DNA from: Collinsella sp. BA40
Lineage (GTDB): Bacteria > Actinomycetota > Coriobacteriia > Coriobacteriales > Coriobacteriaceae
Direction: 5' to 3'
NCBI RefSeq assembly: GCF_008014645.1
Contig: NZ_VOWY01000007.1
Span: forward strand, 124,001-188,000
Length of the DNA: 64,000 bases
Part shown: piece by piece, positions 1 to 64,000 of the stretch
Layout of the letters: each line of letters begins with the position of its first letter
Numbering within the stretch: the stretch's first letter is position 1
The notes under the pieces: generated by a model
What the model was told of the DNA's origin: nothing
What the model saw: only the letters and a program-made list of their open reading frames with translations
Database searches by the model: none
Translations under genes and position numbers: made by a program

Positions 1-852
1 AATGAGCCGTTGAAGATGGAGCACGGCCGCGATTCCATCACCGGCCGCGCGATCGATATCGTGGCCCCGGTCGGCAAGGGCCAGCGCGGCCTCATCGTGT
101 CCCCGCCCAAGGCGGGCAAGACCACGATCTTGAAGAAGATCTGCCAGGCCATCGCTACCAACAATCCCGAGGTGCACCTGATCTGTCTGCTGGTTGACGA
201 GCGCCCCGAAGAGGTCACCGATATGCAGCGCTCCATCAAGGGCGATGTGGTGGCTTCCACGTTCGACATGCCCGCCGACAACCACACGCGCGTGGCCGAG
301 CTTGTGATCGAGCGCGCGAAGCGCCTGGTCGAGATGGGTGAGGACGTCGTGGTGGTCCTCGATTCCATTACGCGCCTCGCGCGTGCCTACAACCTCGCGG
401 CTCCCGCGTCCGGCCGTATCCTGTCCGGCGGCGTGGACTCGGCCGCGCTGTACCCGCCCAAGCGGTTCCTGGGCGCCGCCCGCAACATCGAGAACGGCGG
501 ATCGCTTACGATCTTGGCGTCTGCGCTGGTCGATACGGGTTCCAAGATGGACGAGGTCATCTTCGAGGAGTTCAAGGGCACCGGCAACATGGAGCTCAAG
601 CTCGACCGCGACCTGGCCGATCGCCGCATCTTCCCCGCGATCGATCCGGTCCAGTCCGGTACGCGCAACGAGGACCTGCTGGTCGAGAAGAGCATGCAGC
701 CTTTCGTATGGGGCATCCGCCGCATCCTGGCAAACATGAACAACACCGAGCGCGCCGCCGCGGCGTTCATCAAGGGGCTGAAGGGGACCGATACCAATCA
801 GGAGTTCCTGATCCGCTCTGCGAAGAAGGCGGCCGATCACGAGGTCATGTAA
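1..852 (+). CDS. rho: Transcription termination factor Rho, C-terminal part (5' end outside window)
   Basis: This is the ATPase core of Rho, the RNA-dependent hexameric helicase that ends transcription. The reading frame is open from the first base, so the N-terminal and RNA-binding regions lie upstream; 283 residues are visible. The Walker A loop (SPPKAGKTT) is at visible residues 34-42 and the Walker B stretch ([16 protein letters not shown]) near 115-130. The block around [20 protein letters not shown] is the Q/R-loop region typical of Rho. The downstream hairpin at 879-918 closes the transcript and the next gene converges on it. The family assignment is firm; only the true start is unknown. 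Confidence 0.97.
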
Positions 853-878
853 CGCCTCGCTCCTTCATTGGTCATATG

Positions 879-918
879 ACGACGCCCTGCCGTGTATTGG
901 TATACGGCAGGGCGTCGT
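879..918. terminator. Perfect 15-bp hairpin between convergent rho and SDR genes
   Basis: Arms 879-893 and 904-918 are perfectly complementary around a 10-nt loop. It lies between the rho stop (852) and the stop of the minus-strand SDR gene (954), so it probably serves both strands. The following T-tract is short on either strand, so strict Rho-independent activity is uncertain. Confidence 0.7.
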
Positions 919-953
919 GCTTACACAGAAGGTATCGCAAGAGGGGCGGGGCG

Positions 954-1730
954 CTAGAAGACGCCCAGGGCGCGCTCGATCTTGAGGGCGAGCTCGTAGG
1001 GGGCTATGCGAGAGATGGCGTAGAGGGCTTTCATGTCGAGCGCCGGGATGCACAGGCTCTTGCCCGCGCGGGAGGCTTTGAGCGCGGCGTGCGCGACGTC
1101 GGCGATGCGCTCGAATCCGATGACGGTCATCGCACGCGCCGCCTCGTCGTCGCCCGGGGCGTCGAGGAATTCGGTCTTCATGAACTTGGGGCACACGGCG
1201 GTTACATGGATGCCGACTTCGCGGAGCTCGGCATCGAGGGAGCGGGAGAGGTCCAGGATGAAGCGCTTGGCTGCGGAGTAGACGGCCAGGCGGGGCTGGG
1301 GGACGAATGCCGCCACGCTGGCGATATTGATGATGCGCGACCCTTCGTGCATGAAGGGGAGGCTGCGGTAGATGAGTTCGACCGGGGCCTGCATGAGCAG
1401 CTGCATCATGCCGCGGGACGCGCTTGCGTCCTGGCAAGCGAAGTCTCCGAAGGAGCCGAAGCCCGCATTGTTGACGAGCAGCGCCACGTGGATATCGTCG
1501 CTTTCCTGCAGGGCGTGCTCGATGGTGTCGAACGAGTCCGATTGGGTAAGGTCGAGGCAGAAGCCGCGAATGGCGGTGGCGCAGGTGCGCTCGAGCGCCT
1601 CGAGACGTTCGGCGCGTCGCGCGACGACCCAGATCTCGTCGAGCGGGCCCATCTCGCCGCGGTCGAGCCTGAGAACGAATTCACGACCCAGTCCCGATGA
1701 GGCGCCCGTTACGATGGCGATATGCTTCAT
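954..1730 (-). CDS. Short-chain dehydrogenase/reductase (SDR family)
   Basis: A 258-residue classical SDR, predicted to be a cytoplasmic NAD(P)-dependent oxidoreductase of unknown substrate. The glycine-rich cofactor loop TGASSGLG is at residues 8-15, an NNAG motif (LLVNNAGFG) lies near 90 and the catalytic YxxxK (YSAAK) near 160. The start at 1730 (MKHIAIVTG) is preferred over an in-frame ATG at 1763 because an AGGATG-like ribosome site sits just upstream and SDRs begin close to the nucleotide loop. It is monocistronic, convergent with rho and divergent from the gene at 2025. Confidence 0.88.
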   Translation of the reverse strand: MKHIAIVTGASSGLGREFVLRLDRGEMGPLDEIWVVARRAERLEALERTCATAIRGFCLDLTQSDSFDTIEHALQESDDIHVALLVNNAGFGSFGDFACQDASASRGMMQLLMQAPVELIYRSLPFMHEGSRIINIASVAAFVPQPRLAVYSAAKRFILDLSRSLDAELREVGIHVTAVCPKFMKTEFLDAPGDDEAARAMTVIGFERIADVAHAALKASRAGKSLCIPALDMKALYAISRIAPYELALKIERALGVF

Positions 1731-1829
1731 GGTGCATCCTTTTGCGTAGTAGGTGTTCGGCATACGTTCTTGTTCCCGAAAGCGCGTCGCACCATACGGA
1801 CGAGCGCGCGCCGGACGCGGCGTGTTTTA

Positions 1830-1858
1830 TTGCAAATACCCGCGGGTTCTCGCATAAT
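1830..1858 (+). promoter_or_regulatory. Sigma-70-like promoter for the 2025-3626 gene pair
   Basis: TTGCAA (1830-1835) and CATAAT (1853-1858) are separated by exactly 17 bp, upstream of the two-gene unit starting at 2025. The implied leader is about 160 nt. Confidence 0.6.
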
Positions 1859-2024
1859 AGCGGGTAATGTTCGCGACGGAAACACACAGATGAAACGAAC
1901 TCCAATCCGTTGCACGCGCGGCGCGCCCTCGGGCTCGCCCCATCACTTCTCCTCGCGGGCGTTGCGGGTGGCCGTTGCGGCGGCTGCCGGATAGATGCAT
2001 CGTTTATCAGGCGGGAGGAACCCC

Positions 2025-3164
2025 ATGGCATCACAACAGCATGCGCATCGCTCGACGGTGATCGCGGTGTCCAGCGGTTTTGCGCTGGCGGTGCCGCTGT
2101 CCGCCTATGCAGCCACGCTGCCGTTCGAGGCGGCTCATGACGCGGTGCGCACCGCGGGCCTTCCGTTTGCGCTGGGCGCGTTTGCAGGTATGGGCGCCTA
2201 TGCCTTGACGTCGGCATATTACGAGGCGAAGGACGGCGCCGCTGTCGAGAAGAGCGAGCGGGAGGCGCAGCCCGAGCCGCAGGTCGCAGAAAAGGATCAG
2301 CTTGGAGTTACGGGGATCTTCCGTCGTCGCGAAGATGACTCCGTTCCGGTTATCTCGCGCGCGGTCGATGCGCTGAGCGAGGCCGAGGCCTGGGCCGAGA
2401 TCGATCGCCTGCTCGAAGAGGATTCTCCCGTGAGCTGCGACGCCGCTACGTCGAAGGACATCTATCAGATCGCGCTCGAGGAGCTTGCTCGCGCAGCGGG
2501 CTCTGCTCCCTCTCCGGATTCGGGCGTCGATCCGAGCGCCGGCGTGACGAACCCGGTTGCGCTGATGGAAAGCGGGTCGCCGACATCCGCGATGGACCAG
2601 GCTGCCGTGGATGCGGCCATAGAGGCGCAGCGAACGATGCGGCTCGACGCCGACGAGCTCGCCATGGCCCAGATGACGGCCCAGCTTGCCTGCGACGCCA
2701 TCGATCTTGACGAGCCTTCGGGCGTGTTTCCCGCTTCGGCTGTCGAGGACGCGGCCGCGGCGCCGTCCGATGCCCTGCCGTCGGACCAGGCGTGCGATCG
2801 CAAGGATGCGACGGAAGACGCTTCGACCCTGGATGCGGCGAGCGCGCTCGCGTCCGCGGCGGAAGAGCTTGCGGTCCGTGCGGCCAATGGCGGCCCGATC
2901 GACGGCGACGATGCGGTGCAAGAGGTCGTTATGGTGGACTACAGCGGCCATGAGGCGATGTGGGCCGCGGCCATCGCCATTCTAGAGGAGGACCTGCCCC
3001 CGCTTTCGGCTGATGCGCACCGTGCGGGTGCCGCCTCTGATCTTGGTGCGGCATCGTCCGGCGCGGGCGGGGGAGCGGCGTCGGCGCGCAAGGCCGGCCG
3101 CGAATATCTGAGCGTCATCGAGGGCGGCACGGCCTCTATGCCCGCTTTGAAGGTGGAACCGTAG
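2025..3164 (+). CDS. Hypothetical membrane-anchored acidic protein
   Basis: A 379-residue protein of no recognised family. The start at ATG 2025 follows a clear GGGAGGA ribosome site. Residues roughly 10-65 contain hydrophobic stretches (VIAVSSGFALAVPLSAYAA and LPFALGAFAGMGAYAL), suggesting a signal anchor or two membrane helices. The remainder is a long Ala/Asp/Glu-rich, probably disordered segment with few predicted globular features. Its stop abuts the next ATG, so it is co-transcribed with the VanZ-like gene. The product may be a surface or envelope protein; function is unknown. Confidence 0.75.
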   Translation: MASQQHAHRSTVIAVSSGFALAVPLSAYAATLPFEAAHDAVRTAGLPFALGAFAGMGAYALTSAYYEAKDGAAVEKSEREAQPEPQVAEKDQLGVTGIFRRREDDSVPVISRAVDALSEAEAWAEIDRLLEEDSPVSCDAATSKDIYQIALEELARAAGSAPSPDSGVDPSAGVTNPVALMESGSPTSAMDQAAVDAAIEAQRTMRLDADELAMAQMTAQLACDAIDLDEPSGVFPASAVEDAAAAPSDALPSDQACDRKDATEDASTLDAASALASAAEELAVRAANGGPIDGDDAVQEVVMVDYSGHEAMWAAAIAILEEDLPPLSADAHRAGAASDLGAASSGAGGGAASARKAGREYLSVIEGGTASMPALKVEP

Positions 3165-3626
3165 ATGCGCTCCAAGATATCGATTCGCTGGCCCTGGGTG
3201 TTCGCCTCGCTGGTTATGTGCGCGTTCATCTGGGGCAATTCGCTGGTCCCCGGCACCCAGAGCGGGGAGGCCAGCCACGCGGTTCTCGACCTCGTCCACG
3301 GCGTACTGCAGATGGTCGGTTTGCCCTACGAGTGGATGACCAACTTCGTTATTCGCAAGATCGGCCATTTTACCGAATACGCCCTGCTGGGAGTCTGCGT
3401 TTCGCAGGCCCTCGACGGCTTGGGGACGTGCGATCGACGTGCGATGCTGGCGAGCGCGGCGGTACTGGCCCTGGTGCCCTCGCTCGACGAGACCATTCAG
3501 CTGTTCGTGAGCGGGCGAGCCGGCATGGTGTCCGATGTGCTGCTCGATTGCACGGGCGCGGCGTTTGGCGTGGCCATGCGCTGCCTTGTTCGTAGGTTGG
3601 GAAAGCGTGGAAGCGCTCGCTCTTGA
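3165..3626 (+). CDS. VanZ-like integral membrane protein
   Basis: A 153-residue membrane protein of the VanZ-like family, whose prototype gives low-level teicoplanin resistance but whose biochemical role is largely unknown. The hallmark block RKIGHFTEYALLG (about 65-77) is followed by DETIQLFVSGRAGMVSDVLLDCTG, the conserved acidic/arginine second motif. Four hydrophobic segments fit the usual topology. The start codon immediately follows the stop of the upstream membrane protein. No other glycopeptide-resistance genes are nearby, so resistance should not be assumed. Confidence 0.85.
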   Translation: MRSKISIRWPWVFASLVMCAFIWGNSLVPGTQSGEASHAVLDLVHGVLQMVGLPYEWMTNFVIRKIGHFTEYALLGVCVSQALDGLGTCDRRAMLASAAVLALVPSLDETIQLFVSGRAGMVSDVLLDCTGAAFGVAMRCLVRRLGKRGSARS

Positions 3627-3679
3627 CCAGCGGAAATCCTGGTTGCCGGATGATTCCCAAACTTTTTCGAAATTCTCGC

Positions 3680-3708
3680 TTGCATCGCGGAGAATTCCGT
3701 TGCATAAT
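3680..3708 (+). promoter_or_regulatory. Promoter of the tRNA-His/tRNA-Lys operon
   Basis: TTGCAT (3680-3685), a 17-bp spacer and CATAAT (3703-3708) lie 30 bp before tRNA-His. The same CATAAT -10 hexamer occurs in the promoter at 1853. Confidence 0.7.
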
Positions 3709-3737
3709 AGCCTAGCGCTTCGCGCGAGTGAAGACAT

Positions 3738-3815
3738 GGTGGGTGTAGCTCAGTTGGCTAGAGCGACGGGTTGTGGTCCCGTAGGTCGAGGGTTCGAGTC
3801 CCTTTACCCACCCCA
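3738..3815 (+). tRNA. tRNA-His (anticodon GTG)
   Basis: Cloverleaf with an extra 5' G (G-1, typical of tRNA-His), acceptor GTGGGTG paired with CACCCAC, loop TTGTGGT giving anticodon GTG, T-loop GGTTCGAGTCC and an encoded 3' CCA. It is the first of three tRNAs in one operon. Confidence 0.95.
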
Positions 3816-3841
3816 CGCTTCCTCTTGAAGTTGACATAGTT

Positions 3842-3918
3842 GGATCGTTAGCTCAGCTGGCTAGAGCAGGGGACTCTTAATCCCAAGGTCCAGGGTTCGA
3901 ATCCCTGACGATCCACCA
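3842..3918 (+). tRNA. tRNA-Lys (anticodon CTT), copy 1
   Basis: 77-nt cloverleaf: acceptor GGATCGT/ACGATCC, anticodon loop CTCTTAA (anticodon CTT), T-arm GGTTCGAATCC, encoded CCA. It is identical to the second copy 100 bp downstream. Confidence 0.95.
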
Positions 3919-3941
3919 TTCTTCTTCATACTTACATAGTT

Positions 3942-4018
3942 GGATCGTTAGCTCAGCTGGCTAGAGCAGGGGACTCTTAATCCCAAGGTCCAGGGTTCGA
4001 ATCCCTGACGATCCACCA
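3942..4018 (+). tRNA. tRNA-Lys (anticodon CTT), copy 2
   Basis: The sequence is identical to the copy at 3842-3918, and part of the preceding spacer (acatagt) is also repeated. This indicates a recent tandem duplication with a 100-bp period. Confidence 0.95.
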
Positions 4019-4029
4019 TCGTAATCTCC

Positions 4030-4052
4030 AGCCCCTCCCAAGGGGCTTTTTT
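4030..4052 (+). terminator. Rho-independent terminator of the tRNA operon
   Basis: Stem AGCCCCT (4030-4036) pairs with AGGGGCT (4041-4047) over a 4-nt loop and runs into six Ts. It lies 12 bp after the last tRNA. Confidence 0.88.
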
Positions 4053-4440
4053 ATTATCTGTCGCGTTGGCCAGTGGTGTTCGTCTACGGGTGCTGCGGCA
4101 GCGGGACGAGCTTGCATTAGCTCATGGTGTGGCGCGCGTCTTCGTGACGTGGTCTCGGCGCTGCCGGCAGGTAACCCCGTTTGCATATTCCTATAGGGCG
4201 CTATCGAATGATGCGTAGCGAGTAGGCGCACGCTGCCGTGCGCTTTCCTACTCATCGGTCGAGCCAATGTTGCGTTTGCGGCTGAAAACCTACCGTCTAC
4301 CGATACAGACTTATACGAAATGTAAAACTATTTGTTCAATAAGTAATTGATGCAATTCTGCATAGGCATGGCTCATATGGATGCTTTATCTGTATAAAGT
4401 GCTATCCATGTAGTCATGTGCAACAAAAAGGAGGATTTGT
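4053..4440. other. Gene-free spacer with one strong hairpin (4220-4253)
   Basis: There is no convincing ORF in this 388-bp gap. At 4220-4253 a two-part hairpin (GAGTAGG plus CGCACG, paired with CGTGCG plus CCTACTC, with a 4-nt bulge) is visible but lacks a T-tract. From about 4290 the sequence turns AT-rich, as expected of the GH3 promoter region, but I could not choose a single -35/-10 pair. A consensus AGGAGG ribosome site ends the gap. Confidence 0.5.
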
Positions 4441-6696
4441 ATGTCGCATAACCTGCAGGCAGATCGCGCCGTAACCCGTCGCGGCCTTTTTGCCGGAACC
4501 GCCGCGCTGGCCGTGACCCTGGGCCTCACCGCGCGCCCGCGCAACGCCGTCGCCCAGACGTCTGCCGCTGCTGCCGGCTCGGTGGAGGAGATCCTCGCCG
4601 GCATGACGCGCCGTCAGAAGATCGAGCAGATGATCATGCCCGACTTCCGTAAGTGGACCGTTAACGGTTCCGAGCAGGATATGACGGTTCTGCCCGCCGA
4701 GGTCGCCGACGCCATCGACCGCTATAACTTCGGCGGCGTGATCCTCTTCGCGAACAACGTGAAGGAGACCCCGCAGACCCTCAAGCTCGCCATGGATATG
4801 CAGGACGCCGCGGTTCGCAATACCGCCCAGGAGCAGTTCGGCGATATCCCGCTGCTGCTTACCATCGACCAGGAGGGCGGCATCGTCTACCGTCTTGGCT
4901 CCGGTACCGCGCTGCCCGGCAACATGGCTGTGGGCGCCACCCGCAGCGTCGATAACTCCCGCCTTGCCGGCGAGGTCATCGGCCGCGAGCTCTCCGCGCT
5001 CAAGCTCAACGTGAACTTCGCGCCGGTCCTCGACGTCAACAACAACCCGAACAACCCGGTTATCGGCCTGCGCTCCTTCTCCAGCAACCCCGACCTCGTG
5101 TCCGAGCTGGGCGTCCCCATGATCGAGGGCATGCAGGAGTACAACGTCGCCACCGCCGCCAAGCACTTCCCCGGCCATGGTGACGCCGCCACCGACTCCC
5201 ATGTGGGCCTGCCGCGCATCGAGAAGACCAAGGAAGAGCTCGAGGCCTGCGAGTTCGTGCCGTTCAAGGCCGCTATCGCCGCCGGCGTCGACATGGTCAT
5301 GACCGCGCACATCCAGTATCCCAAGATCGAGACCAGCAAGGTTCCCGTCGTGGGCCAGGAGGGCGTGGAGATGGAGATCCCCGCTACGCTCTCCAAGATC
5401 TTCATGACCGATATCCTGCGTACTGAGATGGGCTTCAAGGGCGTTTCCATCACCGACGCCCTCAACATGGACGCCATCTCCAAGAACTTCGGCGAGACCG
5501 ATGCCGTGAAGCGCGCCTTCCTGGCGGGCGTCGACATCGCCCTCATGCCCATGGTGCTTCGCACCACCGCCGACCTTGAGAAGCTCGGTAAGATGATCGA
5601 CGACCTCGAGGCCGACCAGGAGATCACCGACGAGCGCCTCAACGAGTCCGTCCAGCGCATCCTCGAGCTCAAGAAGCGCCGCGGCATCCTGTCCTATGCC
5701 CAGGACACTGGCAGCTACGAGGAGTGCCTGCCTGTCGCCCAGGCCAAGGTGGGCTCCGACGAGAACCGTGCCGCCGAGCGCGAGATCTCTGCCGACGCCG
5801 TGACCGTGGTGAAGAACGAGGGCGGCGTGCTGCCGTTCCGCGTCAAGCCCGGCGAGCACGTGCTGCTGGTCCCGGCGTGGGCCAACGAGCATCCCGGTAT
5901 GGAGCTCTCCATGCGTCGCCTGATCGACGAGAAGATCCTGCCGAGCGATATGACGTACGAGACCATCGACTACGCCAGCTCGTACAAGGATATGAACGAG
6001 GCCGCCGCTGCCATCTGCGAGAAGGTGAAGGGCGCGAACTACGTCGTCGTCATCTCCGAGGTCGGCACCGCTAACAACCTCAACCCCGAGGTCGTCGCCA
6101 AGGGCAGCACCTTCGTGCCCACCCGCGTCTCGCTTGCCGCCAAGGAGGCCGGCGTGCCCTGCGCCGTCCTGAGCATCTCCAAGCCCTACGACGTTGCCAT
6201 GTACACCGACGCCCCCGCCGTGGTGGCCGCGTACGGCAACAAGGGCATGGATCCCACCGAGGCGCTCATGCCCGATGCGGCCTTCGGTCCCAACGTGCCC
6301 GCCGGCGTCGAGGTCATCTTCGGCGGCCATGACGCCCAGGGCAAGCTGCCGGTCGATGTCTTTGGCACGAAGCTGGTAGAGGGCAAGACCGTCATCGATA
6401 CGGACAAGGTCGTCTATCCGTTCGGCACCGGCCTGTTCTACGAGAAGCTCAAGCCCGAGAGCTGGCTGCCGACGCCCGAGCCCGAGCCCCAGCCGCAGCC
6501 CCAGCCCCAGCCGCAGCCGCAGCCGGGTACCCCGGGTGGCACCACGGGCGGCTCGAGCAAGCCCAGCAAGCCCAGCGGTGGCGCTCTGCCTCAGACGGGC
6601 GATCCCGCTACCTTCATGATGGGTGCAGCCGCCGTTATGGGCGCAGCTGCCGTTGCCGCAGGTATGAAGGGCGCGGACCAGTCCGACGAGGAGTAA
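4441..6696 (+). CDS. Secreted, sortase-anchored GH3 beta-N-acetylhexosaminidase-like enzyme
   Basis: A 751-residue family 3 glycoside hydrolase, expected to cleave terminal beta-linked sugars such as GlcNAc from peptidoglycan or host glycans at the cell surface. The N-terminus carries a twin-arginine-type signal (TRRGLFAG, residues 12-19, then a hydrophobic run). The catalytic barrel shows the NagZ-type blocks DQEGGIVYR (near 142) and KHFPGHGD...DSH (near 240). A C-terminal alpha/beta domain follows, then a Pro/Gln repeat linker. The sorting signal LPQTG is at 716-720, with a hydrophobic stretch and an acidic rather than strongly basic tail. The gene stands alone with a strong AGGAGG site. 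Preferred substrate cannot be read from sequence. Confidence 0.9.
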   Translation: MSHNLQADRAVTRRGLFAGTAALAVTLGLTARPRNAVAQTSAAAAGSVEEILAGMTRRQKIEQMIMPDFRKWTVNGSEQDMTVLPAEVADAIDRYNFGGVILFANNVKETPQTLKLAMDMQDAAVRNTAQEQFGDIPLLLTIDQEGGIVYRLGSGTALPGNMAVGATRSVDNSRLAGEVIGRELSALKLNVNFAPVLDVNNNPNNPVIGLRSFSSNPDLVSELGVPMIEGMQEYNVATAAKHFPGHGDAATDSHVGLPRIEKTKEELEACEFVPFKAAIAAGVDMVMTAHIQYPKIETSKVPVVGQEGVEMEIPATLSKIFMTDILRTEMGFKGVSITDALNMDAISKNFGETDAVKRAFLAGVDIALMPMVLRTTADLEKLGKMIDDLEADQEITDERLNESVQRILELKKRRGILSYAQDTGSYEECLPVAQAKVGSDENRAAEREISADAVTVVKNEGGVLPFRVKPGEHVLLVPAWANEHPGMELSMRRLIDEKILPSDMTYETIDYASSYKDMNEAAAAICEKVKGANYVVVISEVGTANNLNPEVVAKGSTFVPTRVSLAAKEAGVPCAVLSISKPYDVAMYTDAPAVVAAYGNKGMDPTEALMPDAAFGPNVPAGVEVIFGGHDAQGKLPVDVFGTKLVEGKTVIDTDKVVYPFGTGLFYEKLKPESWLPTPEPEPQPQPQPQPQPQPGTPGGTTGGSSKPSKPSGGALPQTGDPATFMMGAAAVMGAAAVAAGMKGADQSDEE

Positions 6697-6743
6697 CCGT
6701 CCCCGCTTCCGGCATGCGCCGAGAGCGCGACGCCGTATGATCG

Positions 6744-6786
6744 AGGCGCCGAGGTCCCGTGTGAAAGCGGGCCTCGGCGCCTTTTT
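6744..6786 (+). terminator. Rho-independent terminator after the GH3 gene
   Basis: A long GC-rich stem (AGGCGCCGAGG...CCTCGGCGCCT, with CCCG/CGGG extending it) is followed by TTTTT, 50 bp after the GH3 stop. Confidence 0.88.
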
Positions 6787-6830
6787 CCTGCAATGGGATA
6801 CGGCTACCCCGGCGGCTGCGGCGTTGCGCT

Positions 6831-7679
6831 CTATGCCCGTTCGAGCCAGGTGAGCGATGGGGCTGCAAGGGCCGGGTCCTGCGCGGGCGCGTCAGTGCGG
6901 CTGTGCGCGCCGCGGCTCTCGGGGCTGGCCTTCATGGCAGCGAGCATGCTGCTGGCAAGGACCAGCTGGTTGAGGATTCGTTCGCGGCGTGAGATGGGGG
7001 CGAGCCCTGCCGATGGATCCGTGGCGTCGATGGTGCGGGAGCGCTTCGCGATATCGCGTCGAATCTTGACGACGCGCTCGAGAGCGGATGCGAGCCCGGT
7101 ATCCGAGCGATCGATCATGGCGGCGCGTTGCATGACGGCTGCAAGGTCCTTGGAGGCGTTTTGAGCGGCTGTTGGGCTTACAGCGAGGTCGAACTTGGCG
7201 AGGTGTCCCTGTGGGTCGAAATCGGGTGTCTGGTTGCCTGTGGGCGCAAGGGCATAGCGGCCGGCGGCAGCTCCCGCGCGCCGGCCGAAAACGACGCCGT
7301 TGGCACTCGAGAGGCCGCCGATGCGGTCGGCGCCGTGCATGCCGCCGGTGATCTCGCCGCATGCGTAGAGCCCTTCGACGCCGGGCGATTCGAGTCAGTC
7401 GATCGCAGGCAACAGCCCGCCTACGAACGTCTCCACGAGGGCGGGGTCTGCTGCCCCGCAGCCTACATCGAGGATGGTGCGCATCAGGTCGCGTTCATCG
7501 TCCGCGTCGGCGGGGGCGATGAGGCCGAGCCCCCAGGTGCCTGGAAAGAAGCTCGAACCCGAGAACAGGCGGCCCTTGCTTGCCAGGACGACGCGCGCGC
7601 CGGCGCGGCCCGCCTCGATGGCGGCGACGACGCCGGCGATGCCGGAGCCGATGACGAGCACATCGCATGAGTGCATCAT
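6831..7679 (-). pseudogene. Fumarate reductase/L-aspartate oxidase-type flavoprotein, internally deleted pseudogene
   Basis: The N-terminal part (from MMHSCDVLVIGSGIAG, with an AGAGGATGA ribosome site) is a GxGxxG FAD-binding fold. The C-terminal part (GLYACGEITGGMHGADRIGG, then a helical tail) is the end of the FrdA/NadB-type flavoprotein family. They are in the same frame but separated only by a TGA codon and a few residues. The roughly 250-300 residues of capping and catalytic domain expected between them are absent, so the gene is broken by a large deletion. The TGA follows PAID where the family often has Trp, suggesting TGG to TGA. The product cannot be a working oxidoreductase. Which subfamily it came from is not certain. 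Confidence 0.8.
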
Positions 7680-7898
7680 GATCTCATCCTCTCGTTGGGG
7701 AACGACTCGAGTATAGGCGTGCGTCCCCAGGTGCCTGCCGCGCGATATGCGGGTGGATTCCGGCTTGCCGCGTGCGGCGCCGAATCGAACGTGCTCGCAT
7801 GCGCGGCCTACACGGCTCCGCTTGGGACCGGGCGGTTTTTGGCCGCTTACCTGCCGGCCTGCGTCGGCTTGCCCCTTCGCGTCAAGGCTGCCTGCAAC

Positions 7899-7928
7899 TT
7901 GTTCTTGCACGGGGCTTTCGGGTATACA
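7899..7928 (+). promoter_or_regulatory. Possible promoter of the D-lactate dehydrogenase gene
   Basis: TTGTTC (7899-7904) and TATACA (7923-7928) are spaced by 18 bp and lie 40 bp before the start codon at 7968. Confidence 0.45.
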
Positions 7929-7967
7929 TGGGCGTAGATATGTACCCGGACATCTATGGAGGTCCCT

Positions 7968-8957
7968 ATGAAGATCAAGCTCTACGAGCTACGCGACGAC
8001 GAGCGCGCCGTCCTCGATCGCGTGGTGTCCGCGCTGCCCGCGGGTTTCGAGCTCGAGTCTACGGGCGAGACGCTTCGCCCGGATAACCTCGACACCCTCG
8101 ACGGTGCTGAGGCCATCGTGATCGTGAACAAGAGCCCGCTCGACGAGGCCATGCTTGCCCAGCTGCATGGGCGCGGCGTGCGCTTCGTGGCCACGCGCAG
8201 CATCGGCTTCAACCACATCGATATCGATGCCGCTCGTAAGCTGGGCATCCGCGTATGCAACACCACTTATCCGCCGTATGGCGTCGCCGAGTTCGCGGTG
8301 ATGCTCATGCTCATCGCGCTGCGCAAGTACAAGCCCGCCCTCTGGCGCCAGCAGGTGAACGATTACTCGCTCGCCGGCCTGCAGGGCCGCGAGCTTCGCA
8401 ACCTCACCGTGGGCGTGATGGGTACCGGACGCATCGGCCGCGCGGTTATCGAGTACCTCTCGGGCTTCGGTTGCAAGATCTTGGCGTACGATCCCTATCC
8501 CGCGGCCGATCTGGTCGAGCGCGGGCTCGTCACCTATGTGGAGCTCGACGAGCTCTATGCGTGCAGTGACCTTATCACCCTCCATATGCCGCTCATGGAC
8601 GCCACGCGCGGCATCATCGACGCGGGCGCCTTGGCCAAGATGCGCGACGGCGTGGTGCTCGTCAACGTGAGCCGCGGCGAGCTCATGGACGTTCCCGCGC
8701 TTATCGACGGCATCGAGTCGAGGAAGATCGGCGCCCTGGCTATGGACGTATTTGCCGAGGAGGACGGCATCTACCACGTCAACCGCACGCACGATATCCT
8801 GGCCAACCGCGACATGGCCTATCTGCGCCAGTTCCCCAATGTGGTGCTCACGCAGCACATCGCGTTCTACACCGATGTGGACGTGGACTCCATGGTCGAG
8901 CAGGGCGTCGGGGGCGTCGTGGCCATGGCGACGGGGCGGTGCGACACCGAGCTGTAG
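7968..8957 (+). CDS. ldhA: D-lactate dehydrogenase / D-2-hydroxyacid dehydrogenase
   Basis: A 329-residue NAD-dependent D-2-hydroxyacid dehydrogenase, probably reducing pyruvate to D-lactate in fermentation. The Rossmann motif GTGRIGRAVIEYL lies near residue 150, and the catalytic Arg is in VNVSRGELMD. The acidic residue and the catalytic His (TQHIAFYTD) follow, with the VxxMVEQGVGGVVA C-terminal helix typical of D-LDH. The N-terminal catalytic-domain motif TRSIGFNHID is also present. The start at 7968 has GGAGGT six bases upstream; an in-frame upstream codon at 7956 lacks one. The enzyme could act on another 2-oxoacid, but the resemblance to fermentative D-LDH is close. Confidence 0.88.
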   Translation: MKIKLYELRDDERAVLDRVVSALPAGFELESTGETLRPDNLDTLDGAEAIVIVNKSPLDEAMLAQLHGRGVRFVATRSIGFNHIDIDAARKLGIRVCNTTYPPYGVAEFAVMLMLIALRKYKPALWRQQVNDYSLAGLQGRELRNLTVGVMGTGRIGRAVIEYLSGFGCKILAYDPYPAADLVERGLVTYVELDELYACSDLITLHMPLMDATRGIIDAGALAKMRDGVVLVNVSRGELMDVPALIDGIESRKIGALAMDVFAEEDGIYHVNRTHDILANRDMAYLRQFPNVVLTQHIAFYTDVDVDSMVEQGVGGVVAMATGRCDTEL

Positions 8958-9000
8958 ATGTCGCATGGTACCTGCTCGTTTGTATGAACGATCGCGTTAT

Positions 9001-9041
9001 CGGCGGGCTTCCACATGGTGGTACCATGCGGAAGCCCGCCG
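9001..9041. terminator. Hairpin after ldhA
   Basis: Outer arms CGGCGGGCTTCC and GGAAGCCCGCCG enclose CATGG/CCATG with a small asymmetry. It sits 44 bp after the ldhA stop. There is no T-tract, so it may protect the mRNA end or act with Rho. Confidence 0.5.
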
Positions 9042-9163
9042 CCGTGCGAGCCCGTTTGCAACTATAAGGTCCATGTGTACGGCAACCGCAGCGCTATCTG
9101 CTGGGCGAGCGGGCTGCGGAGCCCCGTTTCGGGCGGTTGCAACGCGAAATCAAAAGACCTGCG

Positions 9164-9320
9164 TGCAATCTTGCCGACTTTTCCCATCAAAAATGAAAAA
9201 TGAATTCTATACCGAATGAGAGGGATTATAAAACTCCAGGTAAACGCGGTGTAAACAATGGTGAAAAGGTGGTCTACTTGAGGTCTTTGAAAAAGGATGG
9301 GAAAAGTCGGCAAGATTGCA
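9164..9320. repeat. MITE-like element with 25-bp perfect terminal inverted repeats
   Basis: Positions 9164-9188 and 9296-9320 are exact reverse complements over 25 bp and enclose 107 bp of markedly AT-rich sequence without a gene. Size and structure fit a non-autonomous transposable element. No target duplication is evident at the ends (flanks cctgcg and tttgtg), so the true borders may differ. Confidence 0.65.
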
Positions 9321-9345
9321 TTTGTGCGGTATGCGGTGGCCTGGA

Positions 9346-9536
9346 CGATGCCGGGATGTGCGCCGTAGCGACCGGAACGATGCCCAGGTGTGCACCGTAG
9401 CGACTGGAACGATGCCGGGTGTGCACCGTAGCGGCCGGAACGATGCCGGGATGTGCACCGTAGCGACCGGAGCGATGGCCGGGTGTGCACCGTAGCGGCT
9501 GCGATGATGCTGGAATGTGTGCACCGTTGGCAGGGA
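9346..9536. repeat. Tandem 32-bp repeat array (about 5.5 units)
   Basis: Units start at 9346, 9378, 9410, 9441 and 9473, with a degenerate sixth from 9502. Each reads approximately CGATGCCGGGATGTGC then ACCGTAGCGACCGGAA. One unit is 31 bp, and the 32-bp period is not a multiple of three, so the array is noncoding. Units are contiguous, without spacers. Confidence 0.85.
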
Positions 9537-9862
9537 CGTACCCCCGGTGACCCGGACATGCGCTGCGGATTCATGGGCGAAAGCGGACCGAGGCAGAAAA
9601 CGAGCCTGGCGTGTAGAACACCGAGGTCGCAGCGGGGAGGCGCGCGGCCCGCAGGCTACAGCGGTTGCTGGTTCCCATCACGCGCATTTTTCTTGAACCC
9701 GTGTGAGCCTGCGGGTCCCCTGGGCGCGAATGATGACTATCCGCGGCTCGAGTGTGTGCGCGGTCGGCGGTGATGGCGGTACGTGTTCGCACGGCGCGTT
9801 TGAATGCCGAGTTATGGGTAGAAGCGCATGGTCGTTCAGCATATCGAGAGAGGAGCGCGCAT

Positions 9863-10369
9863 ATGAGGTACGCGATCGTATGGGGCAGCAAGACCGGCAA
9901 CACCGAGCTGCTCGCGCGGTCGGTAGGCGAGGCGGTGGACGGCGGCGAATGCATCTACATGGGTGCGCCGTGCGACGAAGCCCTGGCGGCCGACCGCATC
10001 TACGTTGGCTTTTGGACGGACAAGGGAACCTGCGACAAGGAGGTCGCCCTGTTCCTGCCCCGCCTTGGCGAGCAGGAGGTATTCCTCTTTGGAACCGCGG
10101 GCTTCGGAGGCTCCCAGGCGTACTTCGACCAGATCATGGCCCGCGTGCTCAAGCTGGTGCCCGGCACCGTAACCGTGGTGGGCGCCTTCATGTGCCAGGG
10201 CAAGATGGGGCCGGCCGTGCGCAAGCGCTATGAGGCGATGCGGGAGGGCGGGGCTCCGGCAGAGCAGGTCGACGCCATGATCGCCAACTTCGATGCCGCG
10301 CTCTCGCATCCAGATGACGACGACATCGCGGACCTGAGGCGGGCCGTGCTGGCTACGCTGCCGCGATAG
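9863..10369 (+). CDS. Flavodoxin-like protein
   Basis: A 168-residue cytoplasmic flavodoxin-fold protein predicted to carry FMN in low-potential electron transfer. The phosphate-binding loop GSKTGNTE is at residues 7-14. Later segments YVGFWTDKGTCD and FLFGTAGFGGS match the family's flavin-contact loops, the latter near residue 80. The start at 9863 follows AGAGAGGAG; an in-frame start at 9752 adds an unconserved arginine-rich leader and is rejected. It is monocistronic. Its electron partner is not evident from the neighbourhood. Confidence 0.85.
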   Translation: MRYAIVWGSKTGNTELLARSVGEAVDGGECIYMGAPCDEALAADRIYVGFWTDKGTCDKEVALFLPRLGEQEVFLFGTAGFGGSQAYFDQIMARVLKLVPGTVTVVGAFMCQGKMGPAVRKRYEAMREGGAPAEQVDAMIANFDAALSHPDDDDIADLRRAVLATLPR

Positions 10370-10433
10370 CGCGGCGAGCTCGATCGGAGCCGTGCCTGCG
10401 CCTGCAGGGCCGCTGGCTTCACCGGGTAACGAA

Positions 10434-10463
10434 AAGGCCGCCATCCGTGAGGATGGCGGCCTT
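10434..10463. terminator. Bidirectional terminator between flavodoxin and GGGtGRT genes
   Basis: A perfect 13-bp stem (AAGGCCGCCATCC / GGATGGCGGCCTT) with a 4-nt loop. On the minus strand it continues into TTTTC; on the plus strand into GTT. It lies between two convergent genes. Confidence 0.8.
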
Positions 10464-10513
10464 GTTCATGCTTCGGACGAGCTTGCAATGCAGCTCGATG
10501 AGGCAAGACGCTC

Positions 10514-11518
10514 TTAGGCGTTGAGGGCGGCGTTCACTGCGACGGCGCAAGCGACGGTGGCACCGACCATGGGGTTGTTGCCCATGCCGATGAGGCCCAT
10601 CATGTCGACGTGCGCGGGCACCGAGGAGGAGCCGGCGAACTGGGCGTCGGAGTGCATGCGGCCCATGGTGTCGGTCATGCCGTAGGAGGCGGGGCCGGCA
10701 GCCATGTTGTCCGGGTGCAGGGTACGGCCGGTACCGCCGCCGGAAGCGACGGAGAAGTACTTCTTGCCAGCCTCGAGGCGCTCCTTCTTGTAGGTGCCAG
10801 CGGTGGGGTGCTGGAAGCGCGTGGGGTTGGTGGAGTTACCGGTGATCGAGATGTCGACGTTCTCGTGCCACATAACGGCAACGCCCTCGCGGACGTCGTC
10901 GCAGCCGTAGCAGTTAACGGCGGCGCGGGGACCATCGGAGTAGGGGATCGTGTTAACGACCTTGAGCTCGCCGGTGTAGTAGTCGAACTCGGTCTGCACG
11001 TAGGTGAAGCCGTTGATGCGGGCGATGATCTGAGCGGCGTCCTTGCCGAGGCCGTTCAGGATGACGCGCAGGGGCTTGGTGCGGGCCTTGTTAGCGTTGA
11101 GGGCCAGCTTGATGGCGCCCTCGGCGGCGGCGAAGGACTCGTGGCCGGCCAGGAAGGCGAAGCACTCGGTGTCCTCGGAGAGGAGCATGGCGCCCAGGTT
11201 GCCGTGGCCCAGACCGACCTTGCGGTCCTCGGCGACGGAGCCCGGAACGGTGAAGGCCTGGATGCCCTCGCCGATCAGGGAAGCGGCCTCGGAAGCGCTC
11301 TTGGCGCCCTTCTTGATGGCCAGGGCGCAGCCCAGGGTGTAGGCCCACTCGGCGTTCTGGAACGCGATGGACTGGGTGTCGTGAACGATCTCGCGAGCGT
11401 TTACGCCCTTGTCGAGGCAGATCTGCTCGGCTTCCTCGAGGGAGGCGATGCCGTTCTCGGCGAGGCAGGCGTTGATCTTCTCAACGCGGCGCTCGTAACC
11501 TTCAAAGGTAACAGCCAT
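10514..11518 (-). CDS. GGGtGRT family protein
   Basis: A 334-residue protein named for its signature GGGTGRT, visible here as SVASGGGTGRTLHP near residue 265. The family is widespread in anaerobes and regularly paired with a NifU-like scaffold, as here, but its biochemical role is not established. The C-terminal half ends in a small hydrophobic stretch (MGNNPMVGATVACAVAVNA). The start at 11518 has a GAGGGAAATA site and lies 15 bp after the scaffold gene's stop, so the two form an operon. A function in Fe-S or other metal-centre biogenesis is inferred from the pairing only. Confidence 0.88.
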   Translation of the reverse strand: MAVTFEGYERRVEKINACLAENGIASLEEAEQICLDKGVNAREIVHDTQSIAFQNAEWAYTLGCALAIKKGAKSASEAASLIGEGIQAFTVPGSVAEDRKVGLGHGNLGAMLLSEDTECFAFLAGHESFAAAEGAIKLALNANKARTKPLRVILNGLGKDAAQIIARINGFTYVQTEFDYYTGELKVVNTIPYSDGPRAAVNCYGCDDVREGVAVMWHENVDISITGNSTNPTRFQHPTAGTYKKERLEAGKKYFSVASGGGTGRTLHPDNMAAGPASYGMTDTMGRMHSDAQFAGSSSVPAHVDMMGLIGMGNNPMVGATVACAVAVNAALNA

Positions 11519-11533
11519 TATTTCCCTCCCTTT

Positions 11534-12268
11534 CTACTCGTGTACGGGGAAGACGTTGGCGACCGTGTGGGTCTCCTCGTCGTTGCGCGGATCGATGTAC
11601 TTGGCAGCGTTCTCCCACTGACCGTAGTGACCCATGGCGCCGGCGATGGCGTCCTCGGGGGTCTTGCCGGCCTTGAGGGCATCGGTGAACTTGCCGAGGT
11701 TCATGAACTCGAACGCGATGATCTCGTTGTTCTCGTTGAGAGCCATGCGGGTGACGTAGCCCTGGGCGAGCTCGAGGTAGCGAGCGCCCTTGGCCTTGGT
11801 GCCGAACATGGTGCCGACCTGGGAGCGCAGGCCCTTGCCGAGGTCGTCAAGGGAGGCGCCGACGGGCAGGCCGCCCTCGGAGAAAGCGGTCTGGGTGCGG
11901 CCGTACACGATCTGCTTGAAGATCTCGCGCATGGCAACGTTGATGGCGTCGCAGACGAGGTCGGTGTTGAGGGCCTCGAGGATGGTCTTGCCGGGGAGGA
12001 TCTCGGAAGCCATAGCGGCGGAGTGGGTCATGCCCGAGCAGCCGATGGTCTCGACGAGGGCCTCCTCGATGATGCCCTCCTTGACGTTGAGCGTGAGCTT
12101 GCAGGCGCCCTGCTGGGGAGCGCACCAACCCACACCATGGGTGAGACCGGAGATGTCCTTGATCTCCTTAGCCTTGACCCACTTGCCCTCCTCGGGAATG
12201 GGTGCGGGGCCGTGGTATGCGCCCTTTGCGACGGGGCACATGTTCTCCACTTCAGATGAGTACTGCAT
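11534..12268 (-). CDS. NifU-like iron-sulfur cluster assembly scaffold, partner of GGGtGRT
   Basis: A 244-residue protein with a NifU/IscU-like core: the scaffold-type cysteine block ETIGCSGMTHSAAMASE near residue 85 and LVCDAINVAM some 25 residues later. An additional conserved cysteine lies in GVGWCAPQQGACKL. It is longer than SufU (140 aa), with a C-terminal extension rich in acidic and aromatic residues. It precedes the GGGtGRT gene in the same transcript. This scaffold is distinct from the SufU encoded at 17066-17488, so the organism has at least two U-type proteins. Assignment rests on motif and context. Confidence 0.82.
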   Translation of the reverse strand: MQYSSEVENMCPVAKGAYHGPAPIPEEGKWVKAKEIKDISGLTHGVGWCAPQQGACKLTLNVKEGIIEEALVETIGCSGMTHSAAMASEILPGKTILEALNTDLVCDAINVAMREIFKQIVYGRTQTAFSEGGLPVGASLDDLGKGLRSQVGTMFGTKAKGARYLELAQGYVTRMALNENNEIIAFEFMNLGKFTDALKAGKTPEDAIAGAMGHYGQWENAAKYIDPRNDEETHTVANVFPVHE

Positions 12269-12302
12269 GCCTCTCCTCTCTGTTGTAGTAACACGACATG
12301 CC

Positions 12303-12330
12303 CTTATAGTTTACCGCGAAGCGTGTAGAA
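12303..12330 (-). promoter_or_regulatory. Possible promoter of the scaffold-GGGtGRT operon
   Basis: On the minus strand, TTCTAC (12330-12325), a 16-bp spacer and TATAAG (12308-12303) lie 35 bp before the start at 12268. The -10 is good and the -35 weak. Confidence 0.42.
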
Positions 12331-12389
12331 AATTTCGGTGAATGGGTCGAAATATGGGACGTGCGGAAGCTCAACACGCTTGCTTCGCA

Positions 12390-12427
12390 AATAAAAACCC
12401 TCCGCCCGCCACCGGGTCCGGAGGGTT
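12390..12427 (-). terminator. Terminator of the flippase-like gene
   Basis: On the minus strand a 9-bp stem (AACCCTCCG/CGGAGGGTT) ends in TTTTTATTT, 28 bp after the stop at 12456. Confidence 0.85.
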
Positions 12428-12455
12428 GGCATCGGGCGTCGCGCGCGGCGGGCGC

Positions 12456-13826
12456 CTAGCGTTTGTCCGAGCGGTTCTTGGGAAGCGGGACGGAGATGCC
12501 CCCGCCCTTCTGCGCGCCGTGGCGAGCATCCGCCTTCTTCTTGGCGGCGGGGCTGTAGGCGATGCCCGCGGGCTTCTTGATGCCGCTCCAGTTGCCGCTG
12601 GCCACGTGCTTCACGTTGCCCAGGCGTCGCGCCCACCGGTTGTAGATGCTCTCGCCGGTGGTCGAGCGCATGCCCATGCACGGCGCGGCGATGAGCACGG
12701 GCATGAGGTACTCCACGCTGCGCCAGATCACCAGGCCGGCCGACAGATGCCAGCCGAACATGTTCTGGAACAGGTAGGTGAAGCCCACTTCGGCGCCGCC
12801 CGCCCCGCCCGGCAGCGGGATGGCGTTGACCAGCAGCTCGACCATCGAGCCGGACGCCAGGCATATGAGCAGGTCGGCCTCGAGGCCGAACGAGCGCAGG
12901 ACGAAGTAGGGGAGCGCGTACATGCAGCCCAGCTGGAGCAGCGTGAGCAGCTCGACTACGGGCAGGACGTGCCATTGGGACGCGGCCGAGCGAAACGCCT
13001 GGGAGAACGACGTGACCTGGGTGTTCACCACGTCCAGGTACTTCTCGTAGCGCTCCTCGTTCAGGATATGGAGGCTTCGGCCCAGCCGCAGGCCCAGCGT
13101 GCCCAGCTTCTGGATGGGCCCGGGCAGCAGGCATAGCAGCAGCACGCCGCCTACCTGCACGAACTTGAAGGCGAACATGAAGATGCCGATAAGGGTGACG
13201 TTGAGGCCCAAGATGGTGACGTCGGCGAAGGTCTTGAGGAAGTAGTCGCCGCAGAAGAGCAGCATGATGGCGGCGAAGATGCCCTCGCCCGCCTCGTAGA
13301 GCGTGAAGCGCACGAACTGCAGGGCCGAGGCGTCGGCGAGCGGCAGGCCCGCGCGGGTGAGGCGGTAGATCTGCGAGGGGATGACGCCCGCGCCGCCCGG
13401 CGTGAGGCGCATGAAGAACACGCCGGAGGCCTCGACGCTCATGAGGTCGCGGAAGCCCACGGGCGAGTTGTGGTCGACAACCACGATGGCGGCGTACGCG
13501 AGGACGCCGAAGACGTAGTAGAACAGGAAGCAGACGATGCCCGCGACGATCCAGGCGGGGTCCACGCCTACGAGGGCGCGGAAGAAATCGTCGACCTGGC
13601 CGCTCAGCACCAGGTAGGCGATGTAGCCCAAAGCGACGATGCCCAGGAATGCCACGGTGAAGCGCACCTGCTTCATGGACGAGCTGTCTGCCTCGTGGTC
13701 GCGCGCCGCGGTGCGGCTACCAACCGAGATCTTGGGCGCGCGGCGTTCGTGCGCGTGCTGCTGTTCGGCGGGGTCGCCGTCGGCTCGTGCCGCGGTGTTC
13801 TGCTCCTGCCGGGGTTCGGTCGCCAT
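12456..13826 (-). CDS. Multi-pass membrane protein of the lysylphosphatidylglycerol synthase TM/flippase-like family
   Basis: A 456-residue integral membrane protein of the UPF0104 type. It corresponds to the flippase half of MprF without the lysyl-transferase domain. About eight hydrophobic segments lie between residues 55 and 370. The characteristic block PLPGGAGGAEVGFTYLF is near 325, and a matching RLTPGGAGVIPSQ lies near 145. N- and C-terminal tails are basic and low-complexity. The start at 13826 (MATEPRQE) is chosen for its GGGAGGTG ribosome site; the frame stays open far upstream but that part is antisense to ABC transporter genes. It probably moves a lipid or lipid-linked substrate; which one is unknown. 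Confidence 0.82.
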   Translation of the reverse strand: MATEPRQEQNTAARADGDPAEQQHAHERRAPKISVGSRTAARDHEADSSSMKQVRFTVAFLGIVALGYIAYLVLSGQVDDFFRALVGVDPAWIVAGIVCFLFYYVFGVLAYAAIVVVDHNSPVGFRDLMSVEASGVFFMRLTPGGAGVIPSQIYRLTRAGLPLADASALQFVRFTLYEAGEGIFAAIMLLFCGDYFLKTFADVTILGLNVTLIGIFMFAFKFVQVGGVLLLCLLPGPIQKLGTLGLRLGRSLHILNEERYEKYLDVVNTQVTSFSQAFRSAASQWHVLPVVELLTLLQLGCMYALPYFVLRSFGLEADLLICLASGSMVELLVNAIPLPGGAGGAEVGFTYLFQNMFGWHLSAGLVIWRSVEYLMPVLIAAPCMGMRSTTGESIYNRWARRLGNVKHVASGNWSGIKKPAGIAYSPAAKKKADARHGAQKGGGISVPLPKNRSDKR

Positions 13827-13975
13827 GGGCACCTCCCTTGCTTGATACGTCGTGGCTTGTAATGAAGCGTATCTTCGCAGTTTACCCCCTGGGCGCGGCT
13901 TGGGTGTGGAAAGACGAAGCGCACAAGAACGCCAAAGATGTCTACAGGGGGTCGAGGCGGCCGCTCGGCGCGGCG

Positions 13976-14614
13976 TTAGGAGCGCGCTCGCGTGTGGGCG
14001 GTCAGGCGGCGCTCGACCAGGCGGAGGAGCGCGTCGATGCCCAGGGCGAGCAGCGCGCAGCACAGCGTTCCGCCCACGATCTTGGGGACGTTGAGCGTGC
14101 GAAGGCCGCTGAACAGGACCGCGCCCAGCCCGCCGGCGTTGATGGTGGCGGCTACGGTGGCGATGCCCGTGCACGAGATGGCCGCCATGCGGATGCCCGC
14201 CACGATGGCCGGCGCCGCCAGCGGCAGCCGTACGCGCAGCATGGTCTGCATCTCGGACATGCCCATACCGCGCGAGGCCTCCAGGATGGCCGGCGACACG
14301 CCCTGCAGGCCCTCGAGCGCGTTGCGCACCAAGATGAACTGGCAGTAGGCCACCATCACGATGACGGCCGACGTGCTGCCCAGGCCGGTGAGGGGGATGA
14401 GCAGGGCGAACAGCGCGATGCTGGGGATGGAGTAGAAGGCTCCCAGCAACTCGACCGCCAGCGCGCCGGCACGGCGGGAGCGCAGGCACGCCAACGTGAT
14501 CGCGGCGGCCACGACGATGGCGATGGCGAGCGTGACCAGCACGAGGCCCGCGTGCTCGAGCGTGGCCTCGGCGAACAGGTCCGCATGCGAGATCAGGTAG
14601 TCGACGGTCTCCAT
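13976..14614 (-). CDS. Osmoprotectant ABC transporter permease (OpuCD/OpuBD-like)
   Basis: A 212-residue BPD-type permease with five to six membrane helices. The EAA-type cytoplasmic loop that docks the ATPase is seen as EASRGMGMSEMQTMLRVRLP near residue 105. Its start codon overlaps the stop of the ATPase gene by one base (TGATG), implying translational coupling. It is the last gene of the four-gene importer: permease 16396-17049, binding protein, ATPase, this permease. Family similarity supports glycine betaine, choline or carnitine as substrates, but the specific solute is not determined. Confidence 0.86.
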   Translation of the reverse strand: METVDYLISHADLFAEATLEHAGLVLVTLAIAIVVAAAITLACLRSRRAGALAVELLGAFYSIPSIALFALLIPLTGLGSTSAVIVMVAYCQFILVRNALEGLQGVSPAILEASRGMGMSEMQTMLRVRLPLAAPAIVAGIRMAAISCTGIATVAATINAGGLGAVLFSGLRTLNVPKIVGGTLCCALLALGIDALLRLVERRLTAHTRARS

Positions 14615-15351
14615 CAGGCGTCCTCGCCAAACAGCTCGGCCACGAACGGGGTTGCGGGGTGCTCGCGCAGCTCGTCGGGCGAGCCGTACTGCTGCACGCG
14701 TCCGCCGTCCATGACGAGCACCTTGGTGGCGAGGCGGCGCGCCTCGGCCACGTCGTGCGTGACGAAGATGAAGGTGCCGCCGCTCTCCGCATGGATGCGC
14801 AGCAGCTCGTCCTGGAGGCTCTTGCGGGTGATGGCGTCCACCGCGCCGAAGGGCTCGTCCAGCAGCATGAGGTCCGGCTTGGCGGCCAGGCCGCGCGCCA
14901 GCCCCACGCGCTGCTGCTGCCCGCCCGAGAGCTGGGCGGGGTAGCGGTCGCGGAACTCGTCGGGCTCCAGGTGCACCAGGCGCAGGAGCTCGTCGACGCG
15001 CTCCTCGATGCGCGCGCGGTCCCATTTGAGGATCGAGGGCACGCAGGCGATGTTGCGCGCCACCGTCATATGGGGGAAGAGGCCGGATTGCTGGATGACG
15101 TAGCCGATGCGGCGGCGCAGCTCCACGGGGTCGGCACCGCGCACGTCCTCGCCGTGCACGCGCACCGCGCCCTCGTCGGGCTCGCAGAGGCGGTTGATGC
15201 ATTTGACCAGCGTGGTCTTGCCGCCGCCCGAGGTGCCCAGCACGCAGACCAGCTCGCCGGGGTCGATGGACAGGGTGACGTGGTCGAGCGCCGGCGCGCT
15301 GGCGCCGGGGAAGCGCTTGGTAACGTTTTCGAATGCAACCGCAGGGGTCAT
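14614..15351 (-). CDS. Osmoprotectant ABC transporter ATP-binding protein (OpuCA-like, without CBS domains)
   Basis: A 245-residue ABC ATPase energising the osmoprotectant importer. Walker A GTSGGGKTT is near residue 40, the Q-loop YVIQQSGLF near 85, the signature LSGGQQQR near 140, Walker B LMLLDEP near 160 and the H-loop FVTHD near 195. It ends at about residue 245, so it lacks the C-terminal tandem CBS domains that sense ionic strength in OpuA/OpuCA of Bacillus. Regulation must therefore differ. The ribosome site AAAGGAA is upstream. Confidence 0.9.
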   Translation of the reverse strand: MTPAVAFENVTKRFPGASAPALDHVTLSIDPGELVCVLGTSGGGKTTLVKCINRLCEPDEGAVRVHGEDVRGADPVELRRRIGYVIQQSGLFPHMTVARNIACVPSILKWDRARIEERVDELLRLVHLEPDEFRDRYPAQLSGGQQQRVGLARGLAAKPDLMLLDEPFGAVDAITRKSLQDELLRIHAESGGTFIFVTHDVAEARRLATKVLVMDGGRVQQYGSPDELREHPATPFVAELFGEDA

Positions 15352-15456
15352 GGCGTTCCTTTGATCCGGGATGGGACGGGCGCGGCCTGGGCCGGCGCGG
15401 AGAGGGGAGTGCGGCGGGCCGCGGCGGGCACGTGGCCCGTAGCGGCCCTGTGCGCG

Positions 15457-16371
15457 CTAGAGGCTCTCGAAGAACTCGCGTGCGACGTCCTCGTATTCCT
15501 CTTTGTCGATATCGACGCGCGCGTTGAGCTCGGTGAGCTTTTCGGTGGTGAGGGCGGCGTCCACGCGGGCCAGGGCCTCTTCGATGCCCGGGTTGGCTGC
15601 AAGGACCTCGGCGCGCACCACGGGAGCCACGTTATAGGGCGGCCACACGCGCTTGTCGTCTTCGAGCAGGGTGAAGGCGTCGTTGGTGAGCTGGGCCTCC
15701 GTGGTGTAGGCGGGGGTCACGTCGGCCTGGTCGTTCTCCAGGACCTGGTACTTCAGGCCCTCGTCATAGACCTCGTGCTCGGCCCAGGCGAACGGCCCGT
15801 AGGTGGCCTCCAGGGCGGGGAGGCCGTCGGGGCGCTCGTCGAACTGGCCCTGGCTGGCGAAGCGCAGCTCGCCGGCGTGCGCCTGCATGTCCGAGATGGT
15901 CTTGATGCCGAGCTCCTTGGCGGCCTGGGTGCGGATGACCAGCCCCTGGCCGTCTGCTGCGGGCGACTTTTCCAGCCATACCAGGTCGAACTGCTTCTTG
16001 TACTCGTCCTTCACGATGGCGTAGACCTCTTCGGGGTCCGTTTTCGGCTCCATCTTGAGGACCGAGATAAGGCCCGTGCCGGTGTACTCGGGGTAGAGGT
16101 CGATGTCGCCCTCCACCAGCGCGGTGTGGATGAGCGAGCCAGAGATCTCGAACGCGCGGTCGACCTTCATGCCGGCGTCTTCCAGCGCGAGCGCGTAGAG
16201 CTCGGAGAGGATGACGCCCTCGGTGAAGGCCTTCGAGCCCACGGTGACGGTGCCGGCGCCGCTCGCGCCACCGCCGTTGGAGCAGCCGGCCAGCGCGCCG
16301 GCGCCAAGAAGCGAGAACGCGGAGGTGCCAATAAGGCCAAGGGCTCCGCGGCGGGTGATGGGGGTGTTCAT
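15457..16371 (-). CDS. Osmoprotectant-binding lipoprotein (OpuCC/OpuBC-like)
   Basis: A 304-residue substrate-binding protein of the QAT-family glycine betaine/choline importers. The N-terminus combines a twin-arginine-like start (TRRGALGL) with a lipobox LAGC at about residue 29, so the mature protein is probably lipid-anchored to the outer face of the membrane. Typical family blocks are VGSKAFTEGVILSELYA and DLYPEYTGTG, and aromatic residues that could cage a quaternary amine are present. A GAAAGGAA ribosome site precedes the start. The exact ligand is not readable. Confidence 0.88.
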   Translation of the reverse strand: MNTPITRRGALGLIGTSAFSLLGAGALAGCSNGGGASGAGTVTVGSKAFTEGVILSELYALALEDAGMKVDRAFEISGSLIHTALVEGDIDLYPEYTGTGLISVLKMEPKTDPEEVYAIVKDEYKKQFDLVWLEKSPAADGQGLVIRTQAAKELGIKTISDMQAHAGELRFASQGQFDERPDGLPALEATYGPFAWAEHEVYDEGLKYQVLENDQADVTPAYTTEAQLTNDAFTLLEDDKRVWPPYNVAPVVRAEVLAANPGIEEALARVDAALTTEKLTELNARVDIDKEEYEDVAREFFESL

Positions 16372-16395
16372 GGGATTCCTTTCGTGAAGGGGGTG

Positions 16396-17049
16396 TTAGG
16401 CGGCGCGCTGCCAGCGCCGGGCGCGCGCGTCGACGAGCGCGAGCAGGCGGTTGACCACCAAGGAGAGCGCGGCCACCGAAAGGCCGCCGATCCACAGGAG
16501 GTCGAAGCGCATGGCGCCGATGCCGGTATAGATGAGGACGCCCAGGCCGCCCGCGCCGATATAGGCCGCCAGCGATGCCGAGGCCACCACCTCGCTCGCC
16601 GCGGTGCGGATGCCGGCGAAGGCCACGGGAAACGCCAGCGGCAGCTTGATGGTGAGCCAGAGGCGGGCGCGGCCCATGCCCATGGCGGTGGCCGCCTCCA
16701 GGACATCGGCGGGCAGGCCGCGCAGGGCGGCCACGGTGTTGATGAGCATGGGCGGCACGGCCAGGGCGCTGAGCGCCACGATGGCGGGCAGCGCGCCCAC
16801 GCCCAGATAGGGGACGCACAGGATGAGCACGGCCAGGCTGGGCACCACGCGCAGCACGCTGGCCGCGCCGGTTGCCAGGCGCTCGGCAAACGCGGTGCGC
16901 GCGCACAGCGCTCCCAGCGGCAGCGCGATGACGGCGGCGATGGCCAGCGAGATGCCGCTGATGGCCAGATGTTGCCCGAGCATCTCCAGCCACTGGCCGC
17001 CGTTGTTCGCGAAGTATGTTGCGATCTGTTCGATCAACGGAGCTTCCAA
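16396..17049 (-). CDS. Osmoprotectant ABC transporter permease (OpuCB/OpuBB-like)
   Basis: A 217-residue permease with about six helices and the docking loop EAATAMGMGRARLWLTIKLP near residue 120. It begins 17 bp after sufU, so the importer appears fused to the suf transcript. The start is uncertain: the first in-frame start is TTG at 17049 without a clear ribosome site. A second TTG at 17037 has GGAAG at a suitable distance, giving a protein four residues shorter. Confidence 0.84.
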   Translation of the reverse strand: MEAPLIEQIATYFANNGGQWLEMLGQHLAISGISLAIAAVIALPLGALCARTAFAERLATGAASVLRVVPSLAVLILCVPYLGVGALPAIVALSALAVPPMLINTVAALRGLPADVLEAATAMGMGRARLWLTIKLPLAFPVAFAGIRTAASEVVASASLAAYIGAGGLGVLIYTGIGAMRFDLLWIGGLSVAALSLVVNRLLALVDARARRWQRAA

Positions 17050-17065
17050 TCGAGGACGCGGCGCG

Positions 17066-17488
17066 CTAGGCCGACAGGATGCCGTCGAGGGTGCGCCAGG
17101 CGAGCTCGGCGCATTTCACGCGGGCGGGCATGTGCGAGATGTCCTTGAGCTGGGCGGCCTCGTCGAGGTCCTCGAAGTCGTCTTCGGAGAGCTCCTCGCC
17201 GCGGATCATCCCCAGGAAGAGCGCGGAGAGGCGGCGGGCTTCCTCCACGGTCTCGCCGGTGATGAGGTCGGCCATGATATCGGCCGACGCCTGGGAGATG
17301 GCGCAGCCGTGGCCGGTGAAGGCGGCCTCCTCGATCACGCCGTCCTCCACGCGCAGGGAGAGCGTGAGCTCGTCGCCGCAGCTGGGGTTGATGCCGTCGT
17401 GGCTGTGCGTGGGGTTGTCCATCTCGTATTTGTAGTCGGGATGCGAGTTGTGCTCCATGAAGCTGGCGGAGCTGTAGAGGTTGCCCAT
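17066..17488 (-). CDS. sufU: SufU iron-sulfur scaffold / sulfur-transfer protein
   Basis: A 140-residue SufU, the zinc-containing partner that accepts sulfur from SufS in Gram-positive SUF systems. The three ligand cysteines are visible in NPSCGDE (about 36-42), GHGCAISQAS (about 61) and KCAELAW (about 127), with the conserved Asp in the first motif. It lies 175 bp downstream of sufS, separated from it by the inverted-repeat element at 17509-17635. An AGGAGC ribosome site precedes it. Confidence 0.93.
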   Translation of the reverse strand: MGNLYSSASFMEHNSHPDYKYEMDNPTHSHDGINPSCGDELTLSLRVEDGVIEEAAFTGHGCAISQASADIMADLITGETVEEARRLSALFLGMIRGEELSEDDFEDLDEAAQLKDISHMPARVKCAELAWRTLDGILSA

Positions 17489-17508
17489 GGGGCTCCTTTC
17501 GTAAAAAC

Positions 17509-17635
17509 CTCAGATTAGGGACAGGCACCAATCTGAGGTGCTGGCTGCGGGGCGCGCGACGGTCCGGCGGGAAGGCCGCGCGCCCCGCCCCCGGAAGCGC
17601 GCCCCTCTCAGATCGGTGCCTGTCCCTAATCTGAG
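17509..17635. repeat. Nested inverted-repeat element between sufS and sufU
   Basis: Arms 17509-17537 and 17607-17635 are reverse complements at 28 of 29 positions. Each arm is itself partly palindromic (CTCAGATT...AATCTGAG). Between them lies a GC-rich hairpin with GGGGCGCGCG and CGCGCGCCCC arms. The compact design resembles REP/BIME or MITE repeats and would form a strong structure in the suf mRNA. Confidence 0.75.
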
Positions 17636-17663
17636 AACGCGTGATGCCGGGTGGGAAGCAGTT

Positions 17664-18989
17664 CTATCCGTTGAAGGTGCGCCACACGGTGTCGAGCGCC
17701 TCGAGGAAGCGGTCGATATCGTGCTTGTCATTGTAGAACGCCACGCTCATGCGGCAGCAGGCGAGGTTCTCCACGCCCAGCCAGGTGAGCAGCGGCTGCG
17801 CGCAGTGATGGCCCGCGCGGATGCACACGCCCTGCATGTCCATGATGCTGGCGACGTCGTGCGGATGGATGCCGCGCACGTTGAAGCTGACCACGCCGTG
17901 GTGGCAGTCCCAGTAGATGGAGCCGATGATGTCCACGTAGGGCAGCTGGCTCATCTGGGCCATGGCGTAGTGGACGAGGGCGGCCTCGCGTGCGGCCACG
18001 GCCTTGTAGCCCACCTGGTTCACCAGGTAGTCCAGGGCCGCGCCGGTGGCGAAGATGCCCGCGGCGTCCTGCGTGCCCGCCTCGAACTTCTCGGGCACGG
18101 GCGCCCAGGTGGCGTCCTGCTCGGTGACGGCGTCGATCATCTCGCCGCCGGTGAGGAACGGGCGCGCCTGCTGCAGCAGCTCCATCTTGCCCCACAGCAC
18201 GCCCACGCCCATGGGGCCGAGCGCCTTGTGGGCCGAGAACGCGAAGAAGTCCGCGCCCAGGTCGGCCACGTTTACCGGCATGTGGGGGACGGACTGGGCG
18301 CCGTCCACCACCAGGTACGCGCCGTGCGCATGCGCGGCCTGGGCGAGCTTCTTCACCGGGTTCTCGACGCCCAGCACGTTGGAGACGTGCGTGGCCGCCA
18401 CGATCTTGGTCTTGGGGCCGATCTTGGCGGCGATCTCCTCGTCGGTGAGGCGGCCGGTCTTAGTGGGGTAGAGGTAGACGAGGGTGGCACCCGCCGCGCG
18501 GCAGGCCTGCTGCCACGGGATGAGGTTGGAGTGGTGCTCCATGATGGTGATGGCCACCTCGTCGCCGGGCTCGAGCACCGTGGGCGCGAAGGCCTGCGCC
18601 ACGATGTTCAGGCTCTCGGAGGTGTTGCGCGTGAAGACGATCTCGTCGGCGCGCTCGGCCCCGATGAGCTGCGCGATCTGCGCGCGCACGCCGGCGATGG
18701 CCTCGGTGGCCTCGACGGACAGCGAGTACAGGCCGCGCAACGGGTTGGCGTTCATGGTCTCGTAGAAGCGCTTCTGCGCCTCGAGCACGCAGGCCGGGCG
18801 CTGCGCCGTGGCGGCGCTATCGAGGAACGCGATCTGGGGGTTCTGCGCGAGCAGCGGGAAGTCGGCCTTATAGGGGTTGGCCACGATATCCACGCGCGGC
18901 CAGGCGCGCGACGCCTCGTCGGACGCGTCGAAGACGGCCGGACCGGGTGCGGTGCAGGTGTCGCAGGTTACGTTCTCGGTGTCGATCAT
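17664..18989 (-). CDS. sufS: Cysteine desulfurase SufS
   Basis: A 441-residue PLP enzyme that removes sulfur from cysteine as a persulfide for Fe-S assembly. The cofactor lysine is in FSAHKALGP (near residue 250). The persulfide cysteine is in RAGHHCAQPL (near 390), the group II (SufS-type) motif. EHHSN, the PLP-stacking His region, is near 150. About 35 extra N-terminal residues with two cysteines (VTCDTCTAPG) precede the usual start. It overlaps sufD by four bases (ATGA). Confidence 0.94.
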   Translation of the reverse strand: MIDTENVTCDTCTAPGPAVFDASDEASRAWPRVDIVANPYKADFPLLAQNPQIAFLDSAATAQRPACVLEAQKRFYETMNANPLRGLYSLSVEATEAIAGVRAQIAQLIGAERADEIVFTRNTSESLNIVAQAFAPTVLEPGDEVAITIMEHHSNLIPWQQACRAAGATLVYLYPTKTGRLTDEEIAAKIGPKTKIVAATHVSNVLGVENPVKKLAQAAHAHGAYLVVDGAQSVPHMPVNVADLGADFFAFSAHKALGPMGVGVLWGKMELLQQARPFLTGGEMIDAVTEQDATWAPVPEKFEAGTQDAAGIFATGAALDYLVNQVGYKAVAAREAALVHYAMAQMSQLPYVDIIGSIYWDCHHGVVSFNVRGIHPHDVASIMDMQGVCIRAGHHCAQPLLTWLGVENLACCRMSVAFYNDKHDIDRFLEALDTVWRTFNG

Positions 18990-20248
18990 GCGATCTCCTC
19001 CTCAAAGTCGGGAACGAGCGCGCGGCCCAGGCGAACCACGGCGTCGCGCATCTCGTCGGTGGGCGCGGTGAGCGCGGCGTCCTCGAGCTTGGCCGAGATG
19101 AACAGCGTCTCGGCTTGCTGCTCGGACAGGCCGCGGCAGCCCATGTAGAAGAGCTGCTCGGGGCGCACGTGGCCGATGGTGGCGCCGTGGTTGCCCGCCA
19201 CGTCGTCCTCGTCGCACAAGATCATGGGGATGGTCTTGTTGTCCACGCCCTTGTTGGCCAAAAGCACGGTCTCGCGCTCGTTGCCCTGGGCGCCCTTGGC
19301 GCCGTGCATGAGGTCGATGGTGCCGCGCAGGATCTTCTTGGACGTGCCGGTGAGCACGCCGTTGGCATCCAGGTTGCACTCGGTCTTCTTGCCGCGGTGG
19401 CGCACGATGTAGTTGAAGTCGCGAACATCCTCGCCCGCGCCCAGGTAGCTGGTGGAGATATCGATGCGCGAGCGGTCGCCGCGCAGGTCGGCGGCAAGGC
19501 CGGTGGCCGTGAAGGCGCCGCCCAGCACCACGTGGCGCACGTTCACGCGGGCGTCCTCATCCAGCACGAAGCCCGAATCGTCCACGCAGGTCACGCCCTC
19601 GCCGCAGGTGAGGTATACGGTCACGTTGACGTGCGAGCGGGCGCCGGCGAACACGCGCAGGGTGGAGCCGGCGAAGGCCTGCTGCCCGGCGGGGCACGCC
19701 GCGTCGAGCGAGATGGACAGGTCGAAGGTGGAGTCGGGCGCCGCCACGATGTCCACGCTGGCCGAGGACGAGGTGCCGGGCGCTGCGGCCACGTTCACGC
19801 GGGCCTCGACCTCGTCGCCCGGCTGCGTGGCCAGCACGGCGGTGCCGCCGGCCAGGAAGTTGAGGTAGGCGCGCGCGTCGCGTCCCACGCCGGTCTCGAA
19901 ATCGGCCGAGATGTCGCCTGCGGCCTGGGACAGCGCGGTGCGGCGCTCGTAGGCCGACAGGGCGGGGGTGTCCAGGTCGGCGGCGCCGGCGTCCGCGCCC
20001 TGGGCGGCGCGGATGATCGCGCGGTCGTCCGCCGCATCGCCGCGGGCGGCGTCCACGCGGCCCTGCAGCTCCTCGACGGCGCCCTCGAAGCTGGCGTGCT
20101 GCTCGTAGAGGTCCTTGGCGGCCTCGATGGTCACCTGGCAGTCGCGCTCGAGCCCGGCGGGCACGGCGATCTTGGTATCGTTCATCTTGAGCCAGCTCCA
20201 GGTGGGAGCGGGCATGGCGTTCGCGTTCTTAATGACCAGAGCGTCCAT
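18986..20248 (-). CDS. sufD: SufD, Fe-S assembly scaffold complex subunit
   Basis: A 420-residue SufD, the beta-helical partner of SufB in the SufBC2D scaffold. The C-terminal family block is clear: ILCDEDDVAGNHGATIGHVRPEQLFYMGCRGLSEQQAETL runs from about residue 335, containing the conserved His used at the SufB-SufD interface. The N-terminal half is less conserved and rich in Ala/Asp. Its start overlaps the sufB stop by one base (TAATG), so translation is coupled. Confidence 0.92.
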   Translation of the reverse strand: MDALVIKNANAMPAPTWSWLKMNDTKIAVPAGLERDCQVTIEAAKDLYEQHASFEGAVEELQGRVDAARGDAADDRAIIRAAQGADAGAADLDTPALSAYERRTALSQAAGDISADFETGVGRDARAYLNFLAGGTAVLATQPGDEVEARVNVAAAPGTSSSASVDIVAAPDSTFDLSISLDAACPAGQQAFAGSTLRVFAGARSHVNVTVYLTCGEGVTCVDDSGFVLDEDARVNVRHVVLGGAFTATGLAADLRGDRSRIDISTSYLGAGEDVRDFNYIVRHRGKKTECNLDANGVLTGTSKKILRGTIDLMHGAKGAQGNERETVLLANKGVDNKTIPMILCDEDDVAGNHGATIGHVRPEQLFYMGCRGLSEQQAETLFISAKLEDAALTAPTDEMRDAVVRLGRALVPDFEEEIA

Positions 20249-21660
20249 TAGCCAATCGCTCCTTCCATCTCGAGCTTGATGAGGTTGTTCATCTCCACGG
20301 CGTACTCCAGCGGGAGCTCCTTGGACACGGGGTTGGCGAAGCCGTTCACGATCATGGTGCGCGCCTCCTCCTCGGAGATGCCGCGGCTCATGAGGTAGAA
20401 GATCTTGTCGTCGCCGATGCGCCCGATGGTGGCCTCGTGGCCGATGTTCACGTCCTTGGCGCGGATGTCCATGGCGGGGATGGTGTCGGAGCGGCTGATG
20501 TCGTCGAGCATGAGCGACTGGCAGCTCACGGAAGCCGTGGAGCCCTCGGCGGCCGGCGTGGCCACGATGGAGCTGCGGAAGGTGGAGATGCCGCCGCCCT
20601 TGGAGATGGACTTCGTCTCAACGGTCGCGGAGGTGTCGCGCGCGCCCAGAACCACCTTGCAGCCGGTGTCCAGGTTCTGGCCGGTGCCGGCGAACGTGAT
20701 GCCGGTGAAGCTCGAGCGGCTCTTGCGGCCCGCGAGCACGCTCATGGGGTAGAGGTAGCCCACGTGGCTGCCGAAGGAGCCGGAGATCCACTCGATCTCG
20801 CCCTCCTCCTCGCAGCGGGCGCGCTTGGTGTTGAGGTTGTACATGTTCTTGGACCAGTTCTCGATGGTCGAGTAGCGCAGGTGCGCGCGCTTGCCCACGA
20901 AGAGCTCGACCGCGCCCGCGTGCAGGTTGGCCACGTTGTACTTGGGTGCCGAGCAGCCCTCGATGAAGTGCAGGTCGGCGTCGTCCTCCACCACGATGAG
21001 CGTGTGCTCGAACTGGCCCGCGCCCTTGGCGTTCAGGCGGAAGTAGCTCTGCAGCGGGAAGTCGAGCTTGACGCCCTTCGGCACGTAGACGAAGGAGCCG
21101 CCCGACCATACCGCGCCGTGCAGCGCCGCGAACTTGTGGTCGGTGGGCGGGATGAGCGTCATGAATTTCTCGCGGATGATGGCTTCCCACTCGGGTTCCT
21201 GCAGCGCCTCCTCGATGCCGGAGTACACGATGCCCATCTTGGCGGCGGTGTCCTGCATGTTGTGGTACACCAGCTCGGAGTCGTACTGCGCGCCCACGCC
21301 GGCCAGGTAGCTGCGCTCGGCCTCGGGGATGCCCAGGCGCTCGAAGGTGTCCTTGATGTCGTCGGGCACGGAATCCCAGTCGTTCTTCTGCTCGGTGTTG
21401 GGCTTCACGTACGTGACGATGTTGTCCATGTCCAGGCCGTCGATGCCCGGTCCCCAGGTGGGGTTGGGCATGCGGTGGTAGATCTCAAGGGACTTGAGGC
21501 GCATGTCGAGCATCCACTGCGGCTCGTTCTTGCGCTGCGAGATCTCCGTGACGATATCGGGGGTGAGGCCGGCGTCCAGGCGCTCGAAGCCCTCCTCCCC
21601 GTAGCTGAAGTCGTAGAGGCTGCGGTCGATGTCCGCTACCTCGGTGCGGTTCTTGGTCAT
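20248..21660 (-). CDS. sufB: SufB, Fe-S cluster scaffold protein
   Basis: A 470-residue SufB, on which nascent Fe-S clusters form together with SufC and SufD. Diagnostic stretches are NTEQKNDWDSVPDDIKDTFERLGIPEAE, HFIEGCSAPKYN and DTSATVETKSISKGGG. The C-terminal DVNIGHEATIGRIGDDKIFYLMSRGISEEEA is the block shared with SufD. The start at 21660 (MTKNRTEV) follows GGAGGGG; upstream in-frame sequence is antisense-like and overlaps sufC. Confidence 0.95.
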   Translation of the reverse strand: MTKNRTEVADIDRSLYDFSYGEEGFERLDAGLTPDIVTEISQRKNEPQWMLDMRLKSLEIYHRMPNPTWGPGIDGLDMDNIVTYVKPNTEQKNDWDSVPDDIKDTFERLGIPEAERSYLAGVGAQYDSELVYHNMQDTAAKMGIVYSGIEEALQEPEWEAIIREKFMTLIPPTDHKFAALHGAVWSGGSFVYVPKGVKLDFPLQSYFRLNAKGAGQFEHTLIVVEDDADLHFIEGCSAPKYNVANLHAGAVELFVGKRAHLRYSTIENWSKNMYNLNTKRARCEEEGEIEWISGSFGSHVGYLYPMSVLAGRKSRSSFTGITFAGTGQNLDTGCKVVLGARDTSATVETKSISKGGGISTFRSSIVATPAAEGSTASVSCQSLMLDDISRSDTIPAMDIRAKDVNIGHEATIGRIGDDKIFYLMSRGISEEEARTMIVNGFANPVSKELPLEYAVEMNNLIKLEMEGAIG

Positions 21661-21673
21661 GCGCGGCCCCTCC

Positions 21674-22621
21674 CTAGCGAGCGTCCGCGGAGGCGTTTGC
21701 GGAGGCGTCGGCGGCGCCGCTCGCGTCGAGCGTGGCGCGCAGCGACTGCACCATGCCGGCGCCCAGGCCCGCGGCGGCGGCGCGAACGGCGTCCGCTGCG
21801 GCGTCGCGCGCGGGGGCGGCGTCATTGGCGGTCTCCCGCTCGGCGGCCAGCTGGGCGGCAGCCTCGCGCTCGAAGGTGTCGAAGCCGTTGGCGTCGATCC
21901 AGGGGATGAGCGAGGCGTCGTCCTCGCGCACGATGCGGCCGTTCACCATTACGTGGACGCGGTCGACCTCGAGGTGCTCGAGGATGCGCGTGTTATGGGT
22001 GATGATCACGAGCGAGCCGTCCGTGCTCTTGCGATAGGCATCCATGCCGCGCGAGACCACGCCCAGCGCGTCCACGTCCAGGCCCGAGTCGGTCTCGTCC
22101 AGGATGGCCAGCTTGGGCTGGAGCAGCAGTAGCTGGAGCATCTCGACCTTCTTCTTCTCGCCGCCCGAAAAGCCGACGCCCAGCTCGCGGTTGAGGTAGG
22201 CGGTGTCCATGTTGAGCTCGCGGGCGAGTTCGGTGACGCGGCGGCGGAACTGCTTGCCCTTCATCTCCAGGCTCTCGCGGCCGGCGAGGGTGGCGCGCAG
22301 GAAGCTGGACAGCGGCACGCCCGGGATCTCGACGGGTGCCTGGAAGGACAGGAACAGGCCGGCGCGCGAGCGCTTGTCGCAGGAGAGGTTGGTGATGTCC
22401 TGGCCGTCGAAGAAGATCGATCCCTTGTTTACGCTGTACACGGGGTCGCCCATGATGACGTGGCCCATGGTGGACTTGCCGGCGCCGTTGGGGCCCATGA
22501 TGACGTGCGTCTCGCCGGCGGCGACGTCGAGGTCCACGCCGTGCAGGATGGTCTTTTCATCGACCGATGCGGTGAGCCCGCGCACGGACAGCAGCGTATC
22601 GGCAGGTGAAATGGTGCTCAT
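21674..22621 (-). CDS. sufC: SufC, Fe-S assembly ATPase with an unusual C-terminal tail
   Basis: A 315-residue ABC-type ATPase that drives conformational change of the SufBCD scaffold. Walker A GPNGAGKST is near residue 43, the signature VGFSGGEKKK near 148 and Walker B LAILDETDSGLD near 170, where SufC carries DETDSGLD rather than DEPxxxLD. Normal SufC proteins are about 250 residues. Here roughly 60 extra Ala/Asp-rich residues follow the conserved core. It is the first gene of sufCBDSU. Confidence 0.94.
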   Translation of the reverse strand: MSTISPADTLLSVRGLTASVDEKTILHGVDLDVAAGETHVIMGPNGAGKSTMGHVIMGDPVYSVNKGSIFFDGQDITNLSCDKRSRAGLFLSFQAPVEIPGVPLSSFLRATLAGRESLEMKGKQFRRRVTELARELNMDTAYLNRELGVGFSGGEKKKVEMLQLLLLQPKLAILDETDSGLDVDALGVVSRGMDAYRKSTDGSLVIITHNTRILEHLEVDRVHVMVNGRIVREDDASLIPWIDANGFDTFEREAAAQLAAERETANDAAPARDAAADAVRAAAAGLGAGMVQSLRATLDASGAADASANASADAR

Positions 22622-22731
22622 GTGCGTTGCCTTTCTAATAAGGAGCTTCCGCAGGTCGGGGATGTGCTAAGGCGCGTTGATGGATATGCGCTGCGCGGAA
22701 ACCCTAGGAATTCTCTCGGATTAACGCTAAG

Positions 22732-22760
22732 ATTGTAGCCGTTAACTGCGGCGCGGTAAA
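22732..22760 (-). promoter_or_regulatory. Promoter of the suf operon
   Basis: On the minus strand TTTACC (22760-22755), a 17-bp spacer and TACAAT (22737-22732) point toward sufC, about 110 bp upstream of its start. Confidence 0.65.
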
Positions 22761-22763
22761 TGC

Positions 22764-22785
22764 GATTGGCTTAATACGACCAATC
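22764..22785. promoter_or_regulatory. Candidate Rrf2-regulator operator
   Basis: GATTGG, 10 bp, CCAATC forms an inverted repeat immediately upstream of the suf -35 and overlapping the likely -35 of the divergent regulator gene. This position suits one site controlling both directions. Confidence 0.5.
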
Positions 22786-22794
22786 TACTAAGAT
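22767..22794 (+). promoter_or_regulatory. Possible promoter of the Rrf2 regulator gene
   Basis: TTGGCT (22767-22772) and TAAGAT (22789-22794), spacer 16 bp, lie 28 bp before the start codon and overlap the inverted repeat 22764-22785. Confidence 0.45.
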
Positions 22795-22822
22795 TTATCA
22801 ACACAACGCATAAGGAGGGCGA

Positions 22823-23263
22823 ATGCTCATCTCTTCCAAGGGGCGCTACGCCCTTCGTCTCATGATCTACATCGCCGCGTTCGGCGACGAGGACGGCAAG
22901 ATCGCGCTGCGCGAGGTGGCGGAGCGCGAGTCCATCTCGCTTCGGTACCTCGAGCAGCTCGTGCGCCCGCTCATGCATGCCGGCCTGCTGCGCAGCGTGC
23001 GCGGCAAGGGCGGCGGCTACGTGCTGGCCAAGCCGGCCAGCGAGGTCACCGCGGGCGACATCCTGCGCGTCGCGGAAGGCGCATCCTCCACGGTGGCCTG
23101 CGATGGGCTGGAGGGCACGTGCACGCGCGCGGACCTGTGCTCGACCGTGAAGTTCTGGACCGGCCTCGAGCGCGCCATCGACGACTACGTGGACGGTGTC
23201 ACCTTGGCCGACCTGGCCCGCGTGCCCGAGATTCACCTGGATATCGATAATCCCTCCAAGTAA
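22823..23263 (+). CDS. Rrf2-family transcriptional regulator (IscR/SufR-like)
   Basis: A 146-residue winged-helix regulator, divergent from the suf operon it probably controls. The N-terminal HTH (SSKGRYALRLMIYIA...SLRYLEQLVRPL, then GKGGGYVLAKP wing) is canonical Rrf2. Three cysteines near residues 92-104 (ACDGLEGTCTRADLCST) match the IscR-type 2Fe-2S ligand pattern C-x6-C-x5-C, so it can plausibly sense Fe-S status. The ribosome site AAGGAGG is strong. Target operon and sign of regulation are inferred from divergence and the inverted repeat at 22764. Confidence 0.88.
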   Translation: MLISSKGRYALRLMIYIAAFGDEDGKIALREVAERESISLRYLEQLVRPLMHAGLLRSVRGKGGGYVLAKPASEVTAGDILRVAEGASSTVACDGLEGTCTRADLCSTVKFWTGLERAIDDYVDGVTLADLARVPEIHLDIDNPSK

Positions 23264-23991
23264 TTCGAACGCTGCGGATTCAGCAGGTTCTTCGGAGGTA
23301 CATGCGCCTTTGGCCTGCTGCCAGGTCTGTCCGGCGTGGCGGAAATGCCGGCGGGCGCCATCCGGATCCTGTTTGCCGCTAAGAAGGCGCATGCCCGCCT
23401 CAAATCCACGTTGTCTCGCGCTCACGTCGGGCCGTCTGGCACTAAATGTCGTTTTTGAGTCAAATTGCGCTTCGAGTTCCGCAATGTATAGAGCTTCTCG
23501 CCATTTGGGTGGGCTATAAATAGCTAGATAACGAACAAATGTAGAAATATATGCGCCAGAACGCTGTGGAGACGTTGCGTTCTGGCTCGAACGGTGGCTG
23601 AACGGAGTCACCGTGGCGGCGACGGGTACTCATTATTTGCAGTTAGTGCCATTGAGGTGCGGGCGCAACAGCAGATTGACATGAAATACCACATATGATG
23701 ATTATCTCTATTCATCAGTTGTCGATATTTATTCATTTTGCATCCGCCTTGCTTAAGCCGATGAGACGGCCGCCTCCGGGTTGGCCGCGTTTCGTGCCGA
23801 GTGGGCCTCTCGGCGTCTTGGTTCCACACGTTGCTTAATTCGGTGCCGCCCGATTACCCCTCCTCGGCGCCAGCCGATAGTCCCTATGGCCGACATCGCC
23901 TGCCGTGCGGCGGTTTGTCCCCATTGGTTTCGGGGAACCCTGTCCCTACGGGGGAGGGCAGCGGTCGCACAGCGCGACCTTGCCGGGAAGG
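23264..23991. other. Gene-poor spacer with an isolated 10-bp-stem hairpin
   Basis: No gene can be supported in 728 bp. At 23555-23586 GCCAGAACGC pairs perfectly with GCGTTCTGGC around a 12-nt loop, followed on the minus strand by a weakly T-rich stretch. The region 23450-23760 is clearly AT-richer than its surroundings. A TTGACA occurs near 23675 without a convincing -10. It may be a decayed locus. Confidence 0.45.
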
Positions 23992-25236
23992 ATGGCGGTG
24001 GTCGTGATGGGCGTTCGAAATGATGAAGGAAATACGCGGGCGGTGCAGGAGCGGGGGAGCGGCGGGGCTCTGGAGCCCGCGCCGGCGGGACCGGCGATCA
24101 TCGTATGCGGTCTGTCGGCGCTTCGGGGCATACGCCGCGCGCGGCGCATCCATGACCTATGGTCCTGGGTTCCGCTTGATTTAGAGGAGCAGGGTCGCGT
24201 CCTTGAGGCGGCCACGTCGTGCAAGCCCCTCATCGATCTCGATGAGCTGGCGCGATACGGGTTCTGGGGCGGCGAGGAAACGGAGAAGCTGGAGCTCCTG
24301 GTTGCAGCTCCCGCCGCCCGACGACGGGTGCCGCATGTTCGGTGCTGCTGCACCTCTCGCTCGCTGCCCGGGGGTTCGATCTGCCGAGTCGCGCCCGGTC
24401 TTTACGCTACCTCGCCCCTGTACACGACGTACCAGTATTCGAGAGAGCGCGCGGTGGCGTCGGTCGCCATGCTGCTCTTCGAGCTTATGGGGACATACAG
24501 CATGGCCGAGGAGGCAACGATGACCATCGCTTGGGGCGGGGTCTGGCCGCATGGCGAGCGGCACGGAGGGGGAGGCGCCTCGCTCGATCCTGCGGCGTGC
24601 GGCCCCTCATTAGCGCTTGGGGGCGTTCGCGCATCGGGCGCAGGTGGGCCTGCCGACCAGGTGCATTACGCGTGCGACCCGGCATTTTCGCGCGAGTACC
24701 TGGACGCTTTCATCGGCATGGGCCGCTTCAGCCCGAGGGGCTCGTTTACACGAGCGGCGGCGGTGGCTCTTCCACATGCGGCGTCGCCTATGGAGTCGGT
24801 GCTTGCGGCGATGCTTGGCGCGCCGCATCGGCTTGGAGGGTTCGCCCTATCGGCACTGCCGGGCGGGATACAGCTGAACCGCCGCATCGAGTTCGAGCAC
24901 GACGCGGTCCTTATGTCGTCCGGCATGCCGTATGCCATCTGCGACGTGTACATACGGTCGGCGAATGCCGAGATAGAGTACAACGGCATCGGGCACGAGG
25001 AAGAATCGGCTCGCGTGCACGATGGACAGCGCAACAACGGTATGCGCGGCATGGGCATCAAGGTGATCGTGGTGAATCGCGAGCAGATGCGCGACGTCCA
25101 GGCGCTCGAAGCCATTGCGCGGTCGTTGTACCGGGATGCGGGCGTGCGGTATCGCGATGTCAACGACGGCCGGCGTGCGTTGCAGGATGCATGGCTGAAT
25201 GGCTTGCGCGCGGGCATTGGCTTGCGGCCGGCGTAG
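23992..25236 (+). CDS. Uncharacterised protein with a C-terminal restriction-endonuclease-like segment
   Basis: About 414 residues, no family named with confidence. The N-terminus resembles a protein-recognition module (AIIVCGLSALRGIRRARR). The middle contains SPLYTTYQYSRERAVASVAMLLFELMGTYS, and the C-terminal third reads like a Vsr/DUF559-type nuclease fold: CDVYI...AEIEYNG...DGQRNNGMRGMGIKVIVV. A D...ExE arrangement there could be a catalytic site. The start is uncertain: ATG 23992 has GGGAAGG nearly abutting it, and ATG 24007 has only a weak site. Similar stand-alone proteins seem common in Coriobacteriia; that is recollection, not a search. It could be a DNA-processing or abortive-infection-type protein. 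Confidence 0.6.
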   Translation: MAVVVMGVRNDEGNTRAVQERGSGGALEPAPAGPAIIVCGLSALRGIRRARRIHDLWSWVPLDLEEQGRVLEAATSCKPLIDLDELARYGFWGGEETEKLELLVAAPAARRRVPHVRCCCTSRSLPGGSICRVAPGLYATSPLYTTYQYSRERAVASVAMLLFELMGTYSMAEEATMTIAWGGVWPHGERHGGGGASLDPAACGPSLALGGVRASGAGGPADQVHYACDPAFSREYLDAFIGMGRFSPRGSFTRAAAVALPHAASPMESVLAAMLGAPHRLGGFALSALPGGIQLNRRIEFEHDAVLMSSGMPYAICDVYIRSANAEIEYNGIGHEEESARVHDGQRNNGMRGMGIKVIVVNREQMRDVQALEAIARSLYRDAGVRYRDVNDGRRALQDAWLNGLRAGIGLRPA

Positions 25237-25253
25237 CCGGGCGGCGGCACATG

Positions 25254-25279
25254 AAAACAGCTCCCGCGATTGCAGGAGC
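25254..25279 (-). terminator. Terminator downstream of fbp
   Basis: On the minus strand the stem GCTCCTGC/GCGGGAGC is followed by TGTTTTC. It lies between two convergent genes, although 138 bp beyond the fbp stop. Confidence 0.6.
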
Positions 25280-25416
25280 CGTGCATGTCGAATATAGGCG
25301 CCGCGCGTCCATCTCCCGCGCGGCTGCCCGCCCCGCACGGCCCGCTGTCGCCCGCGCAGCCGAACGGGGCGGGCCATCGCCGGGCTCTCGCAGCCGTCCG
25401 CGGGCCCTACGCCGCC

Positions 25417-27333
25417 CTACTCGCTTCGTCCCGCTTCCGGAATCAGGCCGCAGCGGTACGCGTCCAGCAGCTGGCGCAGGTCGCTGATCTGCGCGCGGAT
25501 CTCGTCGCCCGTGTCGGTATCGCTCACCATGATGCGCTGGTCGTGCGGCTCGAAGCTCGTGGTCTCGCTCTGGATGTCCACGTTGCGCAAGATGGCGTCC
25601 TCCACGCTGCGAAACGCCTCGTGCGCCTTGATGCGCATCCCGCGCGAGCTGGAGATGAGCGTGTAGCCCGCAATGCCCGTTGCCGGGTGGTACGCCGTGC
25701 AGAAGCCGCCGTCGATCACCAGCAGCTTGCCGTCGGCGCGCACGGGCTGCTCGCCCGCGAGCGTCTTCACCGGCGTGTGCCCGTTGATGATGTGGCCGCC
25801 CTCGGGATAGATGCCAAACTCGCGCAGCACGGTGTTGCACGGCCCGGTCTCCTCGGTAAGCGTGAAGTACGGGTCCATGGGCTCGCGCCACGTGGACTTG
25901 TCGGCGATGTATGCCCGCTCGAACGTCTTGACCAGGCGCCCCGACGCCGGCGACTTGAAGCCGATCCACAGGTACCATAGCCAGTCCAGCGAATCTCGGT
26001 CGCGATCGCGCCACGCGCGCCGGGCAATGGAATCGCAGAAGTCCATGTAGTCGCGGCCGCTGCGCCAGGTGCCCATGCAGTTCATAGCGCTGAAGGTGCC
26101 GTCCTCGTTCATGGGGACGCATCCGTGGAACAGCAGGTTGCCGTTGCGCACCAGGTACATCGAGCCGTGGCTGTACAGCATGCCCATGTGGCGCTGCAGG
26201 TGGTCGGAGCCGGTGAACTCGCTCACCAGCTTGTCCACGATCTCGCGCTCCTCGTCGCTGAGCGCGTAGGGGTCGGCGGGGTCCACGGTGGGGAAGTCGC
26301 TCGTCACGAGCGGCCAGGCGCGCCCGTCTATCTCCACGGTGCCGGCGTCCAGGTCGATCTTGTCCAGCAGCAGGCGGTCTTCCATGTCGAACTCGGGGTG
26401 GCGCCGGATGATGGCGCCCTCAAGCTTGAACAGCAGCACGTTGATGGCCTTGATAAGGGGCGAGATGGACTCGCCGTCGCGATACGTGCGGTCGGCAAAC
26501 GCCACCAGCGCGCGCAGTGAGATGCCGTAGTCGTTCTCAAGGATCTCGTAGTTGCCGTAGCGCAGGTTGTTGCGCAGCACGGTGACGATGCACGCGGGCT
26601 CGCCGGCGGCGGCGCCCATCCACAGGATGTCGTGGTTGCCCCACTGCACGTCCAGGCGCTGCGCGTGGCAGCGCTCGAGCCGGTCCATGATCTTGGCCGC
26701 GCCGCCGCCGCGGTCGAAGATATCGCCCACCAGGTGGATGTGGTCCACGGCCAGGCGCTTGATGAGCTCGGCCAGCGAGCAGATGAAGTCCTCGGTGGAA
26801 TCGGTTTCCAGGATCGAGTCGATGATGCGCTCGTGGTAGCGCACGCGGTAGTTGTTCTCGTCGGGGTGCGTGTGCAGCAGCTCGTCGATGATATAGGCGT
26901 AGTCGTGCGGGATGGCGCGGCGCACCTTGGAGCGGGTGTAGCGGCTGGAGAGCTTGCGTGCCACGGTGATGAGCTGCCCCAGCATGGTCTTGTACCAGGT
27001 GGGGGAGTCCTGCCGGGCCTCGCGCATCAGCTGGATCTTCTCGCGCGGGTAGTAGATGAGCGTGCACAGGTCGTCCTTTGCAGGCCCGTCCAGCTCGCCC
27101 TCGAAGATGATATCCACGTGCTCGCGCACAACGCCCGAGCAGTTGTTGAGGATGTGCATGAAGGCCTCGTACTCGCCGTGGAGGTCGCTCATGAAGTGCT
27201 CGGTGCCCTTGGGCAGGTTGAGAATAGCCTGCAGGTTGATGATCTCGGTGAACGCCGCCTGCTGGTTGGGAAATTGCTGCGCGAGCAACGAGAGGTACTT
27301 CATGGTTTGCTCGGAACGATCGGTAGGTAGCAT
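25417..27333 (-). CDS. fbp: Fructose-1,6-bisphosphatase, class III
   Basis: A 638-residue class III FBPase (Firmicutes type), the gluconeogenic enzyme converting fructose-1,6-bisphosphate to fructose-6-phosphate. Metallophosphatase motifs are present: SDLHGEYEAF (about 48), GDIFDRGG (about 205), WGNHDILWMG (about 232), and later HGCVPMN and NGHTPV. Length matches the family. The start at 27333 (MLPTDRSEQTM) has GGAG upstream; an in-frame start at 27366 is less likely. The gene is monocistronic. Confidence 0.95.
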   Translation of the reverse strand: MLPTDRSEQTMKYLSLLAQQFPNQQAAFTEIINLQAILNLPKGTEHFMSDLHGEYEAFMHILNNCSGVVREHVDIIFEGELDGPAKDDLCTLIYYPREKIQLMREARQDSPTWYKTMLGQLITVARKLSSRYTRSKVRRAIPHDYAYIIDELLHTHPDENNYRVRYHERIIDSILETDSTEDFICSLAELIKRLAVDHIHLVGDIFDRGGGAAKIMDRLERCHAQRLDVQWGNHDILWMGAAAGEPACIVTVLRNNLRYGNYEILENDYGISLRALVAFADRTYRDGESISPLIKAINVLLFKLEGAIIRRHPEFDMEDRLLLDKIDLDAGTVEIDGRAWPLVTSDFPTVDPADPYALSDEEREIVDKLVSEFTGSDHLQRHMGMLYSHGSMYLVRNGNLLFHGCVPMNEDGTFSAMNCMGTWRSGRDYMDFCDSIARRAWRDRDRDSLDWLWYLWIGFKSPASGRLVKTFERAYIADKSTWREPMDPYFTLTEETGPCNTVLREFGIYPEGGHIINGHTPVKTLAGEQPVRADGKLLVIDGGFCTAYHPATGIAGYTLISSSRGMRIKAHEAFRSVEDAILRNVDIQSETTSFEPHDQRIMVSDTDTGDEIRAQISDLRQLLDAYRCGLIPEAGRSE

Positions 27334-28017
27334 AGCGCGCGTCTCCTTCGCTTCGCCAAAGCTCATACGGGTTCATGGGCGCATCCCCAAGCACGCCACA
27401 TGCTCCCCTAGTATGCGGCGAGGCTATAAAGACGATATGGAGAGCACGTCCTTGTTCTGTGAGCGTGGGCAGCCTGTGCGCATACGGTGGAGATATTCCC
27501 GGCATAACCATAGATATCCTATGTGGAGAATAGTTATGTCGAACCTGTGCTGAATATGCAGCCGATTTGTGGGTAATCGGCGCATTACAAAGAGCTGACA
27601 AAGCAAGATCTGTCCAAAAGGGCAGCTACTTGCTATCGGCACTCGAATATTGCTGTACCAAATGTTAAATTGCGACTGAATATATAACGCTGGACGCTAC
27701 AATTGGAAAACCTGAATTGTTATCTATCACGCTGCGATGGTAACGATCGGCTAACACATATCTTGCGCGGAAGGGGCGGTGCCTGGTGTGGGTCCCGGAA
27801 GCGACGAGAGTTCTATATGCCAACGCCTTGCCGTTTCCGGCGTGGGCGAAGCCATGCCACGACGAAGGGGCGCTTGCGTTTGATTGTGCACTGGGGCGTG
27901 CGGCCGCGGGCGGGGACCCAAGCGGCTAGCTTCAATGCTTTGTGGTGAAACCGGAGATTGTTAGGCACTGGGTCTGGTTCGTTGAGCACTATAGCGAGAA
28001 CAGAGATGGAGCATCTC
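27334..28017. other. 684-bp gap upstream of the capsule operon, probable promoter and structured leader
   Basis: No gene is seen. The stretch 27600-27720 is AT-rich with several -10-like sequences (TATATA at 27681, TACAAT at 27698), but no single promoter can be chosen. From 27770 it is GC-rich. TGGGTCCC (27789-27796) and GGGACCCA (27913-27920) could close a domain containing a smaller hairpin near 27820-27846. It is the expected place for the RNA element read by the LoaP-type protein encoded next. Confidence 0.45.
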
Positions 28018-28587
28018 ATGGTAATCGATAAGCGGTCGAGCACCGGCAACGAGTGGTACGTGATACAGGTGCCTGCCGGCAAGGAAGTGGCGCTCTGCGA
28101 AACGATTCGCCGTGCGGTGGGCCCCGATGTGCTGCGTGAGTGCTTCACGCCGCGCTTCGCTACGGAGCGCAAGGTACGGGGTGCTTGGGAGCAGGCTGAA
28201 TCGCTGCTGCTGCCGGGCTATATCATCGCGGTCACGCGCGAGCCCGTGGCGCTTTACGAGCGTCTGCGCGAGGTACGGGAGTTCACCAAGCTACTGCGTA
28301 TGGGCGGCTCGTTTTGCCCGCTTGCAGAGGATGATCGCGCCTGGATGGCGATGTTTACCAACGAGGGCGACCGCGTGATACCCATGAGCATGGGCGTTAT
28401 GGAAGGGGATCGCGTAGTGGTGTTCCGTGGCCCGCTCAAGGGCCGCGAGGCGTGCATCGTAAGCGTTAACCGGCGCAAGAGCCTGGCATTTATAGAACTG
28501 GATATGTGCGGTCGACGCGTTACAACTCGCATTGGACTGGGAATTGTGAGGAAAAGCCAATGCCAGGGGGAAGCCAAGACAACGTAG
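28018..28587 (+). CDS. loaP: LoaP/NusG-type operon-specific antiterminator
   Basis: A 189-residue NusG paralogue. The N-terminal NGN domain is recognised by EWYVIQVPAGKEVALCETI and by LLPGYIIA. The C-terminal KOW motif reads GDRVVVFRGPLKGREACIVSVNRRKSLAFIEL. Such paralogues at the head of long polysaccharide or antibiotic operons (LoaP, UpxY, RfaH) act as processive antiterminators. The start at 28018 follows GGAG by six bases; start codons at 27958 and 28006 are alternatives. The 3' end overlaps the next gene by 28 bp, so it is part of the capsule operon. The exact subfamily (LoaP versus others) is inferred. Confidence 0.85.
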   Translation: MVIDKRSSTGNEWYVIQVPAGKEVALCETIRRAVGPDVLRECFTPRFATERKVRGAWEQAESLLLPGYIIAVTREPVALYERLREVREFTKLLRMGGSFCPLAEDDRAWMAMFTNEGDRVIPMSMGVMEGDRVVVFRGPLKGREACIVSVNRRKSLAFIELDMCGRRVTTRIGLGIVRKSQCQGEAKTT

Positions 28588-29399
28588 CCGTGTTCGAAAG
28601 CGGGCGGCAGGTGCCGACGAAGCGCGAATCCGGTGTATCGATGGATGCTCCTACGGGCGTCGCAACGGATTTGAGTCCGCGTGAACGCCGTGCAGTGGCA
28701 TCCGGTTCGATTGAACACAAGCGCAACCTTCAAGAGAATGGGATTCCTGCTGACGTTCTTGAGGCGTTGCTACCGGGAGACGACATCATCGATCTGGAAG
28801 AGCCAGTTGTTGCGGGCGGCATGGTGTATCGCTTTACAAAGCGAGCGTTCGATTTTCTTTCATGCGGTGCTGCCCTCGTGGTGCTGTCGCCGGTGATGCT
28901 CTATTGCGCGGCGCGCATTAAGCGCGAGAGCCCTGGCCCGGTCATCTATGCCCAGCGCCGCGTGGGCAAGGGAGGCCGCGTTTTTTCCATTTATAAGTTC
29001 CGTAGCATGTACACGGATGCAGAAGCTCGTGGCGCCCAGTGGGCGCAGGGCGACGATCCGCGCGTAACGCCGTTCGGCAAGTTTATGCGCAAAACGCGAC
29101 TTGATGAAATTCCGCAGTTCTGGAACGTTGTGAAGGGCGACATGAGCCTCATTGGCCCGCGCCCCGAACGTCCGGGATTCTGCGATGAGTTTGAAAAGCG
29201 CATCCATGGCTGGCATTACCGCACCCTGGTGCGTCCTGGCATCTCGGGGTTGGCTCAGGTGACTGGCGGCTATGATTTGCTGCCGAAGGAGAAGGTTAAG
29301 TTCGATCTTCGCTACATCGAAACGCGCAGCATACATCAGGATATCGTGCTTATGCTGAAGACGCTCGGCGTTGTGAGCACTGGAGAAGGGGCACGATGA
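28560..29399 (+). CDS. Undecaprenyl-phosphate sugar phosphotransferase (initiating phosphoglycosyl transferase)
   Basis: A 279-residue monotopic phosphoglycosyl transferase that loads the first sugar-1-phosphate on undecaprenyl phosphate. One N-terminal hydrophobic segment (FDFLSCGAALVVLSPVMLYCA, near residue 105) precedes the catalytic domain. KRESPGPVIYAQRRVGKGG, FxIYKFRSM, TRLDEIPQFWNVVKGDMSLIGPRPERP and RPGISGLAQV are the family blocks, with the Asp-Glu catalytic pair in LDEIPQ. The first 95 residues are not conserved. The start at 28560 has GAGGAAAA. The sugar is not readable; FucNAc/QuiNAc or a hexose are possible. Its stop overlaps the next start (ATGA). Confidence 0.92.
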   Translation: MPGGSQDNVAVFESGRQVPTKRESGVSMDAPTGVATDLSPRERRAVASGSIEHKRNLQENGIPADVLEALLPGDDIIDLEEPVVAGGMVYRFTKRAFDFLSCGAALVVLSPVMLYCAARIKRESPGPVIYAQRRVGKGGRVFSIYKFRSMYTDAEARGAQWAQGDDPRVTPFGKFMRKTRLDEIPQFWNVVKGDMSLIGPRPERPGFCDEFEKRIHGWHYRTLVRPGISGLAQVTGGYDLLPKEKVKFDLRYIETRSIHQDIVLMLKTLGVVSTGEGAR

Positions 29400-30604
29400 A
29401 GATTTTAGTTTCGTGCCAACATTATTGGCCAGAACCTTTTAACACATCGGATGTGTGCGAGGAGTTGGTGAGGCGCGGGCATGAGGTTGCTGTAATTACC
29501 GGTATGCCAAACACGGGCATGGCGGGAAATGATATCCCGTCCGAGTACCGGGGGAGGCGACGGTTCGAAGAGGAACGCAACGGGGTCCGGATCATTCGCG
29601 TGCCATTGCATCCTCGTAAAACCGGAGCTGTGCATAGGGTGCTTAATTATCTTTCGTTTTGGCATAATGGAAACAAGGCGGCACGTTCCCTGCATGAAGA
29701 ATTCGATGTCGTTTTGGGATATCAGTTCTCGCCGGTTATGCAGGTTGATCCTGGTATCACCTATGCGAAGAAGCATGGCATCAAGAATCTCTTGTACTCC
29801 TTCGATCTGTGGCCTGCCAGCTTGTTGGCGGGAGGATTTACGGAAGATTCCTTGCCTTTTAAGTGGATGCGATCCGTGTCGAAGCGGATTTACTGCGATG
29901 CCGATCGTCTGGCGGTTACGTCCCCATTGTTTGATGAGTATTTTCGCGACGAATTAGGATTAGATATTCCCGATAGCGCGTATCTTCCGCAATATGCAGA
30001 TTCGGCTTTTCTTAATGCAGCCGAACCTGTTTCCGAGGGCTTTGAGTCGGGGAAGGTTCATCTTACTTTTGCGGGCAATATCGGGCGAGCGCAGTCGGTG
30101 GAGACGATTGTTGAAGCCGCGGCGTTGATGCCAAAGGAATCGAAAGTCGTGTTTCACATCGTTGGATCAGGTTCGTCACTTGAAGGCTGCGAGGCCAGGG
30201 CGGATGAACTGGGGCTCGACAATATTGTCTTTCATGGACGAAAACCTGTGGAGGAAATGCCAAGTTATTATGCGGCATCGGATGCCATGCTTGTCACTTT
30301 CGCCGACAGCCCAATGGCTACGTATACGCTTCCCAGAAAGGTGACAACCTATCTTGCAGCGGGGAAGCCGGTCCTGGCGGCGCTTTCGGGTGAAACGAAG
30401 CGTGTCTTGGATCGAGCGGGCTGCGGCATGGCCTGCAATATTGAGGATCCAGATGGTCTGGCCCGTATATGCTGCGAGTTTGAACGCGCCGAAAACAAAG
30501 CAGAAATGGGTTCTGCTGCTCGCACATACTATATGGAAAACTATACGCAGCAACAATTCTTCTGCAGACTAGAAGATTTGTTGCTGGAATTGACTAAGGG
30601 GTAA
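29396..30604 (+). CDS. Glycosyltransferase family 4 (WbuB-like)
   Basis: A 402-residue GT-B enzyme. The N-terminal domain begins KILVSCQHYWPEPFNTSDVCEEL, a pattern common to WbuB-type transferases acting on amino-sugar acceptors. The C-terminal donor-binding domain includes LTFAGNIGRAQSVETIVEAA and TLPRKVTTYLAAGKPVLAAL. It follows the initiating transferase with a four-base overlap, so it probably adds the second sugar. WbuB relatives add L-FucNAc in some pathways, which fits the CapE/F/G genes here, but this is inference. Confidence 0.85.
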   Translation: MKILVSCQHYWPEPFNTSDVCEELVRRGHEVAVITGMPNTGMAGNDIPSEYRGRRRFEEERNGVRIIRVPLHPRKTGAVHRVLNYLSFWHNGNKAARSLHEEFDVVLGYQFSPVMQVDPGITYAKKHGIKNLLYSFDLWPASLLAGGFTEDSLPFKWMRSVSKRIYCDADRLAVTSPLFDEYFRDELGLDIPDSAYLPQYADSAFLNAAEPVSEGFESGKVHLTFAGNIGRAQSVETIVEAAALMPKESKVVFHIVGSGSSLEGCEARADELGLDNIVFHGRKPVEEMPSYYAASDAMLVTFADSPMATYTLPRKVTTYLAAGKPVLAALSGETKRVLDRAGCGMACNIEDPDGLARICCEFERAENKAEMGSAARTYYMENYTQQQFFCRLEDLLLELTKG

Positions 30605-30609
30605 TTGAT

Positions 30610-31659
30610 ATGTCTTCATTCGCTGGCAAGACGCTCATGATCACGGGTGGCACGGGTAGCTTCGGCAACACCGTGCTCAAGCACTTCGTCAACACCGACT
30701 TTGAGGAGGTTCGCATCTTCTCGCGCGATGAGAAGAAGCAGGACGACATGCGTCATCGCCTGCAGCAGCGTAGTCCCGAGCTCGCTTCCAAGGTTCGCTT
30801 CTTCATCGGTGATGTGCGCGATGCCCAGTCCGTTCGCGATGCGATGCACGGTGTGAATTACATCTTCCACGCTGCAGCTCTCAAGCAGGTGCCCTCTTGT
30901 GAGTTCTTCCCCATGGAGGCCGTCCGCACCAACGTCATCGGCACCGATAACGTGCTGCATGCCGCCATCGCCGAGGGCGTGGAGAAGGTCGTTTGTCTCT
31001 CCACCGACAAGGCTGCGTATCCCATTAACGCCATGGGCAAGTCTAAGGCTATGATGGAATCTATCATCTATGCCAATGCGCGCAATGGTGCTGGTCGTAC
31101 CACTATCTGCTGCACGCGTTACGGCAACGTGATGTGCTCCCGTGGTTCCGTTATCCCGCTGTTCATCGACCGCATTCGCAAGGGCGAGCCGCTCACGGTA
31201 ACCGACCCCAATATGACTCGCTTCCTTATGAACCTCGACGAGGCCGTAGACCTTGTTCAGTTCGCTTTCGAACACGCGAACCCCGGTGATCTCTTCGTAC
31301 AGAAGGCGCCTGCTTCGACCATTGGCGATCTTGCTGAGGCTGTTCAGGAAGTCTTCGGGCACGTGGGCACCAAGGTGATTGGCACCCGTCATGGCGAGAA
31401 GCTGTACGAGACGCTCATGACCTGCGAGGAGCGCCTGCGTGCTGAGGACATGGGCAACTACTACCGCGTTGCCTGCGACTCGCGCGACCTTAACTATGAC
31501 AGCTTCTTCGTTGAGGGTGATGTGAAGACTCAGGCGGACGAGGCCTACACCTCCCATAACACCGAGCGTCTCGATATCGCCGGCACCGTCGAGAAGATCA
31601 AGACTGCTGAGTACGTGCAGCTGGCGCTCGAGGGCCGCGAGCACGAGGCGGTTCAGTAA
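30610..31659 (+). CDS. capE: UDP-GlcNAc 4,6-dehydratase/epimerase CapE (FnlA)
   Basis: A 349-residue extended SDR catalysing the first step of UDP-L-FucNAc synthesis: dehydration of UDP-GlcNAc with 5- and 3-epimerisation. The nucleotide loop GGTGSFG is at residues 13-19. LSTDKAAYPINAMGKSK (about 133) shows the CapE/FnlA feature of Met in place of the usual catalytic Tyr (MxxxK). The sequence is host-like in base composition, unlike several neighbouring transferases. CapF follows with a one-base overlap, and CapG lies at the end of the cluster. Confidence 0.93.
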   Translation: MSSFAGKTLMITGGTGSFGNTVLKHFVNTDFEEVRIFSRDEKKQDDMRHRLQQRSPELASKVRFFIGDVRDAQSVRDAMHGVNYIFHAAALKQVPSCEFFPMEAVRTNVIGTDNVLHAAIAEGVEKVVCLSTDKAAYPINAMGKSKAMMESIIYANARNGAGRTTICCTRYGNVMCSRGSVIPLFIDRIRKGEPLTVTDPNMTRFLMNLDEAVDLVQFAFEHANPGDLFVQKAPASTIGDLAEAVQEVFGHVGTKVIGTRHGEKLYETLMTCEERLRAEDMGNYYRVACDSRDLNYDSFFVEGDVKTQADEAYTSHNTERLDIAGTVEKIKTAEYVQLALEGREHEAVQ

Positions 31660-32876
31660 TGCGCGTTCTGGTTACTGGTGCTAAGGGGTTCGTCGGCCGT
31701 AACCTTTGCGAGGCGCTGAAGGCAATTCGCGATGGTAAGGACCGTCGGGAGCGCTTTCAAGCTCTGCTTCCGCTTGAGGTCATGGAGTGCGACATTGAGA
31801 CCACGGCAGATGAGCTGGATGGAATGTGCGCTAAGGCGGACTTTGTGTTTAACCTTGCCGGCGTGAACAGGCCACAGGATCCTGCTGAGTTCATGGCCGG
31901 CAACTTTGGATTCGCGAGCGATCTTCTTGCTGCGTTGGAGCGTCACGGCAATGTTTGCCCTGTCATGCTGTCGAGCTCTGCGCAGGCGAGCCTGGTTGGA
32001 CGCTACGCTGGCTCTGCGTACGGTGAGTCTAAACTGGCGGGGGAGGGTCTCTTCCGCGAGTACTCCGAGCGCACGGGCGCCCCAGTGCTGATCTACCGTT
32101 TCCCCAACTTGTACGGAAAGTGGTGCCGTCCGCGCTACAACTCAGCGGTCGCTACGTTTTGCGATGCCATCGCCAACGGTGGCGAGTACACGGTAAACGA
32201 TCCTTCGGTTGAGCTGGAACTTCTTTACATCGATGATCTGGTCGCCGAGATGCTGTCTGCTCTGCTGGGCGAGGAGTATCGTTGCGGTTATGATGGGCTG
32301 GCTGAAATCGATGGCAATGATTTCTGTGCATGTCTTCCCACTGACCATGTAACGCTGGGCGAGATCGTCTCGCTGCTCGAATCGTTCAAGGCAAGCCGTG
32401 ATGACCTCATGGTTCCGAATCTTGATGGCGGCTCTTTCTCCAAGAAGCTTTGGAGCACGTTCGAAAGCTATTATGCCGAGGGTTCTCGTTCGTATCCGTT
32501 GAAGGCTAACTGCGATGATCGTGGGTCCTTTACCGAGTTCCTTCGCACATCCGAGCGCGGTCAGGTCTCCATCAATGTCTCTAAGCCTGGTATCACCAAG
32601 GGCAACCATTGGCATCACTCCAAGTGGGAGCGTTTCCTGGTGGTTTCCGGTGAGGCGTCAATTCGTTTGCGCCGTGTCGGCTTCGATGCCGACGGTAAGC
32701 CGTTCCCGGTGGATGAGTATCGCGTGAGCGGTGATGACCCGGTGGTTGTTGAGATGGCACCCGGAACCACGCACTGCATCGAGAACCTTTCTGATACCAA
32801 GGACCTTGTAACCGTTATGTGGGCTAATGAGCTGTTTGATTCGCAGAGTCCTGATACGTATTTTGAGGAAGTGTAG
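31659..32876 (+). CDS. capF: CapF-type bifunctional reductase/cupin epimerase
   Basis: A 405-residue two-domain enzyme for the second step to UDP-L-FucNAc. The N-terminal SDR reductase (VTGAKGFVGRN at 5-15; YGESKLAGE near 125) makes the UDP-6-deoxy-talose intermediate. The C-terminal cupin (residues about 280-395; ITKGNHWHHSKWERFLVV metal site; PGTTHCIENLS) epimerises at C3. This fusion is characteristic of CapF. It overlaps capE by one base (TAATG). Confidence 0.92.
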   Translation: MRVLVTGAKGFVGRNLCEALKAIRDGKDRRERFQALLPLEVMECDIETTADELDGMCAKADFVFNLAGVNRPQDPAEFMAGNFGFASDLLAALERHGNVCPVMLSSSAQASLVGRYAGSAYGESKLAGEGLFREYSERTGAPVLIYRFPNLYGKWCRPRYNSAVATFCDAIANGGEYTVNDPSVELELLYIDDLVAEMLSALLGEEYRCGYDGLAEIDGNDFCACLPTDHVTLGEIVSLLESFKASRDDLMVPNLDGGSFSKKLWSTFESYYAEGSRSYPLKANCDDRGSFTEFLRTSERGQVSINVSKPGITKGNHWHHSKWERFLVVSGEASIRLRRVGFDADGKPFPVDEYRVSGDDPVVVEMAPGTTHCIENLSDTKDLVTVMWANELFDSQSPDTYFEEV

Positions 32877-32878
32877 CC

Positions 32879-33982
32879 TTGACAGTATATGTGCACATCA
32901 ACAGCGTTTCACATGGGTCGACTGGTGGAATCATGATGAAGGAACATCGCGAGCTGCTCGATGCGGGACATGAATCATTTGTTTTTTGGGGGCGCGGGCG
33001 ATTGCCAGAAACCCAAAATGAGATGAAGTTCTGTACTGATAACGAGGTTAAGTTTGATGCGTTGCAGACGCGGCTTGATGGCAAGGCGGGATTCCATAGT
33101 CATGTAGCAACCAAGAGACTGCTGAAACGGTTGGACGCAATTAGGCCGGATGTTGTGCATCTACATAATCTTCATGGTTATTATTTGAATATAGAGATGC
33201 TATTCAATTGGCTCGCTGTGAATGAGTGCCAAGTTGAATGGACTTTACACGATTGCTGGGCATTCACTGGACATTGTGCATATTTTAGTTACGCAGACTG
33301 CTCTCAATGGAAAACACAATGTGCTTCTTCAAATCGATGTCCTCAACTCTCCTCTTATCCTAAAACGGTTTCGAAAAAGTCTTGTACGTGGAATTTTGTA
33401 TGGAAAAAACGGATATTTAACTTATTGCCTGCTGAGCGCTTGAAGCTGATAGCGCCATCGCATTGGCTTGCAGGCTTAGTTGCTGACAGTTTTCTATCCA
33501 AGTATCCAGTAGAGGTACGCCATAACACAATCGATAAGAGCGTGTTTAAGCCAACGCCTAGTGATTTTCGCGAACGCTATGGGATTGATGACAGGTTCAT
33601 GGTTCTTGGAGTTGCAAGTCCTTGGAATGATCGAAAGGGGCTTGGTGATTTTTTGGAACTTGCAAAGAATATAGATCCTGCTCGAAGTGTCGTTGTTCTT
33701 GTTGGATTGAGTAAGAAGCAGATTGAGGAGCTTCCTAAAGGAATAATTGGAGTAGCACGCACGGATTCACCCAAGGAACTTGCTGCCATCTACACTGCAG
33801 CTGATATATTTTTTAATCCGACAAAAGAAGACAACTATCCCACAGTAAATCTTGAGGCAGAGGCTTGCGGCACGCCTGTTTTAACTTATGACGTCGGCGG
33901 TTGTGCCGAGACAATTGCCGCCAAAGGCTCACGTTGCATCAAAGATTGGCGTTATCTTTTGAAAGGCGAAGGTGGCGACTAA
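32879..33982 (+). CDS. Glycosyltransferase family 4
   Basis: A 367-residue GT-B transferase. The start is TTG 32879, two bases after the capF stop, with GAGGAAG upstream. LHNLHGYYLNIEMLFNWL and WTLHDCWAFTGHCAYF match the WcaC/colanic-type GT4 N-domain, including a cysteine-rich insertion. The donor domain has VASPWNDRKGLGDF and FFNPTKEDNYPTVNLEAEACGTPV, the GT4 E-x7-E block. The gene is distinctly AT-rich compared with capE/capF, consistent with separate acquisition. The linkage it makes is unknown. Confidence 0.86.
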   Translation: MTVYVHINSVSHGSTGGIMMKEHRELLDAGHESFVFWGRGRLPETQNEMKFCTDNEVKFDALQTRLDGKAGFHSHVATKRLLKRLDAIRPDVVHLHNLHGYYLNIEMLFNWLAVNECQVEWTLHDCWAFTGHCAYFSYADCSQWKTQCASSNRCPQLSSYPKTVSKKSCTWNFVWKKRIFNLLPAERLKLIAPSHWLAGLVADSFLSKYPVEVRHNTIDKSVFKPTPSDFRERYGIDDRFMVLGVASPWNDRKGLGDFLELAKNIDPARSVVVLVGLSKKQIEELPKGIIGVARTDSPKELAAIYTAADIFFNPTKEDNYPTVNLEAEACGTPVLTYDVGGCAETIAAKGSRCIKDWRYLLKGEGGD

Positions 33983-35193
33983 TGAGAATTGTAGAGATTG
34001 AAGATTTCTTTCACCCTGACGCTGGCTATCAGGTAAATGTCCTCTCCAAGGTTCTTGTCGAGCACGGCCATGAGGTCATAATTGTGGCCGCCGAGAACAT
34101 GGATATCTTCCCGACTTCCCTTACCGGCTTCTTTGGGATTGAGAACATCAAGGAGAGGGACGCTTGGTATGAAACGACATTCAACGTAAAGATAGTTCGT
34201 GTTAAAGCGCGCGGATACTACAGCGGGCGGACATTCTATACGTCAGAGATTTACTCGTTAGTTGACTCGCTTCATCCTGATCTCCTGTTCATTCACGGGA
34301 ATGATACATTGATTGGCATGAGCTATACGCAACGGGCTTCCAAGCTTTCATTTCCGATAATACTTGATAGTCATATGCTTTCGATTGCCTCCCACAATCG
34401 CCTCTCTACCGTGTTTAAAAAAGTCTACTCACATTTTATTGCGCCCATTATTAATAGGCAGCGACTCAATGTAATACGTGTCCAGGATGATCCTTACGTT
34501 ATTTCAGAGCTTGGAATCGATGAGGAGCTTGCCCCTTATCTTGGTTTTGGTACTGATAAGGGGTTGTTCCATCCAGACGACGAAAGAAAGAAGATGCTAA
34601 GGAGGGAACTTGGTATCTCCCAGGAAGATACGGTTATCCTCTATGCGGGTAAACTCGATGAGTCAAAGGGGGGCATGCTCCTGGCGCGTGCGATCGAGCG
34701 ATCTTTTGGAACGGATTCCTTAACTATCGTGATCGCTGGAAACACTTCTGGGGAAAAGGCCGATGAGCTGGAGTCAGCGTTCTCTTCAAGCGAGAATAGA
34801 ATCATTCGTTTGCCGACTCATAAATATCCCGAGCTACCCGATCTGTACCAAATGGCTGATCTTGCTTTATATCCTGCTCAATGTAGCTTGAGCTTCTATG
34901 ATGTTCAGGCTTCGGGCCTGCCGGTCGTGGTTGACGACAGCACTGCTGTTAACATCAACAGGGTTTCTAGTGGAAACGGGATAGTATTTCAGGCTGGTTC
35001 TGCTTCCTCGTTGCATGGTGCCATTGCAAGTTACCTCTCGATGGAAAGTGATGAAAAAAATGAAATGAAAGATCGTTCTCTTGCCTATATTGGAGAACGT
35101 TTTTCCTATGACAACGTAGCAAGGCGCTATGAAGAGGTCTTTCGTATAGTTGTTAATAATTTTAATCTCAAGAAAGGAATCACTAATGGTTAA
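33982..35193 (+). CDS. Glycosyltransferase (GT4/GT1-like)
   Basis: A 403-residue GT-B enzyme starting with MRIVEIEDFFHPDAGYQVNVLSKVL. The donor domain carries LYAGKLDESKGGMLLARAIE and ALYPAQCSLSFYDVQASGLPVVV. The start at 33982 overlaps the previous stop (TAATG); an in-frame start at 33901 overlaps the upstream gene and has no support. Sugar and acceptor are unknown. It lies directly before the two genes for UDP-ManNAcA, so it may use that donor, which is only a guess from position. Confidence 0.82.
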   Translation: MRIVEIEDFFHPDAGYQVNVLSKVLVEHGHEVIIVAAENMDIFPTSLTGFFGIENIKERDAWYETTFNVKIVRVKARGYYSGRTFYTSEIYSLVDSLHPDLLFIHGNDTLIGMSYTQRASKLSFPIILDSHMLSIASHNRLSTVFKKVYSHFIAPIINRQRLNVIRVQDDPYVISELGIDEELAPYLGFGTDKGLFHPDDERKKMLRRELGISQEDTVILYAGKLDESKGGMLLARAIERSFGTDSLTIVIAGNTSGEKADELESAFSSSENRIIRLPTHKYPELPDLYQMADLALYPAQCSLSFYDVQASGLPVVVDDSTAVNINRVSSGNGIVFQAGSASSLHGAIASYLSMESDEKNEMKDRSLAYIGERFSYDNVARRYEEVFRIVVNNFNLKKGITNG

Positions 35194-36403
35194 CGTTATT
35201 GGACTTGGTTACATTGGTTTGCCTACCGCCCTTATGATGGCTTCTCATGGAGTAGAGGTAGTTGGTACGGATTACAACTCGAGCCTTGTTGCAACTCTTA
35301 ATGATGGAAAAACAACCTTTAAAGAGGATGGCTTGGACGAGCTTTTTGTCGAGGCGCTAAAGGCGGGTATCAAATTCTCGACTGAGTATCAGATTTGTGA
35401 CACCTATATTGTTTCGGTGCCTACGCCTTATGACAAGCTCGATAAAAAGATCGATCCCTGCTACGTTGTATCAGCGTGCAAGACCGTGCTTGAAATTGCC
35501 CCCGAGGGCGCTGTGCTGGTCGTCGAGTCGACCGTGTCTCCCAACACCATTGATCGGTTCGTGCGACCCCTTCTTGTTGATGCTGGACGATCTGATATCA
35601 AGTTGGTTCACGCGCCTGAGCGCATTATCCCGGGCAACATGGTTTACGAGCTCTTGCATAATAACCGCACTATCGGAGCGGATGATCCGGAGGTGGGGCA
35701 AGCGGTTGCTCAGATTTACGCTAGCTTCTGTCAAGGTGAGATTAGCGTTACCGATATCCGAACTGCGGAAATGACTAAGGTCGTCGAGAACACGTTCCGC
35801 GCTGTTAACATTGCTTTTTCAAATGAGCTTGCCAAAATCTGTCGCATCGGTGGAATGGATGTGGCTGAGGTAATCCGCATCGCGAATAAACATCCCCGAG
35901 TGAATATCCTCAATCCCGGTCCAGGCGTTGGAGGCCACTGTATTCCAGTCGATCCTTGGTTTCTGGTTGGTGACTACCCTGAAACGGCCAACTTCATTCG
36001 TCTCGCTTTGCAAACCAATGCTTCAATGCCTGAGTATGTAATGCACCGGACTTACGAGGTGATGGTCGAACATGGCATAACTGACGTTTCGAAGGTGGGT
36101 ATTTACGGACTCACCTACAAGGAGAATGTTGATGACGTGCGCGAGTCTCCGACGTTGCAGATGATCGAGTCCATGTCGCAGCACCTTTGCAGTGGTTCTA
36201 TGAAGATCTACGACCCTTGGGTTGAGTGGGATGAGGTCCCTGGCCAGGTTCACTCGATTGAGGAGTTTTTGAAAGATATTGAGGTAGTAATTGTTATGGT
36301 CGGGCATTCTCAGATCAAGAACAATCCATCTATCTTTGGTGACCGTATCCTAATTGATCCGTGCAATGTTTGTGGTGACGGCGAGAAGGTATACAAGTTG
36401 TAA
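35186..36403 (+). CDS. wecC: UDP-N-acetyl-D-mannosamine dehydrogenase (WecC-like)
   Basis: A 405-residue NAD-dependent UDP-sugar dehydrogenase oxidising UDP-ManNAc to UDP-ManNAcA in two steps. NAD loop GLGYIGLPTAL is at residues 5-15. The substrate and catalytic blocks are VESTVSPNT, ERIIPGNM, and GPGVGGHCIPVDPWFLV (about 248) with the thiol-acyl cysteine. The C-terminal block is GLTYKENVDDVRESP. GPGVGGHCIPVDPWF points to the ManNAc rather than the glucose enzyme. It is paired with wecB downstream and overlaps the preceding transferase by eight bases. Confidence 0.92.
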   Translation: MVNVIGLGYIGLPTALMMASHGVEVVGTDYNSSLVATLNDGKTTFKEDGLDELFVEALKAGIKFSTEYQICDTYIVSVPTPYDKLDKKIDPCYVVSACKTVLEIAPEGAVLVVESTVSPNTIDRFVRPLLVDAGRSDIKLVHAPERIIPGNMVYELLHNNRTIGADDPEVGQAVAQIYASFCQGEISVTDIRTAEMTKVVENTFRAVNIAFSNELAKICRIGGMDVAEVIRIANKHPRVNILNPGPGVGGHCIPVDPWFLVGDYPETANFIRLALQTNASMPEYVMHRTYEVMVEHGITDVSKVGIYGLTYKENVDDVRESPTLQMIESMSQHLCSGSMKIYDPWVEWDEVPGQVHSIEEFLKDIEVVIVMVGHSQIKNNPSIFGDRILIDPCNVCGDGEKVYKL

Positions 36404-36450
36404 CCCCATTCGGTATGGACTGCTTTCTTTGATATAGAGGAATTGCTCGC

Positions 36451-37548
36451 ATGATGAAAGTAATGCTTGTATTTGGGACGCGTCCGGAAGCGATTAAGAT
36501 GTGTCCGCTTGTGAACGAGTTGAAGACGCGCTTGGAAGAATTCAAGACTGTCGTAACTGTGACTGGACAGCATCGTGAGATGTTGGACCAGGTGTTGCGC
36601 GTCTTTGGTGTGATTCCTGACTATGATCTCTCGATTATGAGGCCGGGGCAGACGCTCTTCGATGTGACCTGCGATGTTTTATTGAAGCTCAAGACTGTTC
36701 TTGAGAATGAGATGCCCGATGTTGTGCTTGTTCATGGTGACACTTCGACAAGCTTCGCAGCCGCATTGGCCTGCTTCTATATGCAGATTCCCGTAGGACA
36801 TGTTGAAGCGGGTTTGCGTACGCATGATATCTATAGTCCCTGGCCGGAGGAATTTAATCGTCAAGCTGTTGATATCGTTAGTGAGTATTATTTTGCTCCT
36901 ACGGAAGCTAGCAAACAAAACTTGCTTAAAGAAGGTAAGCCTGGTTCAAAGATTTGGGTCACAGGCAATACCGGTATCGATGCGCTTGGTACAACTGTGC
37001 GAGAAGGATACTCTCACGCAGAGCTCGATTGGGCCGAAGGGTCTCGATTGATTCTTGTTACAGCGCATCGTCGAGAGAACTTGGGTGAGCCAATGCACCG
37101 CATGTTCCGTGCCATTCGTCGCGTAATGGAAGAGCATCCCGACACAAAGGCGATTTATCCAATACATATGAATCCGATTGTTCGTGATGCCGCGCACAAG
37201 GAGCTTGATGGCTTTGATAGGCTTCACATTATTGAACCGCTCGAGGTACTTGATTTCCATAACTTTATGGCTGCAAGTCATCTTATACTTACTGACTCTG
37301 GTGGTATTCAAGAAGAAGCGCCGAGCCTCGGTAAGCCCGTTCTCGTCATGCGCGATACTACCGAGCGCCCCGAAGGTGTAGCAGCTGGTACCTTGAAGCT
37401 TGTGGGGACCGATGAAGCGGATATCTACCGTGAGTTTAATAGGCTTCTCTCTGATGAGATTGAGTATGAAGCCATGAGCCATGCTTCGAATCCCTACGGT
37501 GATGGCCATGCGAGCGAACGCATTGCGAATGCGCTTGGGGGTAAATGA
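36451..37548 (+). CDS. wecB: UDP-N-acetylglucosamine 2-epimerase, non-hydrolysing (WecB)
   Basis: A 365-residue GT-B-fold epimerase converting UDP-GlcNAc to UDP-ManNAc. It starts FGTRPEAIKMCPLV and contains VHGDTSTSFAAALACFY, GHVEAGLRTHDIYSPWPEEFNRQ, TAHRRENLGEP and TDSGGIQEEAPSLGKPVLVMRDTTERPE, all family signatures. Together with WecC it supplies UDP-ManNAcA. It is clearly different from the second epimerase-like gene at 43199 (CapG). Two adjacent ATG codons allow starts at 36451 or 36454. Its stop overlaps the next start. Confidence 0.95.
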   Translation: MMKVMLVFGTRPEAIKMCPLVNELKTRLEEFKTVVTVTGQHREMLDQVLRVFGVIPDYDLSIMRPGQTLFDVTCDVLLKLKTVLENEMPDVVLVHGDTSTSFAAALACFYMQIPVGHVEAGLRTHDIYSPWPEEFNRQAVDIVSEYYFAPTEASKQNLLKEGKPGSKIWVTGNTGIDALGTTVREGYSHAELDWAEGSRLILVTAHRRENLGEPMHRMFRAIRRVMEEHPDTKAIYPIHMNPIVRDAAHKELDGFDRLHIIEPLEVLDFHNFMAASHLILTDSGGIQEEAPSLGKPVLVMRDTTERPEGVAAGTLKLVGTDEADIYREFNRLLSDEIEYEAMSHASNPYGDGHASERIANALGGK

Positions 37549-38687
37549 TGGCGCTTCGAGTCCTTCATGTCATCGACAATTTAGGTCAAGGAGGGGTTCA
37601 AAGGTATCTCTTCGGTTATCTAAGTCATATGGATCGAAAGAAAGTCATCTTTGATTTCGTGGTGCAAACCGAGAACGTGGGCAGCCTTGAAGAGGAGGTC
37701 TGCAGCCTTGGCTCTAAGGTATATCACCTTCCCTCATCCATTAATGAAAGAGAAGCTTTTAGGAAGCGCTTTGATAGCATTATCCATGAAGGCGGTTATA
37801 CGATAGTCGAAGCCCATCAAAACCATCGCTGCCTTTATCCGCTTCTTCTCGCTAAGCGCGCAGGGGTTCCGGTACGAATCGCACATTCGCATAGCTCATA
37901 TCCGGCTTCATCAATTATCAAAGCTGCGTACCGTTTCTATTTCAAAACTAGAATACCTTGGGTGGCAACTGAGCTTTGGGGTTGTAGCGATTGTGCCAAC
38001 AGGTGGCTGTACGGAAACAGGTCCTTGAAAAAAGCCGTGATTGTACCTAACGCGATAGATGCGAAACGTTTTTTATTCAATGAAGAGAATCGCCATGCCG
38101 TTCGTTCTGAATATAAGATCGAAGGCCCGTGTATAGGACATGTTGGAGCCGGGGGCGCGGCGAAAAATTACCCGTTCATTCTTGACCTTTTTAAAGAAAT
38201 TGCAGAGCGTGATGCTTCAGCGAGGTTACTTCTGGTCGGGTGCTCTGCGAGCTCTCAAAATGGTGCGCTCGGTGATGAGGCTACTAAACGGGGGGTTATA
38301 GATAAAGTGATCTTTACCGGCCCGGTCTCAGATCCCGAGAAGTATCTGAGCGCTATGGATGCATTTGTGTTGCCCTCTCTATTTGAAGGTTTTCCCATCG
38401 CCCTTCTTGAAGCACAGGCTAACGGTTTGAACCCCATAACCGCCGCTGGTGTGGTTACCGCTGAGGTTAATGTATCGGGCCGGGTCCGTTATATCCCAAA
38501 TGGGACCATAAATATTCATGAGTGGGTTGATGCTGTAATGGCTCAAGTTCGTGTGCCAAGGGCCTTAATGGATAATTCAGTTCTGAATAGTGGCTACGAC
38601 ATTGTTGGAGCATCGAATGCCCTTCAAGAACGATATCTAAAGCTAGGAGGTTTGACTGGGCGTGAGAAAGCATCTAATAATACTTAA
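37545..38687 (+). CDS. Glycosyltransferase family 4 (EpsF-like)
   Basis: A 380-residue GT4. VLHVIDNLGQGGVQRYLFGYL is the N-terminal loop, RIAHSHSSYP the EpsF-like acceptor-side motif and CSDCANRWLYG a typical cysteine-bearing segment. The donor site has VIVPNAIDAKRF, FVLPSLFEGFPIALLEAQANGL. It overlaps wecB by four bases and the next gene by 26 bp. The base composition is AT-rich relative to the host. Its specificity is unknown. Confidence 0.87.
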   Translation: MMALRVLHVIDNLGQGGVQRYLFGYLSHMDRKKVIFDFVVQTENVGSLEEEVCSLGSKVYHLPSSINEREAFRKRFDSIIHEGGYTIVEAHQNHRCLYPLLLAKRAGVPVRIAHSHSSYPASSIIKAAYRFYFKTRIPWVATELWGCSDCANRWLYGNRSLKKAVIVPNAIDAKRFLFNEENRHAVRSEYKIEGPCIGHVGAGGAAKNYPFILDLFKEIAERDASARLLLVGCSASSQNGALGDEATKRGVIDKVIFTGPVSDPEKYLSAMDAFVLPSLFEGFPIALLEAQANGLNPITAAGVVTAEVNVSGRVRYIPNGTINIHEWVDAVMAQVRVPRALMDNSVLNSGYDIVGASNALQERYLKLGGLTGREKASNNT

Positions 38688-39918
38688 CTATCAGCGCGAG
38701 ATCCCTCCGTTTATGCTATCGCAGATAAAGTATGCCGCGCAGCAATACGGGGATGTATTCTATGTCACTCGGGATTTAGTTAATGACAACTCCAAGGCGT
38801 GTGATGTCAAGAATCTTACCGTTGTGCAGGCCGGTTGTGCACGGAGGGGCATGGGCGGTATTCAGGCGGCTGGCGGCGCGCTTTTGCATGGTGGCGCTAG
38901 ATGTTTCTTGAGCGCTTTGCATAAGCAGCGCATCAATCCTACTTTTATTAGGACCCAACTCAAGTACGAGGCCGGGTCATATCTGTTATACCGTGCCGCT
39001 TTGCCATTAATCTCCCGATTGGGCCAGGATAACTGCACGGTCTTGTCCGCATGGTTTATGTCGGAGGCGTATGCAGCGTATTTGTTGAAACGCCGTTTTC
39101 CAGGCATACAAACCGTTTCCTTTGCTCACTCTTTTGAAGTCCAGAAGTTCAGAGATTCAGATTTGGATCTTCGACATATCATTGAGCGCCATTCCGGCAT
39201 TGATAAAATACTCTTTATTTCACGAACGGTGCTCGAGCAGTATAAAAATGAATATATGCTGCCGCTTGGTCTTTCTACGGCAAACACTGGTGTCTATTAT
39301 CTGGGATCTGAGCCTAATCAAAGAGAAGAAAAAGGCTATTCGAAAGATGGTGTCTTTAGGTTAGTTTCTTGTTCGGGAATCTCACAGGTGAAAAGGCTGA
39401 ATCTCTTAATAGAAGCTTTAAGTGAAATCGACAATGTTCATGCTGGCAGGTTGAGTTGGACACATATAGGTTCGGGTCCAGATGAGGACGAGATTAAACA
39501 ATTCGCTCAATCACGACTTCAACATTTGGATTTTCACTTCGTTGGCTATATGCCGAATAAATTGGTGCATCGCTATTACGAGGAACACCCTTGTGATCTA
39601 TTTATTAACGTTAGCTCCATGGAGGGGCTCCCTGTTTCGTTGATGGAGAGTATCAGCTATGGAATTCCGGCAATCGCTACAAATGTTGGGGGTACTGGAG
39701 AAGTGGTGATTGACGGATTGACCGGTTTGCTGCTTCCGCCGAATCCGACTCCGGAGGAGGTTCGGAATGCGCTGGTGCGTTTTATGGATATGCCCCTTTC
39801 TGAGCGAAAGCTGTTTGCTAGTAATTGCAAACGAATCTGGTCCGAGCGATTTAACGCTTCAAAGAACGCATCCAGCCTTTATGGATTCCTAAGGACTAGC
39901 AATGTGCCCGAAGATTAA
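38662..39918 (+). CDS. Glycosyltransferase family 4 (WcaL/AmsK-like)
   Basis: A 418-residue GT-B enzyme with a GTG start at 38662, preceded by AGGAGG at 38646. The donor domain holds GISQVKRLNLLIEAL, HIGSGPDEDEIKQFA and NVSSMEGLPVSLMESISYGIPAIATNVGG, the E-x7-E region of GT4. The N-domain includes TVSFAHSFEVQKFRD. It overlaps the genes on both sides. Its donor and linkage are unknown. Confidence 0.86.
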   Translation: MRKHLIILNYQREIPPFMLSQIKYAAQQYGDVFYVTRDLVNDNSKACDVKNLTVVQAGCARRGMGGIQAAGGALLHGGARCFLSALHKQRINPTFIRTQLKYEAGSYLLYRAALPLISRLGQDNCTVLSAWFMSEAYAAYLLKRRFPGIQTVSFAHSFEVQKFRDSDLDLRHIIERHSGIDKILFISRTVLEQYKNEYMLPLGLSTANTGVYYLGSEPNQREEKGYSKDGVFRLVSCSGISQVKRLNLLIEALSEIDNVHAGRLSWTHIGSGPDEDEIKQFAQSRLQHLDFHFVGYMPNKLVHRYYEEHPCDLFINVSSMEGLPVSLMESISYGIPAIATNVGGTGEVVIDGLTGLLLPPNPTPEEVRNALVRFMDMPLSERKLFASNCKRIWSERFNASKNASSLYGFLRTSNVPED

Positions 39919-41095
39919 TGCGTGGAGCTCCTTCCCTAAAAGTTGCCCAAATACTGGGCTTGGAGTATTCGAGACCTTTCTGTGCTCCTCCCTCTTCTTT
40001 ATTGCGCCTTTTGAGGCGTATCTCGTGTCGACAATTGGCGGAGTTGTAAAGTACGTTCTCTTGTTTGCCATATTGCTTATCTTGTATAAAGATATCTACA
40101 CGAAGAGAGCCACCCGCCTTGATTGGTGGATTTCTTTTTTCGTTGTATGGCTTGCCTATAAGATTGTCACCATATTTTGGACGAGTGACTTATCGATTCC
40201 GCTATTGCATTTTGCTTCTCAGCTTGGCATGGTCGGCTTTCTTTTTGTATTGACTTCTATGGATATAGGTGAACGTCAGCGCAACTCGGTTCTTAACGGA
40301 TATTTTTGGGGCTCCGTTGCGTTTTGCTTGCTCTCGCTGGTTTTCATGAAGCCTTCTGGCGTGTATACCCAACGCTTTGTCCTTACCTTATTCGGGGTTC
40401 AAGTTGATCCGAATAATGCTGCGGCGTCAGCCTTGCCTGCGTTTGCTTTGGGCTTGTATCTATGTACACGCGAACAGCGGACCTTGCCAAAAGCCTTATA
40501 TGGGTTCCTTGGGGTTCTTGCGGTCTATATTGTTTTTATGACCGGTTCCCGCGGCGGCATGCTTGCAATTGCCGCCTCCGCTGTCGTCCTGCTGTTGTTC
40601 TCGATGCATTTGAAGCTCTATCAAAAAGTTGTCGTCGCCATGCTTCTGCTTGGTGGCTGCATTTTGGTATTAGGGTTTCTTCCTCAGGATACTTATGCAC
40701 GCTTGTTTCAAATCGACTATACCGATGGTAGCGGCAGGACGGAATTATGGGGTATAGTCTGGAAAGCGTTTCTGGCTAATCCAATCTTCGGGGTTGGATG
40801 GGGGGCAGCCACAAAGCTAACTGGAGGCATGGCGACCCATAATACATTTTTATCGATGCTCTGTGAGCAGGGCGTATTCGGTACTTTTTTCTTTGTGGCG
40901 CCGCTCGTATATGCTGTGCTAGCTTCTCTTCGTAAGAAGCAAGTCCTCCCGATTCTCCTTCTGGTTGGGGCCATTGTTCCTGCGTTGACAATTGACGCAA
41001 TTAATAAACGGTTTTTATGGTATGGCATTACGCTTGCGCTCGTCTTCTTAAGGGGAGCGGAAAACTGTCAAAATCATCTAGAGTGCGAGGAGTGA
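39902..41095 (+). CDS. wzy: O-antigen ligase/polymerase family protein (Wzy-like polymerase)
   Basis: A 397-residue membrane protein with about ten to eleven helices and a periplasmic-type loop. The O-antigen ligase-domain blocks MTGSRGGMLAIAA (about 210) and GSGRTELWGIVWKAFLANPIFGVGWG (about 275), then HNTFLSMLCEQG, are the family's hallmark arginines and histidine. With a Wzx next door and an initiating phosphoglycosyl transferase at the head of the operon, polymerisation of the repeat unit outside the membrane is the likely role. Gene overlap with the previous transferase is 17 bp. Confidence 0.86.
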   Translation: MCPKINAWSSFPKSCPNTGLGVFETFLCSSLFFIAPFEAYLVSTIGGVVKYVLLFAILLILYKDIYTKRATRLDWWISFFVVWLAYKIVTIFWTSDLSIPLLHFASQLGMVGFLFVLTSMDIGERQRNSVLNGYFWGSVAFCLLSLVFMKPSGVYTQRFVLTLFGVQVDPNNAAASALPAFALGLYLCTREQRTLPKALYGFLGVLAVYIVFMTGSRGGMLAIAASAVVLLLFSMHLKLYQKVVVAMLLLGGCILVLGFLPQDTYARLFQIDYTDGSGRTELWGIVWKAFLANPIFGVGWGAATKLTGGMATHNTFLSMLCEQGVFGTFFFVAPLVYAVLASLRKKQVLPILLLVGAIVPALTIDAINKRFLWYGITLALVFLRGAENCQNHLECEE

Positions 41096-41099
41096 TACA

Positions 41100-42563
41100 T
41101 TGCTGAGTCTTAAAGGTAAGGCCTCTGGCGCAGCGGTTGACTCTTTAATCTTGTCTTTTGTTAAGATTGTGACTACCGTTTCCGGCGTCGTGTGCACGAT
41201 GATTCTGTCGAGAAGCTTAAGCCTTGCAGAGTACGGAACTTATTCGCAGGGTAACCTTGTTGTTTCGCTTGCTGCTTCTATGACAGTTTTAGGCTTGACT
41301 GATGCTAGTAATTATTTCTTCAATAGAGCACAGTACGGGAAGCGATTTATTTCAAATATTCTTTATATCGAAGTTGCGATAGGCGTGCTTGCTGCTGCTG
41401 CAATTGTCGTATTCAGGGAACAGATCGGCGTGTATTTCGGAAATGATGCCGTTGTTGGCCTTGCTTTGTTCTTGGCGTTTCGTCCTTTTCTTTCAAATGT
41501 GCTTGCGACTCTTCAAGTTGTCATCATCTCCCTCGGTAAGAGCAAGATGCTGGCGGTAAGAAATTTGGTTGTCTCTGTTGTAAAGATCATCGTTGTCTGC
41601 TTTGTTGGCTTTGTCTACAAAAGCCTTCCTGTTATTTTCTTCGCATATTTATTAATCGATGGAATTAATGTCATTTGGTTTTTGGCGATATACATTCGAG
41701 ATGTCGGTTGGCCGCAGTTTGGAGATTTCGATATTCAGTCGATTAAGGCGATCCTGCGCTTTAGTCTCCCTTTGGCTGTTTCCGTTTTTGTTTCGGCCTA
41801 TTCTAGACAAATGGCCAATTTGATAGTTGGCGCACTTAAATCTACTGAGGAGTACGCAATATTTGCTAATTGCTCTGCTCAATTACCCCTAGATTTTATT
41901 TCCGCATCGTTTATGACTGTGTTGATGCCTATTTTGACGAGGAATATTGCAAATAGGGACCTTGAGAGTGCCAGAGACGTGTATTCCGACTATCTGCAGA
42001 TTGGTTATTTGTTGGTTTGGCCGCTTGCGGCTTGCTTGATCGCTCTATCTCCCGAGTGCGTTTCACTTCTCTACGGGGAGAAATACATTTCTGGAGTGCC
42101 AATCTTTTCAGTATATTTGCTTACCTATGCGACGACATTCTTTTCTTCAACGCTCGTTCTCACTGCCGGAGGTAAGACGCGCACTGTTATGGGTATTGCC
42201 GTTTTATCTCTTGTGGCAAATGGACTGTTTTGCTTTATCGCTTGTCAATTATTCGGAATCATTGGCGTGGCAATCGCTTCAGTCACAGTTAACATTGCAA
42301 CAGCGATTGGTATTTTATCGATGAGCTGCCGATTCCTGGGTGGAGGATTGCTTCGCATAGTCACTGCGAATAAAATGATCGGTTACATTGGCCTTCTTTT
42401 TATAATTTCAGGTCCAATTATTTGTCTCAGATGGGTGCTTGTCGCTATCGGAGTTCCGACTATCTTTATCGTATGCCTGGCTTCCGCTGCATATCTCGGC
42501 ACGTTTTATTACTTGAAAAGAAAAGAGTTGCGTTCGTTGTTGCTCCGTATCAACAAGCTGTAA
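41100..42563 (+). CDS. wzx: Oligosaccharide flippase Wzx
   Basis: A 487-residue protein with about 12-14 membrane helices, MOP-superfamily polysaccharide transporter. It begins with a TTG codon, four bases after the wzy stop, with AGGAG at a proper distance. SLSLAEYGTYSQGNLVVSLAASM is the typical N-terminal first-helix region of Wzx. It should flip undecaprenyl-linked repeat units across the membrane for Wzy. The gene is AT-rich. Confidence 0.9.
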   Translation: MLSLKGKASGAAVDSLILSFVKIVTTVSGVVCTMILSRSLSLAEYGTYSQGNLVVSLAASMTVLGLTDASNYFFNRAQYGKRFISNILYIEVAIGVLAAAAIVVFREQIGVYFGNDAVVGLALFLAFRPFLSNVLATLQVVIISLGKSKMLAVRNLVVSVVKIIVVCFVGFVYKSLPVIFFAYLLIDGINVIWFLAIYIRDVGWPQFGDFDIQSIKAILRFSLPLAVSVFVSAYSRQMANLIVGALKSTEEYAIFANCSAQLPLDFISASFMTVLMPILTRNIANRDLESARDVYSDYLQIGYLLVWPLAACLIALSPECVSLLYGEKYISGVPIFSVYLLTYATTFFSSTLVLTAGGKTRTVMGIAVLSLVANGLFCFIACQLFGIIGVAIASVTVNIATAIGILSMSCRFLGGGLLRIVTANKMIGYIGLLFIISGPIICLRWVLVAIGVPTIFIVCLASAAYLGTFYYLKRKELRSLLLRINKL

Positions 42564-42578
42564 TGGAGGTGGGGGAGT

Positions 42579-43160
42579 ATGCGATTTCTATCTTCGATTA
42601 GATTGATTCCAGTTCGACTTAAAGCACAATATAAGAAAAAGCAGTTTTTGCAAAACGCAACCTGCGGTCAGAACCTCAGTGTATCTTCAGCAGCAGGCTG
42701 CGATTCGTTCGATCGACAATCCATTGTGATTGGGGATGGATGCGAGATCGGGGCCTATCTTTCAGCTAAATGCGGAGCCCGGATTTCTATAGGTAATCGA
42801 ACGACTATCCGTAGTGGTCTTATTGGCGCAGCAGTTTCGATAGTTATTGGTAATGACGTTATAATCAGCAATAATGTTCACATTTACGATAACAATAATC
42901 ATCCAACAGATCCCGAGCAGCGCCTAGAGATGACCCAATCGGGTAGCTTTTACGGCCCTTTGTGGGCATGGGGCAAGTCTTCAAGGGCGCCGGTTGTTAT
43001 TGAAGATAACGTTTGGATAGGCGAGCGATCAACGATACTTAAGGGCGTTACAATCGGACGAGGATCTATTATCGGTTGCGATTCTGTGGTTACGAAAAGC
43101 ATCCCACCTTATAGCGTGGCTTGCGGAAATCCTGCAAAAGTTGTTAAGTGTTTAAAATAA
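42579..43160 (+). CDS. Left-handed beta-helix acyltransferase (WbbJ-like O-acetyltransferase)
   Basis: A 193-residue hexapeptide-repeat transferase. Imperfect I-G-x-x repeats run from about residue 45 (IVIGDGCEIGAY, ISIGNRTTIRSG, IVIGNDVIISNNVHIYDNNNH) and continue with VVIEDNVWIGERSTILKGVTIGRGSIIG and VACGNPAKVV. The catalytic His is probably in the DNNNHP loop. It probably O-acetylates the capsule repeat. GGAGGTGGGGGAG gives a strong ribosome site. Confidence 0.9.
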   Translation: MRFLSSIRLIPVRLKAQYKKKQFLQNATCGQNLSVSSAAGCDSFDRQSIVIGDGCEIGAYLSAKCGARISIGNRTTIRSGLIGAAVSIVIGNDVIISNNVHIYDNNNHPTDPEQRLEMTQSGSFYGPLWAWGKSSRAPVVIEDNVWIGERSTILKGVTIGRGSIIGCDSVVTKSIPPYSVACGNPAKVVKCLK

Positions 43161-43198
43161 GTTGCACATATAGCTTAAGCCGCTTTGAAAGGAATGAA

Positions 43199-44371
43199 AT
43201 GACTGAAACGGGAAAGTTCAAGCATGATGGTCGTTTACGTCTCCTCATCATCGTTGGCACTCGTCCGGAGGTCATCCGGCTTTCTGAAGTTATTAAGAAG
43301 TGCCGCAAACACTTCGATTGCATCCTTGCCCATACGGGTCAGAACTACGATTACACGCTCAACGGTATTTTCTTCCGTGATCTTGAGCTTGATGACCCCG
43401 ATGTGTATCTGGATGCCGTGGGAGATGGTCTTGGCGAGACCATGGGCAACATCATCGCGCGCTCGTACGACCTTATGAGAGAAATCGAGCCCGAGGCCTT
43501 GCTCGTGCTTGGCGACACGAATTCGTGTCTTTCTGCTATTGCCGCCAAACGCCTCCATATTCCGATCTTTCATATGGAGGCCGGCAATCGTTGTAAGGAT
43601 GAGTGCCTGCCCGAGGAAACTAATCGACGAATCGTTGACGTCATCTCGGATGTCAACCTTGCCTATTCTGAGCACGCTCGCCGCTATCTGAAGGATACCG
43701 GCTTGCCTCCCGAGCGCACATATGTGACTGGCTCTCCCATGGCTGAGGTTTTGCGTGCTAATATCGATAATATTGAAGCTTCCGACATCCATGTCCGTCT
43801 TGGTCTCGAGCCTAAGAAGTACATGCTGCTCTCTGCGCACCGCGAGGAGAACATCGATACGCCTGAGAACTTCGAGAGTCTTTTCGGTGCGATCAATAAG
43901 CTTGCTGAGATCTATCAGATGCCGATTCTCTATAGCTGTCATCCGCGCAGCCGTAAGCGCCTTGAGGAGACGGGTTTTGAGCTTCATCCGCTCGTTCGCA
44001 TGCACGAGCCTATGGGCTTCCATGATTACAACTGCCTTCAGTCCAATGCTTTCTGCGTAGTCTCTGATTCAGGTACGCTTCCTGAGGAGAGTTCGTTCTT
44101 TGCTTCCGTTGGTAAGCCGTTCCCGGCTGTGTGCATCCGTACGTCCACGGAGCGTCCCGAGGCTCTTGATAAGGCTTGCTTTACGCTTGCTGGCATAGAC
44201 GAGCGCGGTCTGGTCAATGCGGTTCGTACGGCGGTCGCCCTCGACGAAGAGGGCTCTTTGCCGCAGGCTCCCGTACCCGATTATGCCGACGAGAATGTTT
44301 CCACTAAGGTCGTAAAGATCATTCAGTCTTACACCGGCATCGTAGACAAGATGGTCTGGCGTAAGCGTTAA
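43199..44371 (+). CDS. capG: UDP-N-acetyl-L-talosamine 2-epimerase CapG (FnlC/WbjD-like)
   Basis: A 390-residue member of the non-hydrolysing 2-epimerase superfamily, in the branch that makes UDP-L-FucNAc. VGTRPEVIRLSEVI, LGDTNSCLSAIAAKR, HMEAGNRCKDECLPEETNRRIVDVISD, LSAHREENIDTPENF and SDSGTLPEESSFF are characteristic; WecB proteins have different residues at these sites. It completes CapE and CapF, although it lies 10 kb away at the other end of the operon. Its base composition returns to host-like. The start at 43199 follows AAAGGAATGAA. Confidence 0.9.
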   Translation: MTETGKFKHDGRLRLLIIVGTRPEVIRLSEVIKKCRKHFDCILAHTGQNYDYTLNGIFFRDLELDDPDVYLDAVGDGLGETMGNIIARSYDLMREIEPEALLVLGDTNSCLSAIAAKRLHIPIFHMEAGNRCKDECLPEETNRRIVDVISDVNLAYSEHARRYLKDTGLPPERTYVTGSPMAEVLRANIDNIEASDIHVRLGLEPKKYMLLSAHREENIDTPENFESLFGAINKLAEIYQMPILYSCHPRSRKRLEETGFELHPLVRMHEPMGFHDYNCLQSNAFCVVSDSGTLPEESSFFASVGKPFPAVCIRTSTERPEALDKACFTLAGIDERGLVNAVRTAVALDEEGSLPQAPVPDYADENVSTKVVKIIQSYTGIVDKMVWRKR

Positions 44372-44407
44372 GGAAGATCTGCTTAGCGCGTCTATATACT
44401 TTGTAAA

Positions 44408-44437
44408 AGGCCCGTTGCATCTGCACGGGTCTTTTTT
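44408..44437 (+). terminator. Terminator of the capsule operon
   Basis: Stem GGCCCGT/ACGGGTC with TGCA/TGCA extending the loop, then TTTTTT, 37 bp after capG. The insertion sequence begins three bases past the T-tract. Confidence 0.85.
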
Positions 44438-44464
44438 CTAATATGAGTTGAACATTGTCAAGTG

Positions 44465-44510
44465 CCAAAAAGACCCTGCCCTCCGCGGAGCTACCGCGGA
44501 CGGCAGGGTC
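44465..44510 (-). terminator. Terminator-like hairpin at the downstream end of the IS
   Basis: On the minus strand a stem of about 15 bp (GACCCTGCC plus CCGCGG, with small internal mismatches) is followed by TTTTT. It could end the transposase transcript or its 3' noncoding RNA. Confidence 0.7.
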
Positions 44511-44751
44511 CATCTATCTTCACCCGGTGGCCGCGCCGCTTGAGGGCGTGTCTGCTCGACGCACGTTCGGCACTCTAATATCCGCGGGTCGGAACCGCAT
44601 TTCGTTGCTACGGCTGGGGGCCTCCGCTCGGTCGCAGTCTTGTGGCGGGCGTGGCGGTCTCCCGCCGCCCAAAAAAAAGATCTGGAACGGCCTCCCAACG
44701 GCCTCGAGCGCGGCGCGCCCCCGGGGTCGGACTCCTATGGTGCCGCGGGCG
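44472..44751 (-). ncRNA. Candidate bridge/seek RNA of the IS110-type element
   Basis: This 280-bp noncoding segment lies between the transposase stop (44752) and the element's left end, on the transposase strand, and closes with a strong terminator hairpin. In IS1111-type elements the guide RNA that pairs with target and donor DNA is encoded downstream of the transposase. Location and length fit, but I did not fold it or identify the target- and donor-binding loops. Confidence 0.5.
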
Positions 44752-45855
44752 CTACCGGACCATGAGCGCTATCGCCCAGACCCAGCAGGCCATCTCGCGG
44801 GCCGTCGCGCAGTTCGCCACGCACGGCCTCTTGCCCGACCGGGACATGGCGTCTCGCCTGTCCTGCAGGCGGCGGTTGCACTTCGCGGCGTGCCTCGACA
44901 CGGCCGGCGCGACCCCGTGGCCCGGCCTCGGCTTCTTGGGGCGCCTCGTCGACATCGGGACGTGCCAGGAGGCCTCGACCAGCGCGCGCCGGACGTGGCC
45001 GTTGCCGGCGCGGGTGATCCCGCCGCGCGACTCCGTCTCGCCGCTCGAGCGCTCCGAGGGGGCCAGGCCGCACCACGAGGCGAACGACGGCGCGGTCGGG
45101 AACCTCGAGAAGTCGCCGGCCTCGGCGGCGAGCAGGAAGGCGCTCGCGACGTCGATGCCCTTGACCAGGCAGAGCGCATCGACGACCGGCGCCCACTCGG
45201 GCCGCGCGGCGGCCTCCTCCACCTTGCGCTCGAGCTCCCTCTTGGCCTCGGCGCAGCGCTCCACGGCGTCCATGTAGTGCTCGTAGGCGGCCGCGTCGTC
45301 GGCCTCGCCGAACTCGATCGACCTCGCCCACCTCCAGTACGCCTCGGTCCAGTTCGACCTGCGGCGCCCGGCAGGCGTCGTCTCGTCGAACACCAGGCCG
45401 TGCCTGAGCAGGAACTTGGACATGCGCTGCTTGGCGCGCTGCAGGTCGTCCCGCGCGTCCTCGAGCGCGCGGGAGAGGTCCCGGGCGGCCTCGGTGCGGT
45501 CGTCGGGCACCCACGCCTCGACGACGTTGCGGCAGGCGAGGAGCCTTGCCAGCCACTCGGCGTCGCGCCGGTCGTTCTTGCGGCCCCGGTCGGCCGCGGG
45601 CCGGTGCATCTTGGAGACGGCGCCCACGGCGCAGTCGACGCCGAGCGCCCTCAGGGCGCGGCAGAGGTGGAAGCCGGTCGGCCCGCTCTCGTACACCGCC
45701 TTGGGCGACTCGAACCCCAGGACCCACTCGGCGACCGACGCCGGGTCGTAGCCGAACCCGGCCCGGGTCACCTCGCCGGCCATGGGGTCGAAGGCGCATG
45801 CGGAGATGCTCCTTGCGCGGACGTCGAGACCGATGGCTGTGACATAATCGAACAT
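44752..45855 (-). CDS. IS110-family transposase
   Basis: A 367-residue DEDD/serine transposase. The N-terminal RuvC-like domain starts FDYVTAIGLDVRARSISACAFD, with the next acidic residue in KAVYESGPTGFHLCRAL and the third and fourth in KNDRRDAEWLARLL. The C-terminal Transposase_20 region contains LVKGIDVASAFLLAAEAGDFSRFPTAPSFASWCGLAPSE and the RGGITRAGNGHVRRALVEASW block that includes the catalytic serine region. The start at 45855 follows GAGAGGGG; the frame is open to 45954 but that part overlaps the element end. It appears intact. Confidence 0.93.
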   Translation of the reverse strand: MFDYVTAIGLDVRARSISACAFDPMAGEVTRAGFGYDPASVAEWVLGFESPKAVYESGPTGFHLCRALRALGVDCAVGAVSKMHRPAADRGRKNDRRDAEWLARLLACRNVVEAWVPDDRTEAARDLSRALEDARDDLQRAKQRMSKFLLRHGLVFDETTPAGRRRSNWTEAYWRWARSIEFGEADDAAAYEHYMDAVERCAEAKRELERKVEEAAARPEWAPVVDALCLVKGIDVASAFLLAAEAGDFSRFPTAPSFASWCGLAPSERSSGETESRGGITRAGNGHVRRALVEASWHVPMSTRRPKKPRPGHGVAPAVSRHAAKCNRRLQDRRDAMSRSGKRPCVANCATAREMACWVWAIALMVR

Positions 45856-45970
45856 GGCGGGCCCCTCTCCGTCGCATGTGGCGCGCGGCCACGGTTGGTG
45901 GTACGACCATTGTCGCCCGACCCACGATAGAGCTACAAGGGGAGGGGCTCCCAATGTTCAACTCATATCG

Positions 45971-46225
45971 TCTTGCGCCTGCCCGGATGATTTCGTCGGT
46001 GTAAACGGCCAGCTCAAGAAATGCGCATTGCTTATTGCAATGCTGTGCGCGTTCGGGCGTGAGGTTGATAATTTCGATTGTGTGTCGGAACGTCTTGGAC
46101 GCTATCTTCGTAATGTCATTGATATCTCTAAGCTCCAACGTGAAATCGGCTGGTAGTCCATGTACGCCGACTATGGATATTGGCTTGGCGACTACGATTG
46201 ATTGGTGCTGCGACTATAAGCTTTC
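45971..46225 (+). pseudogene. 3' remnant of a dTDP-glucose 4,6-dehydratase gene (rmlB)
   Basis: Directly after the IS, one frame encodes CACPDDFVGVNGQLKKCALLIAML... and then SERLGRYLRNVIDISKLQREIGW. This parallels the C-terminal RmlB pattern (NVGG.NE...; DRLGHDRRYAID..K..RELGW). Near 46155 the frame breaks, and the next frame continues SPCTPTMDIGLATTIDW, matching the family's final xxTFEEGLxxTIxWY. Key residues are altered and the 5' two thirds is missing, so it is a dead relic. It suggests the capsule locus once made a dTDP-sugar such as rhamnose. Confidence 0.65.
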
Positions 46226-46627
46226 GTGGCATGGAGTACGGGAAAGACTGGAAGGGGGCGGGGCTTTGTTCGCGCGTTATTTGGCTGCGCATTGAACATG
46301 GTGCCGTGCAGCCCCTTCGGGGGGTTATTGTTCAATCACGGGCGGGATCATTAGATTCCATCGACGACGGCTGTTTGGCGTGCCAAATGGCCCCCCGCAT
46401 CTCTTTGCCCGCTGCTCTGGAGGCTTCACGGCTATACAGGCGTGCGTTCGATTTGAGCGGTGACGCATTGTGGTGCTTGAGCAATGTTGTTTCATGTCTA
46501 CATCAGTTCACATGGTAGCTTGTTTCCTTTCGGGAATGATCGATGAATTACACCAACTATATGAGCGGTATCGGCTAGTTAGCTTCTAAAAAATGAGCTT
46601 GTTGAGGATTGCTGAGGTTCAACATTC
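46226..46627. other. Gene-free stretch, probably decayed sequence
   Basis: No supported gene. CCCC-TTCG-GGGG (46312-46323), followed by GGTTATTG, is a small stable tetraloop hairpin. ATTGAACA (46291-46298) and TGTTCAAT (46329-46336) flank it as an inverted repeat. Short open frames here have no recognisable similarity. Confidence 0.4.
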
Positions 46628-46801
46628 ATGTGTAAGCACCTTGTTGATCCGTGCTCCAAGCTTTATGAAAGAATATTGACTGCTTGTGGGAATGGACCCC
46701 GTCTTGTCCCGAAAGAAATGGGTACGCATGCATTGTTGCGTGAGTGCGCTAAACGGTTGTCAAACGATAGTTGGGAGTATTTGCTCAATAAATTTATGTA
46801 G
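46628..46801 (+). CDS. Small ORF, uncertain
   Basis: A 57-residue frame (MCKHLVDPCSKLYERILTAC at the N-terminus, WEYLLNKFM at the end), 49 bp upstream of the ATPase gene. Its composition looks protein-like. A weak GAGG lies 12 bases before the ATG. It could be a small defence-associated gene or the tail of a decayed one; no family recognised. Confidence 0.3.
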   Translation: MCKHLVDPCSKLYERILTACGNGPRLVPKEMGTHALLRECAKRLSNDSWEYLLNKFM

Positions 46802-46850
46802 TTGCGGGTTGCGAGCCTGAATTATAGGCAAATTATTTCGGGGGTGTTTG

Positions 46851-48809
46851 ATGGATCGTTTAACGATTAAAGAAATAGACGATGCAATAGTTCACTTGGA
46901 TTTTAGCTCTGTATCTTGCAAAGATAGTTCTAGAAGCGTTATTGTGTGGGCTCCAAATGGTACTGGGAAAAGCTCTATTGTTAGGGCACTGAGAGAGATT
47001 GGTTCGCGGAGCATCCAGATTGCTGACTGCGAGGAAAATAAGCTCGAGTTCGTAAAAATGAACAAGAAGCTATCGATAGCCCTTAATCTCAACCGTCTCG
47101 CCGATTTGGAGAATGATAAGAATGTGGCGGCCAGCAGCATTAATGCTAAGAAGAGACTAAAAGATCTCGGAATCACTTCTAAGGCTATAGTCTCGCAAGT
47201 ATTTCCTGGTCAAGCATGGAGTCCGTCGGCTAACGAGGATATCATTCCTAAGTTCAGGAAGGATGCCGCCATTGCTTTATCAGAGAGGCTCTCGGTTAAA
47301 GATTTACGGTTTTACGCTCATCACAGGAAAGAGCTCATCGAGATCAGAAGCCTAAAAGATGCTGCTGGGCAACTGAAAGATCGATTTATCTCTGACGCAA
47401 TTGACCTTCTTTCAAAGGGGGTGGCTGAAGATGATAGAATTTGCCCCATTTGTCATGCTCGGTTGGAGACTACATTGAAGGAGGTTTTACGTCAGCGAAA
47501 GAACGAGCTATCTAAAATGGAGAGCGGGCTTCTTGTAGAGTACGGCCGGCAGCGTCCTGATCTTTCTGCAGACCAAGTGGCGACACAATTAGAAGAAATG
47601 ACTATGGTTGGAGCCACAGATGAGGAGCTGGTCAGTCTTTGTCTTCTTGAAAGTATACAAGATGCGGATAAAACAGACGAATACGTGCGGGTGTACTGCA
47701 AAGCCAATGAAGAGATTAATAGGCTTCGGCGAGAAGCTGATGATTATTATGCAAATCTTCGTGACTCAGTGGAGAGTGTTGAGCGGGTATTCAAGGGAGT
47801 GTTTTCCGCTGAATCTGTCGAGTTGAACGAAGATGAGAAGAGTCTGGAAATAGTTTTGCCTCGTCCTGTAAATGAATACAGTTCAGGTGAGATTAATCTA
47901 ATGCTTACAACAGTACGTATACATGCATTTCTTGCAAGCGATAAATCGACGCTTGTGTTTGATGATCCTTTGTCAAGCTTGGATAAGGCAAACCAATACA
48001 ATACGATGTTTCAGTTTGTTCGTGCAGCAAGGGAAAGGGAAAGACAATTAGTCATTTTCACCCATAATATGGACTGCATTTCTATTGCTAATAATCAGGC
48101 GCCTGGCTCTTTTGACTACTTCGTCATGGAACGTCTAGGTAAAAAAATGGTTATAAATTCGATTCCAATTGACTTTTTCTCTAAGTCTGCCGTTGATTCT
48201 GCTTTTCTGGATGGCGCTTATGCTGATGGCTCTTTGTGTGCAGGCTCTATTGTTACCTATGCGAAAGCCAGAATTAAAGAGCAAGGTTCTGCGGAGCAAA
48301 TTACGGATGAAGGCTACGTTATTGACTACGTTGTCAATTCAGCCGAAAGGGAATCACGGGAATCCGATGCCCATTCCTTGCACGAGGTGTATCACTACAG
48401 GTTTTCACACACTGACCTAGACACCGGTTTAAGTAACGATACCCTCGTAAAAGATATTGATGAATTTGAGTATTTGTTTTTAGATCAAGAAGATTTCATA
48501 ACTAGGTCGGTGCAAAAAATCTATTTATTGACAGCTTTGAGGGTCTGGATAGAAAAGGAGATTTATAGATATTGTCCAGAGCTCGACAAGTCGAACCCCT
48601 TGCCAATTGGGAGATTAATCAGGGAAGCCATGAAGCAGTGGAAGGGTCCGAAAACGGTGACGAGGGAATACTTGAATTCGCTAAAGGTCATGCTAAACCA
48701 TAACGCGCATTACGGTGCGCAGGCTGCCCCATTTGATTATGCAGTCAACCTTTCATCCGATGAATTATGCAGAAAGATACTTGAGGTTAAGGCTGTTTTC
48801 GGACAATAG
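46851..48809 (+). CDS. ABC/SMC-type ATPase with CPxC motif, RloC/PrrC-like
   Basis: A 652-residue AAA_13-type ATPase. Walker A APNGTGKSS is near residue 35, and a CPICHAR zinc-hook-like motif lies near 203 between helical stretches. A degenerate signature YSSGEINLML is near 346, Walker B STLVFDDPLSSLD near 369 and the H-loop IFTHN near 405. The C-terminal third contains LRVWIEKEI (R-x3-E) followed some 50 residues later by NHNAH, an arrangement reminiscent of the Arg-Glu-His site of PrrC/RloC anticodon nucleases. It sits 87 bp before the retron ncRNA, is AT-rich and is likely a defence gene. Nuclease activity is inferred, not shown. Confidence 0.72.
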   Translation: MDRLTIKEIDDAIVHLDFSSVSCKDSSRSVIVWAPNGTGKSSIVRALREIGSRSIQIADCEENKLEFVKMNKKLSIALNLNRLADLENDKNVAASSINAKKRLKDLGITSKAIVSQVFPGQAWSPSANEDIIPKFRKDAAIALSERLSVKDLRFYAHHRKELIEIRSLKDAAGQLKDRFISDAIDLLSKGVAEDDRICPICHARLETTLKEVLRQRKNELSKMESGLLVEYGRQRPDLSADQVATQLEEMTMVGATDEELVSLCLLESIQDADKTDEYVRVYCKANEEINRLRREADDYYANLRDSVESVERVFKGVFSAESVELNEDEKSLEIVLPRPVNEYSSGEINLMLTTVRIHAFLASDKSTLVFDDPLSSLDKANQYNTMFQFVRAARERERQLVIFTHNMDCISIANNQAPGSFDYFVMERLGKKMVINSIPIDFFSKSAVDSAFLDGAYADGSLCAGSIVTYAKARIKEQGSAEQITDEGYVIDYVVNSAERESRESDAHSLHEVYHYRFSHTDLDTGLSNDTLVKDIDEFEYLFLDQEDFITRSVQKIYLLTALRVWIEKEIYRYCPELDKSNPLPIGRLIREAMKQWKGPKTVTREYLNSLKVMLNHNAHYGAQAAPFDYAVNLSSDELCRKILEVKAVFGQ

Positions 48810-48884
48810 AGAAATTGGAGATCGTCCTACCTTCTACTTTATATTGGTGTTGCCACAAACGTAAACGTAACATCTTAGTGCTAG

Positions 48885-48890
48885 TATAAG
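48885..48890 (+). promoter_or_regulatory. Possible -10 element of the retron ncRNA
   Basis: TATAAG at 48885-48890 lies 7 bp before the a1 repeat, preceded by an AT-rich stretch; the -35 is weak. It would start transcription close to the ncRNA 5' end. Confidence 0.4.
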
Positions 48891-48896
48891 ATACAA

Positions 48897-49070
48897 GCAA
48901 ATAAGGTCGCAGCGATATCTATTACCGTCATATTGAGGTGTCCGCCGTTAAGGATGGACTAGAGATATCATTTACCCTTTCGTGCTTGGACGATTTCCGT
49001 TCTCTCGTCCTTCACCGGGGGGTTCAGGACGAGAGAACGGAAATCGCCCAAACAGTGCGGCCTTATTTGT
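48897..49070 (+). ncRNA. Retron msr-msd RNA
   Basis: Direct reading reveals the canonical layout. The a1 repeat 48897-48911 pairs with a2 49056-49070 over 15 bp including two G-U pairs. Immediately after a1 comes AGCGA, with the branch guanosine expected at G48912. An msr hairpin is closed by GATATCT (48914-48920) and AGATATC (48963-48969). The msd stem is a perfect 21-bp pairing of 48991-49011 with 49026-49046 around a 14-nt loop (TCACCGGGGGGTTC). It is followed by the effector and reverse transcriptase genes, the order known for retron Eco1 (Ec86). The exact msDNA ends are not defined by sequence alone. Confidence 0.88.
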
Positions 49071-49127
49071 TGCATTCTGTGCGATTCAGCGCTGTTCTAT
49101 CTCGATTCATAAAGGGGCGTCTAAGCA

Positions 49128-50108
49128 ATGGAGTGTATATATCCAGAAGATGTTCGTGAATTGAAATCTTTCATTCGAGAAAGGCGAGATTTAGGGAATA
49201 GGCCAATTTATATTTTTCCTTGTGGCGGCGATGAGAAAGAACATGTATCTAGAAAACACCTGAGAGGGTATCTCAAAAGAGCCAAATCCCCCTCTCTCCA
49301 TAACGTGATTTGTCTCACTGCAGAGGATGTTGCGACCCGCAATGAGCTTGCAGATTTAAGCTTGGTTCAGCAGGAGGCGATTCTTGCGGATATATGCGAT
49401 TGGATTCTGATATTTGCAGAGAGCGTCGGGTCAATTTGTGAGCTGGGTATTTTTAGTTCTTTGCCTCATGCGCTCAGAGTTACCTCCGTTGTGATTGATG
49501 AGAGGTATAAGGACGAGAAGTCCTTTATGGCTGATGGTCCTGTGCGAGAAATTGAGAAATCTGGGAAATTACTCAATCAAGTGTTTTATGCGAACTTCGA
49601 TTGCGTTTTTTCTAATCCGAAGCTAGAAGCTTTCATCAATGATTTGAGGGATCATATAAAAAATGATGGTGGAGAGAGAAGGAAATATAACGACGATGTG
49701 TCCAATTTAAATGTAGGATCCCTTGTCCACGAGCTCATGGATTTGCTTCAGATTGTCGGGCCGATTACGTCGGCCGATTTACTTAATTTATACTGCGAAC
49801 TAAAAGGATTTACTGCGAAAAGCAAGATGCGCATCAGTTCTCCGACCCTTCAAGCTGATATGAAAAGTACGGTTAGCATTTCGTTTGAACAAGTGATATC
49901 CATCATGGATGCTGTTGGAATAATACGACAGCAAAAACGAGCTAGAGATCGAGCTAGAGATAAGCTTTATTTGACACCAGCTGTACATTTGGAGTCATAT
50001 TTCATGTTTAAGTCGACTGATTCGAGAGAGTTCGCGCGTATACGTTCTCGTATTTTGCTCCGGAAACGTAGGAAGGGCATTTGGGGCGGTAAAAATGTCT
50101 ATTGTTGA
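49128..50108 (+). CDS. Retron effector, nucleoside deoxyribosyltransferase-like with winged-helix domain
   Basis: A 326-residue protein resembling the effectors of type II-A retrons (Eco1/St85 group). The N-terminal domain is NDT-like: IYIFPCGGDEKEHVSRKHLRGYL, DWILIFAESVGSICELGIFSS (ES.GS..ELG, with the probable catalytic Glu in CELG). After a polar linker, residues about 205-300 look like a winged helix (HELMDLLQIVGPITSADLLNLY...). Such effectors are held by RT-msDNA and, when released, deplete a nucleotide pool or modify nucleotides to stop phage growth. The gene starts 57 bp after a2 and overlaps the RT gene by 14 bp. Confidence 0.85.
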   Translation: MECIYPEDVRELKSFIRERRDLGNRPIYIFPCGGDEKEHVSRKHLRGYLKRAKSPSLHNVICLTAEDVATRNELADLSLVQQEAILADICDWILIFAESVGSICELGIFSSLPHALRVTSVVIDERYKDEKSFMADGPVREIEKSGKLLNQVFYANFDCVFSNPKLEAFINDLRDHIKNDGGERRKYNDDVSNLNVGSLVHELMDLLQIVGPITSADLLNLYCELKGFTAKSKMRISSPTLQADMKSTVSISFEQVISIMDAVGIIRQQKRARDRARDKLYLTPAVHLESYFMFKSTDSREFARIRSRILLRKRRKGIWGGKNVYC

Positions 50109-51036
50109 GGAGATCGCCTCGGATCTTGGCTTCAGTAAGTCTTACATAAAAGAAATCGCCGAAGGAGCAGGTGGTCGTTATAGAAAAGTTCTTCTGAACG
50201 GTAGGCGCATCGATGTCCCTTCCAGCGATCTTAAACTTGTGCAAGGATGGATTGCCTGTCTATTGCAGGAATGCATGCCCTGTGACGCAGGCTATATTAC
50301 CGCCTATGAACCTGGTAGGTCTGTTATCAGCAATGCCCTCCTGCATTCGGAAAACGCCCATTTGATCACTTTGGATATAACTGGGTTCTTCCGTTCGTGC
50401 ACAACGGAAATGGTGAAATCAGTTTTTTCTCAACTTCGATTCGTCAGTCACGGTAGCAATAACAAGACTGCGGTATCAAAAAAAGACATCGAACTGTTAA
50501 CACAGCTTTCCTGCTACCGGGGGTCGTTGCCGATGGGCAGTCCTTGTTCGCCTGGTATCGCAAACAGAATCATGGTTCCCGTTGATCAAGAGATTATCCG
50601 TGTGCTTCCTCCTGACTGTAGCTATTCGCGCTATTCTGACGATATAGCAATCTCTTCATCTCAATGGTTGGATATACAGGGGATTGTTGGGCTCCTCGAG
50701 GTCGTATTGGCAGAATATGGCTTCAATGTAAACCATAAAAAAGTTCATTGTTACGGCAAGGGCGATGCAAGGAAGATAACTGGCATCTATATTCATCCAG
50801 ATGGAACGCTTGGGATTGGTAAATCAAGAAAGGCCTTGCTATCCAGGTCGCTCTATTTGTTGCTAACCAGGCAAACTGGATCAGCTTCTGAATTATTGGG
50901 GCATTTAAATTTCTGCAAGCAGGTTGATCCCGATCTATTTGTGCGCCTCATTGCTAAGTATTCGTCGTATGGGGTTGCAGTTGAGTATGGAGGCGTAATG
51001 CCAGCTTTAGTGGAGATGGCGAACAGGGAAGGGTGA
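50095..51036 (+). CDS. Retron reverse transcriptase
   Basis: A 313-residue RT that makes msDNA from the upstream ncRNA. Retron-specific features are visible: NALLH (NAxxH motif, near residue 80), then LDITGFFRSC (motif A). GSLPMGSPCSPGIAN lies near 143, the catalytic RYSDDIAIS near 180 (YSDD in place of the usual YADD) and KITGIYIHPDG near 220, corresponding to the retron VTG motif. Length is typical. The gene overlaps the effector and shares its AT-rich composition. Confidence 0.93.
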   Translation: MSIVEEIASDLGFSKSYIKEIAEGAGGRYRKVLLNGRRIDVPSSDLKLVQGWIACLLQECMPCDAGYITAYEPGRSVISNALLHSENAHLITLDITGFFRSCTTEMVKSVFSQLRFVSHGSNNKTAVSKKDIELLTQLSCYRGSLPMGSPCSPGIANRIMVPVDQEIIRVLPPDCSYSRYSDDIAISSSQWLDIQGIVGLLEVVLAEYGFNVNHKKVHCYGKGDARKITGIYIHPDGTLGIGKSRKALLSRSLYLLLTRQTGSASELLGHLNFCKQVDPDLFVRLIAKYSSYGVAVEYGGVMPALVEMANREG

Positions 51037-52044
51037 CGTCCGCCTCAATTGCTCTATAGTCCATTAGGCTATAAATAATATGCTTTCACGACAGTGTGGA
51101 GGTATCTTTCCGTTGGCTGCGATTCGAGCCTGTATGTTCCCCGTGTTTTCGATTGTCTTGCTTCGATGCCTAGGCTCGGATTTATAGGTCTACCTGCTTC
51201 TTTCGTCTGCTGCGAAGAGGTTCAGGGAAAGGCGACTCATGCTTGCGATTTGTTTCAACGATCTGGATAGCGTCATATACAACACTTCGTGTATTTTAAC
51301 AACGTGATGTCGCCCGAGTTGCTGAATGACGAGTTCGATCAAAGGATGATAAGCTCAATCGGCGGCACAGTGTTTGGTGGACTAATGCGGTGGAAGTGCT
51401 TTTAAAAACCTTGCGGACTTTCCGACGGCCCCATAGGCCGCCTTCTGGCGCGGCTGCTCGTCCTGCGGCGTCGCGTTCAGGTGGCGGTGGCGCCCACCAC
51501 GTGCGCACGACGGCGGTTGCGCTCGAGTGCCGCAGTCGTGAAGCGCCACCCCTTAAGTTTGGGCATACGCATGGTCATCTCGCCAGAGCTCGTAGTCAGG
51601 CCCTGACTGCGGCGGTTGGACGATGTGCCTTCCGCTTGGCAGCGTGCTACTAGAGAGCGGCACAATTGATCAGCGACGGATCGACTCCGGCAAGGTCGGT
51701 AGTCGTGAGTACCGCGCTATCGAGGTCTTACAGGGTGCCGCCGATTGCGGCCCTCAGGACGATCCGTTACGGTTCCTGTTCATCTCCGTCTTGAGGGACC
51801 CTACATCGTGACTTTCTAAGATGACGCCGTAGACACGACCAACTTCATCGCCGCTCTTTCGTTTGTCTAGTCTTTGCGTTATTGGGTGCTGGAACAGATG
51901 GATCAAGGTCCTCGTGCTTCAGTTGCGACAGAGCAGTATCGCCGTTCTTTATCCAAAAGCAAAGAAAAAGCGCGCTATATCAAATAGCAAAGAATAACTG
52001 TGCTACCATGAAGTCGTTCGAATACCTGCGAGCAGGGGGTGGCC
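51037..52044. other. 1-kb decayed accessory region
   Basis: There is no intact gene. The first 350 bp are AT-rich with short broken frames. From 51400 the sequence is GC-rich and includes an IS256-type transposase fragment at 51480-51640. The rest shows no recognisable feature, although AT-rich sequence before 52045 may hold the promoter of the SatD gene. Confidence 0.5.
51480..51640 (-). pseudogene. IS256-family transposase fragment
   Basis: On the minus strand one frame reads SNRRSQGLTTSSGEMTMRMP continuing LKGWRFTTAALERNRRR. This matches the central IS256/mutator pattern (RNGYR..L.T..GE.TMRMPKLKG..F.T..IERYRRRE...EEA). It then degenerates and stops. Both ends of the gene are missing, so this is a relic. 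Confidence 0.6.
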
Positions 52045-52884
52045 ATGCAGCAATGTGCAGCGCTTATGGTGGATATCCGCGATTCGCGCAAGATGACCGA
52101 AGCGAGACGGCAGGGCGTGCAAGACGTGATGGGCGCCTCGCTCGCGTATCTCAATGTCTTGTTTCGAAATGATCTGTTGCGAGAGGTCGTCTTTAGTGCG
52201 GGGGATGAGGTCCAGGGCCTGTTTGCCAGCGCTGCGGCGGCGTACTTGTACCATCGATCGCTGTCGTTGTTGGTGGTTCAGGCGGATCTTCGCGGGGGCG
52301 TGGGATGCGGCGCGTGGGATGTGCAGGTAGCCGATGCACCCTCTACGGCGCAGGATGGCACGACGTACCATCACGCGCGCGATGCTATCTCCTATGCCAA
52401 GAAAAGCAGGTTGTACAACTTCGCCATTTCATCTGGCGACCCTTCGTCGCTGCATACGGTGTCGGCCAACTATCCGCTCTTGCTATCTGCCCAGCGTACG
52501 ACGCGGCAGGCGTTGCTCGCGCGTCAGGTCGAGCTGCGCTATCCCATGGCGCTCCATGTGGCTGATGCCGCCTGTGAGCCTGCCCGCGCCCGACTGTCGG
52601 AGCTGCTCGACGTTATCGATCGCGTCGAGGGGTGTGCCGGGTGCTTTGACGAGGACGCGTGCCTTCAGCAGCCCGTATCGGTTGCCGATTTAGATGAGGC
52701 GGGCGTCCTTGCACTTCCGTCGCAGCTGTCCGGACTGTCGTATAGGATGGAACAGGGCGCCGGCCGTACCAGGCAGTCTATCGACAGGTTGCTGGACGGC
52801 GGCATGGTGAATCAAGAGCGCGTGGCCGCGGCATTCGTGGCGCGCGCGCTGCTGGAAGAGGAAGCTGGTGGCAATCGTGGGTGA
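52045..52884 (+). CDS. SatD-family protein
   Basis: A 279-residue protein resembling the SatD family, named from the Streptococcus mutans acid-stress locus; biochemical function unknown. VDIRDSRKMTEARRQGVQD and VFSAGDEVQGLFASAAAAYLY are the recognisable N-terminal blocks, with LRGGVGCGAWDV following. The C-terminal part looks like a helical DNA-binding region (ARQVELRYP..., RTRQSIDRLLDGG). ATG 52045 follows GGGGG; a GTG at 52039 is possible. It overlaps the DUF3307-type gene by 17 bp, the pairing typical of this family. Confidence 0.78.
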   Translation: MQQCAALMVDIRDSRKMTEARRQGVQDVMGASLAYLNVLFRNDLLREVVFSAGDEVQGLFASAAAAYLYHRSLSLLVVQADLRGGVGCGAWDVQVADAPSTAQDGTTYHHARDAISYAKKSRLYNFAISSGDPSSLHTVSANYPLLLSAQRTTRQALLARQVELRYPMALHVADAACEPARARLSELLDVIDRVEGCAGCFDEDACLQQPVSVADLDEAGVLALPSQLSGLSYRMEQGAGRTRQSIDRLLDGGMVNQERVAAAFVARALLEEEAGGNRG

Positions 52885-53623
52885 GGCGCTGTGCTTGCTG
52901 CTCGCCGGGGACGCGGTGGGCGATTTCTGGTTGCAGTCGGATGATCTTGCGAGCAAGAAAGATCGCTCGAGCGCAGCGATGCTACGACATGGTGCCATCT
53001 ATGCGGCGGCCATGGCGGTGGCTGCCGCCCTCGTCGCTATCGGCTTGCGGTGCGATCCATGGGCGGCGCTGGTTGCTTGGGCCGGCCTGGGCCTTGCCCA
53101 TGCGCTCATCGATGGCATCGCGCGTCCCGTGCTGAAGCGCCTCTGTCCCGGCGACCTGCGTCGGTTCCTTCTGGATCAGGCGCTCCATCTCATCTGCTGC
53201 GTTCTGGCGGCCCTGTACCTGGCGCCGCGCAGCGCGGTCGGGCTCACGCCATATTGGAGCGAGACTTTGGCATGGGCCGCGTCTCTGCTGTTGAGCGGCG
53301 CGCCCGTATGCGTGCTGGTCAAGCTCGTGCTGGGCGAGCTTCGCGAAGTGGCGCACGATGCTTCCAACGATACGGTGCGGCCGGGCGAGCCCGTCAACTC
53401 GGGCCGTGTGATCGGCATCCTCGAGCGCCTGCTGGTCTGCACGCTTACGCTGCTGGGGGAGTTCAGCGCCATCGCCTTCGTCATCACGGCCAAGAGTATC
53501 GCCCGCTACGAGAAGATGAAGGACGATAAGGTCTTCGCGGAAATCTACCTTGTAGGCACCCTCGCCAGCGTGGCGGGTGCCATCGCGGTGCCGCTGTTTG
53601 TGCGCTGGATGGTGGCGCTGTAG
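52868..53623 (+). CDS. DUF3307-type integral membrane protein
   Basis: A 251-residue membrane protein with about six hydrophobic helices, GTG start with GGAAG upstream. LLAGDAVGDFWLQSDDLASKK near the N-terminus, HALIDGIARP and LDQALHLICC are the conserved histidine/aspartate-bearing blocks of DUF3307, a family regularly found beside SatD genes. The C-terminal RVIGILERLLVCTLTLLGEFSAIAFVITAKSIARYEKM is also characteristic. Role unknown; the pair is presumably a membrane partner plus cytoplasmic sensor. Confidence 0.8.
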   Translation: MAIVGEALCLLLAGDAVGDFWLQSDDLASKKDRSSAAMLRHGAIYAAAMAVAAALVAIGLRCDPWAALVAWAGLGLAHALIDGIARPVLKRLCPGDLRRFLLDQALHLICCVLAALYLAPRSAVGLTPYWSETLAWAASLLLSGAPVCVLVKLVLGELREVAHDASNDTVRPGEPVNSGRVIGILERLLVCTLTLLGEFSAIAFVITAKSIARYEKMKDDKVFAEIYLVGTLASVAGAIAVPLFVRWMVAL

Positions 53624-53786
53624 GGTGCACGCGGCGCATGTGCGGCCGTTCCGCGGAAGCGCGGGCGAATCGTAGCCTGCCGCGTGTTTTGGCAGATCGG
53701 AGCCGGAGCGCGTCGCTGCGCTGGCTCACAGGACATGTGCTTGCAGGCAGTGCGATGTGATGACGAATACATGAGAGGTTGGCGTA

Positions 53787-54575
53787 TTGGTGGACCAGGG
53801 ATTTAGGAATGCTGCGCGCGATGCGTTTGGTTCGTATACGGCTCGCTATGACGGTGGCGACGAGCGTATCGCTCTCAAAATCGAGCACACCTATGAGGTC
53901 GCAGCACTTTGCGAGCGGATTGCCTGCGATGAGGGTTTGGACGCTAGAGATGTGGACCTGGCGTGGCTGTGCGGACTGTTGCACGATATTGGCCGGTTCG
54001 AGCAGCTGCGTCGTTGGAATACGTTTAGCGATGCGGCGTCGTGCAGCCATGCGATGCTCGGGCTGGATGTATTGGGGACGGAGCTTGTTCACTTTACGGA
54101 TAACGCAGCGTGGACGCCTCTTATTCGCAAGGCAGTGGCGCACCATAGCGATTACCGACTGCCTGTAGACCTAAGTGATCGAGAGCACATCTTCTGCACT
54201 ATAACGCGCGATGCGGATAAGGTCGATATCCTGCGTGTGTTCAACCAGTCGAGTTGCGATGCCGTGCTGGGTATGGCTCCGGGGGAGTTTTGCCATGGCC
54301 GCATCTCGGATACGGCGCTCGTCGGGTTTAGGGAGCGGCGTTGCCTCTCGCGCGATGAGCGCGTGGAGTCCCTTGACGGACTGCTGGGCACGGTGTGCCT
54401 CGTTTTCGAACTGGAGCATCGCGCGGCACGGGCCGCCGTATGCGAGCGCGGGTATCTCGAGCACTTGCTGGACGCCCCATTTGGATTGGACGCCGTTTTC
54501 GCTAACGTGGTTACGCAGGATCGCTGGAACGAAGTGCGTGCCGCCATGCGTGCGTGGGAGAGCGCGCAGGGATAG
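53787..54575 (+). CDS. HD-domain hydrolase
   Basis: A 262-residue HD-superfamily phosphohydrolase. The metal motif is complete: KIEHTYEVAALCERIA (first His), LCGLLHDIGRFEQL (HD), AVAHHSDYRLP and ITRDADKVDILRVF (final Asp). Nucleotides or cyclic dinucleotides are common substrates of the superfamily, but this member's substrate is not known. The start is taken as TTG 53787, with GAGAGG upstream; GTG 53790 is an alternative. It may be co-transcribed with the SatD pair, 163 bp away. Confidence 0.82.
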   Translation: MVDQGFRNAARDAFGSYTARYDGGDERIALKIEHTYEVAALCERIACDEGLDARDVDLAWLCGLLHDIGRFEQLRRWNTFSDAASCSHAMLGLDVLGTELVHFTDNAAWTPLIRKAVAHHSDYRLPVDLSDREHIFCTITRDADKVDILRVFNQSSCDAVLGMAPGEFCHGRISDTALVGFRERRCLSRDERVESLDGLLGTVCLVFELEHRAARAAVCERGYLEHLLDAPFGLDAVFANVVTQDRWNEVRAAMRAWESAQG

Positions 54576-54804
54576 GTATCCATGCGTAAGAGGCTCCTCT
54601 ACACGAGGCGGCTGAGGGAAGCGGTGCGGAATACCGTCCAAGCTTTTTCGTCCAAAAGAAAAATCAAAATGTTGCGCAACAAATCGTAGGGAAGTGCGCA
54701 TAGACTAAAGGAAGCCCGCCTCCGCGTTTCCAATGTGTACCGAGGGTCTTTATGTTTACACTTTGTGCGGAGCGAATCTTGGCGCCCCTGGGCGAGGTGC
54801 CATC

Positions 54805-54826
54805 GGTTGCGCGTGCACGCGCAACC
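54805..54826. repeat. 22-bp perfect palindrome
   Basis: GGTTGCGCGTG and its exact reverse complement meet without a loop. It is the first of three structured elements in the 54.8-54.9 kb intergenic region; it may be a protein-binding site or a cruciform. Confidence 0.55.
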
Positions 54827-54831
54827 CGCAT

Positions 54832-54873
54832 AACGCCGTGCCATTCGTTTCGCTGCCAGGCACGGCGTTCTTT
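54832..54873 (+). terminator. Terminator-like hairpin
   Basis: AACGCCGTGCC (54832-54842) pairs with GGCACGGCGTT (54859-54869) and is followed by CTTTT. The upstream gene on this strand ends 256 bp earlier. Confidence 0.65.
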
Positions 54874-54874
54874 T

Positions 54875-54905
54875 CGGCCGGTCCATCGGGGGACCGGCCG
54901 TTTTT
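54875..54905 (+). terminator. Second terminator hairpin
   Basis: A perfect 10-bp stem CGGCCGGTCC/GGACCGGCCG with a 6-nt loop runs into TTTTT, directly behind the preceding hairpin. Confidence 0.8.
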
Positions 54906-55014
54906 GTTTGCCGGCGCGTGCGTTATGGCGGTACGGGGCGTGCGATGCACGATGCGCATGGATCGGCCGGACGGGCACGATGGGCGTCGTTGCCGTCACG
55001 CTGCTGCGCGCATC

Positions 55015-55063
55015 AAAACGCAGCGGGGCCCGAGCACGCTGCTGCGCGCCCGGGCCCCGCTGC
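55015..55063 (-). terminator. Terminator of the GT39/GT2 operon
   Basis: On the minus strand a 13-bp stem (GCAGCGGGGCCCG/CGGGCCCCGCTGC) follows the stop at 55066 and ends in GTTTTG. Confidence 0.75.
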
Positions 55064-55065
55064 GG

Positions 55066-56616
55066 CTAATCGGCCTTCTCTATGCGGTACAGGTTGACGG
55101 GATACTTCACCACGATGCCGGAGACGCCGGTATCGACCGCGCGGTATCCCTGCCGCTCCAGCGCCTCGTTGGCGGCGTCCAGGCTCTCGGGGCTTTCCAG
55201 CAGCAGCCAGTACGTGGTGTCCGGCGCAAGCTCGGGCGCATGTGCGGCATCGAACGGATCGTTGGCGTTTTCGGGGAGGTACACCGAGAGCACGGTCCAG
55301 TCGAGCGCGTAGGTATCGGTGAGAACGGTGTCGCCGGGCTCGATCAACTCCTCGAGCTTCTGCATGGTCTGCTCGTGGAACTCGAAGCGGCCGAAGGCGT
55401 TGGACGTGCTGCGCGCATACGAGGGCGCGCCCACCAGCGCCACCGCTAGGGCGATACCCCAAACGGCGCAGGGCCTGTCAAACGCGCGCGCCGCCATGAC
55501 CCCCAGCATGATCCATGCAATGGGGGCGATGGGGAAGAGGTAGCGGGTGATAAGGAAGGGATGCACGGCGTGGGAGAGGCCCAGGCCCACCAGGATGGTG
55601 CCAAGCCACGCAAACATGCCCGCGCCCAGCCAGGTGCGCAGCACGAGCGACTGCTCGTCGTCCTTTGCGCGCGTGGATGCGCGCGTGGCGTACATGGTGT
55701 AGGCGAATAGCGCGAAGAAGCCCACCAGCAGGATCTGGCCCAGAAGCGGGCCGCGGCCAAGCTGGAACGGGAACGTGAGACAGGTTGCAAGCGACGGGAT
55801 GTTCTGCAGCCAAAAGCCGTCGGATGACCGCTTGAAGGTGTCAAGCAGGACGAGCAGCCAGGGAAGGTAGGTGGCAAGGGCGCAGGCGCAGGTGGCGACC
55901 ATCTTGCCCACGTGCGCGCGTCGCGCGAGCGAGACGACCATGAGGGCGAAGAGGATGAGGCCCGCGGCGAGAAAGCCGTAGTAGTGGCAGTAGGATGCGA
56001 GCGCCGCGCTCAGGCCCAGCGCGATATGCGCGGGCCATGCGTGCCTCTCCAGGCAGGTGTACAGCAGGCAGAAGCTCGCGAACACGAAGAAGGCCGTCCA
56101 GGAGTACATGCGCAGCTCGGTGTTGTACGTTACGGCGTTGTGCATGAACGCCCAGCACAGCATGGTGCACGCCGCGGGACCGGCTCCAAACTTCCTTCGA
56201 ACGAAGGTGGCGCACAGGGCGAGCGACGCCCCATACGGGATGAGCGATGCCAGGCCATAGGCCCACGCCTGGTCTCCAAAGATGCGGTAGAGCACCATGA
56301 GCACCGCGTAGAAGAAGGGCGGGTGCACATCGGCTGCCGTGGCATCGAGCATCTCCTTGAAGCCCATGTGCGAGAGCAGGACCGAGAAGCACTCGTCGCT
56401 CCAGAAATCGTAGGTGAAGATGCGGGGCACGTAGATGCCAAGCAAGACGACGGCCAAAAGCGCGACGAGAACGGTTCCAAGCCGGCCCGTCTTGCGAGCG
56501 GTGCCGGCATCGGCGGTTGCGAGGGCGCCGGTGGTCGCGGCGGGGTGCGTCGAGGGACGGGCGTCTGAGGCGTCGGCACCGGCGCTGCGTGCGGATGATG
56601 CGAGGTGGTTGTGCAT
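55066..56616 (-). CDS. GT39-type membrane glycosyltransferase (ArnT/PMT-like)
   Basis: A 516-residue GT-C transferase with about ten to twelve membrane helices. The early extracytoplasmic motif DFWSDECFS (acidic D-E catalytic pair, near residue 70) and a second acidic/histidine loop (DATAADVHPPFFY) identify the GT39 fold. The C-terminal 130 residues form a soluble domain. It follows the GT2 enzyme with a 21-bp gap, suggesting the classic pair: GT2 makes a polyprenyl-phosphate sugar, which this protein transfers to an exported acceptor. The acceptor is unknown. Confidence 0.85.
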   Translation of the reverse strand: MHNHLASSARSAGADASDARPSTHPAATTGALATADAGTARKTGRLGTVLVALLAVVLLGIYVPRIFTYDFWSDECFSVLLSHMGFKEMLDATAADVHPPFFYAVLMVLYRIFGDQAWAYGLASLIPYGASLALCATFVRRKFGAGPAACTMLCWAFMHNAVTYNTELRMYSWTAFFVFASFCLLYTCLERHAWPAHIALGLSAALASYCHYYGFLAAGLILFALMVVSLARRAHVGKMVATCACALATYLPWLLVLLDTFKRSSDGFWLQNIPSLATCLTFPFQLGRGPLLGQILLVGFFALFAYTMYATRASTRAKDDEQSLVLRTWLGAGMFAWLGTILVGLGLSHAVHPFLITRYLFPIAPIAWIMLGVMAARAFDRPCAVWGIALAVALVGAPSYARSTSNAFGRFEFHEQTMQKLEELIEPGDTVLTDTYALDWTVLSVYLPENANDPFDAAHAPELAPDTTYWLLLESPESLDAANEALERQGYRAVDTGVSGIVVKYPVNLYRIEKAD

Positions 56617-56637
56617 GGTGCTACTTTCTGGGGCTGG

Positions 56638-57768
56638 CTAGCGTTCGGACGTGGACGCGCGGCGATTCGTTGGCGTGCGGGATGCGTGCGCGCTGCCCGG
56701 TTCGGGGCGTTTCGGTGCTGCGGGGGCGGTGTCGCCCTGCCATGCCGCCGTCGTGGGCTGCGATGCATCGCACCACGCGTGCGCGCGCGGCTCCACGTTG
56801 GTCTCGCGCACGAGGTAGAGCGGACGGCGCTTGGTCTCTAGGTAGGTCTTGGCGAGGTACTGACCCATGATGCCCAGGCATAGCAGCTGGATGCCGCCGA
56901 GGAACGTGATGATGCACGCCAGTGATGGCCAGCCCTGCACGGGGTCGCCGAAGAGCATCGCGCGTACCAGGATGACCAGCATGGCCAGCAGCGCCGCGAT
57001 GCACAGGACGATGCCGGTGAGCGAGGCGAACGACAAGGGGGCGGTGGAGAAGGCCACGATGCCGTCGAGCGCGTAGAGCAGCAGCGAGAAGAAGCTCCAT
57101 TTGGTCTCGCCGGCGGCGCGGTCCGTGTGCTGGTAGGGCACCCAGACGTTCTTGAACCCCACCCATCCGAAGATGCCCTTCGAAAAGCGGTTGTACTCGC
57201 GAAGCGAGAGGATCGCATCTACCACGGGCCGCCGCATGAGGCGGTAGTCGCGCGCGCCGTCCACGATGTCGGCGGTCGAGATCTTCTGGATGATCTTGTA
57301 GAACTGGCGGGCGAAGAACGAGCGGATGGGCGGTTCGCCGTCGCGGTTCACGCGCCGGGCCGCCACGGAGTCGGCGTGTTCGCGCTGCAGGGTGCAAAAC
57401 ATCTCGATGAGCAGCGACGGCGGATCTTGCAGGTCGGCGTCGAGGATGGCGGTGTAGGCGCCGCGGGCCGCGTCGAGCCCCGCGTAGATGGCGGCCTCCT
57501 TGCCGAAGTTGCGCGAGAACGATACCCAGCGGATGGCGAGGCGCCCTTCGAGCCGGGGGTGCGACGGCGGGTTGGCGGGCAGCGCCTTCGCCACCTCGAG
57601 CGTGCGGTCGCGCGAGCCGTCGTCCACGAAGATCAGCTCGAAGCGCAGGTCCTCGTCTACGCGCTGGAGGAGCTCGTCGAGGGTCGCGGCGACCTCGTTA
57701 TAGAACAGCGGGAGGCAGTCCTCCTCGTTATAGCAGGGAACTACCAAAGACAGGAGCTCGTCGTGCAT
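56638..57768 (-). CDS. GT2 polyprenyl-phosphate glycosyltransferase (DPM1/GtrB-like)
   Basis: A 376-residue GT-A enzyme. SLVVPCYNEEDCLPLFY begins the fold and FVDDGSRDRT is the first nucleotide-binding Asp. VSFSRNFGKEAAIYAGL and ILDADLQDPP (DxD, near residue 118) complete the donor site. Two C-terminal membrane helices (about 235-260 and 275-300) are followed by YLAKTYLETKRRPLY and a low-complexity tail of about 55 residues. GtrB-like proteins make undecaprenyl-phosphate glucose or a related sugar. The start at 57768 has AAGGTG upstream; an in-frame start at 57789 is less likely. It forms an operon with the GT39 gene. Confidence 0.9.
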   Translation of the reverse strand: MHDELLSLVVPCYNEEDCLPLFYNEVAATLDELLQRVDEDLRFELIFVDDGSRDRTLEVAKALPANPPSHPRLEGRLAIRWVSFSRNFGKEAAIYAGLDAARGAYTAILDADLQDPPSLLIEMFCTLQREHADSVAARRVNRDGEPPIRSFFARQFYKIIQKISTADIVDGARDYRLMRRPVVDAILSLREYNRFSKGIFGWVGFKNVWVPYQHTDRAAGETKWSFFSLLLYALDGIVAFSTAPLSFASLTGIVLCIAALLAMLVILVRAMLFGDPVQGWPSLACIITFLGGIQLLCLGIMGQYLAKTYLETKRRPLYLVRETNVEPRAHAWCDASQPTTAAWQGDTAPAAPKRPEPGSAHASRTPTNRRASTSER

Positions 57769-58143
57769 ATCGGTCACCTTACCGCCCAACCCTATGATGT
57801 TCAGTCGATATTCGAGTATAGCGAACTATCGCCCGGGCGTTCGACTGCTGCTTCCATACGGGGAGGGCTGGCTGCGGATGCGGGGCGCCCCGCCGTCGCT
57901 CGATTCGAAAAACACTCCATACATGTAAAGAGTTTGCGCGGGCGTCGCCCTCGGCTACGCCGCTGCTATCATATAAAGCGTTCCCGCGTGCTGCGTGAAA
58001 CGCGAACGGTTGCCGTTTTTCTGCAAGCGTTTCGCCGGCGTCCCGGGTGCCTTGGCGGCTTCCCGCAAACGCGGGCGCCGCGGTGGTGCCGGCCAGGGGG
58101 CGCGCGCTGCATGCGCACCGTATGAAACGGAAAGGTTGTTCTT
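57769..58143. other. Divergent intergenic region upstream of glmM
   Basis: No gene. The AT-rich stretch TATCATATAAAG at 57967-57978 is -10-like for glmM but lacks a good -35. The rest is GC-rich and featureless. AAAGG precedes the glmM ATG. Confidence 0.4.
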
Positions 58144-59487
58144 ATGAAGTATTTCGGCACCGATGGCTTCCGCGGCCGTGCAAACGAGGGTCTCAACGTT
58201 GACCACGCCTATAAGATCGGTCGCTTCGTTGGCTGGTACTATGGCGCCCGCCAGGGCAAGAAGGCCCGTATCATCATTGGCAAGGACACGCGCTTGTCCA
58301 GCTACATGTTCGAGTCCGCGCTGGTGGCCGGCCTGGTTGCCAGCGGCGCCGATGCCTACATGCTGCACGTCATCCCCACGCCCGGCGTGTCCTACGAGGT
58401 CGTGGACGGCGCCTTCGACTGCGGCGTCATGATCACGGCGAGCCACAACCCCTACACGGACAACGGCATCAAGCTGGTTAACTGCGAGGGTTACAAGATG
58501 GACGAGGACGTCTTGGAGCTCGTGGAGGACTACATCGACGGCAAGTCCGAGGTTCCGCTGGCCACCGGCGAGAACATCGGCTGCACCGTGGATTACATGC
58601 AGGGCCGCAACCGCTACATCGCCCACCTTATCGCTAGCTGCGGGTTCTCGCTGCAGGGTATGAAGATCGGCCTGGACTGCGCGAACGGCTCTGCCTCCAG
58701 CGTCGCCCGCCCGGTGTTCGACGCCCTGGGCGCCGAGACCCATGTGATCAACAACGCGCCGAACGGCTACAACATCAACGTTGCATGCGGCTCTACGCAC
58801 ATCGAGGGCCTGCAGCGCTTCGTGGTGGAAAACGGCCTGGACGTGGGCTTTGCCTACGACGGCGACGCCGACCGCTGCCTGGCTGTTGACGAGCGCGGCC
58901 GCCTGGTAGACGGTGACCTGATCCTGTACGTGTGCGGCACCTACATGAGCAAGCACGGCCGCCTGGCCAAGAACACCGTGGTTCCCACCGTGATGGGCAA
59001 CTTCGGCTTCTTCCGCGCCCTCGAGGCCGCCGGCCTGAACTACGAGAAGACCGACGTGGGCGATAAGTACGTGTACGCCTGCATGCGCGAGAACGGCTAC
59101 AACTTCGGCGGCGAACAGAGCGGCCACATCATCTTTGGCGACCTTGCCAAGACCGGTGACGGCATCCTTACCTCGCTGCGCGTCATGGAGGTGCTGCGCG
59201 CCGAGCGCGAGAAGCTCTCAGAGCTCACGCGTCCGGTCAAGCTGTACCCGCAGCAGCTGGTGAACGTCCGCGTGTCCGACAAGGACGCGGTGATGAACGG
59301 CGAGGACATCAAGGCCGCCATCGCCGAGGCCGAGGCCTTCCTGGAGGGCAACGGCCGCGTGTTCGTGCGCGCATCCGGCACCGAGCCGCTGGTTCGCGTG
59401 CTCACCGAGGCTCCCGACGACAAGCTGTGCACCGAGGCCGGCGCCATCGTGCTGAAGGCCCTGGAGAAGTACAAGCTCGCCGATTAG
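58144..59487 (+). CDS. glmM: Phosphoglucosamine mutase
   Basis: A 447-residue GlmM converting glucosamine-6-phosphate to glucosamine-1-phosphate, the route to UDP-GlcNAc for peptidoglycan and for the capsule sugars made in this window. It starts MKYFGTDGFRGRAN, typical of GlmM. The phosphoserine loop is TASHNPYTDNG (about 99), the metal loop DGDADRCLAVDE (about 240), the sugar loop GGEQSGHII (about 322) and the phosphate loop RASGTEPLVRV (about 416). Confidence 0.95.
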   Translation: MKYFGTDGFRGRANEGLNVDHAYKIGRFVGWYYGARQGKKARIIIGKDTRLSSYMFESALVAGLVASGADAYMLHVIPTPGVSYEVVDGAFDCGVMITASHNPYTDNGIKLVNCEGYKMDEDVLELVEDYIDGKSEVPLATGENIGCTVDYMQGRNRYIAHLIASCGFSLQGMKIGLDCANGSASSVARPVFDALGAETHVINNAPNGYNINVACGSTHIEGLQRFVVENGLDVGFAYDGDADRCLAVDERGRLVDGDLILYVCGTYMSKHGRLAKNTVVPTVMGNFGFFRALEAAGLNYEKTDVGDKYVYACMRENGYNFGGEQSGHIIFGDLAKTGDGILTSLRVMEVLRAEREKLSELTRPVKLYPQQLVNVRVSDKDAVMNGEDIKAAIAEAEAFLEGNGRVFVRASGTEPLVRVLTEAPDDKLCTEAGAIVLKALEKYKLAD

Positions 59488-59507
59488 GGCCGAGCTCGAT
59501 CGATTGC

Positions 59508-59553
59508 AAAACGGGAGGGGTCGCCGTTCAAGGGCGCTCCTCCCGTTTCTTTC
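59508..59553 (+). terminator. Terminator of glmM
   Basis: AAACGGGAGG pairs with CCTCCCGTTT across a partly paired 20-nt centre and is followed by TTTCTTTC; it lies 20 bp after the stop. Confidence 0.8.
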
Positions 59554-59648
59554 TGGTGTCTTTTACTTCAGGCAGATAATGTACAATTGTACTAGGCTAT
59601 TATGGCATGGTTTTGTTTCCCTACGTATGCACCAGAGGGGAGCCTGGT

Positions 59649-60536
59649 ATGAATTCGTATGTTCTGACCTGCTGTTCCACTAGCGATTACCCGCGCTCGT
59701 TCTTCGAGGGGCGCGATATTCCGTACGTGTGCTTCCACTACGAGATAGATGGCGAGCAGTATCTGGACGACCTGTACGCATCGTTTTCGCCCGCGGATTT
59801 CTATGCGCGCCTGAAGGGCGGGGCCGAGTCCAAGACCTCCCAGATCAGCATGGGCGAGTACGTCGAGTTTTGGGAGCCCTTCCTGCGCGACGGCAAGGAT
59901 GTGCTGCATGTGACGCTGTCTTCGGGCATCTCGGGAACGTATAACTCGGCGTGCCTGGCCGCGCGCGAGCTGGAGGCGCGCTATCCCGACCGCACGGTGC
60001 GCGTGCTGGATTCCCTGGCGGCGAGCTCGGGTTACGGGCTGCTGGTCGAGCTGCTGGCCGACCGCCGCGACGAGGGCGTTGGCCTGGACGAGCTGGTTGC
60101 ATGGGGCGAGCAGATGCGGCTTCGCGTGAACCACTGGTTCTTCGTGAGCGATCTGGACTGCTTGAAGCGCGGCGGCCGCGTGTCCAATGCGTCCGCCTTG
60201 GTGGCCTCGGCGCTCAAGATCTGCCCGGTTATGAACGTGGACGCAACGGGCCGCCTGGTACCGCGCGAGAAGATTCGCACCAAGAAGAAGGCGACTGCCG
60301 AGCTGGCCCGCCTCATGGTGGAACTCGCCGAGGGCGGCATCGGGTACGACGGGCTGTGCCGCATCTCCCACTCCGATTGCCGCGAGGACGCGCAGAAGCT
60401 CGCCGAGCTGGTGGAGGAGAGCATTCCGCCGCTGAAGGGCAAGATCCAGATCTGTGACATCGGAACCGTGATCGGCTCCCATACGGGCCCGGGCACGGTG
60501 GCGCTGTTCTTCCTGGGCGTGGAACGCGCGGACTAG
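59649..60536 (+). CDS. DegV-family fatty-acid-binding protein
   Basis: A 295-residue DegV protein; members bind fatty acids and some (FakB) present them to the FakA kinase. LTCCSTSDYPRSFFEGRDI is the first block, SKTSQISMGEYVEFWEPFL and HVTLSSGISGTYNSA the ligand-phosphate region, and FVSDLDCLKRGGRVS the conserved RGGR segment. VIGSHTGPGTVALFFLG ends the protein. The start at 59649 follows AGGGGAG; an in-frame start at 59607 has none. No fakA is nearby. Confidence 0.92.
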   Translation: MNSYVLTCCSTSDYPRSFFEGRDIPYVCFHYEIDGEQYLDDLYASFSPADFYARLKGGAESKTSQISMGEYVEFWEPFLRDGKDVLHVTLSSGISGTYNSACLAARELEARYPDRTVRVLDSLAASSGYGLLVELLADRRDEGVGLDELVAWGEQMRLRVNHWFFVSDLDCLKRGGRVSNASALVASALKICPVMNVDATGRLVPREKIRTKKKATAELARLMVELAEGGIGYDGLCRISHSDCREDAQKLAELVEESIPPLKGKIQICDIGTVIGSHTGPGTVALFFLGVERAD

Positions 60537-60584
60537 CGTTTTGGGTCCGAGCTGCTGTACGCGGGGCTTCTCGATAGATATGAA

Positions 60585-60615
60585 GAAAGCCGCATCTCGA
60601 TGAGGTGCGGCTTTC
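60585..60615. terminator. Bidirectional terminator after the degV-family gene
   Basis: GAAAGCCGCATCTC pairs with GAGGTGCGGCTTTC (one G-T pair) over a short loop, with T-rich tails on both strands. It separates convergent genes ending at 60536 and 60683. Confidence 0.8.
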
Positions 60616-60682
60616 TGTGTTACAGGCGGTTGCGGCGGGGGCTCTGCGTGCCCGGATCGCTCGTTGCGGGGTTGGGACGGCG

Positions 60683-61810
60683 TTACAGGAGCCGTTCTGC
60701 CAGCATGGCGGCGAGGGCGGGGATGATGGCGTAGCCGGGGCGACCCTTGCCGCGCGGGAAGAAGAAGCCCTGGCGGTTCTTGCGCAGGCGCTGGCGCGGC
60801 GAGTGGGCCTTGGCGATGGCCTCGTCGGTAAACGGAACGTCGGCGCGGGCGCTCTCCATGGGGTTCTCGGCGCTGGCCTTGATGGGGTCGATAACGGGGC
60901 CGCCGGCGGGATTGACGTCGGCCTCGCGATAGCGCTTCATCATGTCCGCCTGCAGCTGCTGGGCCGAGGGCGGCGTCCAGATGACGGCGTTTGCGCCGGC
61001 CTCGCGCGTCTCGCGCACGGAGAGGGACGAGCGTCCACCCGATGCGATGAGCGGCATGTTGGGGTAGATCTCGCGCAGCTGGCGCAAGACGTTGGGCGTA
61101 TCCTTGCCCGCGGCCACGTTGAGGATCTTGGCGCCCGCCTTGACCTTGGCGCGGGCCACCTCGTCGCACCGGATGACCGTGGCGATGACCGGGATATCGA
61201 TCATGCTGGCGATCTGCTCGACCATCTCGGGGCTGGCGGGGGAGTTCACGATGACGCCCGCGGCGCCCTGCATCTCGGAGACGGCGGCCAGCTGCACGGA
61301 GCGCTTGCCCGCGGTGGTGCCGCCGCCCACGCCAACGAATACGGGGCATTCGGCCACGGTGAGCAGGGCCTGCGTGATGGCGGGCTGCGCGGTGAAGGGG
61401 TAGACGGCGAAGATCGCGTCGGCGTTGGAGTTGCGGATGACCGCTACGTCGGTGGTGTAGAGCAGCGACTTGATGCGGCGGCCGAACAGGGTGAAGCCGC
61501 TGCACTCTTCCATTTCCTCGGGTACCGAGAGGGCGGCCTTGCGGAGCCGGCCCTCGATGGGCGCCGGCTCGAGCGGAAGCACGCCGCCGGGCGTGACGGC
61601 GGTGACGGGCTCGGCGAATTCCTCGGCGAACTCGACTTCGGAGAAATCGATGGTCGCCTCGATGTTCTCGGGGACCTCGGCGGGTACCTGGACCGGGGGC
61701 TCGACGGCCTGCATGGGCGCATCGGGTCGAGGATCGGGCTGCTGGGTTACCGGCTGACCGGACCCCTCGGGCGTGTACGGCGCCTGCTTGTCGGTATGCA
61801 TGGAGTCCAT
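60683..61810 (-). CDS. Uncharacterised protein with a beta/alpha-barrel-like core
   Basis: A 375-residue protein with no family named. Residues 1-65 are Pro/Gln/Glu-rich and probably disordered. The core (about 120-290) shows alternating strands and helices with barrel-like glycine turns: VFVGVGGGTTAGKRSVQL, GAAGVIVNSPASPEMVEQIA, IPVIATVIRCDEVARAKVKAGAKILNVAAG, LIASGGRSSLSVRETREAGANAVIW. This resembles phosphate-binding TIM barrels. A basic tail follows. The ribosome site GGGGG lies before ATG 61810. Enzymatic function cannot be assigned. Confidence 0.7.
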   Translation of the reverse strand: MDSMHTDKQAPYTPEGSGQPVTQQPDPRPDAPMQAVEPPVQVPAEVPENIEATIDFSEVEFAEEFAEPVTAVTPGGVLPLEPAPIEGRLRKAALSVPEEMEECSGFTLFGRRIKSLLYTTDVAVIRNSNADAIFAVYPFTAQPAITQALLTVAECPVFVGVGGGTTAGKRSVQLAAVSEMQGAAGVIVNSPASPEMVEQIASMIDIPVIATVIRCDEVARAKVKAGAKILNVAAGKDTPNVLRQLREIYPNMPLIASGGRSSLSVRETREAGANAVIWTPPSAQQLQADMMKRYREADVNPAGGPVIDPIKASAENPMESARADVPFTDEAIAKAHSPRQRLRKNRQGFFFPRGKGRPGYAIIPALAAMLAERLL

Positions 61811-62057
61811 GGCGTCCCCCTTACGTCAAATGGTTGGTTTTACACGTAATGCGCGAAAACACAGTCGGTTTTACCCGAGCTGAATGAGCTTATACCGAAT
61901 CGCTATGCGAGTCCATGCCGAATCCGCGGATGGTAGCACGGTTCTTTTTACGCCGTGTTATCGAATGCGGATGCGCCGGAGCCGCCCGTCTGCTAGCCTG
62001 GTAGGCTGATGGCGATCGAGTGCGCGCGGCGCTTTGCCCGCGCTGGCGGAAACGGCG

Positions 62058-62204
62058 GTGACGCGTATGAACGGCATGGTGGTTGTTGGTCCGATGCTGC
62101 TGTGCACAGGCGCGGTTTGCGGCGTCGGCCTGCTGTATCTGGCCATCACGTCCCTGCGCGACGCCCGGCGCTCCGGCCGACGCGGCGATCGCCCGCGCGA
62201 CTAG
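62058..62204 (+). CDS. Small single-pass membrane protein (putative)
   Basis: A 45- to 48-residue frame (ATG at 62067, or GTG at 62058). Its hydrophobic helix reads MLLCTGAVCGVGLLYLAIT, followed by an Arg/Asp-rich cytoplasmic-looking tail. Its stop codon overlaps the stop of the convergent methyltransferase gene (CTAG). Composition supports a real small membrane protein, but there is no homology evidence. Confidence 0.4.
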   Translation: MTRMNGMVVVGPMLLCTGAVCGVGLLYLAITSLRDARRSGRRGDRPRD

Positions 62205-63136
62205 CGCGCCCGTTTCTTTATAGCGGCGAGGAAGAATCCCTCGTAGAGCCTGGTGGGGCATACCGTGATCGCGCCCTCGTCCAGGCGGCAGGGCAGCTGC
62301 GGGATATCGTCGAGCGCTTCGGCCGACAGGTCGACCGCGGCGAGCTCGCAGTCTTTATGGCGCTTGAGGGCTCCGCATACGATGTCCTCGTTTTCCTGCG
62401 GAAGCACCGAGCAGGTGGAGTAGATGAGCGTGCAGCCGGGCTTGAGTACGGTGAGGCCGCGATCGAGCAGGGCCGCCTGGGCCTTGGTGACCTTGGCGAG
62501 GAGCTGGGGCGTGATGCGCTTCGCTGCGCGCTCGTCGCCCGCGCGCACGGTGCCCGTTCCGGTGCACGGCGCGTCGAGGAGCACCTGGTCGAACGAGAAG
62601 AACTCGTCGAGGCGGCGCGCGTCGGTGCGCATGACCTGGGTGTTGCGCACGCCCATCTTGGCCAGGTTGTACTCGAGCTTCTCGGCGCGGGGCACGTTGA
62701 GCTCGCATGCCATGATGCGCGCCTCCCCGTGGCTGAGCGCGGCGAGCTGCGAGGTCTTGCCGCCGGGTGCGGCGCACATGTCCAGGACGTCGGCGCGGGG
62801 CTGCGGGCCAAGCGCGAGCGGCGGCAGCATCGACGAGAGGCTCTGCAGGTAGATGCCGCCGGCGCGGTAGATATCGAGCCCCCACAGCTCGCGCTCGCGG
62901 ATGCCCTCGGCTATGAACGCGTCCGGGTACCAGGGCACGGTGCCGGCCGAGATGCCGGCTTCTCCGAGGGCCTCCAGCACGTCCTCGGCGCTCGCCTTGA
63001 GGGTGTTGGCGCGAAAGGTCACGGGGCGGTCGTTGGCGGCGGCGAGGCCGTCGGCGATGCGCTGCGCGTGGTGCTCGTCATATGACTGGGCCATCTGTTC
63101 CACGAGGAATGCGGGAAGGCCGGTTGCTTCGTCCAT
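62201..63136 (-). CDS. RsmB/RsmF-type rRNA (cytosine-5) methyltransferase
   Basis: A 311-residue SAM-dependent m5C RNA methyltransferase of the NOL1/NOP2/Sun family. DMCAAPGGKTSQLAAL (SAM motif I, near residue 115), DQVLLDAPCTGTG (motif IV with TCT/PCxGTG-type cysteine, near 185) and LIYSTCSVLPQENE (motif VI catalytic cysteine, near 240) are complete. An N-terminal substrate-binding portion is short and no NusB domain is present, so it is closer to RsmF. The start at 63136 follows ACAGGAGC. Confidence 0.9.
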   Translation of the reverse strand: MDEATGLPAFLVEQMAQSYDEHHAQRIADGLAAANDRPVTFRANTLKASAEDVLEALGEAGISAGTVPWYPDAFIAEGIRERELWGLDIYRAGGIYLQSLSSMLPPLALGPQPRADVLDMCAAPGGKTSQLAALSHGEARIMACELNVPRAEKLEYNLAKMGVRNTQVMRTDARRLDEFFSFDQVLLDAPCTGTGTVRAGDERAAKRITPQLLAKVTKAQAALLDRGLTVLKPGCTLIYSTCSVLPQENEDIVCGALKRHKDCELAAVDLSAEALDDIPQLPCRLDEGAITVCPTRLYEGFFLAAIKKRAR

Positions 63137-63213
63137 GGGTGCTCCTGTCATCGAATCGTATGGAACCATTGTTGCAGAATCGCGCCCGGGGGACAAAGCG
63201 CGCCGCGCCTCGC

Positions 63214-63960
63214 CTAGAGGAGCGCGCCCGCGCAGACGAGCGCGGCTGCCGCGACGCAGGCGGCCATATCGGCGCCGCGCATCGGATAGCGCTTGTAGGC
63301 GCTGTCGCGCCCGCGCAGGTAGAAGCCGCGCTGCTCGGCTGCCAGCGCGCTGGCGTCGGTCTTGGCCACCGACGAGAGCAGCAGCGGAATGCAGAGCGGC
63401 AGCATGAGCCGCATCTTCTTGAGCGGGTTCTTGGTGTCGAACGCCACGCCGCGCGCGGTCTGGGCCTCCATGATGGCATCCATCTCCTGGCTGAATACGG
63501 GAACGAAGCGCAGCACGGTGGTGAAGGCGAATGCGTAGTGATAGGGGACGTGCAGGACCTCGACGCAGGCGTTGGCGAGGTCGTTGGGGCGGGTCACCAT
63601 GAGCGCGAGCACGAGCGGCAGGGCCACGCCCAGCAGGCGCAGGCTGGCCCGCGCGCCCGAGGCGACGCCTTCCGTGGTGAAGAAGGCGAAGAGGGGGGCG
63701 CCGCCCTGGACGAAGACCGATTGCAGCACGAGCATGAGCAGGGCGAGGGGCGCGAGCACCCGTAGGAGCGAGGCGAGGCGACCGAGCACGCCCGCGTAGG
63801 CTCCCAGGGCGAGCGTGAGCGCCAGGAGCCCGATGAGCGCGGGGAAGCTTTGCGCCAGGAAGGTCGCGACGATGATGCCCGTGGCGAGCGCGAGCTTGCT
63901 GACGGGGTTGAGGCGGTGCAGGAACGTGGCGCCGTCGACGTAGTCGATCACGTTAATCAT
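63214..63960 (-). CDS. ecfT: ECF transporter transmembrane component EcfT
   Basis: A 248-residue T-component with about five membrane helices that couples vitamin- or metal-binding S-components to the ECF ATPases. The coupling helices carry AQTARGVAF (about 158, the ARG motif) and AEQRGFYLRG (about 203, a second Arg-Gly motif), and NPVSKLALA is the usual N-terminal block. The start at 63960 overlaps the upstream gene by eight bases, with CAAGGAGCTG as ribosome site. Confidence 0.9.
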   Translation of the reverse strand: MINVIDYVDGATFLHRLNPVSKLALATGIIVATFLAQSFPALIGLLALTLALGAYAGVLGRLASLLRVLAPLALLMLVLQSVFVQGGAPLFAFFTTEGVASGARASLRLLGVALPLVLALMVTRPNDLANACVEVLHVPYHYAFAFTTVLRFVPVFSQEMDAIMEAQTARGVAFDTKNPLKKMRLMLPLCIPLLLSSVAKTDASALAAEQRGFYLRGRDSAYKRYPMRGADMAACVAAAALVCAGALL

Positions 63961-64000
63961 GGTGGATCAGCTCCTTGCAGGTGGCAACGATATCGGAGAC
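63953..64000 (-). CDS. C-terminal end of the upstream gene, probably an ECF ATPase (partial)
   Basis: The frame open to the window edge ends VSDIVATCKELIHHD then TAA at 63955-63953, overlapping ecfT by eight bases. ECF ATPase genes normally precede ecfT and end in a similar helix. Only 15 residues are visible, so identity rests on context. Confidence 0.5.
   Translation of the reverse strand, partial: VSDIVATCKELIHHD

What the first reader, a model, noticed from the sequence alone, without database searches (positions are those of the whole stretch)
44441..45968. IS110/IS1111-type element with probable bridge/seek RNA downstream of the transposase
The element has a 17-bp perfect inverted repeat, an intact DEDD transposase and a 280-bp noncoding region on the transposase strand that ends in a strong terminator. 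IS1111-type guide RNAs are encoded at this position, so this is a candidate programmable recombinase with a readable donor and target.
Basis: partly seen in the sequence, partly recalled or inferred. Interest (0 to 1): 0.75.

Follow-up and report, generated by a model that had tools for sequence, protein, structure and literature searches.

The report
Guide-RNA jumping element targeting gene terminators
This is a bacterial jumping element of the IS1111 family whose own small guide RNA, encoded just after its transposase gene, appears to send it to the run of T's at the end of transcription terminators; relatives across the class Coriobacteriia carry different guides that match their own insertion sites.

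Summary
The element is a complete IS1111-type insertion sequence in a Collinsella genome: 17-bp subterminal inverted repeats, an intact DEDD transposase (AlphaFold model matches IS621 and ISCro4 bridge recombinases) and a 294-bp 3' non-coding region ending in a strong terminator.

The RNA reading is supported. The 3' region folds into an internal-loop target-binding domain (44611-44701, minus strand) with 17 compensatory pairs across Coriobacteriia. One loop side is complementary to the right flank and the other matches the left flank, in IS1111 order. Guide and flank covary over 19 left-guide types (p<5e-5) and 22 right-guide types (p=0.003).

New here: the target is the A/U-tract of intrinsic terminators. 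Of 62 distinct sites, 37 (60%) have a strong hairpin next to the junction, against 10-13% of controls, always in one orientation. In C. phocaeensis, unoccupied copies of the target word have hairpins just as often, so the word, not the hairpin, is probably what is read.

Filed as a new IS1111 member with an apparently undescribed target class. No experiment, exact empty site or complete donor guide is available.

The parts
44405..44437 (+). Host intrinsic terminator (of the UDP-GlcNAc 2-epimerase gene 43148-44371); its U-tract is the right half of the target
   Evidence: RNA fold of 44392-44440 -17.6 kcal/mol, z -5.1, 0/200 shuffles; T6 at 44432-44437
44440..45973 (-). The insertion sequence with its terminal extensions (AGACG...T; 44439-45972 if GACG...TA)
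   Evidence: AGACG left of the left repeat and TA right of the right repeat are invariant in all intact copies; native ffs and tRNA-Lys terminators in relatives restore the A-run without them
45969..45973 (-). Left terminal extension AGACG (reads CGTCT on +)
   Evidence: invariant across copies
45952..45968 (-). Left subterminal inverted repeat, 17 bp
44752..45855 (-). DEDD transposase/recombinase, 367 aa
   Evidence: AlphaFold model pLDDT 85.6; Foldseek to IS621 8wt9 E 4e-13 and ISCro4 9t56 E 9e-12
44611..44701 (-). seekRNA/bridge-RNA target-binding domain
   Evidence: model R1; covariation 0/500 shuffles; window fold -42.2 kcal/mol, z -2.5
44671..44682 (-). Right target guide GAUCUUUUUUUU, complementary (with G.U) to right flank AGAAAAAAGA
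44637..44645 (-). Left target guide CCACAAGAC; its CACAAG matches left flank GCGCAAG at five of six bases (pairs with the bottom strand)
44573..44583 (-). Candidate left donor guide GGAUAUUAGAG, identical to the predicted circle junction CTCATATTAGACG over 8 nt
   Evidence: chance of an 8-nt match 0.02; AUAUUA conserved in nearly all relatives
44467..44510 (-). Terminator of the element itself
44456..44461 (-). TTGACA in the right end; possible -35 of a circle-junction promoter (inferred)
   Evidence: sequence; conserved in copies
44441..44457 (-). Right subterminal inverted repeat, 17 bp
44439..44440 (-). Right terminal extension TA (second base shared with target)

Best explanation
An IS1111-family insertion sequence. 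The transposase gene and the 3' NCR are probably transcribed together from a promoter formed when the ends join in the circular intermediate (inferred from the family). A 70-100-nt seekRNA/bridge RNA from the NCR binds the recombinase. [quoted passage not shown] The target reads: about 3 guide-specified bases, then an A-run, which is the complement of a terminator U-tract. Insertion puts the element just behind the host terminator, convergent with the host gene, and leaves the hairpin and U-tract intact, so it probably costs the host little. Shown by sequence: ends, RNA structure, guide/flank covariation, terminator enrichment. Inferred: RNA production, pairing in vivo, circle intermediate, donor pairing.
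For: DEDD recombinase with IS621/ISCro4 fold. Sixty-two distinct sites in one orientation with the same ends. Conserved, covarying internal-loop RNA in 11 genera of Coriobacteriia. Left guide versus left flank: 40.1/57 matches against 21.3 +/- 3.2 in permutations, p<5e-5, 19 guide types, 47 sites. Right guide p=0.003, 22 types. Exact examples: L021 RTG GCCUCUUUU with flank AAAAGAGGC and LTG ACAAA with flank ACAAA; L163 UCCCUUUU with AAAAGGGA. Within C. phocaeensis, a copy with a different guide (L051) sits at the matching different target. Terminator hairpin <=-15 kcal/mol at 37/62 sites against 18/188 window T-tracts, 51/400 random, 30/310 shuffled, all p<1e-14. Order top-match then bottom-match is that reported for IS1111 seekRNAs (PMC11187229).
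Against: About a quarter of sites have no clear hairpin. Some guide/flank pairs mismatch (L050 at -1, L215, L211). Two C. phocaeensis copies (L047, L052) have left guides that do not match their sites. Right-guide covariation is weaker because nearly all guides are U-runs. The permutations ignore phylogeny. No exact empty site of the same strain was found.
Confidence: 0.88

Rival explanations
1. The recombinase recognises the terminator hairpin itself (DNA structure), as group IIC introns recognise a DNA stem-loop (PMC10190682), and the A-run is incidental.
For: Strong hairpins at 60% of sites.
Against: About a quarter of sites lack one. In C. phocaeensis 16/25 unoccupied copies of the target word YGAAAAAGS have hairpins <=-10 kcal/mol, the same as 8/12 occupied sites (p=1.0), so the word alone explains the bias in that genome (small sample). 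Guide strands covary with the flanks.
Confidence: 0.07
2. Insertion is much less specific and selection leaves only copies behind terminators, where they do no harm.
For: Sites are intergenic ends of genes; selection surely contributes (inference).
Against: One orientation, one register, the same word at nearly all sites and guide/flank covariation are not explained by selection.
Confidence: 0.04
3. The structured 3' region is a regulatory 3' UTR of the transposase mRNA, not a guide.
For: It ends in a terminator and lies on the same strand directly behind the transposase gene.
Against: The variable parts are mainly the two loop strands and they follow the flanks; position and order agree with experimentally proven seekRNAs.
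Confidence: 0.03

Closest known systems
IS1111 family with seekRNA (ISEc11, ISKpn4, ISPst6, ISPa11; PMC11187229)
   Same: Subterminal inverted repeats, NCR downstream of tnp, DEDD plus GL-P----SG transposase, top-strand guide 5' of bottom-strand guide, one orientation, natural reprogramming between relatives.
   Different: Target is the A/U-tract of terminators, not a linear site, attC or REP; terminal extensions 5+1 (or 4+2) bp instead of 7+3; transposase 367 aa instead of 330-350.
IS621/IS110 bridge RNA system (PMC11208160; PDB 8wt6, 8wt9)
   Same: Recombinase fold (TM 0.6-0.7), target-binding internal loop with two guide strands that pair with opposite strands.
   Different: RNA is 3' of tnp and guide order is reversed; long subterminal repeats; donor-binding loop not resolved here.
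Group IIC introns (PMC10190682)
   Same: RNA-guided elements associated with DNA stem-loops; from general knowledge, they insert behind intrinsic terminators.
   Different: Retroelement; recognises the stem-loop structure, which does not seem to be needed here.

Membership tests
IS1111 family | Subterminal inverted repeats (11-13 bp usual, 7-17 reported) | tested here: met
   17 bp perfect, inside terminal extensions
IS1111 family | Long NCR downstream of tnp | tested here: met
   294 bp downstream, 113 bp upstream up to the repeat's outer end
IS1111 family | DEDD catalytic residues and C-terminal GL-P----S(T)G motif | tested here: met
   D11, E56, D95, D98; GLAPSERSSG; invariant in 13 relatives
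IS1111 family | Terminal extensions 7 (or 6) bp left and 3 bp right (usual, not absolute) | tested here: not met
   Only AGACG and T(A) are invariant outside the repeats; counted by the repeats as seen, the extensions are 5+1 or 4+2
IS1111 family | Guide RNA with top-strand match 5' of bottom-strand match | tested here: met
   RTG 44671-44682 precedes LTG 44637-44645 on the RNA strand; covariation with flanks
IS1111 family | Single site type and single orientation per IS | tested here: met
IS1111 family | RNA co-purifies with the transposase; circular intermediate | not testable with these tools
   needs experiment
IS110-type bridge RNA (IS621) | Bridge RNA in the left end, upstream of the recombinase gene | tested here: not met
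   RNA is downstream
IS110-type bridge RNA (IS621) | Donor-binding loop with left and right donor guides | tested here: inconclusive
   AUAUUA(GA) junction word present; right donor guide not identified; ends invariant, so no covariation test

The most novel reading that the evidence does not exclude
A class-wide lineage of IS1111 recombinases in Coriobacteriia whose guides have evolved within one theme, the terminator U-tract, so that each guide addresses a whole class of functionally harmless sites (any terminator with the right few neighbouring bases) rather than one repeat family: an RNA-guided 'safe-site' strategy.
Probability: 0.6. Interest if true: 0.7.

Novelty: new member of a known kind. 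Interest (0 to 1): 0.6.

Why it matters
Known IS1111 targets are single sites, attC or REP repeats. A lineage that reads terminator U-tracts gives an RNA-guided route to generic, low-cost insertion behind genes. Its 19-22 natural guide/target pairs are a ready dataset for the pairing rules of IS1111 guide RNAs, which are less well resolved than those of IS621. It may also offer recombinases programmed by short A-tract targets in gut Actinomycetota.

Tried and rejected
Rfam: no match at curated thresholds (three weak sub-threshold hits judged chance). Viral contigs: none. Exact empty sites: three joined-flank searches found only orthologous terminators with diverged left flanks, so the insertion point stays ambiguous by one A. 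A first crude right-guide score gave only p=0.047 and contained one mistyped flank; it was replaced by automatic extraction. In the automatic set one type (L176/L177) is misparsed, which works against the result. One false site (L134) was removed. A control of T-tracts pooled from all fetched loci is enriched for terminators and was replaced by window T-tracts, random positions and shuffles. Recognition of the hairpin was tested and not supported. A search for other exact targets of this window's guide in its own genome found only the guide itself. A right-donor-guide candidate (CGUC) was dropped because it is not conserved in the second subgroup. Paper searches for IS110/IS1111 with terminators found nothing relevant, but the library lacks most subscription journals.

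Full report
What is there. The window lies in a Collinsella genome (1.93 Mb, 30 contigs; the related named species come). The element has a 17-bp perfect inverted repeat, a 367-aa transposase on the minus strand (44752-45855) of the IS110/IS1111 superfamily and a 294-bp downstream non-coding region that ends in a very stable terminator. The catalytic residues D11, E56, D95, D98 and the GLAPSERSSG motif are present, and the catalytic residues and S271-G272 are invariant among 13 relatives. An AlphaFold model (pLDDT 85.6) matches IS621 (8wt9, E 4e-13) and ISCro4 (9t56, E 9e-12) bridge recombinases and nothing else below E 0.001.

Copies and ends. Full or partial copies were collected from C. phocaeensis (12 full copies), C. 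tanakaei (about 15, most with assembly gaps), other Collinsella, an Atopobiaceae MAG and other genera of Coriobacteriia. All intact copies have AGACG just outside the left repeat and TA just outside the right repeat. Orthologous uninterrupted terminators of ffs and tRNA-Lys in relatives read, for example, CATGAAAAAGCCCC and CACCAAAAAGCGCC. Removing AGACG...T (or GACG...TA) restores this five-A run. The element is therefore 44440-45973 or 44439-45972. No exact empty site was found.

Target. On the right end nearly every copy runs into TAAAA(A)G or a close variant, which is the complement of a terminator U-tract. Sixty-two distinct sites were scored for a hairpin directly before the tract, reading toward the element. 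At -15 kcal/mol or better: 37/62 sites, 18/188 T-tracts of the window, 51/400 random positions, 30/310 shuffled flanks (p<1e-14 for each). Sites include the terminators of ffs, several tRNAs, trxA and, in the window, the UDP-GlcNAc 2-epimerase gene (ffs, tRNA and trxA recognised from sequence). The element always has its right end toward the terminator and leaves hairpin and U-tract intact.

The hairpin is probably not what is read. In C. phocaeensis 25 unoccupied matches to the full target word YGAAAAAGS exist (10 for the reversed control word). Hairpins of -10 kcal/mol or better occur at 16/25 of these and at 8/12 occupied sites (p=1.0). The word alone therefore accounts for the terminator bias in this genome, as far as 37 sites can tell.

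RNA. Ten Collinsella-type NCRs gave a 91-position model. It found the domain in 19 of 400 Coriobacteriia genomes, 11 genera, and in a search drawn evenly from the phylum only in genomes of the window's own order. On 26 distinct sequences, 17 of 25 pairs show changes on both sides with pairing kept; 67 such cells against 19.8 +/- 3.2 in shuffles, 0/500, and no slid version comes near. The alignment was fitted to the model, which favours it; RNAalifold's own prediction recovers most of the outer stem and the capped hairpin, 13 pairs with double changes. The fold is a stem, an internal loop, and a capped hairpin. The 5' side of the loop carries the U-run (RTG), the 3' side ends in ...AGAC (LTG).

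Guide against target. For 19 guide types and 47 sites the three RNA bases before AGAC were compared with the three flank bases before AGACG: 40.1 of 57 against 21.3 +/- 3.2 when guides are permuted among types (0 of 20000). For the right guide, best contiguous pairing in 22 types: 171.7 against 156.5 +/- 5.1, p=0.003. Types that share ancestry are not independent. Clear examples are L021 (nine right-hand bases and five left-hand bases), L163 and L051, the last a naturally re-aimed copy within C. phocaeensis. In the window, RTG GAUCUUUUUUUU faces AGAAAAAAGACC and LTG CACAAG faces GCGCAAG.

Donor. The word AUAUUAGA in the NCR equals the predicted circle junction CTCATATTAGACG over eight bases (chance about 0.02); AUAUUA is kept in nearly all relatives. 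Because the ends do not vary, this cannot be tested by covariation. The right donor guide is not identified.

Comparison with the literature. The seekRNA paper on IS1111 (PMC11187229) gives repeats, downstream NCR, GL-P----SG motif and the order top match before bottom match; all are met here. Its usual 7+3-bp extensions are not. The bridge RNA paper (PMC11208160) does not mention terminators, and in PMC11187229 the word occurs only for cloning constructs. Searches of the open full-text library found no report of IS110/IS1111 elements that target terminators; subscription journals are mostly absent, so novelty of the target class is provisional.

Verdict. A new IS1111 member, and part of a lineage whose guides are aimed at terminator U-tracts. 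The class of mechanism is known; the target class and the natural guide/target series are the interesting part.

Noticed in passing
G000 contig ends: L002-L005 (left ends), L006-L009 (right ends): At least four further copies of a related element in the same genome lie at contig breaks; flanks AAAGACG and TAAAGGG imply a different guide. Their interior is missing from the assembly.
   Followed up: partly
L047 and L052 (C. phocaeensis): Two copies with a chimeric NCR: the left guide (CCTCA) does not match their sites, which fit the guide of the other copies. Gene conversion after insertion, or movement in trans, could explain it.
   Followed up: no
L052 and L209; L163 and L166: The same terminator (ffs; a GGGAGGAG hairpin) was hit independently by different subfamilies or types of this lineage in different species.
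   Followed up: partly
L066, 2454-3311: Two left ends facing each other around about 860 bp, a possible end-to-end derivative without a right end.
   Followed up: no
window 44467-44481: The element's own terminator reads AAAAAGACCC on the complementary strand, much like its target right half (AAAAAAGACCC); the left half differs, which may prevent self-insertion.
   Followed up: no
window 46848-48809: AAA_13-type ATPase next to the insertion with weak matches to defence models LmuB and PDC-S06.
   Followed up: partly
L206-L213, L216, L021: A second subfamily with repeats AAAGCCATTG / CAATGGCTTT and about 55-62% identical transposase has the same extensions (AGACG, TA) and its own guides.
   Followed up: partly

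Follow-up and report, generated by a model that had tools for sequence, protein, structure and literature searches.

A divergent and very probably complete type II-A retron in Collinsella sp. BA40, with relatives in gut Coriobacteriales

Introduction

Retrons are widespread across phyla according to a DefenseFinder survey (PMC9090908). Known relatives of the locus presented here include Retron-Eco1 (Ec86) and the type II-A retrons Asa1 and Squ1. In Ec86, as summarized in a review, a phage Dcm methyltransferase acts on the msDNA, whereupon NAD+ is hydrolysed and the infection aborted (PMC12939059, citing Wang 2022 and 2024). NAD+ hydrolysis by the Retron-Eco1 effector is reported by Carabias et al. 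2024, as cited in PMC12548924 and PMC12774641. The trigger of Asa1 and Squ1 is a phage N6-adenine methyltransferase, with GATC as the motif (PMC12548924). A literature search found no retron study on gut Coriobacteriales.

Here, we describe a locus at positions 48896–51036 of a 64,000-nucleotide stretch of the Collinsella sp. BA40 genome (contig NZ_VOWY01000007.1), referred to below as the window. The locus is very probably a complete type II-A retron of the Ec86/St85-like kind with an NDT effector.

Results

Organization of the retron locus

The ncRNA, effector gene, and reverse transcriptase (RT) gene follow each other on the forward strand in the order known from Ec86 (Table 1). The effector and RT open reading frames are both intact and overlap by 14 bp.

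Table 1. Features of the retron locus and its surroundings in the window, and related coriobacterial loci.
Feature	Position	Strand	Evidence or remark
IS110-family transposase gene	44752–45954	−	In a stretch of ~72% GC between two low-GC tracts
AAA_13-type ATPase, 653 aa	46848–48809	+	87 bp upstream of ncRNA
ncRNA	48896–49071	+	
a1 arm	48896–48911	+	16-bp stem with 49056–49071 in minimum-energy fold; inverted repeat; covarying in five loci
AGC with G48912, presumed 2'-5' branch/priming guanosine	48911–48913	+	Sequence
msr region with hairpins	48912–48969	+	Fold; closing stem 48914–48920/48963–48969
msd hairpin	48983–49054	+	Fold and inverted repeat (34-nt arms, 88% complementary)
a2 arm	49056–49071	+	Fold, inverted repeat, covariation
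Type II-A effector, 326 aa	49128–50108	+	NF038232, PADLOC NDT_II-A, PDB structure matches, invariant E105
Retron RT, 313 aa, YSDD, NALLH, ITG	50095–51036	+	PADLOC RT_II-A, RVT_1, PDB match, tree
Relative, Eggerthellaceae MAG E06__bin18 (L009/L013)			
Relative, Olsenella sp. An270 (L010/L015)			
Relative, Atopobiaceae MAG RGIG5762 (L011/L014)			
Relative, Atopobiaceae MAG UW_MP_ATO4_1 (L012/L016)			

Structure of the msr-msd RNA

The minimum-energy fold of positions 48880–49090 has an energy of −94.1 kcal/mol (z = −8.3), and none of 200 shuffled sequences was as stable. The a1/a2 stem, the msr hairpin (48914–48969), and the msd hairpin are contained in this one predicted structure. The core of the a1/a2 repeat (48898–48911 with 49056–49069) is 93% complementary, and its single exception is a G-T wobble. 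The core stem of the msd (48991–49011 with 49026–49046) is perfectly complementary over 21 bp and bears a 14-nt loop. The RNA has the features general to retron ncRNAs, namely a1/a2 inverted repeats, a G right after a1, and stem-loops in both msr and msd. The msd is predicted to be the template for an msDNA of about 70–75 nt, which would start beside a2 and whose ends we infer.

These elements had been read from the letters in the original prediction, and its coordinates are off by one or two bases at most. The a1/a2 repeats, placed at 48897–48911 and 49056–49070, were found again by folding and by repeat search, with the stem extending to 48896 and 49071. The AGC right after a1 was read in the sequence, the msr hairpin was recovered by RNA folding, and a complement check confirmed the perfect 21-bp msd stem.

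The window ncRNA contains neither GATC nor CCWGG. Palindromes of four or six bases are absent from the msd stem, and the only one in the msd is CCGG, located at the loop. An Rfam search of the window at the gathering threshold matched only tRNAs; therefore, no curated family covers the window ncRNA. Three tandem tRNA genes, two of which score identically in Rfam, are located at 3739–4015 of the window. A sequence scan for promoters gave no convincing candidate.

The effector resembles that of Retron-Eco1

The effector is composed of an N-terminal nucleoside-deoxyribosyltransferase-like/NAD-glycohydrolase domain and a C-terminal winged-helix-like region. It belongs to the retron St85 effector family by its match to NCBIfam NF038232 (3.1e-36, 125.5 bits, cut-off 100) and matches PADLOC NDT_II-A with 1.2e-32. 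An NDT-like effector of the St85 family is thus encoded beside the RT, as in type II-A retrons. The sole PDB relative detected by sequence is the Ec86 effector (4.9e-11). The AlphaFold2 model of the effector (pLDDT 85, pTM 0.86) has three entries of the Retron-Eco1/Ec86 effector, 8qbl, 7xjg, and 8qbk, as its top PDB structure matches, with E-values of 5e-10 to 3e-9 and moderate TM-scores of about 0.5. Residue E105 of the window effector aligns to E106 of Ec86, the catalytic glutamate of the Retron-Eco1 NADase that is mutated in the inactive entry 8qbl (E106A). Among the eight effectors compared, which come from Coriobacteriales, Bacillota, and Planctomycetota, the only invariant positions are this catalytic glutamate and a few others.

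The reverse transcriptase is a divergent type II-A member

PADLOC ranks its RT_II-A model first for the window RT (2e-50, 170 bits), followed by type III-A with 137 bits, and RT_II-A is likewise best for the RTs of the three intact coriobacterial relatives. The match to RVT_1 has an E-value of 7.4e-20, and the best PDB match is the Ec86 RT (3e-22). The St85 RT model NF038233 gives 199.9 bits, which is 35 bits below its cut-off of 235, and the window RT is therefore counted as a divergent member; models of DRT and group II RTs reach at most 32 bits. The retron X motif is NALLH, of the form NAXXH, and the Y motif is ITG, a variant of VTG. The first position of VTG is I or L in 26% of retron-like RTs (PMC4244168).

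In an IQ-TREE phylogeny, the references of which are retron-type RTs only and not a broad RT set, the five coriobacterial RTs form one clade (96/93), and the window RT is nearest to that of Olsenella (95/85). The deeper branches of the tree are weakly supported. Motifs, model scores, and the tree of retron-type references identify the protein as a retron RT, and the placement in type II-A comes from PADLOC, with NF038233 below its own cut-off and the deeper branching weak.

A tblastn search of plasmids and phages found only relatives of about 24–31% identity; the RT is about 27% identical to the named plasmid and phage type II-A relatives. Scans of viral contigs with the RT, the RT alignment, the AAA protein, and the effector alignment gave no relatives.

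The YSDD motif was considered as a mark of novelty and rejected. It is present in the type II-A RTs of each of the five coriobacterial loci and in retron-like RTs of other phyla, and by these sequences it reads as a clade trait that is common to further retron-like RTs and comes as no surprise. The frequency of YSDD in the genome scan is biased, because YSRYSDDI served as one of the seeds; homology alone led to the YSDD RT of Leptospira (L054).

Retrons with covarying RNAs in other Coriobacteriales

The effector family occurs above the cut-off in five of 400 genomes sampled from the class, which are that of the window and four from other families of the same order (Table 1). All four relatives have the order ncRNA, effector, RT seen in the window and in type II-A retrons, and their RTs carry YSDD and are 41–49% identical to that of the window. 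The ncRNA of each relative is located just upstream of the effector gene and has an a1/a2 stem, a G immediately following a1, and a long hairpin in the msd. The four msr-msd folds have z-scores of −5.7 to −9.5.

The MAFFT alignment of the full ncRNAs is poor, as the sequences have little in common, and covariation was therefore counted on the a1/a2 arms alone. Across the five loci, 95.7% of the cells of the a1/a2 helix are paired, and 12 of 14 pairs have changes on both sides. The A-U pair nearest the branch and one G-C pair are invariant. Covariation scores 0.94, compared with 0.39 for shuffles and 0.12–0.24 for controls with slid partners; the arms were picked from folds and aligned at the branch end, which biases the score toward the named register. 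Despite this bias, chance is an implausible source of the covariation, given the effect size and the separate loci.

Two of the relatives have defects. The UW_MP_ATO4_1 RT (L012:2812–3723, minus strand; G394) contains two in-frame stops, next to a well-formed ncRNA, and is either broken or affected by an assembly error. The effector frame of E06__bin18 (L009:3860–4975, minus strand) lacks a start codon close to its N terminus, and the AAA gene that adjoins this retron (L009:840–2803, plus strand) has a frameshift; both point to decay or to indels in the assembly.

Within the family of the window, a type II-A RT is present in one of 67 genomes. The only other RT match among them is a 584-residue fusion (L002; G054:C8:162660–166274) that hits PADLOC RT-Protease_XI with an E-value of 2.6e-112, and this RT-protease fusion best matches a type XI retron. 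Positions 1753–3659 of a human-faecal scaffold deposited as phage (MT838926.1, L008) hold a type II-A retron beside an IS3-type-transposase-like gene. The scaffold may not be a phage.

An AAA_13 ATPase gene in the same low-GC tract

The AAA_13-type ATPase encoded upstream of the retron has a Walker A motif, a CPIC zinc hook, and, toward its C terminus, conserved R-x-W-[IV]-E-K and LN[HQ]xxH motifs. This layout is suggestive of RloC/PrrC-like nucleases. A search of solved structures with the protein gave no match. The retron and the AAA_13 gene are located in a common tract of about 43% GC, between the IS110 transposase gene and a region of 60–66% GC, which suggests horizontal acquisition.

Discussion

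The assignment of the locus to type II-A rests on family models, structure, phylogeny, and covariation across four homologous loci, and the same evidence supports the original prediction of a complete type II-A retron in a coriobacterium. Its parts were expected in the Eco1/Ec86 order, which the sequence and open reading frames bear out; the NDT-type effector agrees with NF038232, PADLOC NDT_II-A, and the Eco1 effector structures, and the anticipated NAxxH and ITG motifs were found as NALLH and ITG. A grouping of the RT with non-retron RTs is absent by the model scores and the tree of retron references, and the fold of 48897–49070 is kept and covaries in the four relatives. The accompanying claim that the locus extends retron diversity, with YSDD in place of YADD, was overstated, because YSDD occurs in other RTs, the PADLOC and NCBIfam models already recognize the system, and retrons are widespread across phyla (PMC9090908). 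We regard the locus as a divergent addition to the type II-A retrons, judging by an RT that is distant from the named ones, and do not claim a new kind.

The divergence of the RT and the missed NF038233 cut-off would also fit a non-retron RT, of the DRT, Abi, or group II intron kind, that has an NDT-like gene and a stable hairpin as chance neighbours. We consider such a coincidence extremely improbable, as retron models lead those for DRT and group II RTs by over 100 bits, the NAXXH and ITG motifs are present, and the ncRNA-effector-RT arrangement is kept in four other loci. The locus might instead be a remnant, the parts of which are recognizable while msDNA production and defence have been lost. 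The sporadic presence in the family agrees with this reading, as do the Atopobiaceae RT with two stops and the Eggerthellaceae effector without a start, which indicate either decay in the clade or MAG errors. However, the open reading frames and catalytic motifs of the window retron are intact, its msd stem has no mismatch in 21 bp, and compensatory changes maintain the a1/a2 helix, which makes a remnant very unlikely.

Slightly more probable than a remnant, and still improbable, is a four-component system, in which the trigger of type II-A retrons in coriobacteria is specific to the locus and, in some lineages, the adjacent zinc-hook AAA_13 ATPase is a partner, acting as a second effector or a sensor. 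The AAA_13 subfamily is rare (three of 350 Coriobacteriia genomes), yet a type II-A retron lies beside two of its three copies, at a distance of 87 bp in the window and 149 bp in the Eggerthellaceae MAG; the gene shares the low-GC tract of the window retron, and its product has weak PADLOC matches to the candidate defence ATPases PDC-S06 and LmuB. However, the window copy is upstream on the same strand and the MAG copy downstream in convergent orientation, the MAG copy has a frameshift, no retron accompanies the third copy, and no AAA_13 gene is near three of the five coriobacterial type II-A retrons within the stretches examined. Shared residence in a defence island accounts for the adjacency equally well and suffices to explain it, with a functional link being possible. 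The type II-A retron assigned here may also use an effector substrate other than NAD+, such as the nucleosides or nucleotides processed by nucleoside deoxyribosyltransferases and CMP N-glycosidases. The fold family includes a CMP N-glycosidase (4jen_B, TMt 0.66 but E-value 0.29), and few residues besides the catalytic glutamate are invariant in the eight effectors. The closest relative in both structure and sequence is nevertheless the Retron-Eco1 effector, for which NAD+ hydrolysis is the activity reported in the citing papers (PMC12548924, PMC12774641), and a different substrate is unlikely, though less so than a four-component system.

By homology, the window retron most likely functions as an abortive-infection system. 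The RT would synthesize the msDNA from the ncRNA, primed at the 2'-OH of G48912, by copying the msd hairpin. The RT, the msDNA/msrRNA, and the NDT-like effector should assemble into a complex, probably filamentous like that of Retron-Eco1, that restrains the effector. A phage activity, most likely a DNA methyltransferase, would alter the msDNA and thereby release or activate the effector, which would hydrolyse NAD+ via E105 so that the infected cell stops before phage is produced. We infer msDNA synthesis, filament formation, NAD+ hydrolysis, the type of trigger, and phage defence from Ec86 and Asa1/Squ1, and favour the NAD+/methylation mechanism in its details with modest confidence. The known methyltransferase triggers would find neither GATC nor CCWGG to act on in the msd, and a different trigger is therefore expected; should it be methylation, the methyltransferase would have another specificity.

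The general picture of what retrons are is unchanged by the window locus. Judging by the loci described here, three families of gut Coriobacteriales harbour complete retrons of the Ec86 type, the msr-msd RNAs of which covary. Five divergent RT/ncRNA pairs are now available for comparing msDNA sequence with trigger, and the coriobacterial RTs are possible enzymes for DNA production in actinobacteria.

Comparison with known type II-A retrons

The window locus and Retron-Eco1 are alike in gene order, a1/a2 stem, AGC branch site, and long msd hairpin. The window RT, for which the Ec86 RT is the best match in the PDB, differs from it by YSDD in place of YADD and ITG in place of VTG. The effectors have a similar fold and the same catalytic glutamate, at 23% identity in the structural alignment. 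The window msd lacks the CCWGG and GATC motifs with which it was compared to Retron-Eco1, and thus also the GATC methylation trigger motif of Asa1 and Squ1. The RTs of the coriobacterial loci fall into a clade separate from the type II-A RTs of Gammaproteobacteria and phages. The type II-A retrons of Gammaproteobacteria and phages have effectors of the NF038232 family, as does the window retron. The retrons of Vibrio (L047), E. coli (L050), and Klebsiella phage 4LV2017 (L049), and Retron-Asa1, -Squ1, and -Hch1, have adjacent or overlapping effector and RT genes in the order found in the window (PMC12548924). Among the four coriobacterial relatives, only that of the Eggerthellaceae MAG E06__bin18 has an AAA_13 neighbour. 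The msd and a1/a2 sequences of the relatives are unrelated to those of the window except for the branch-proximal bases, whereas the ncRNA architecture, the effector, and the RT are alike.
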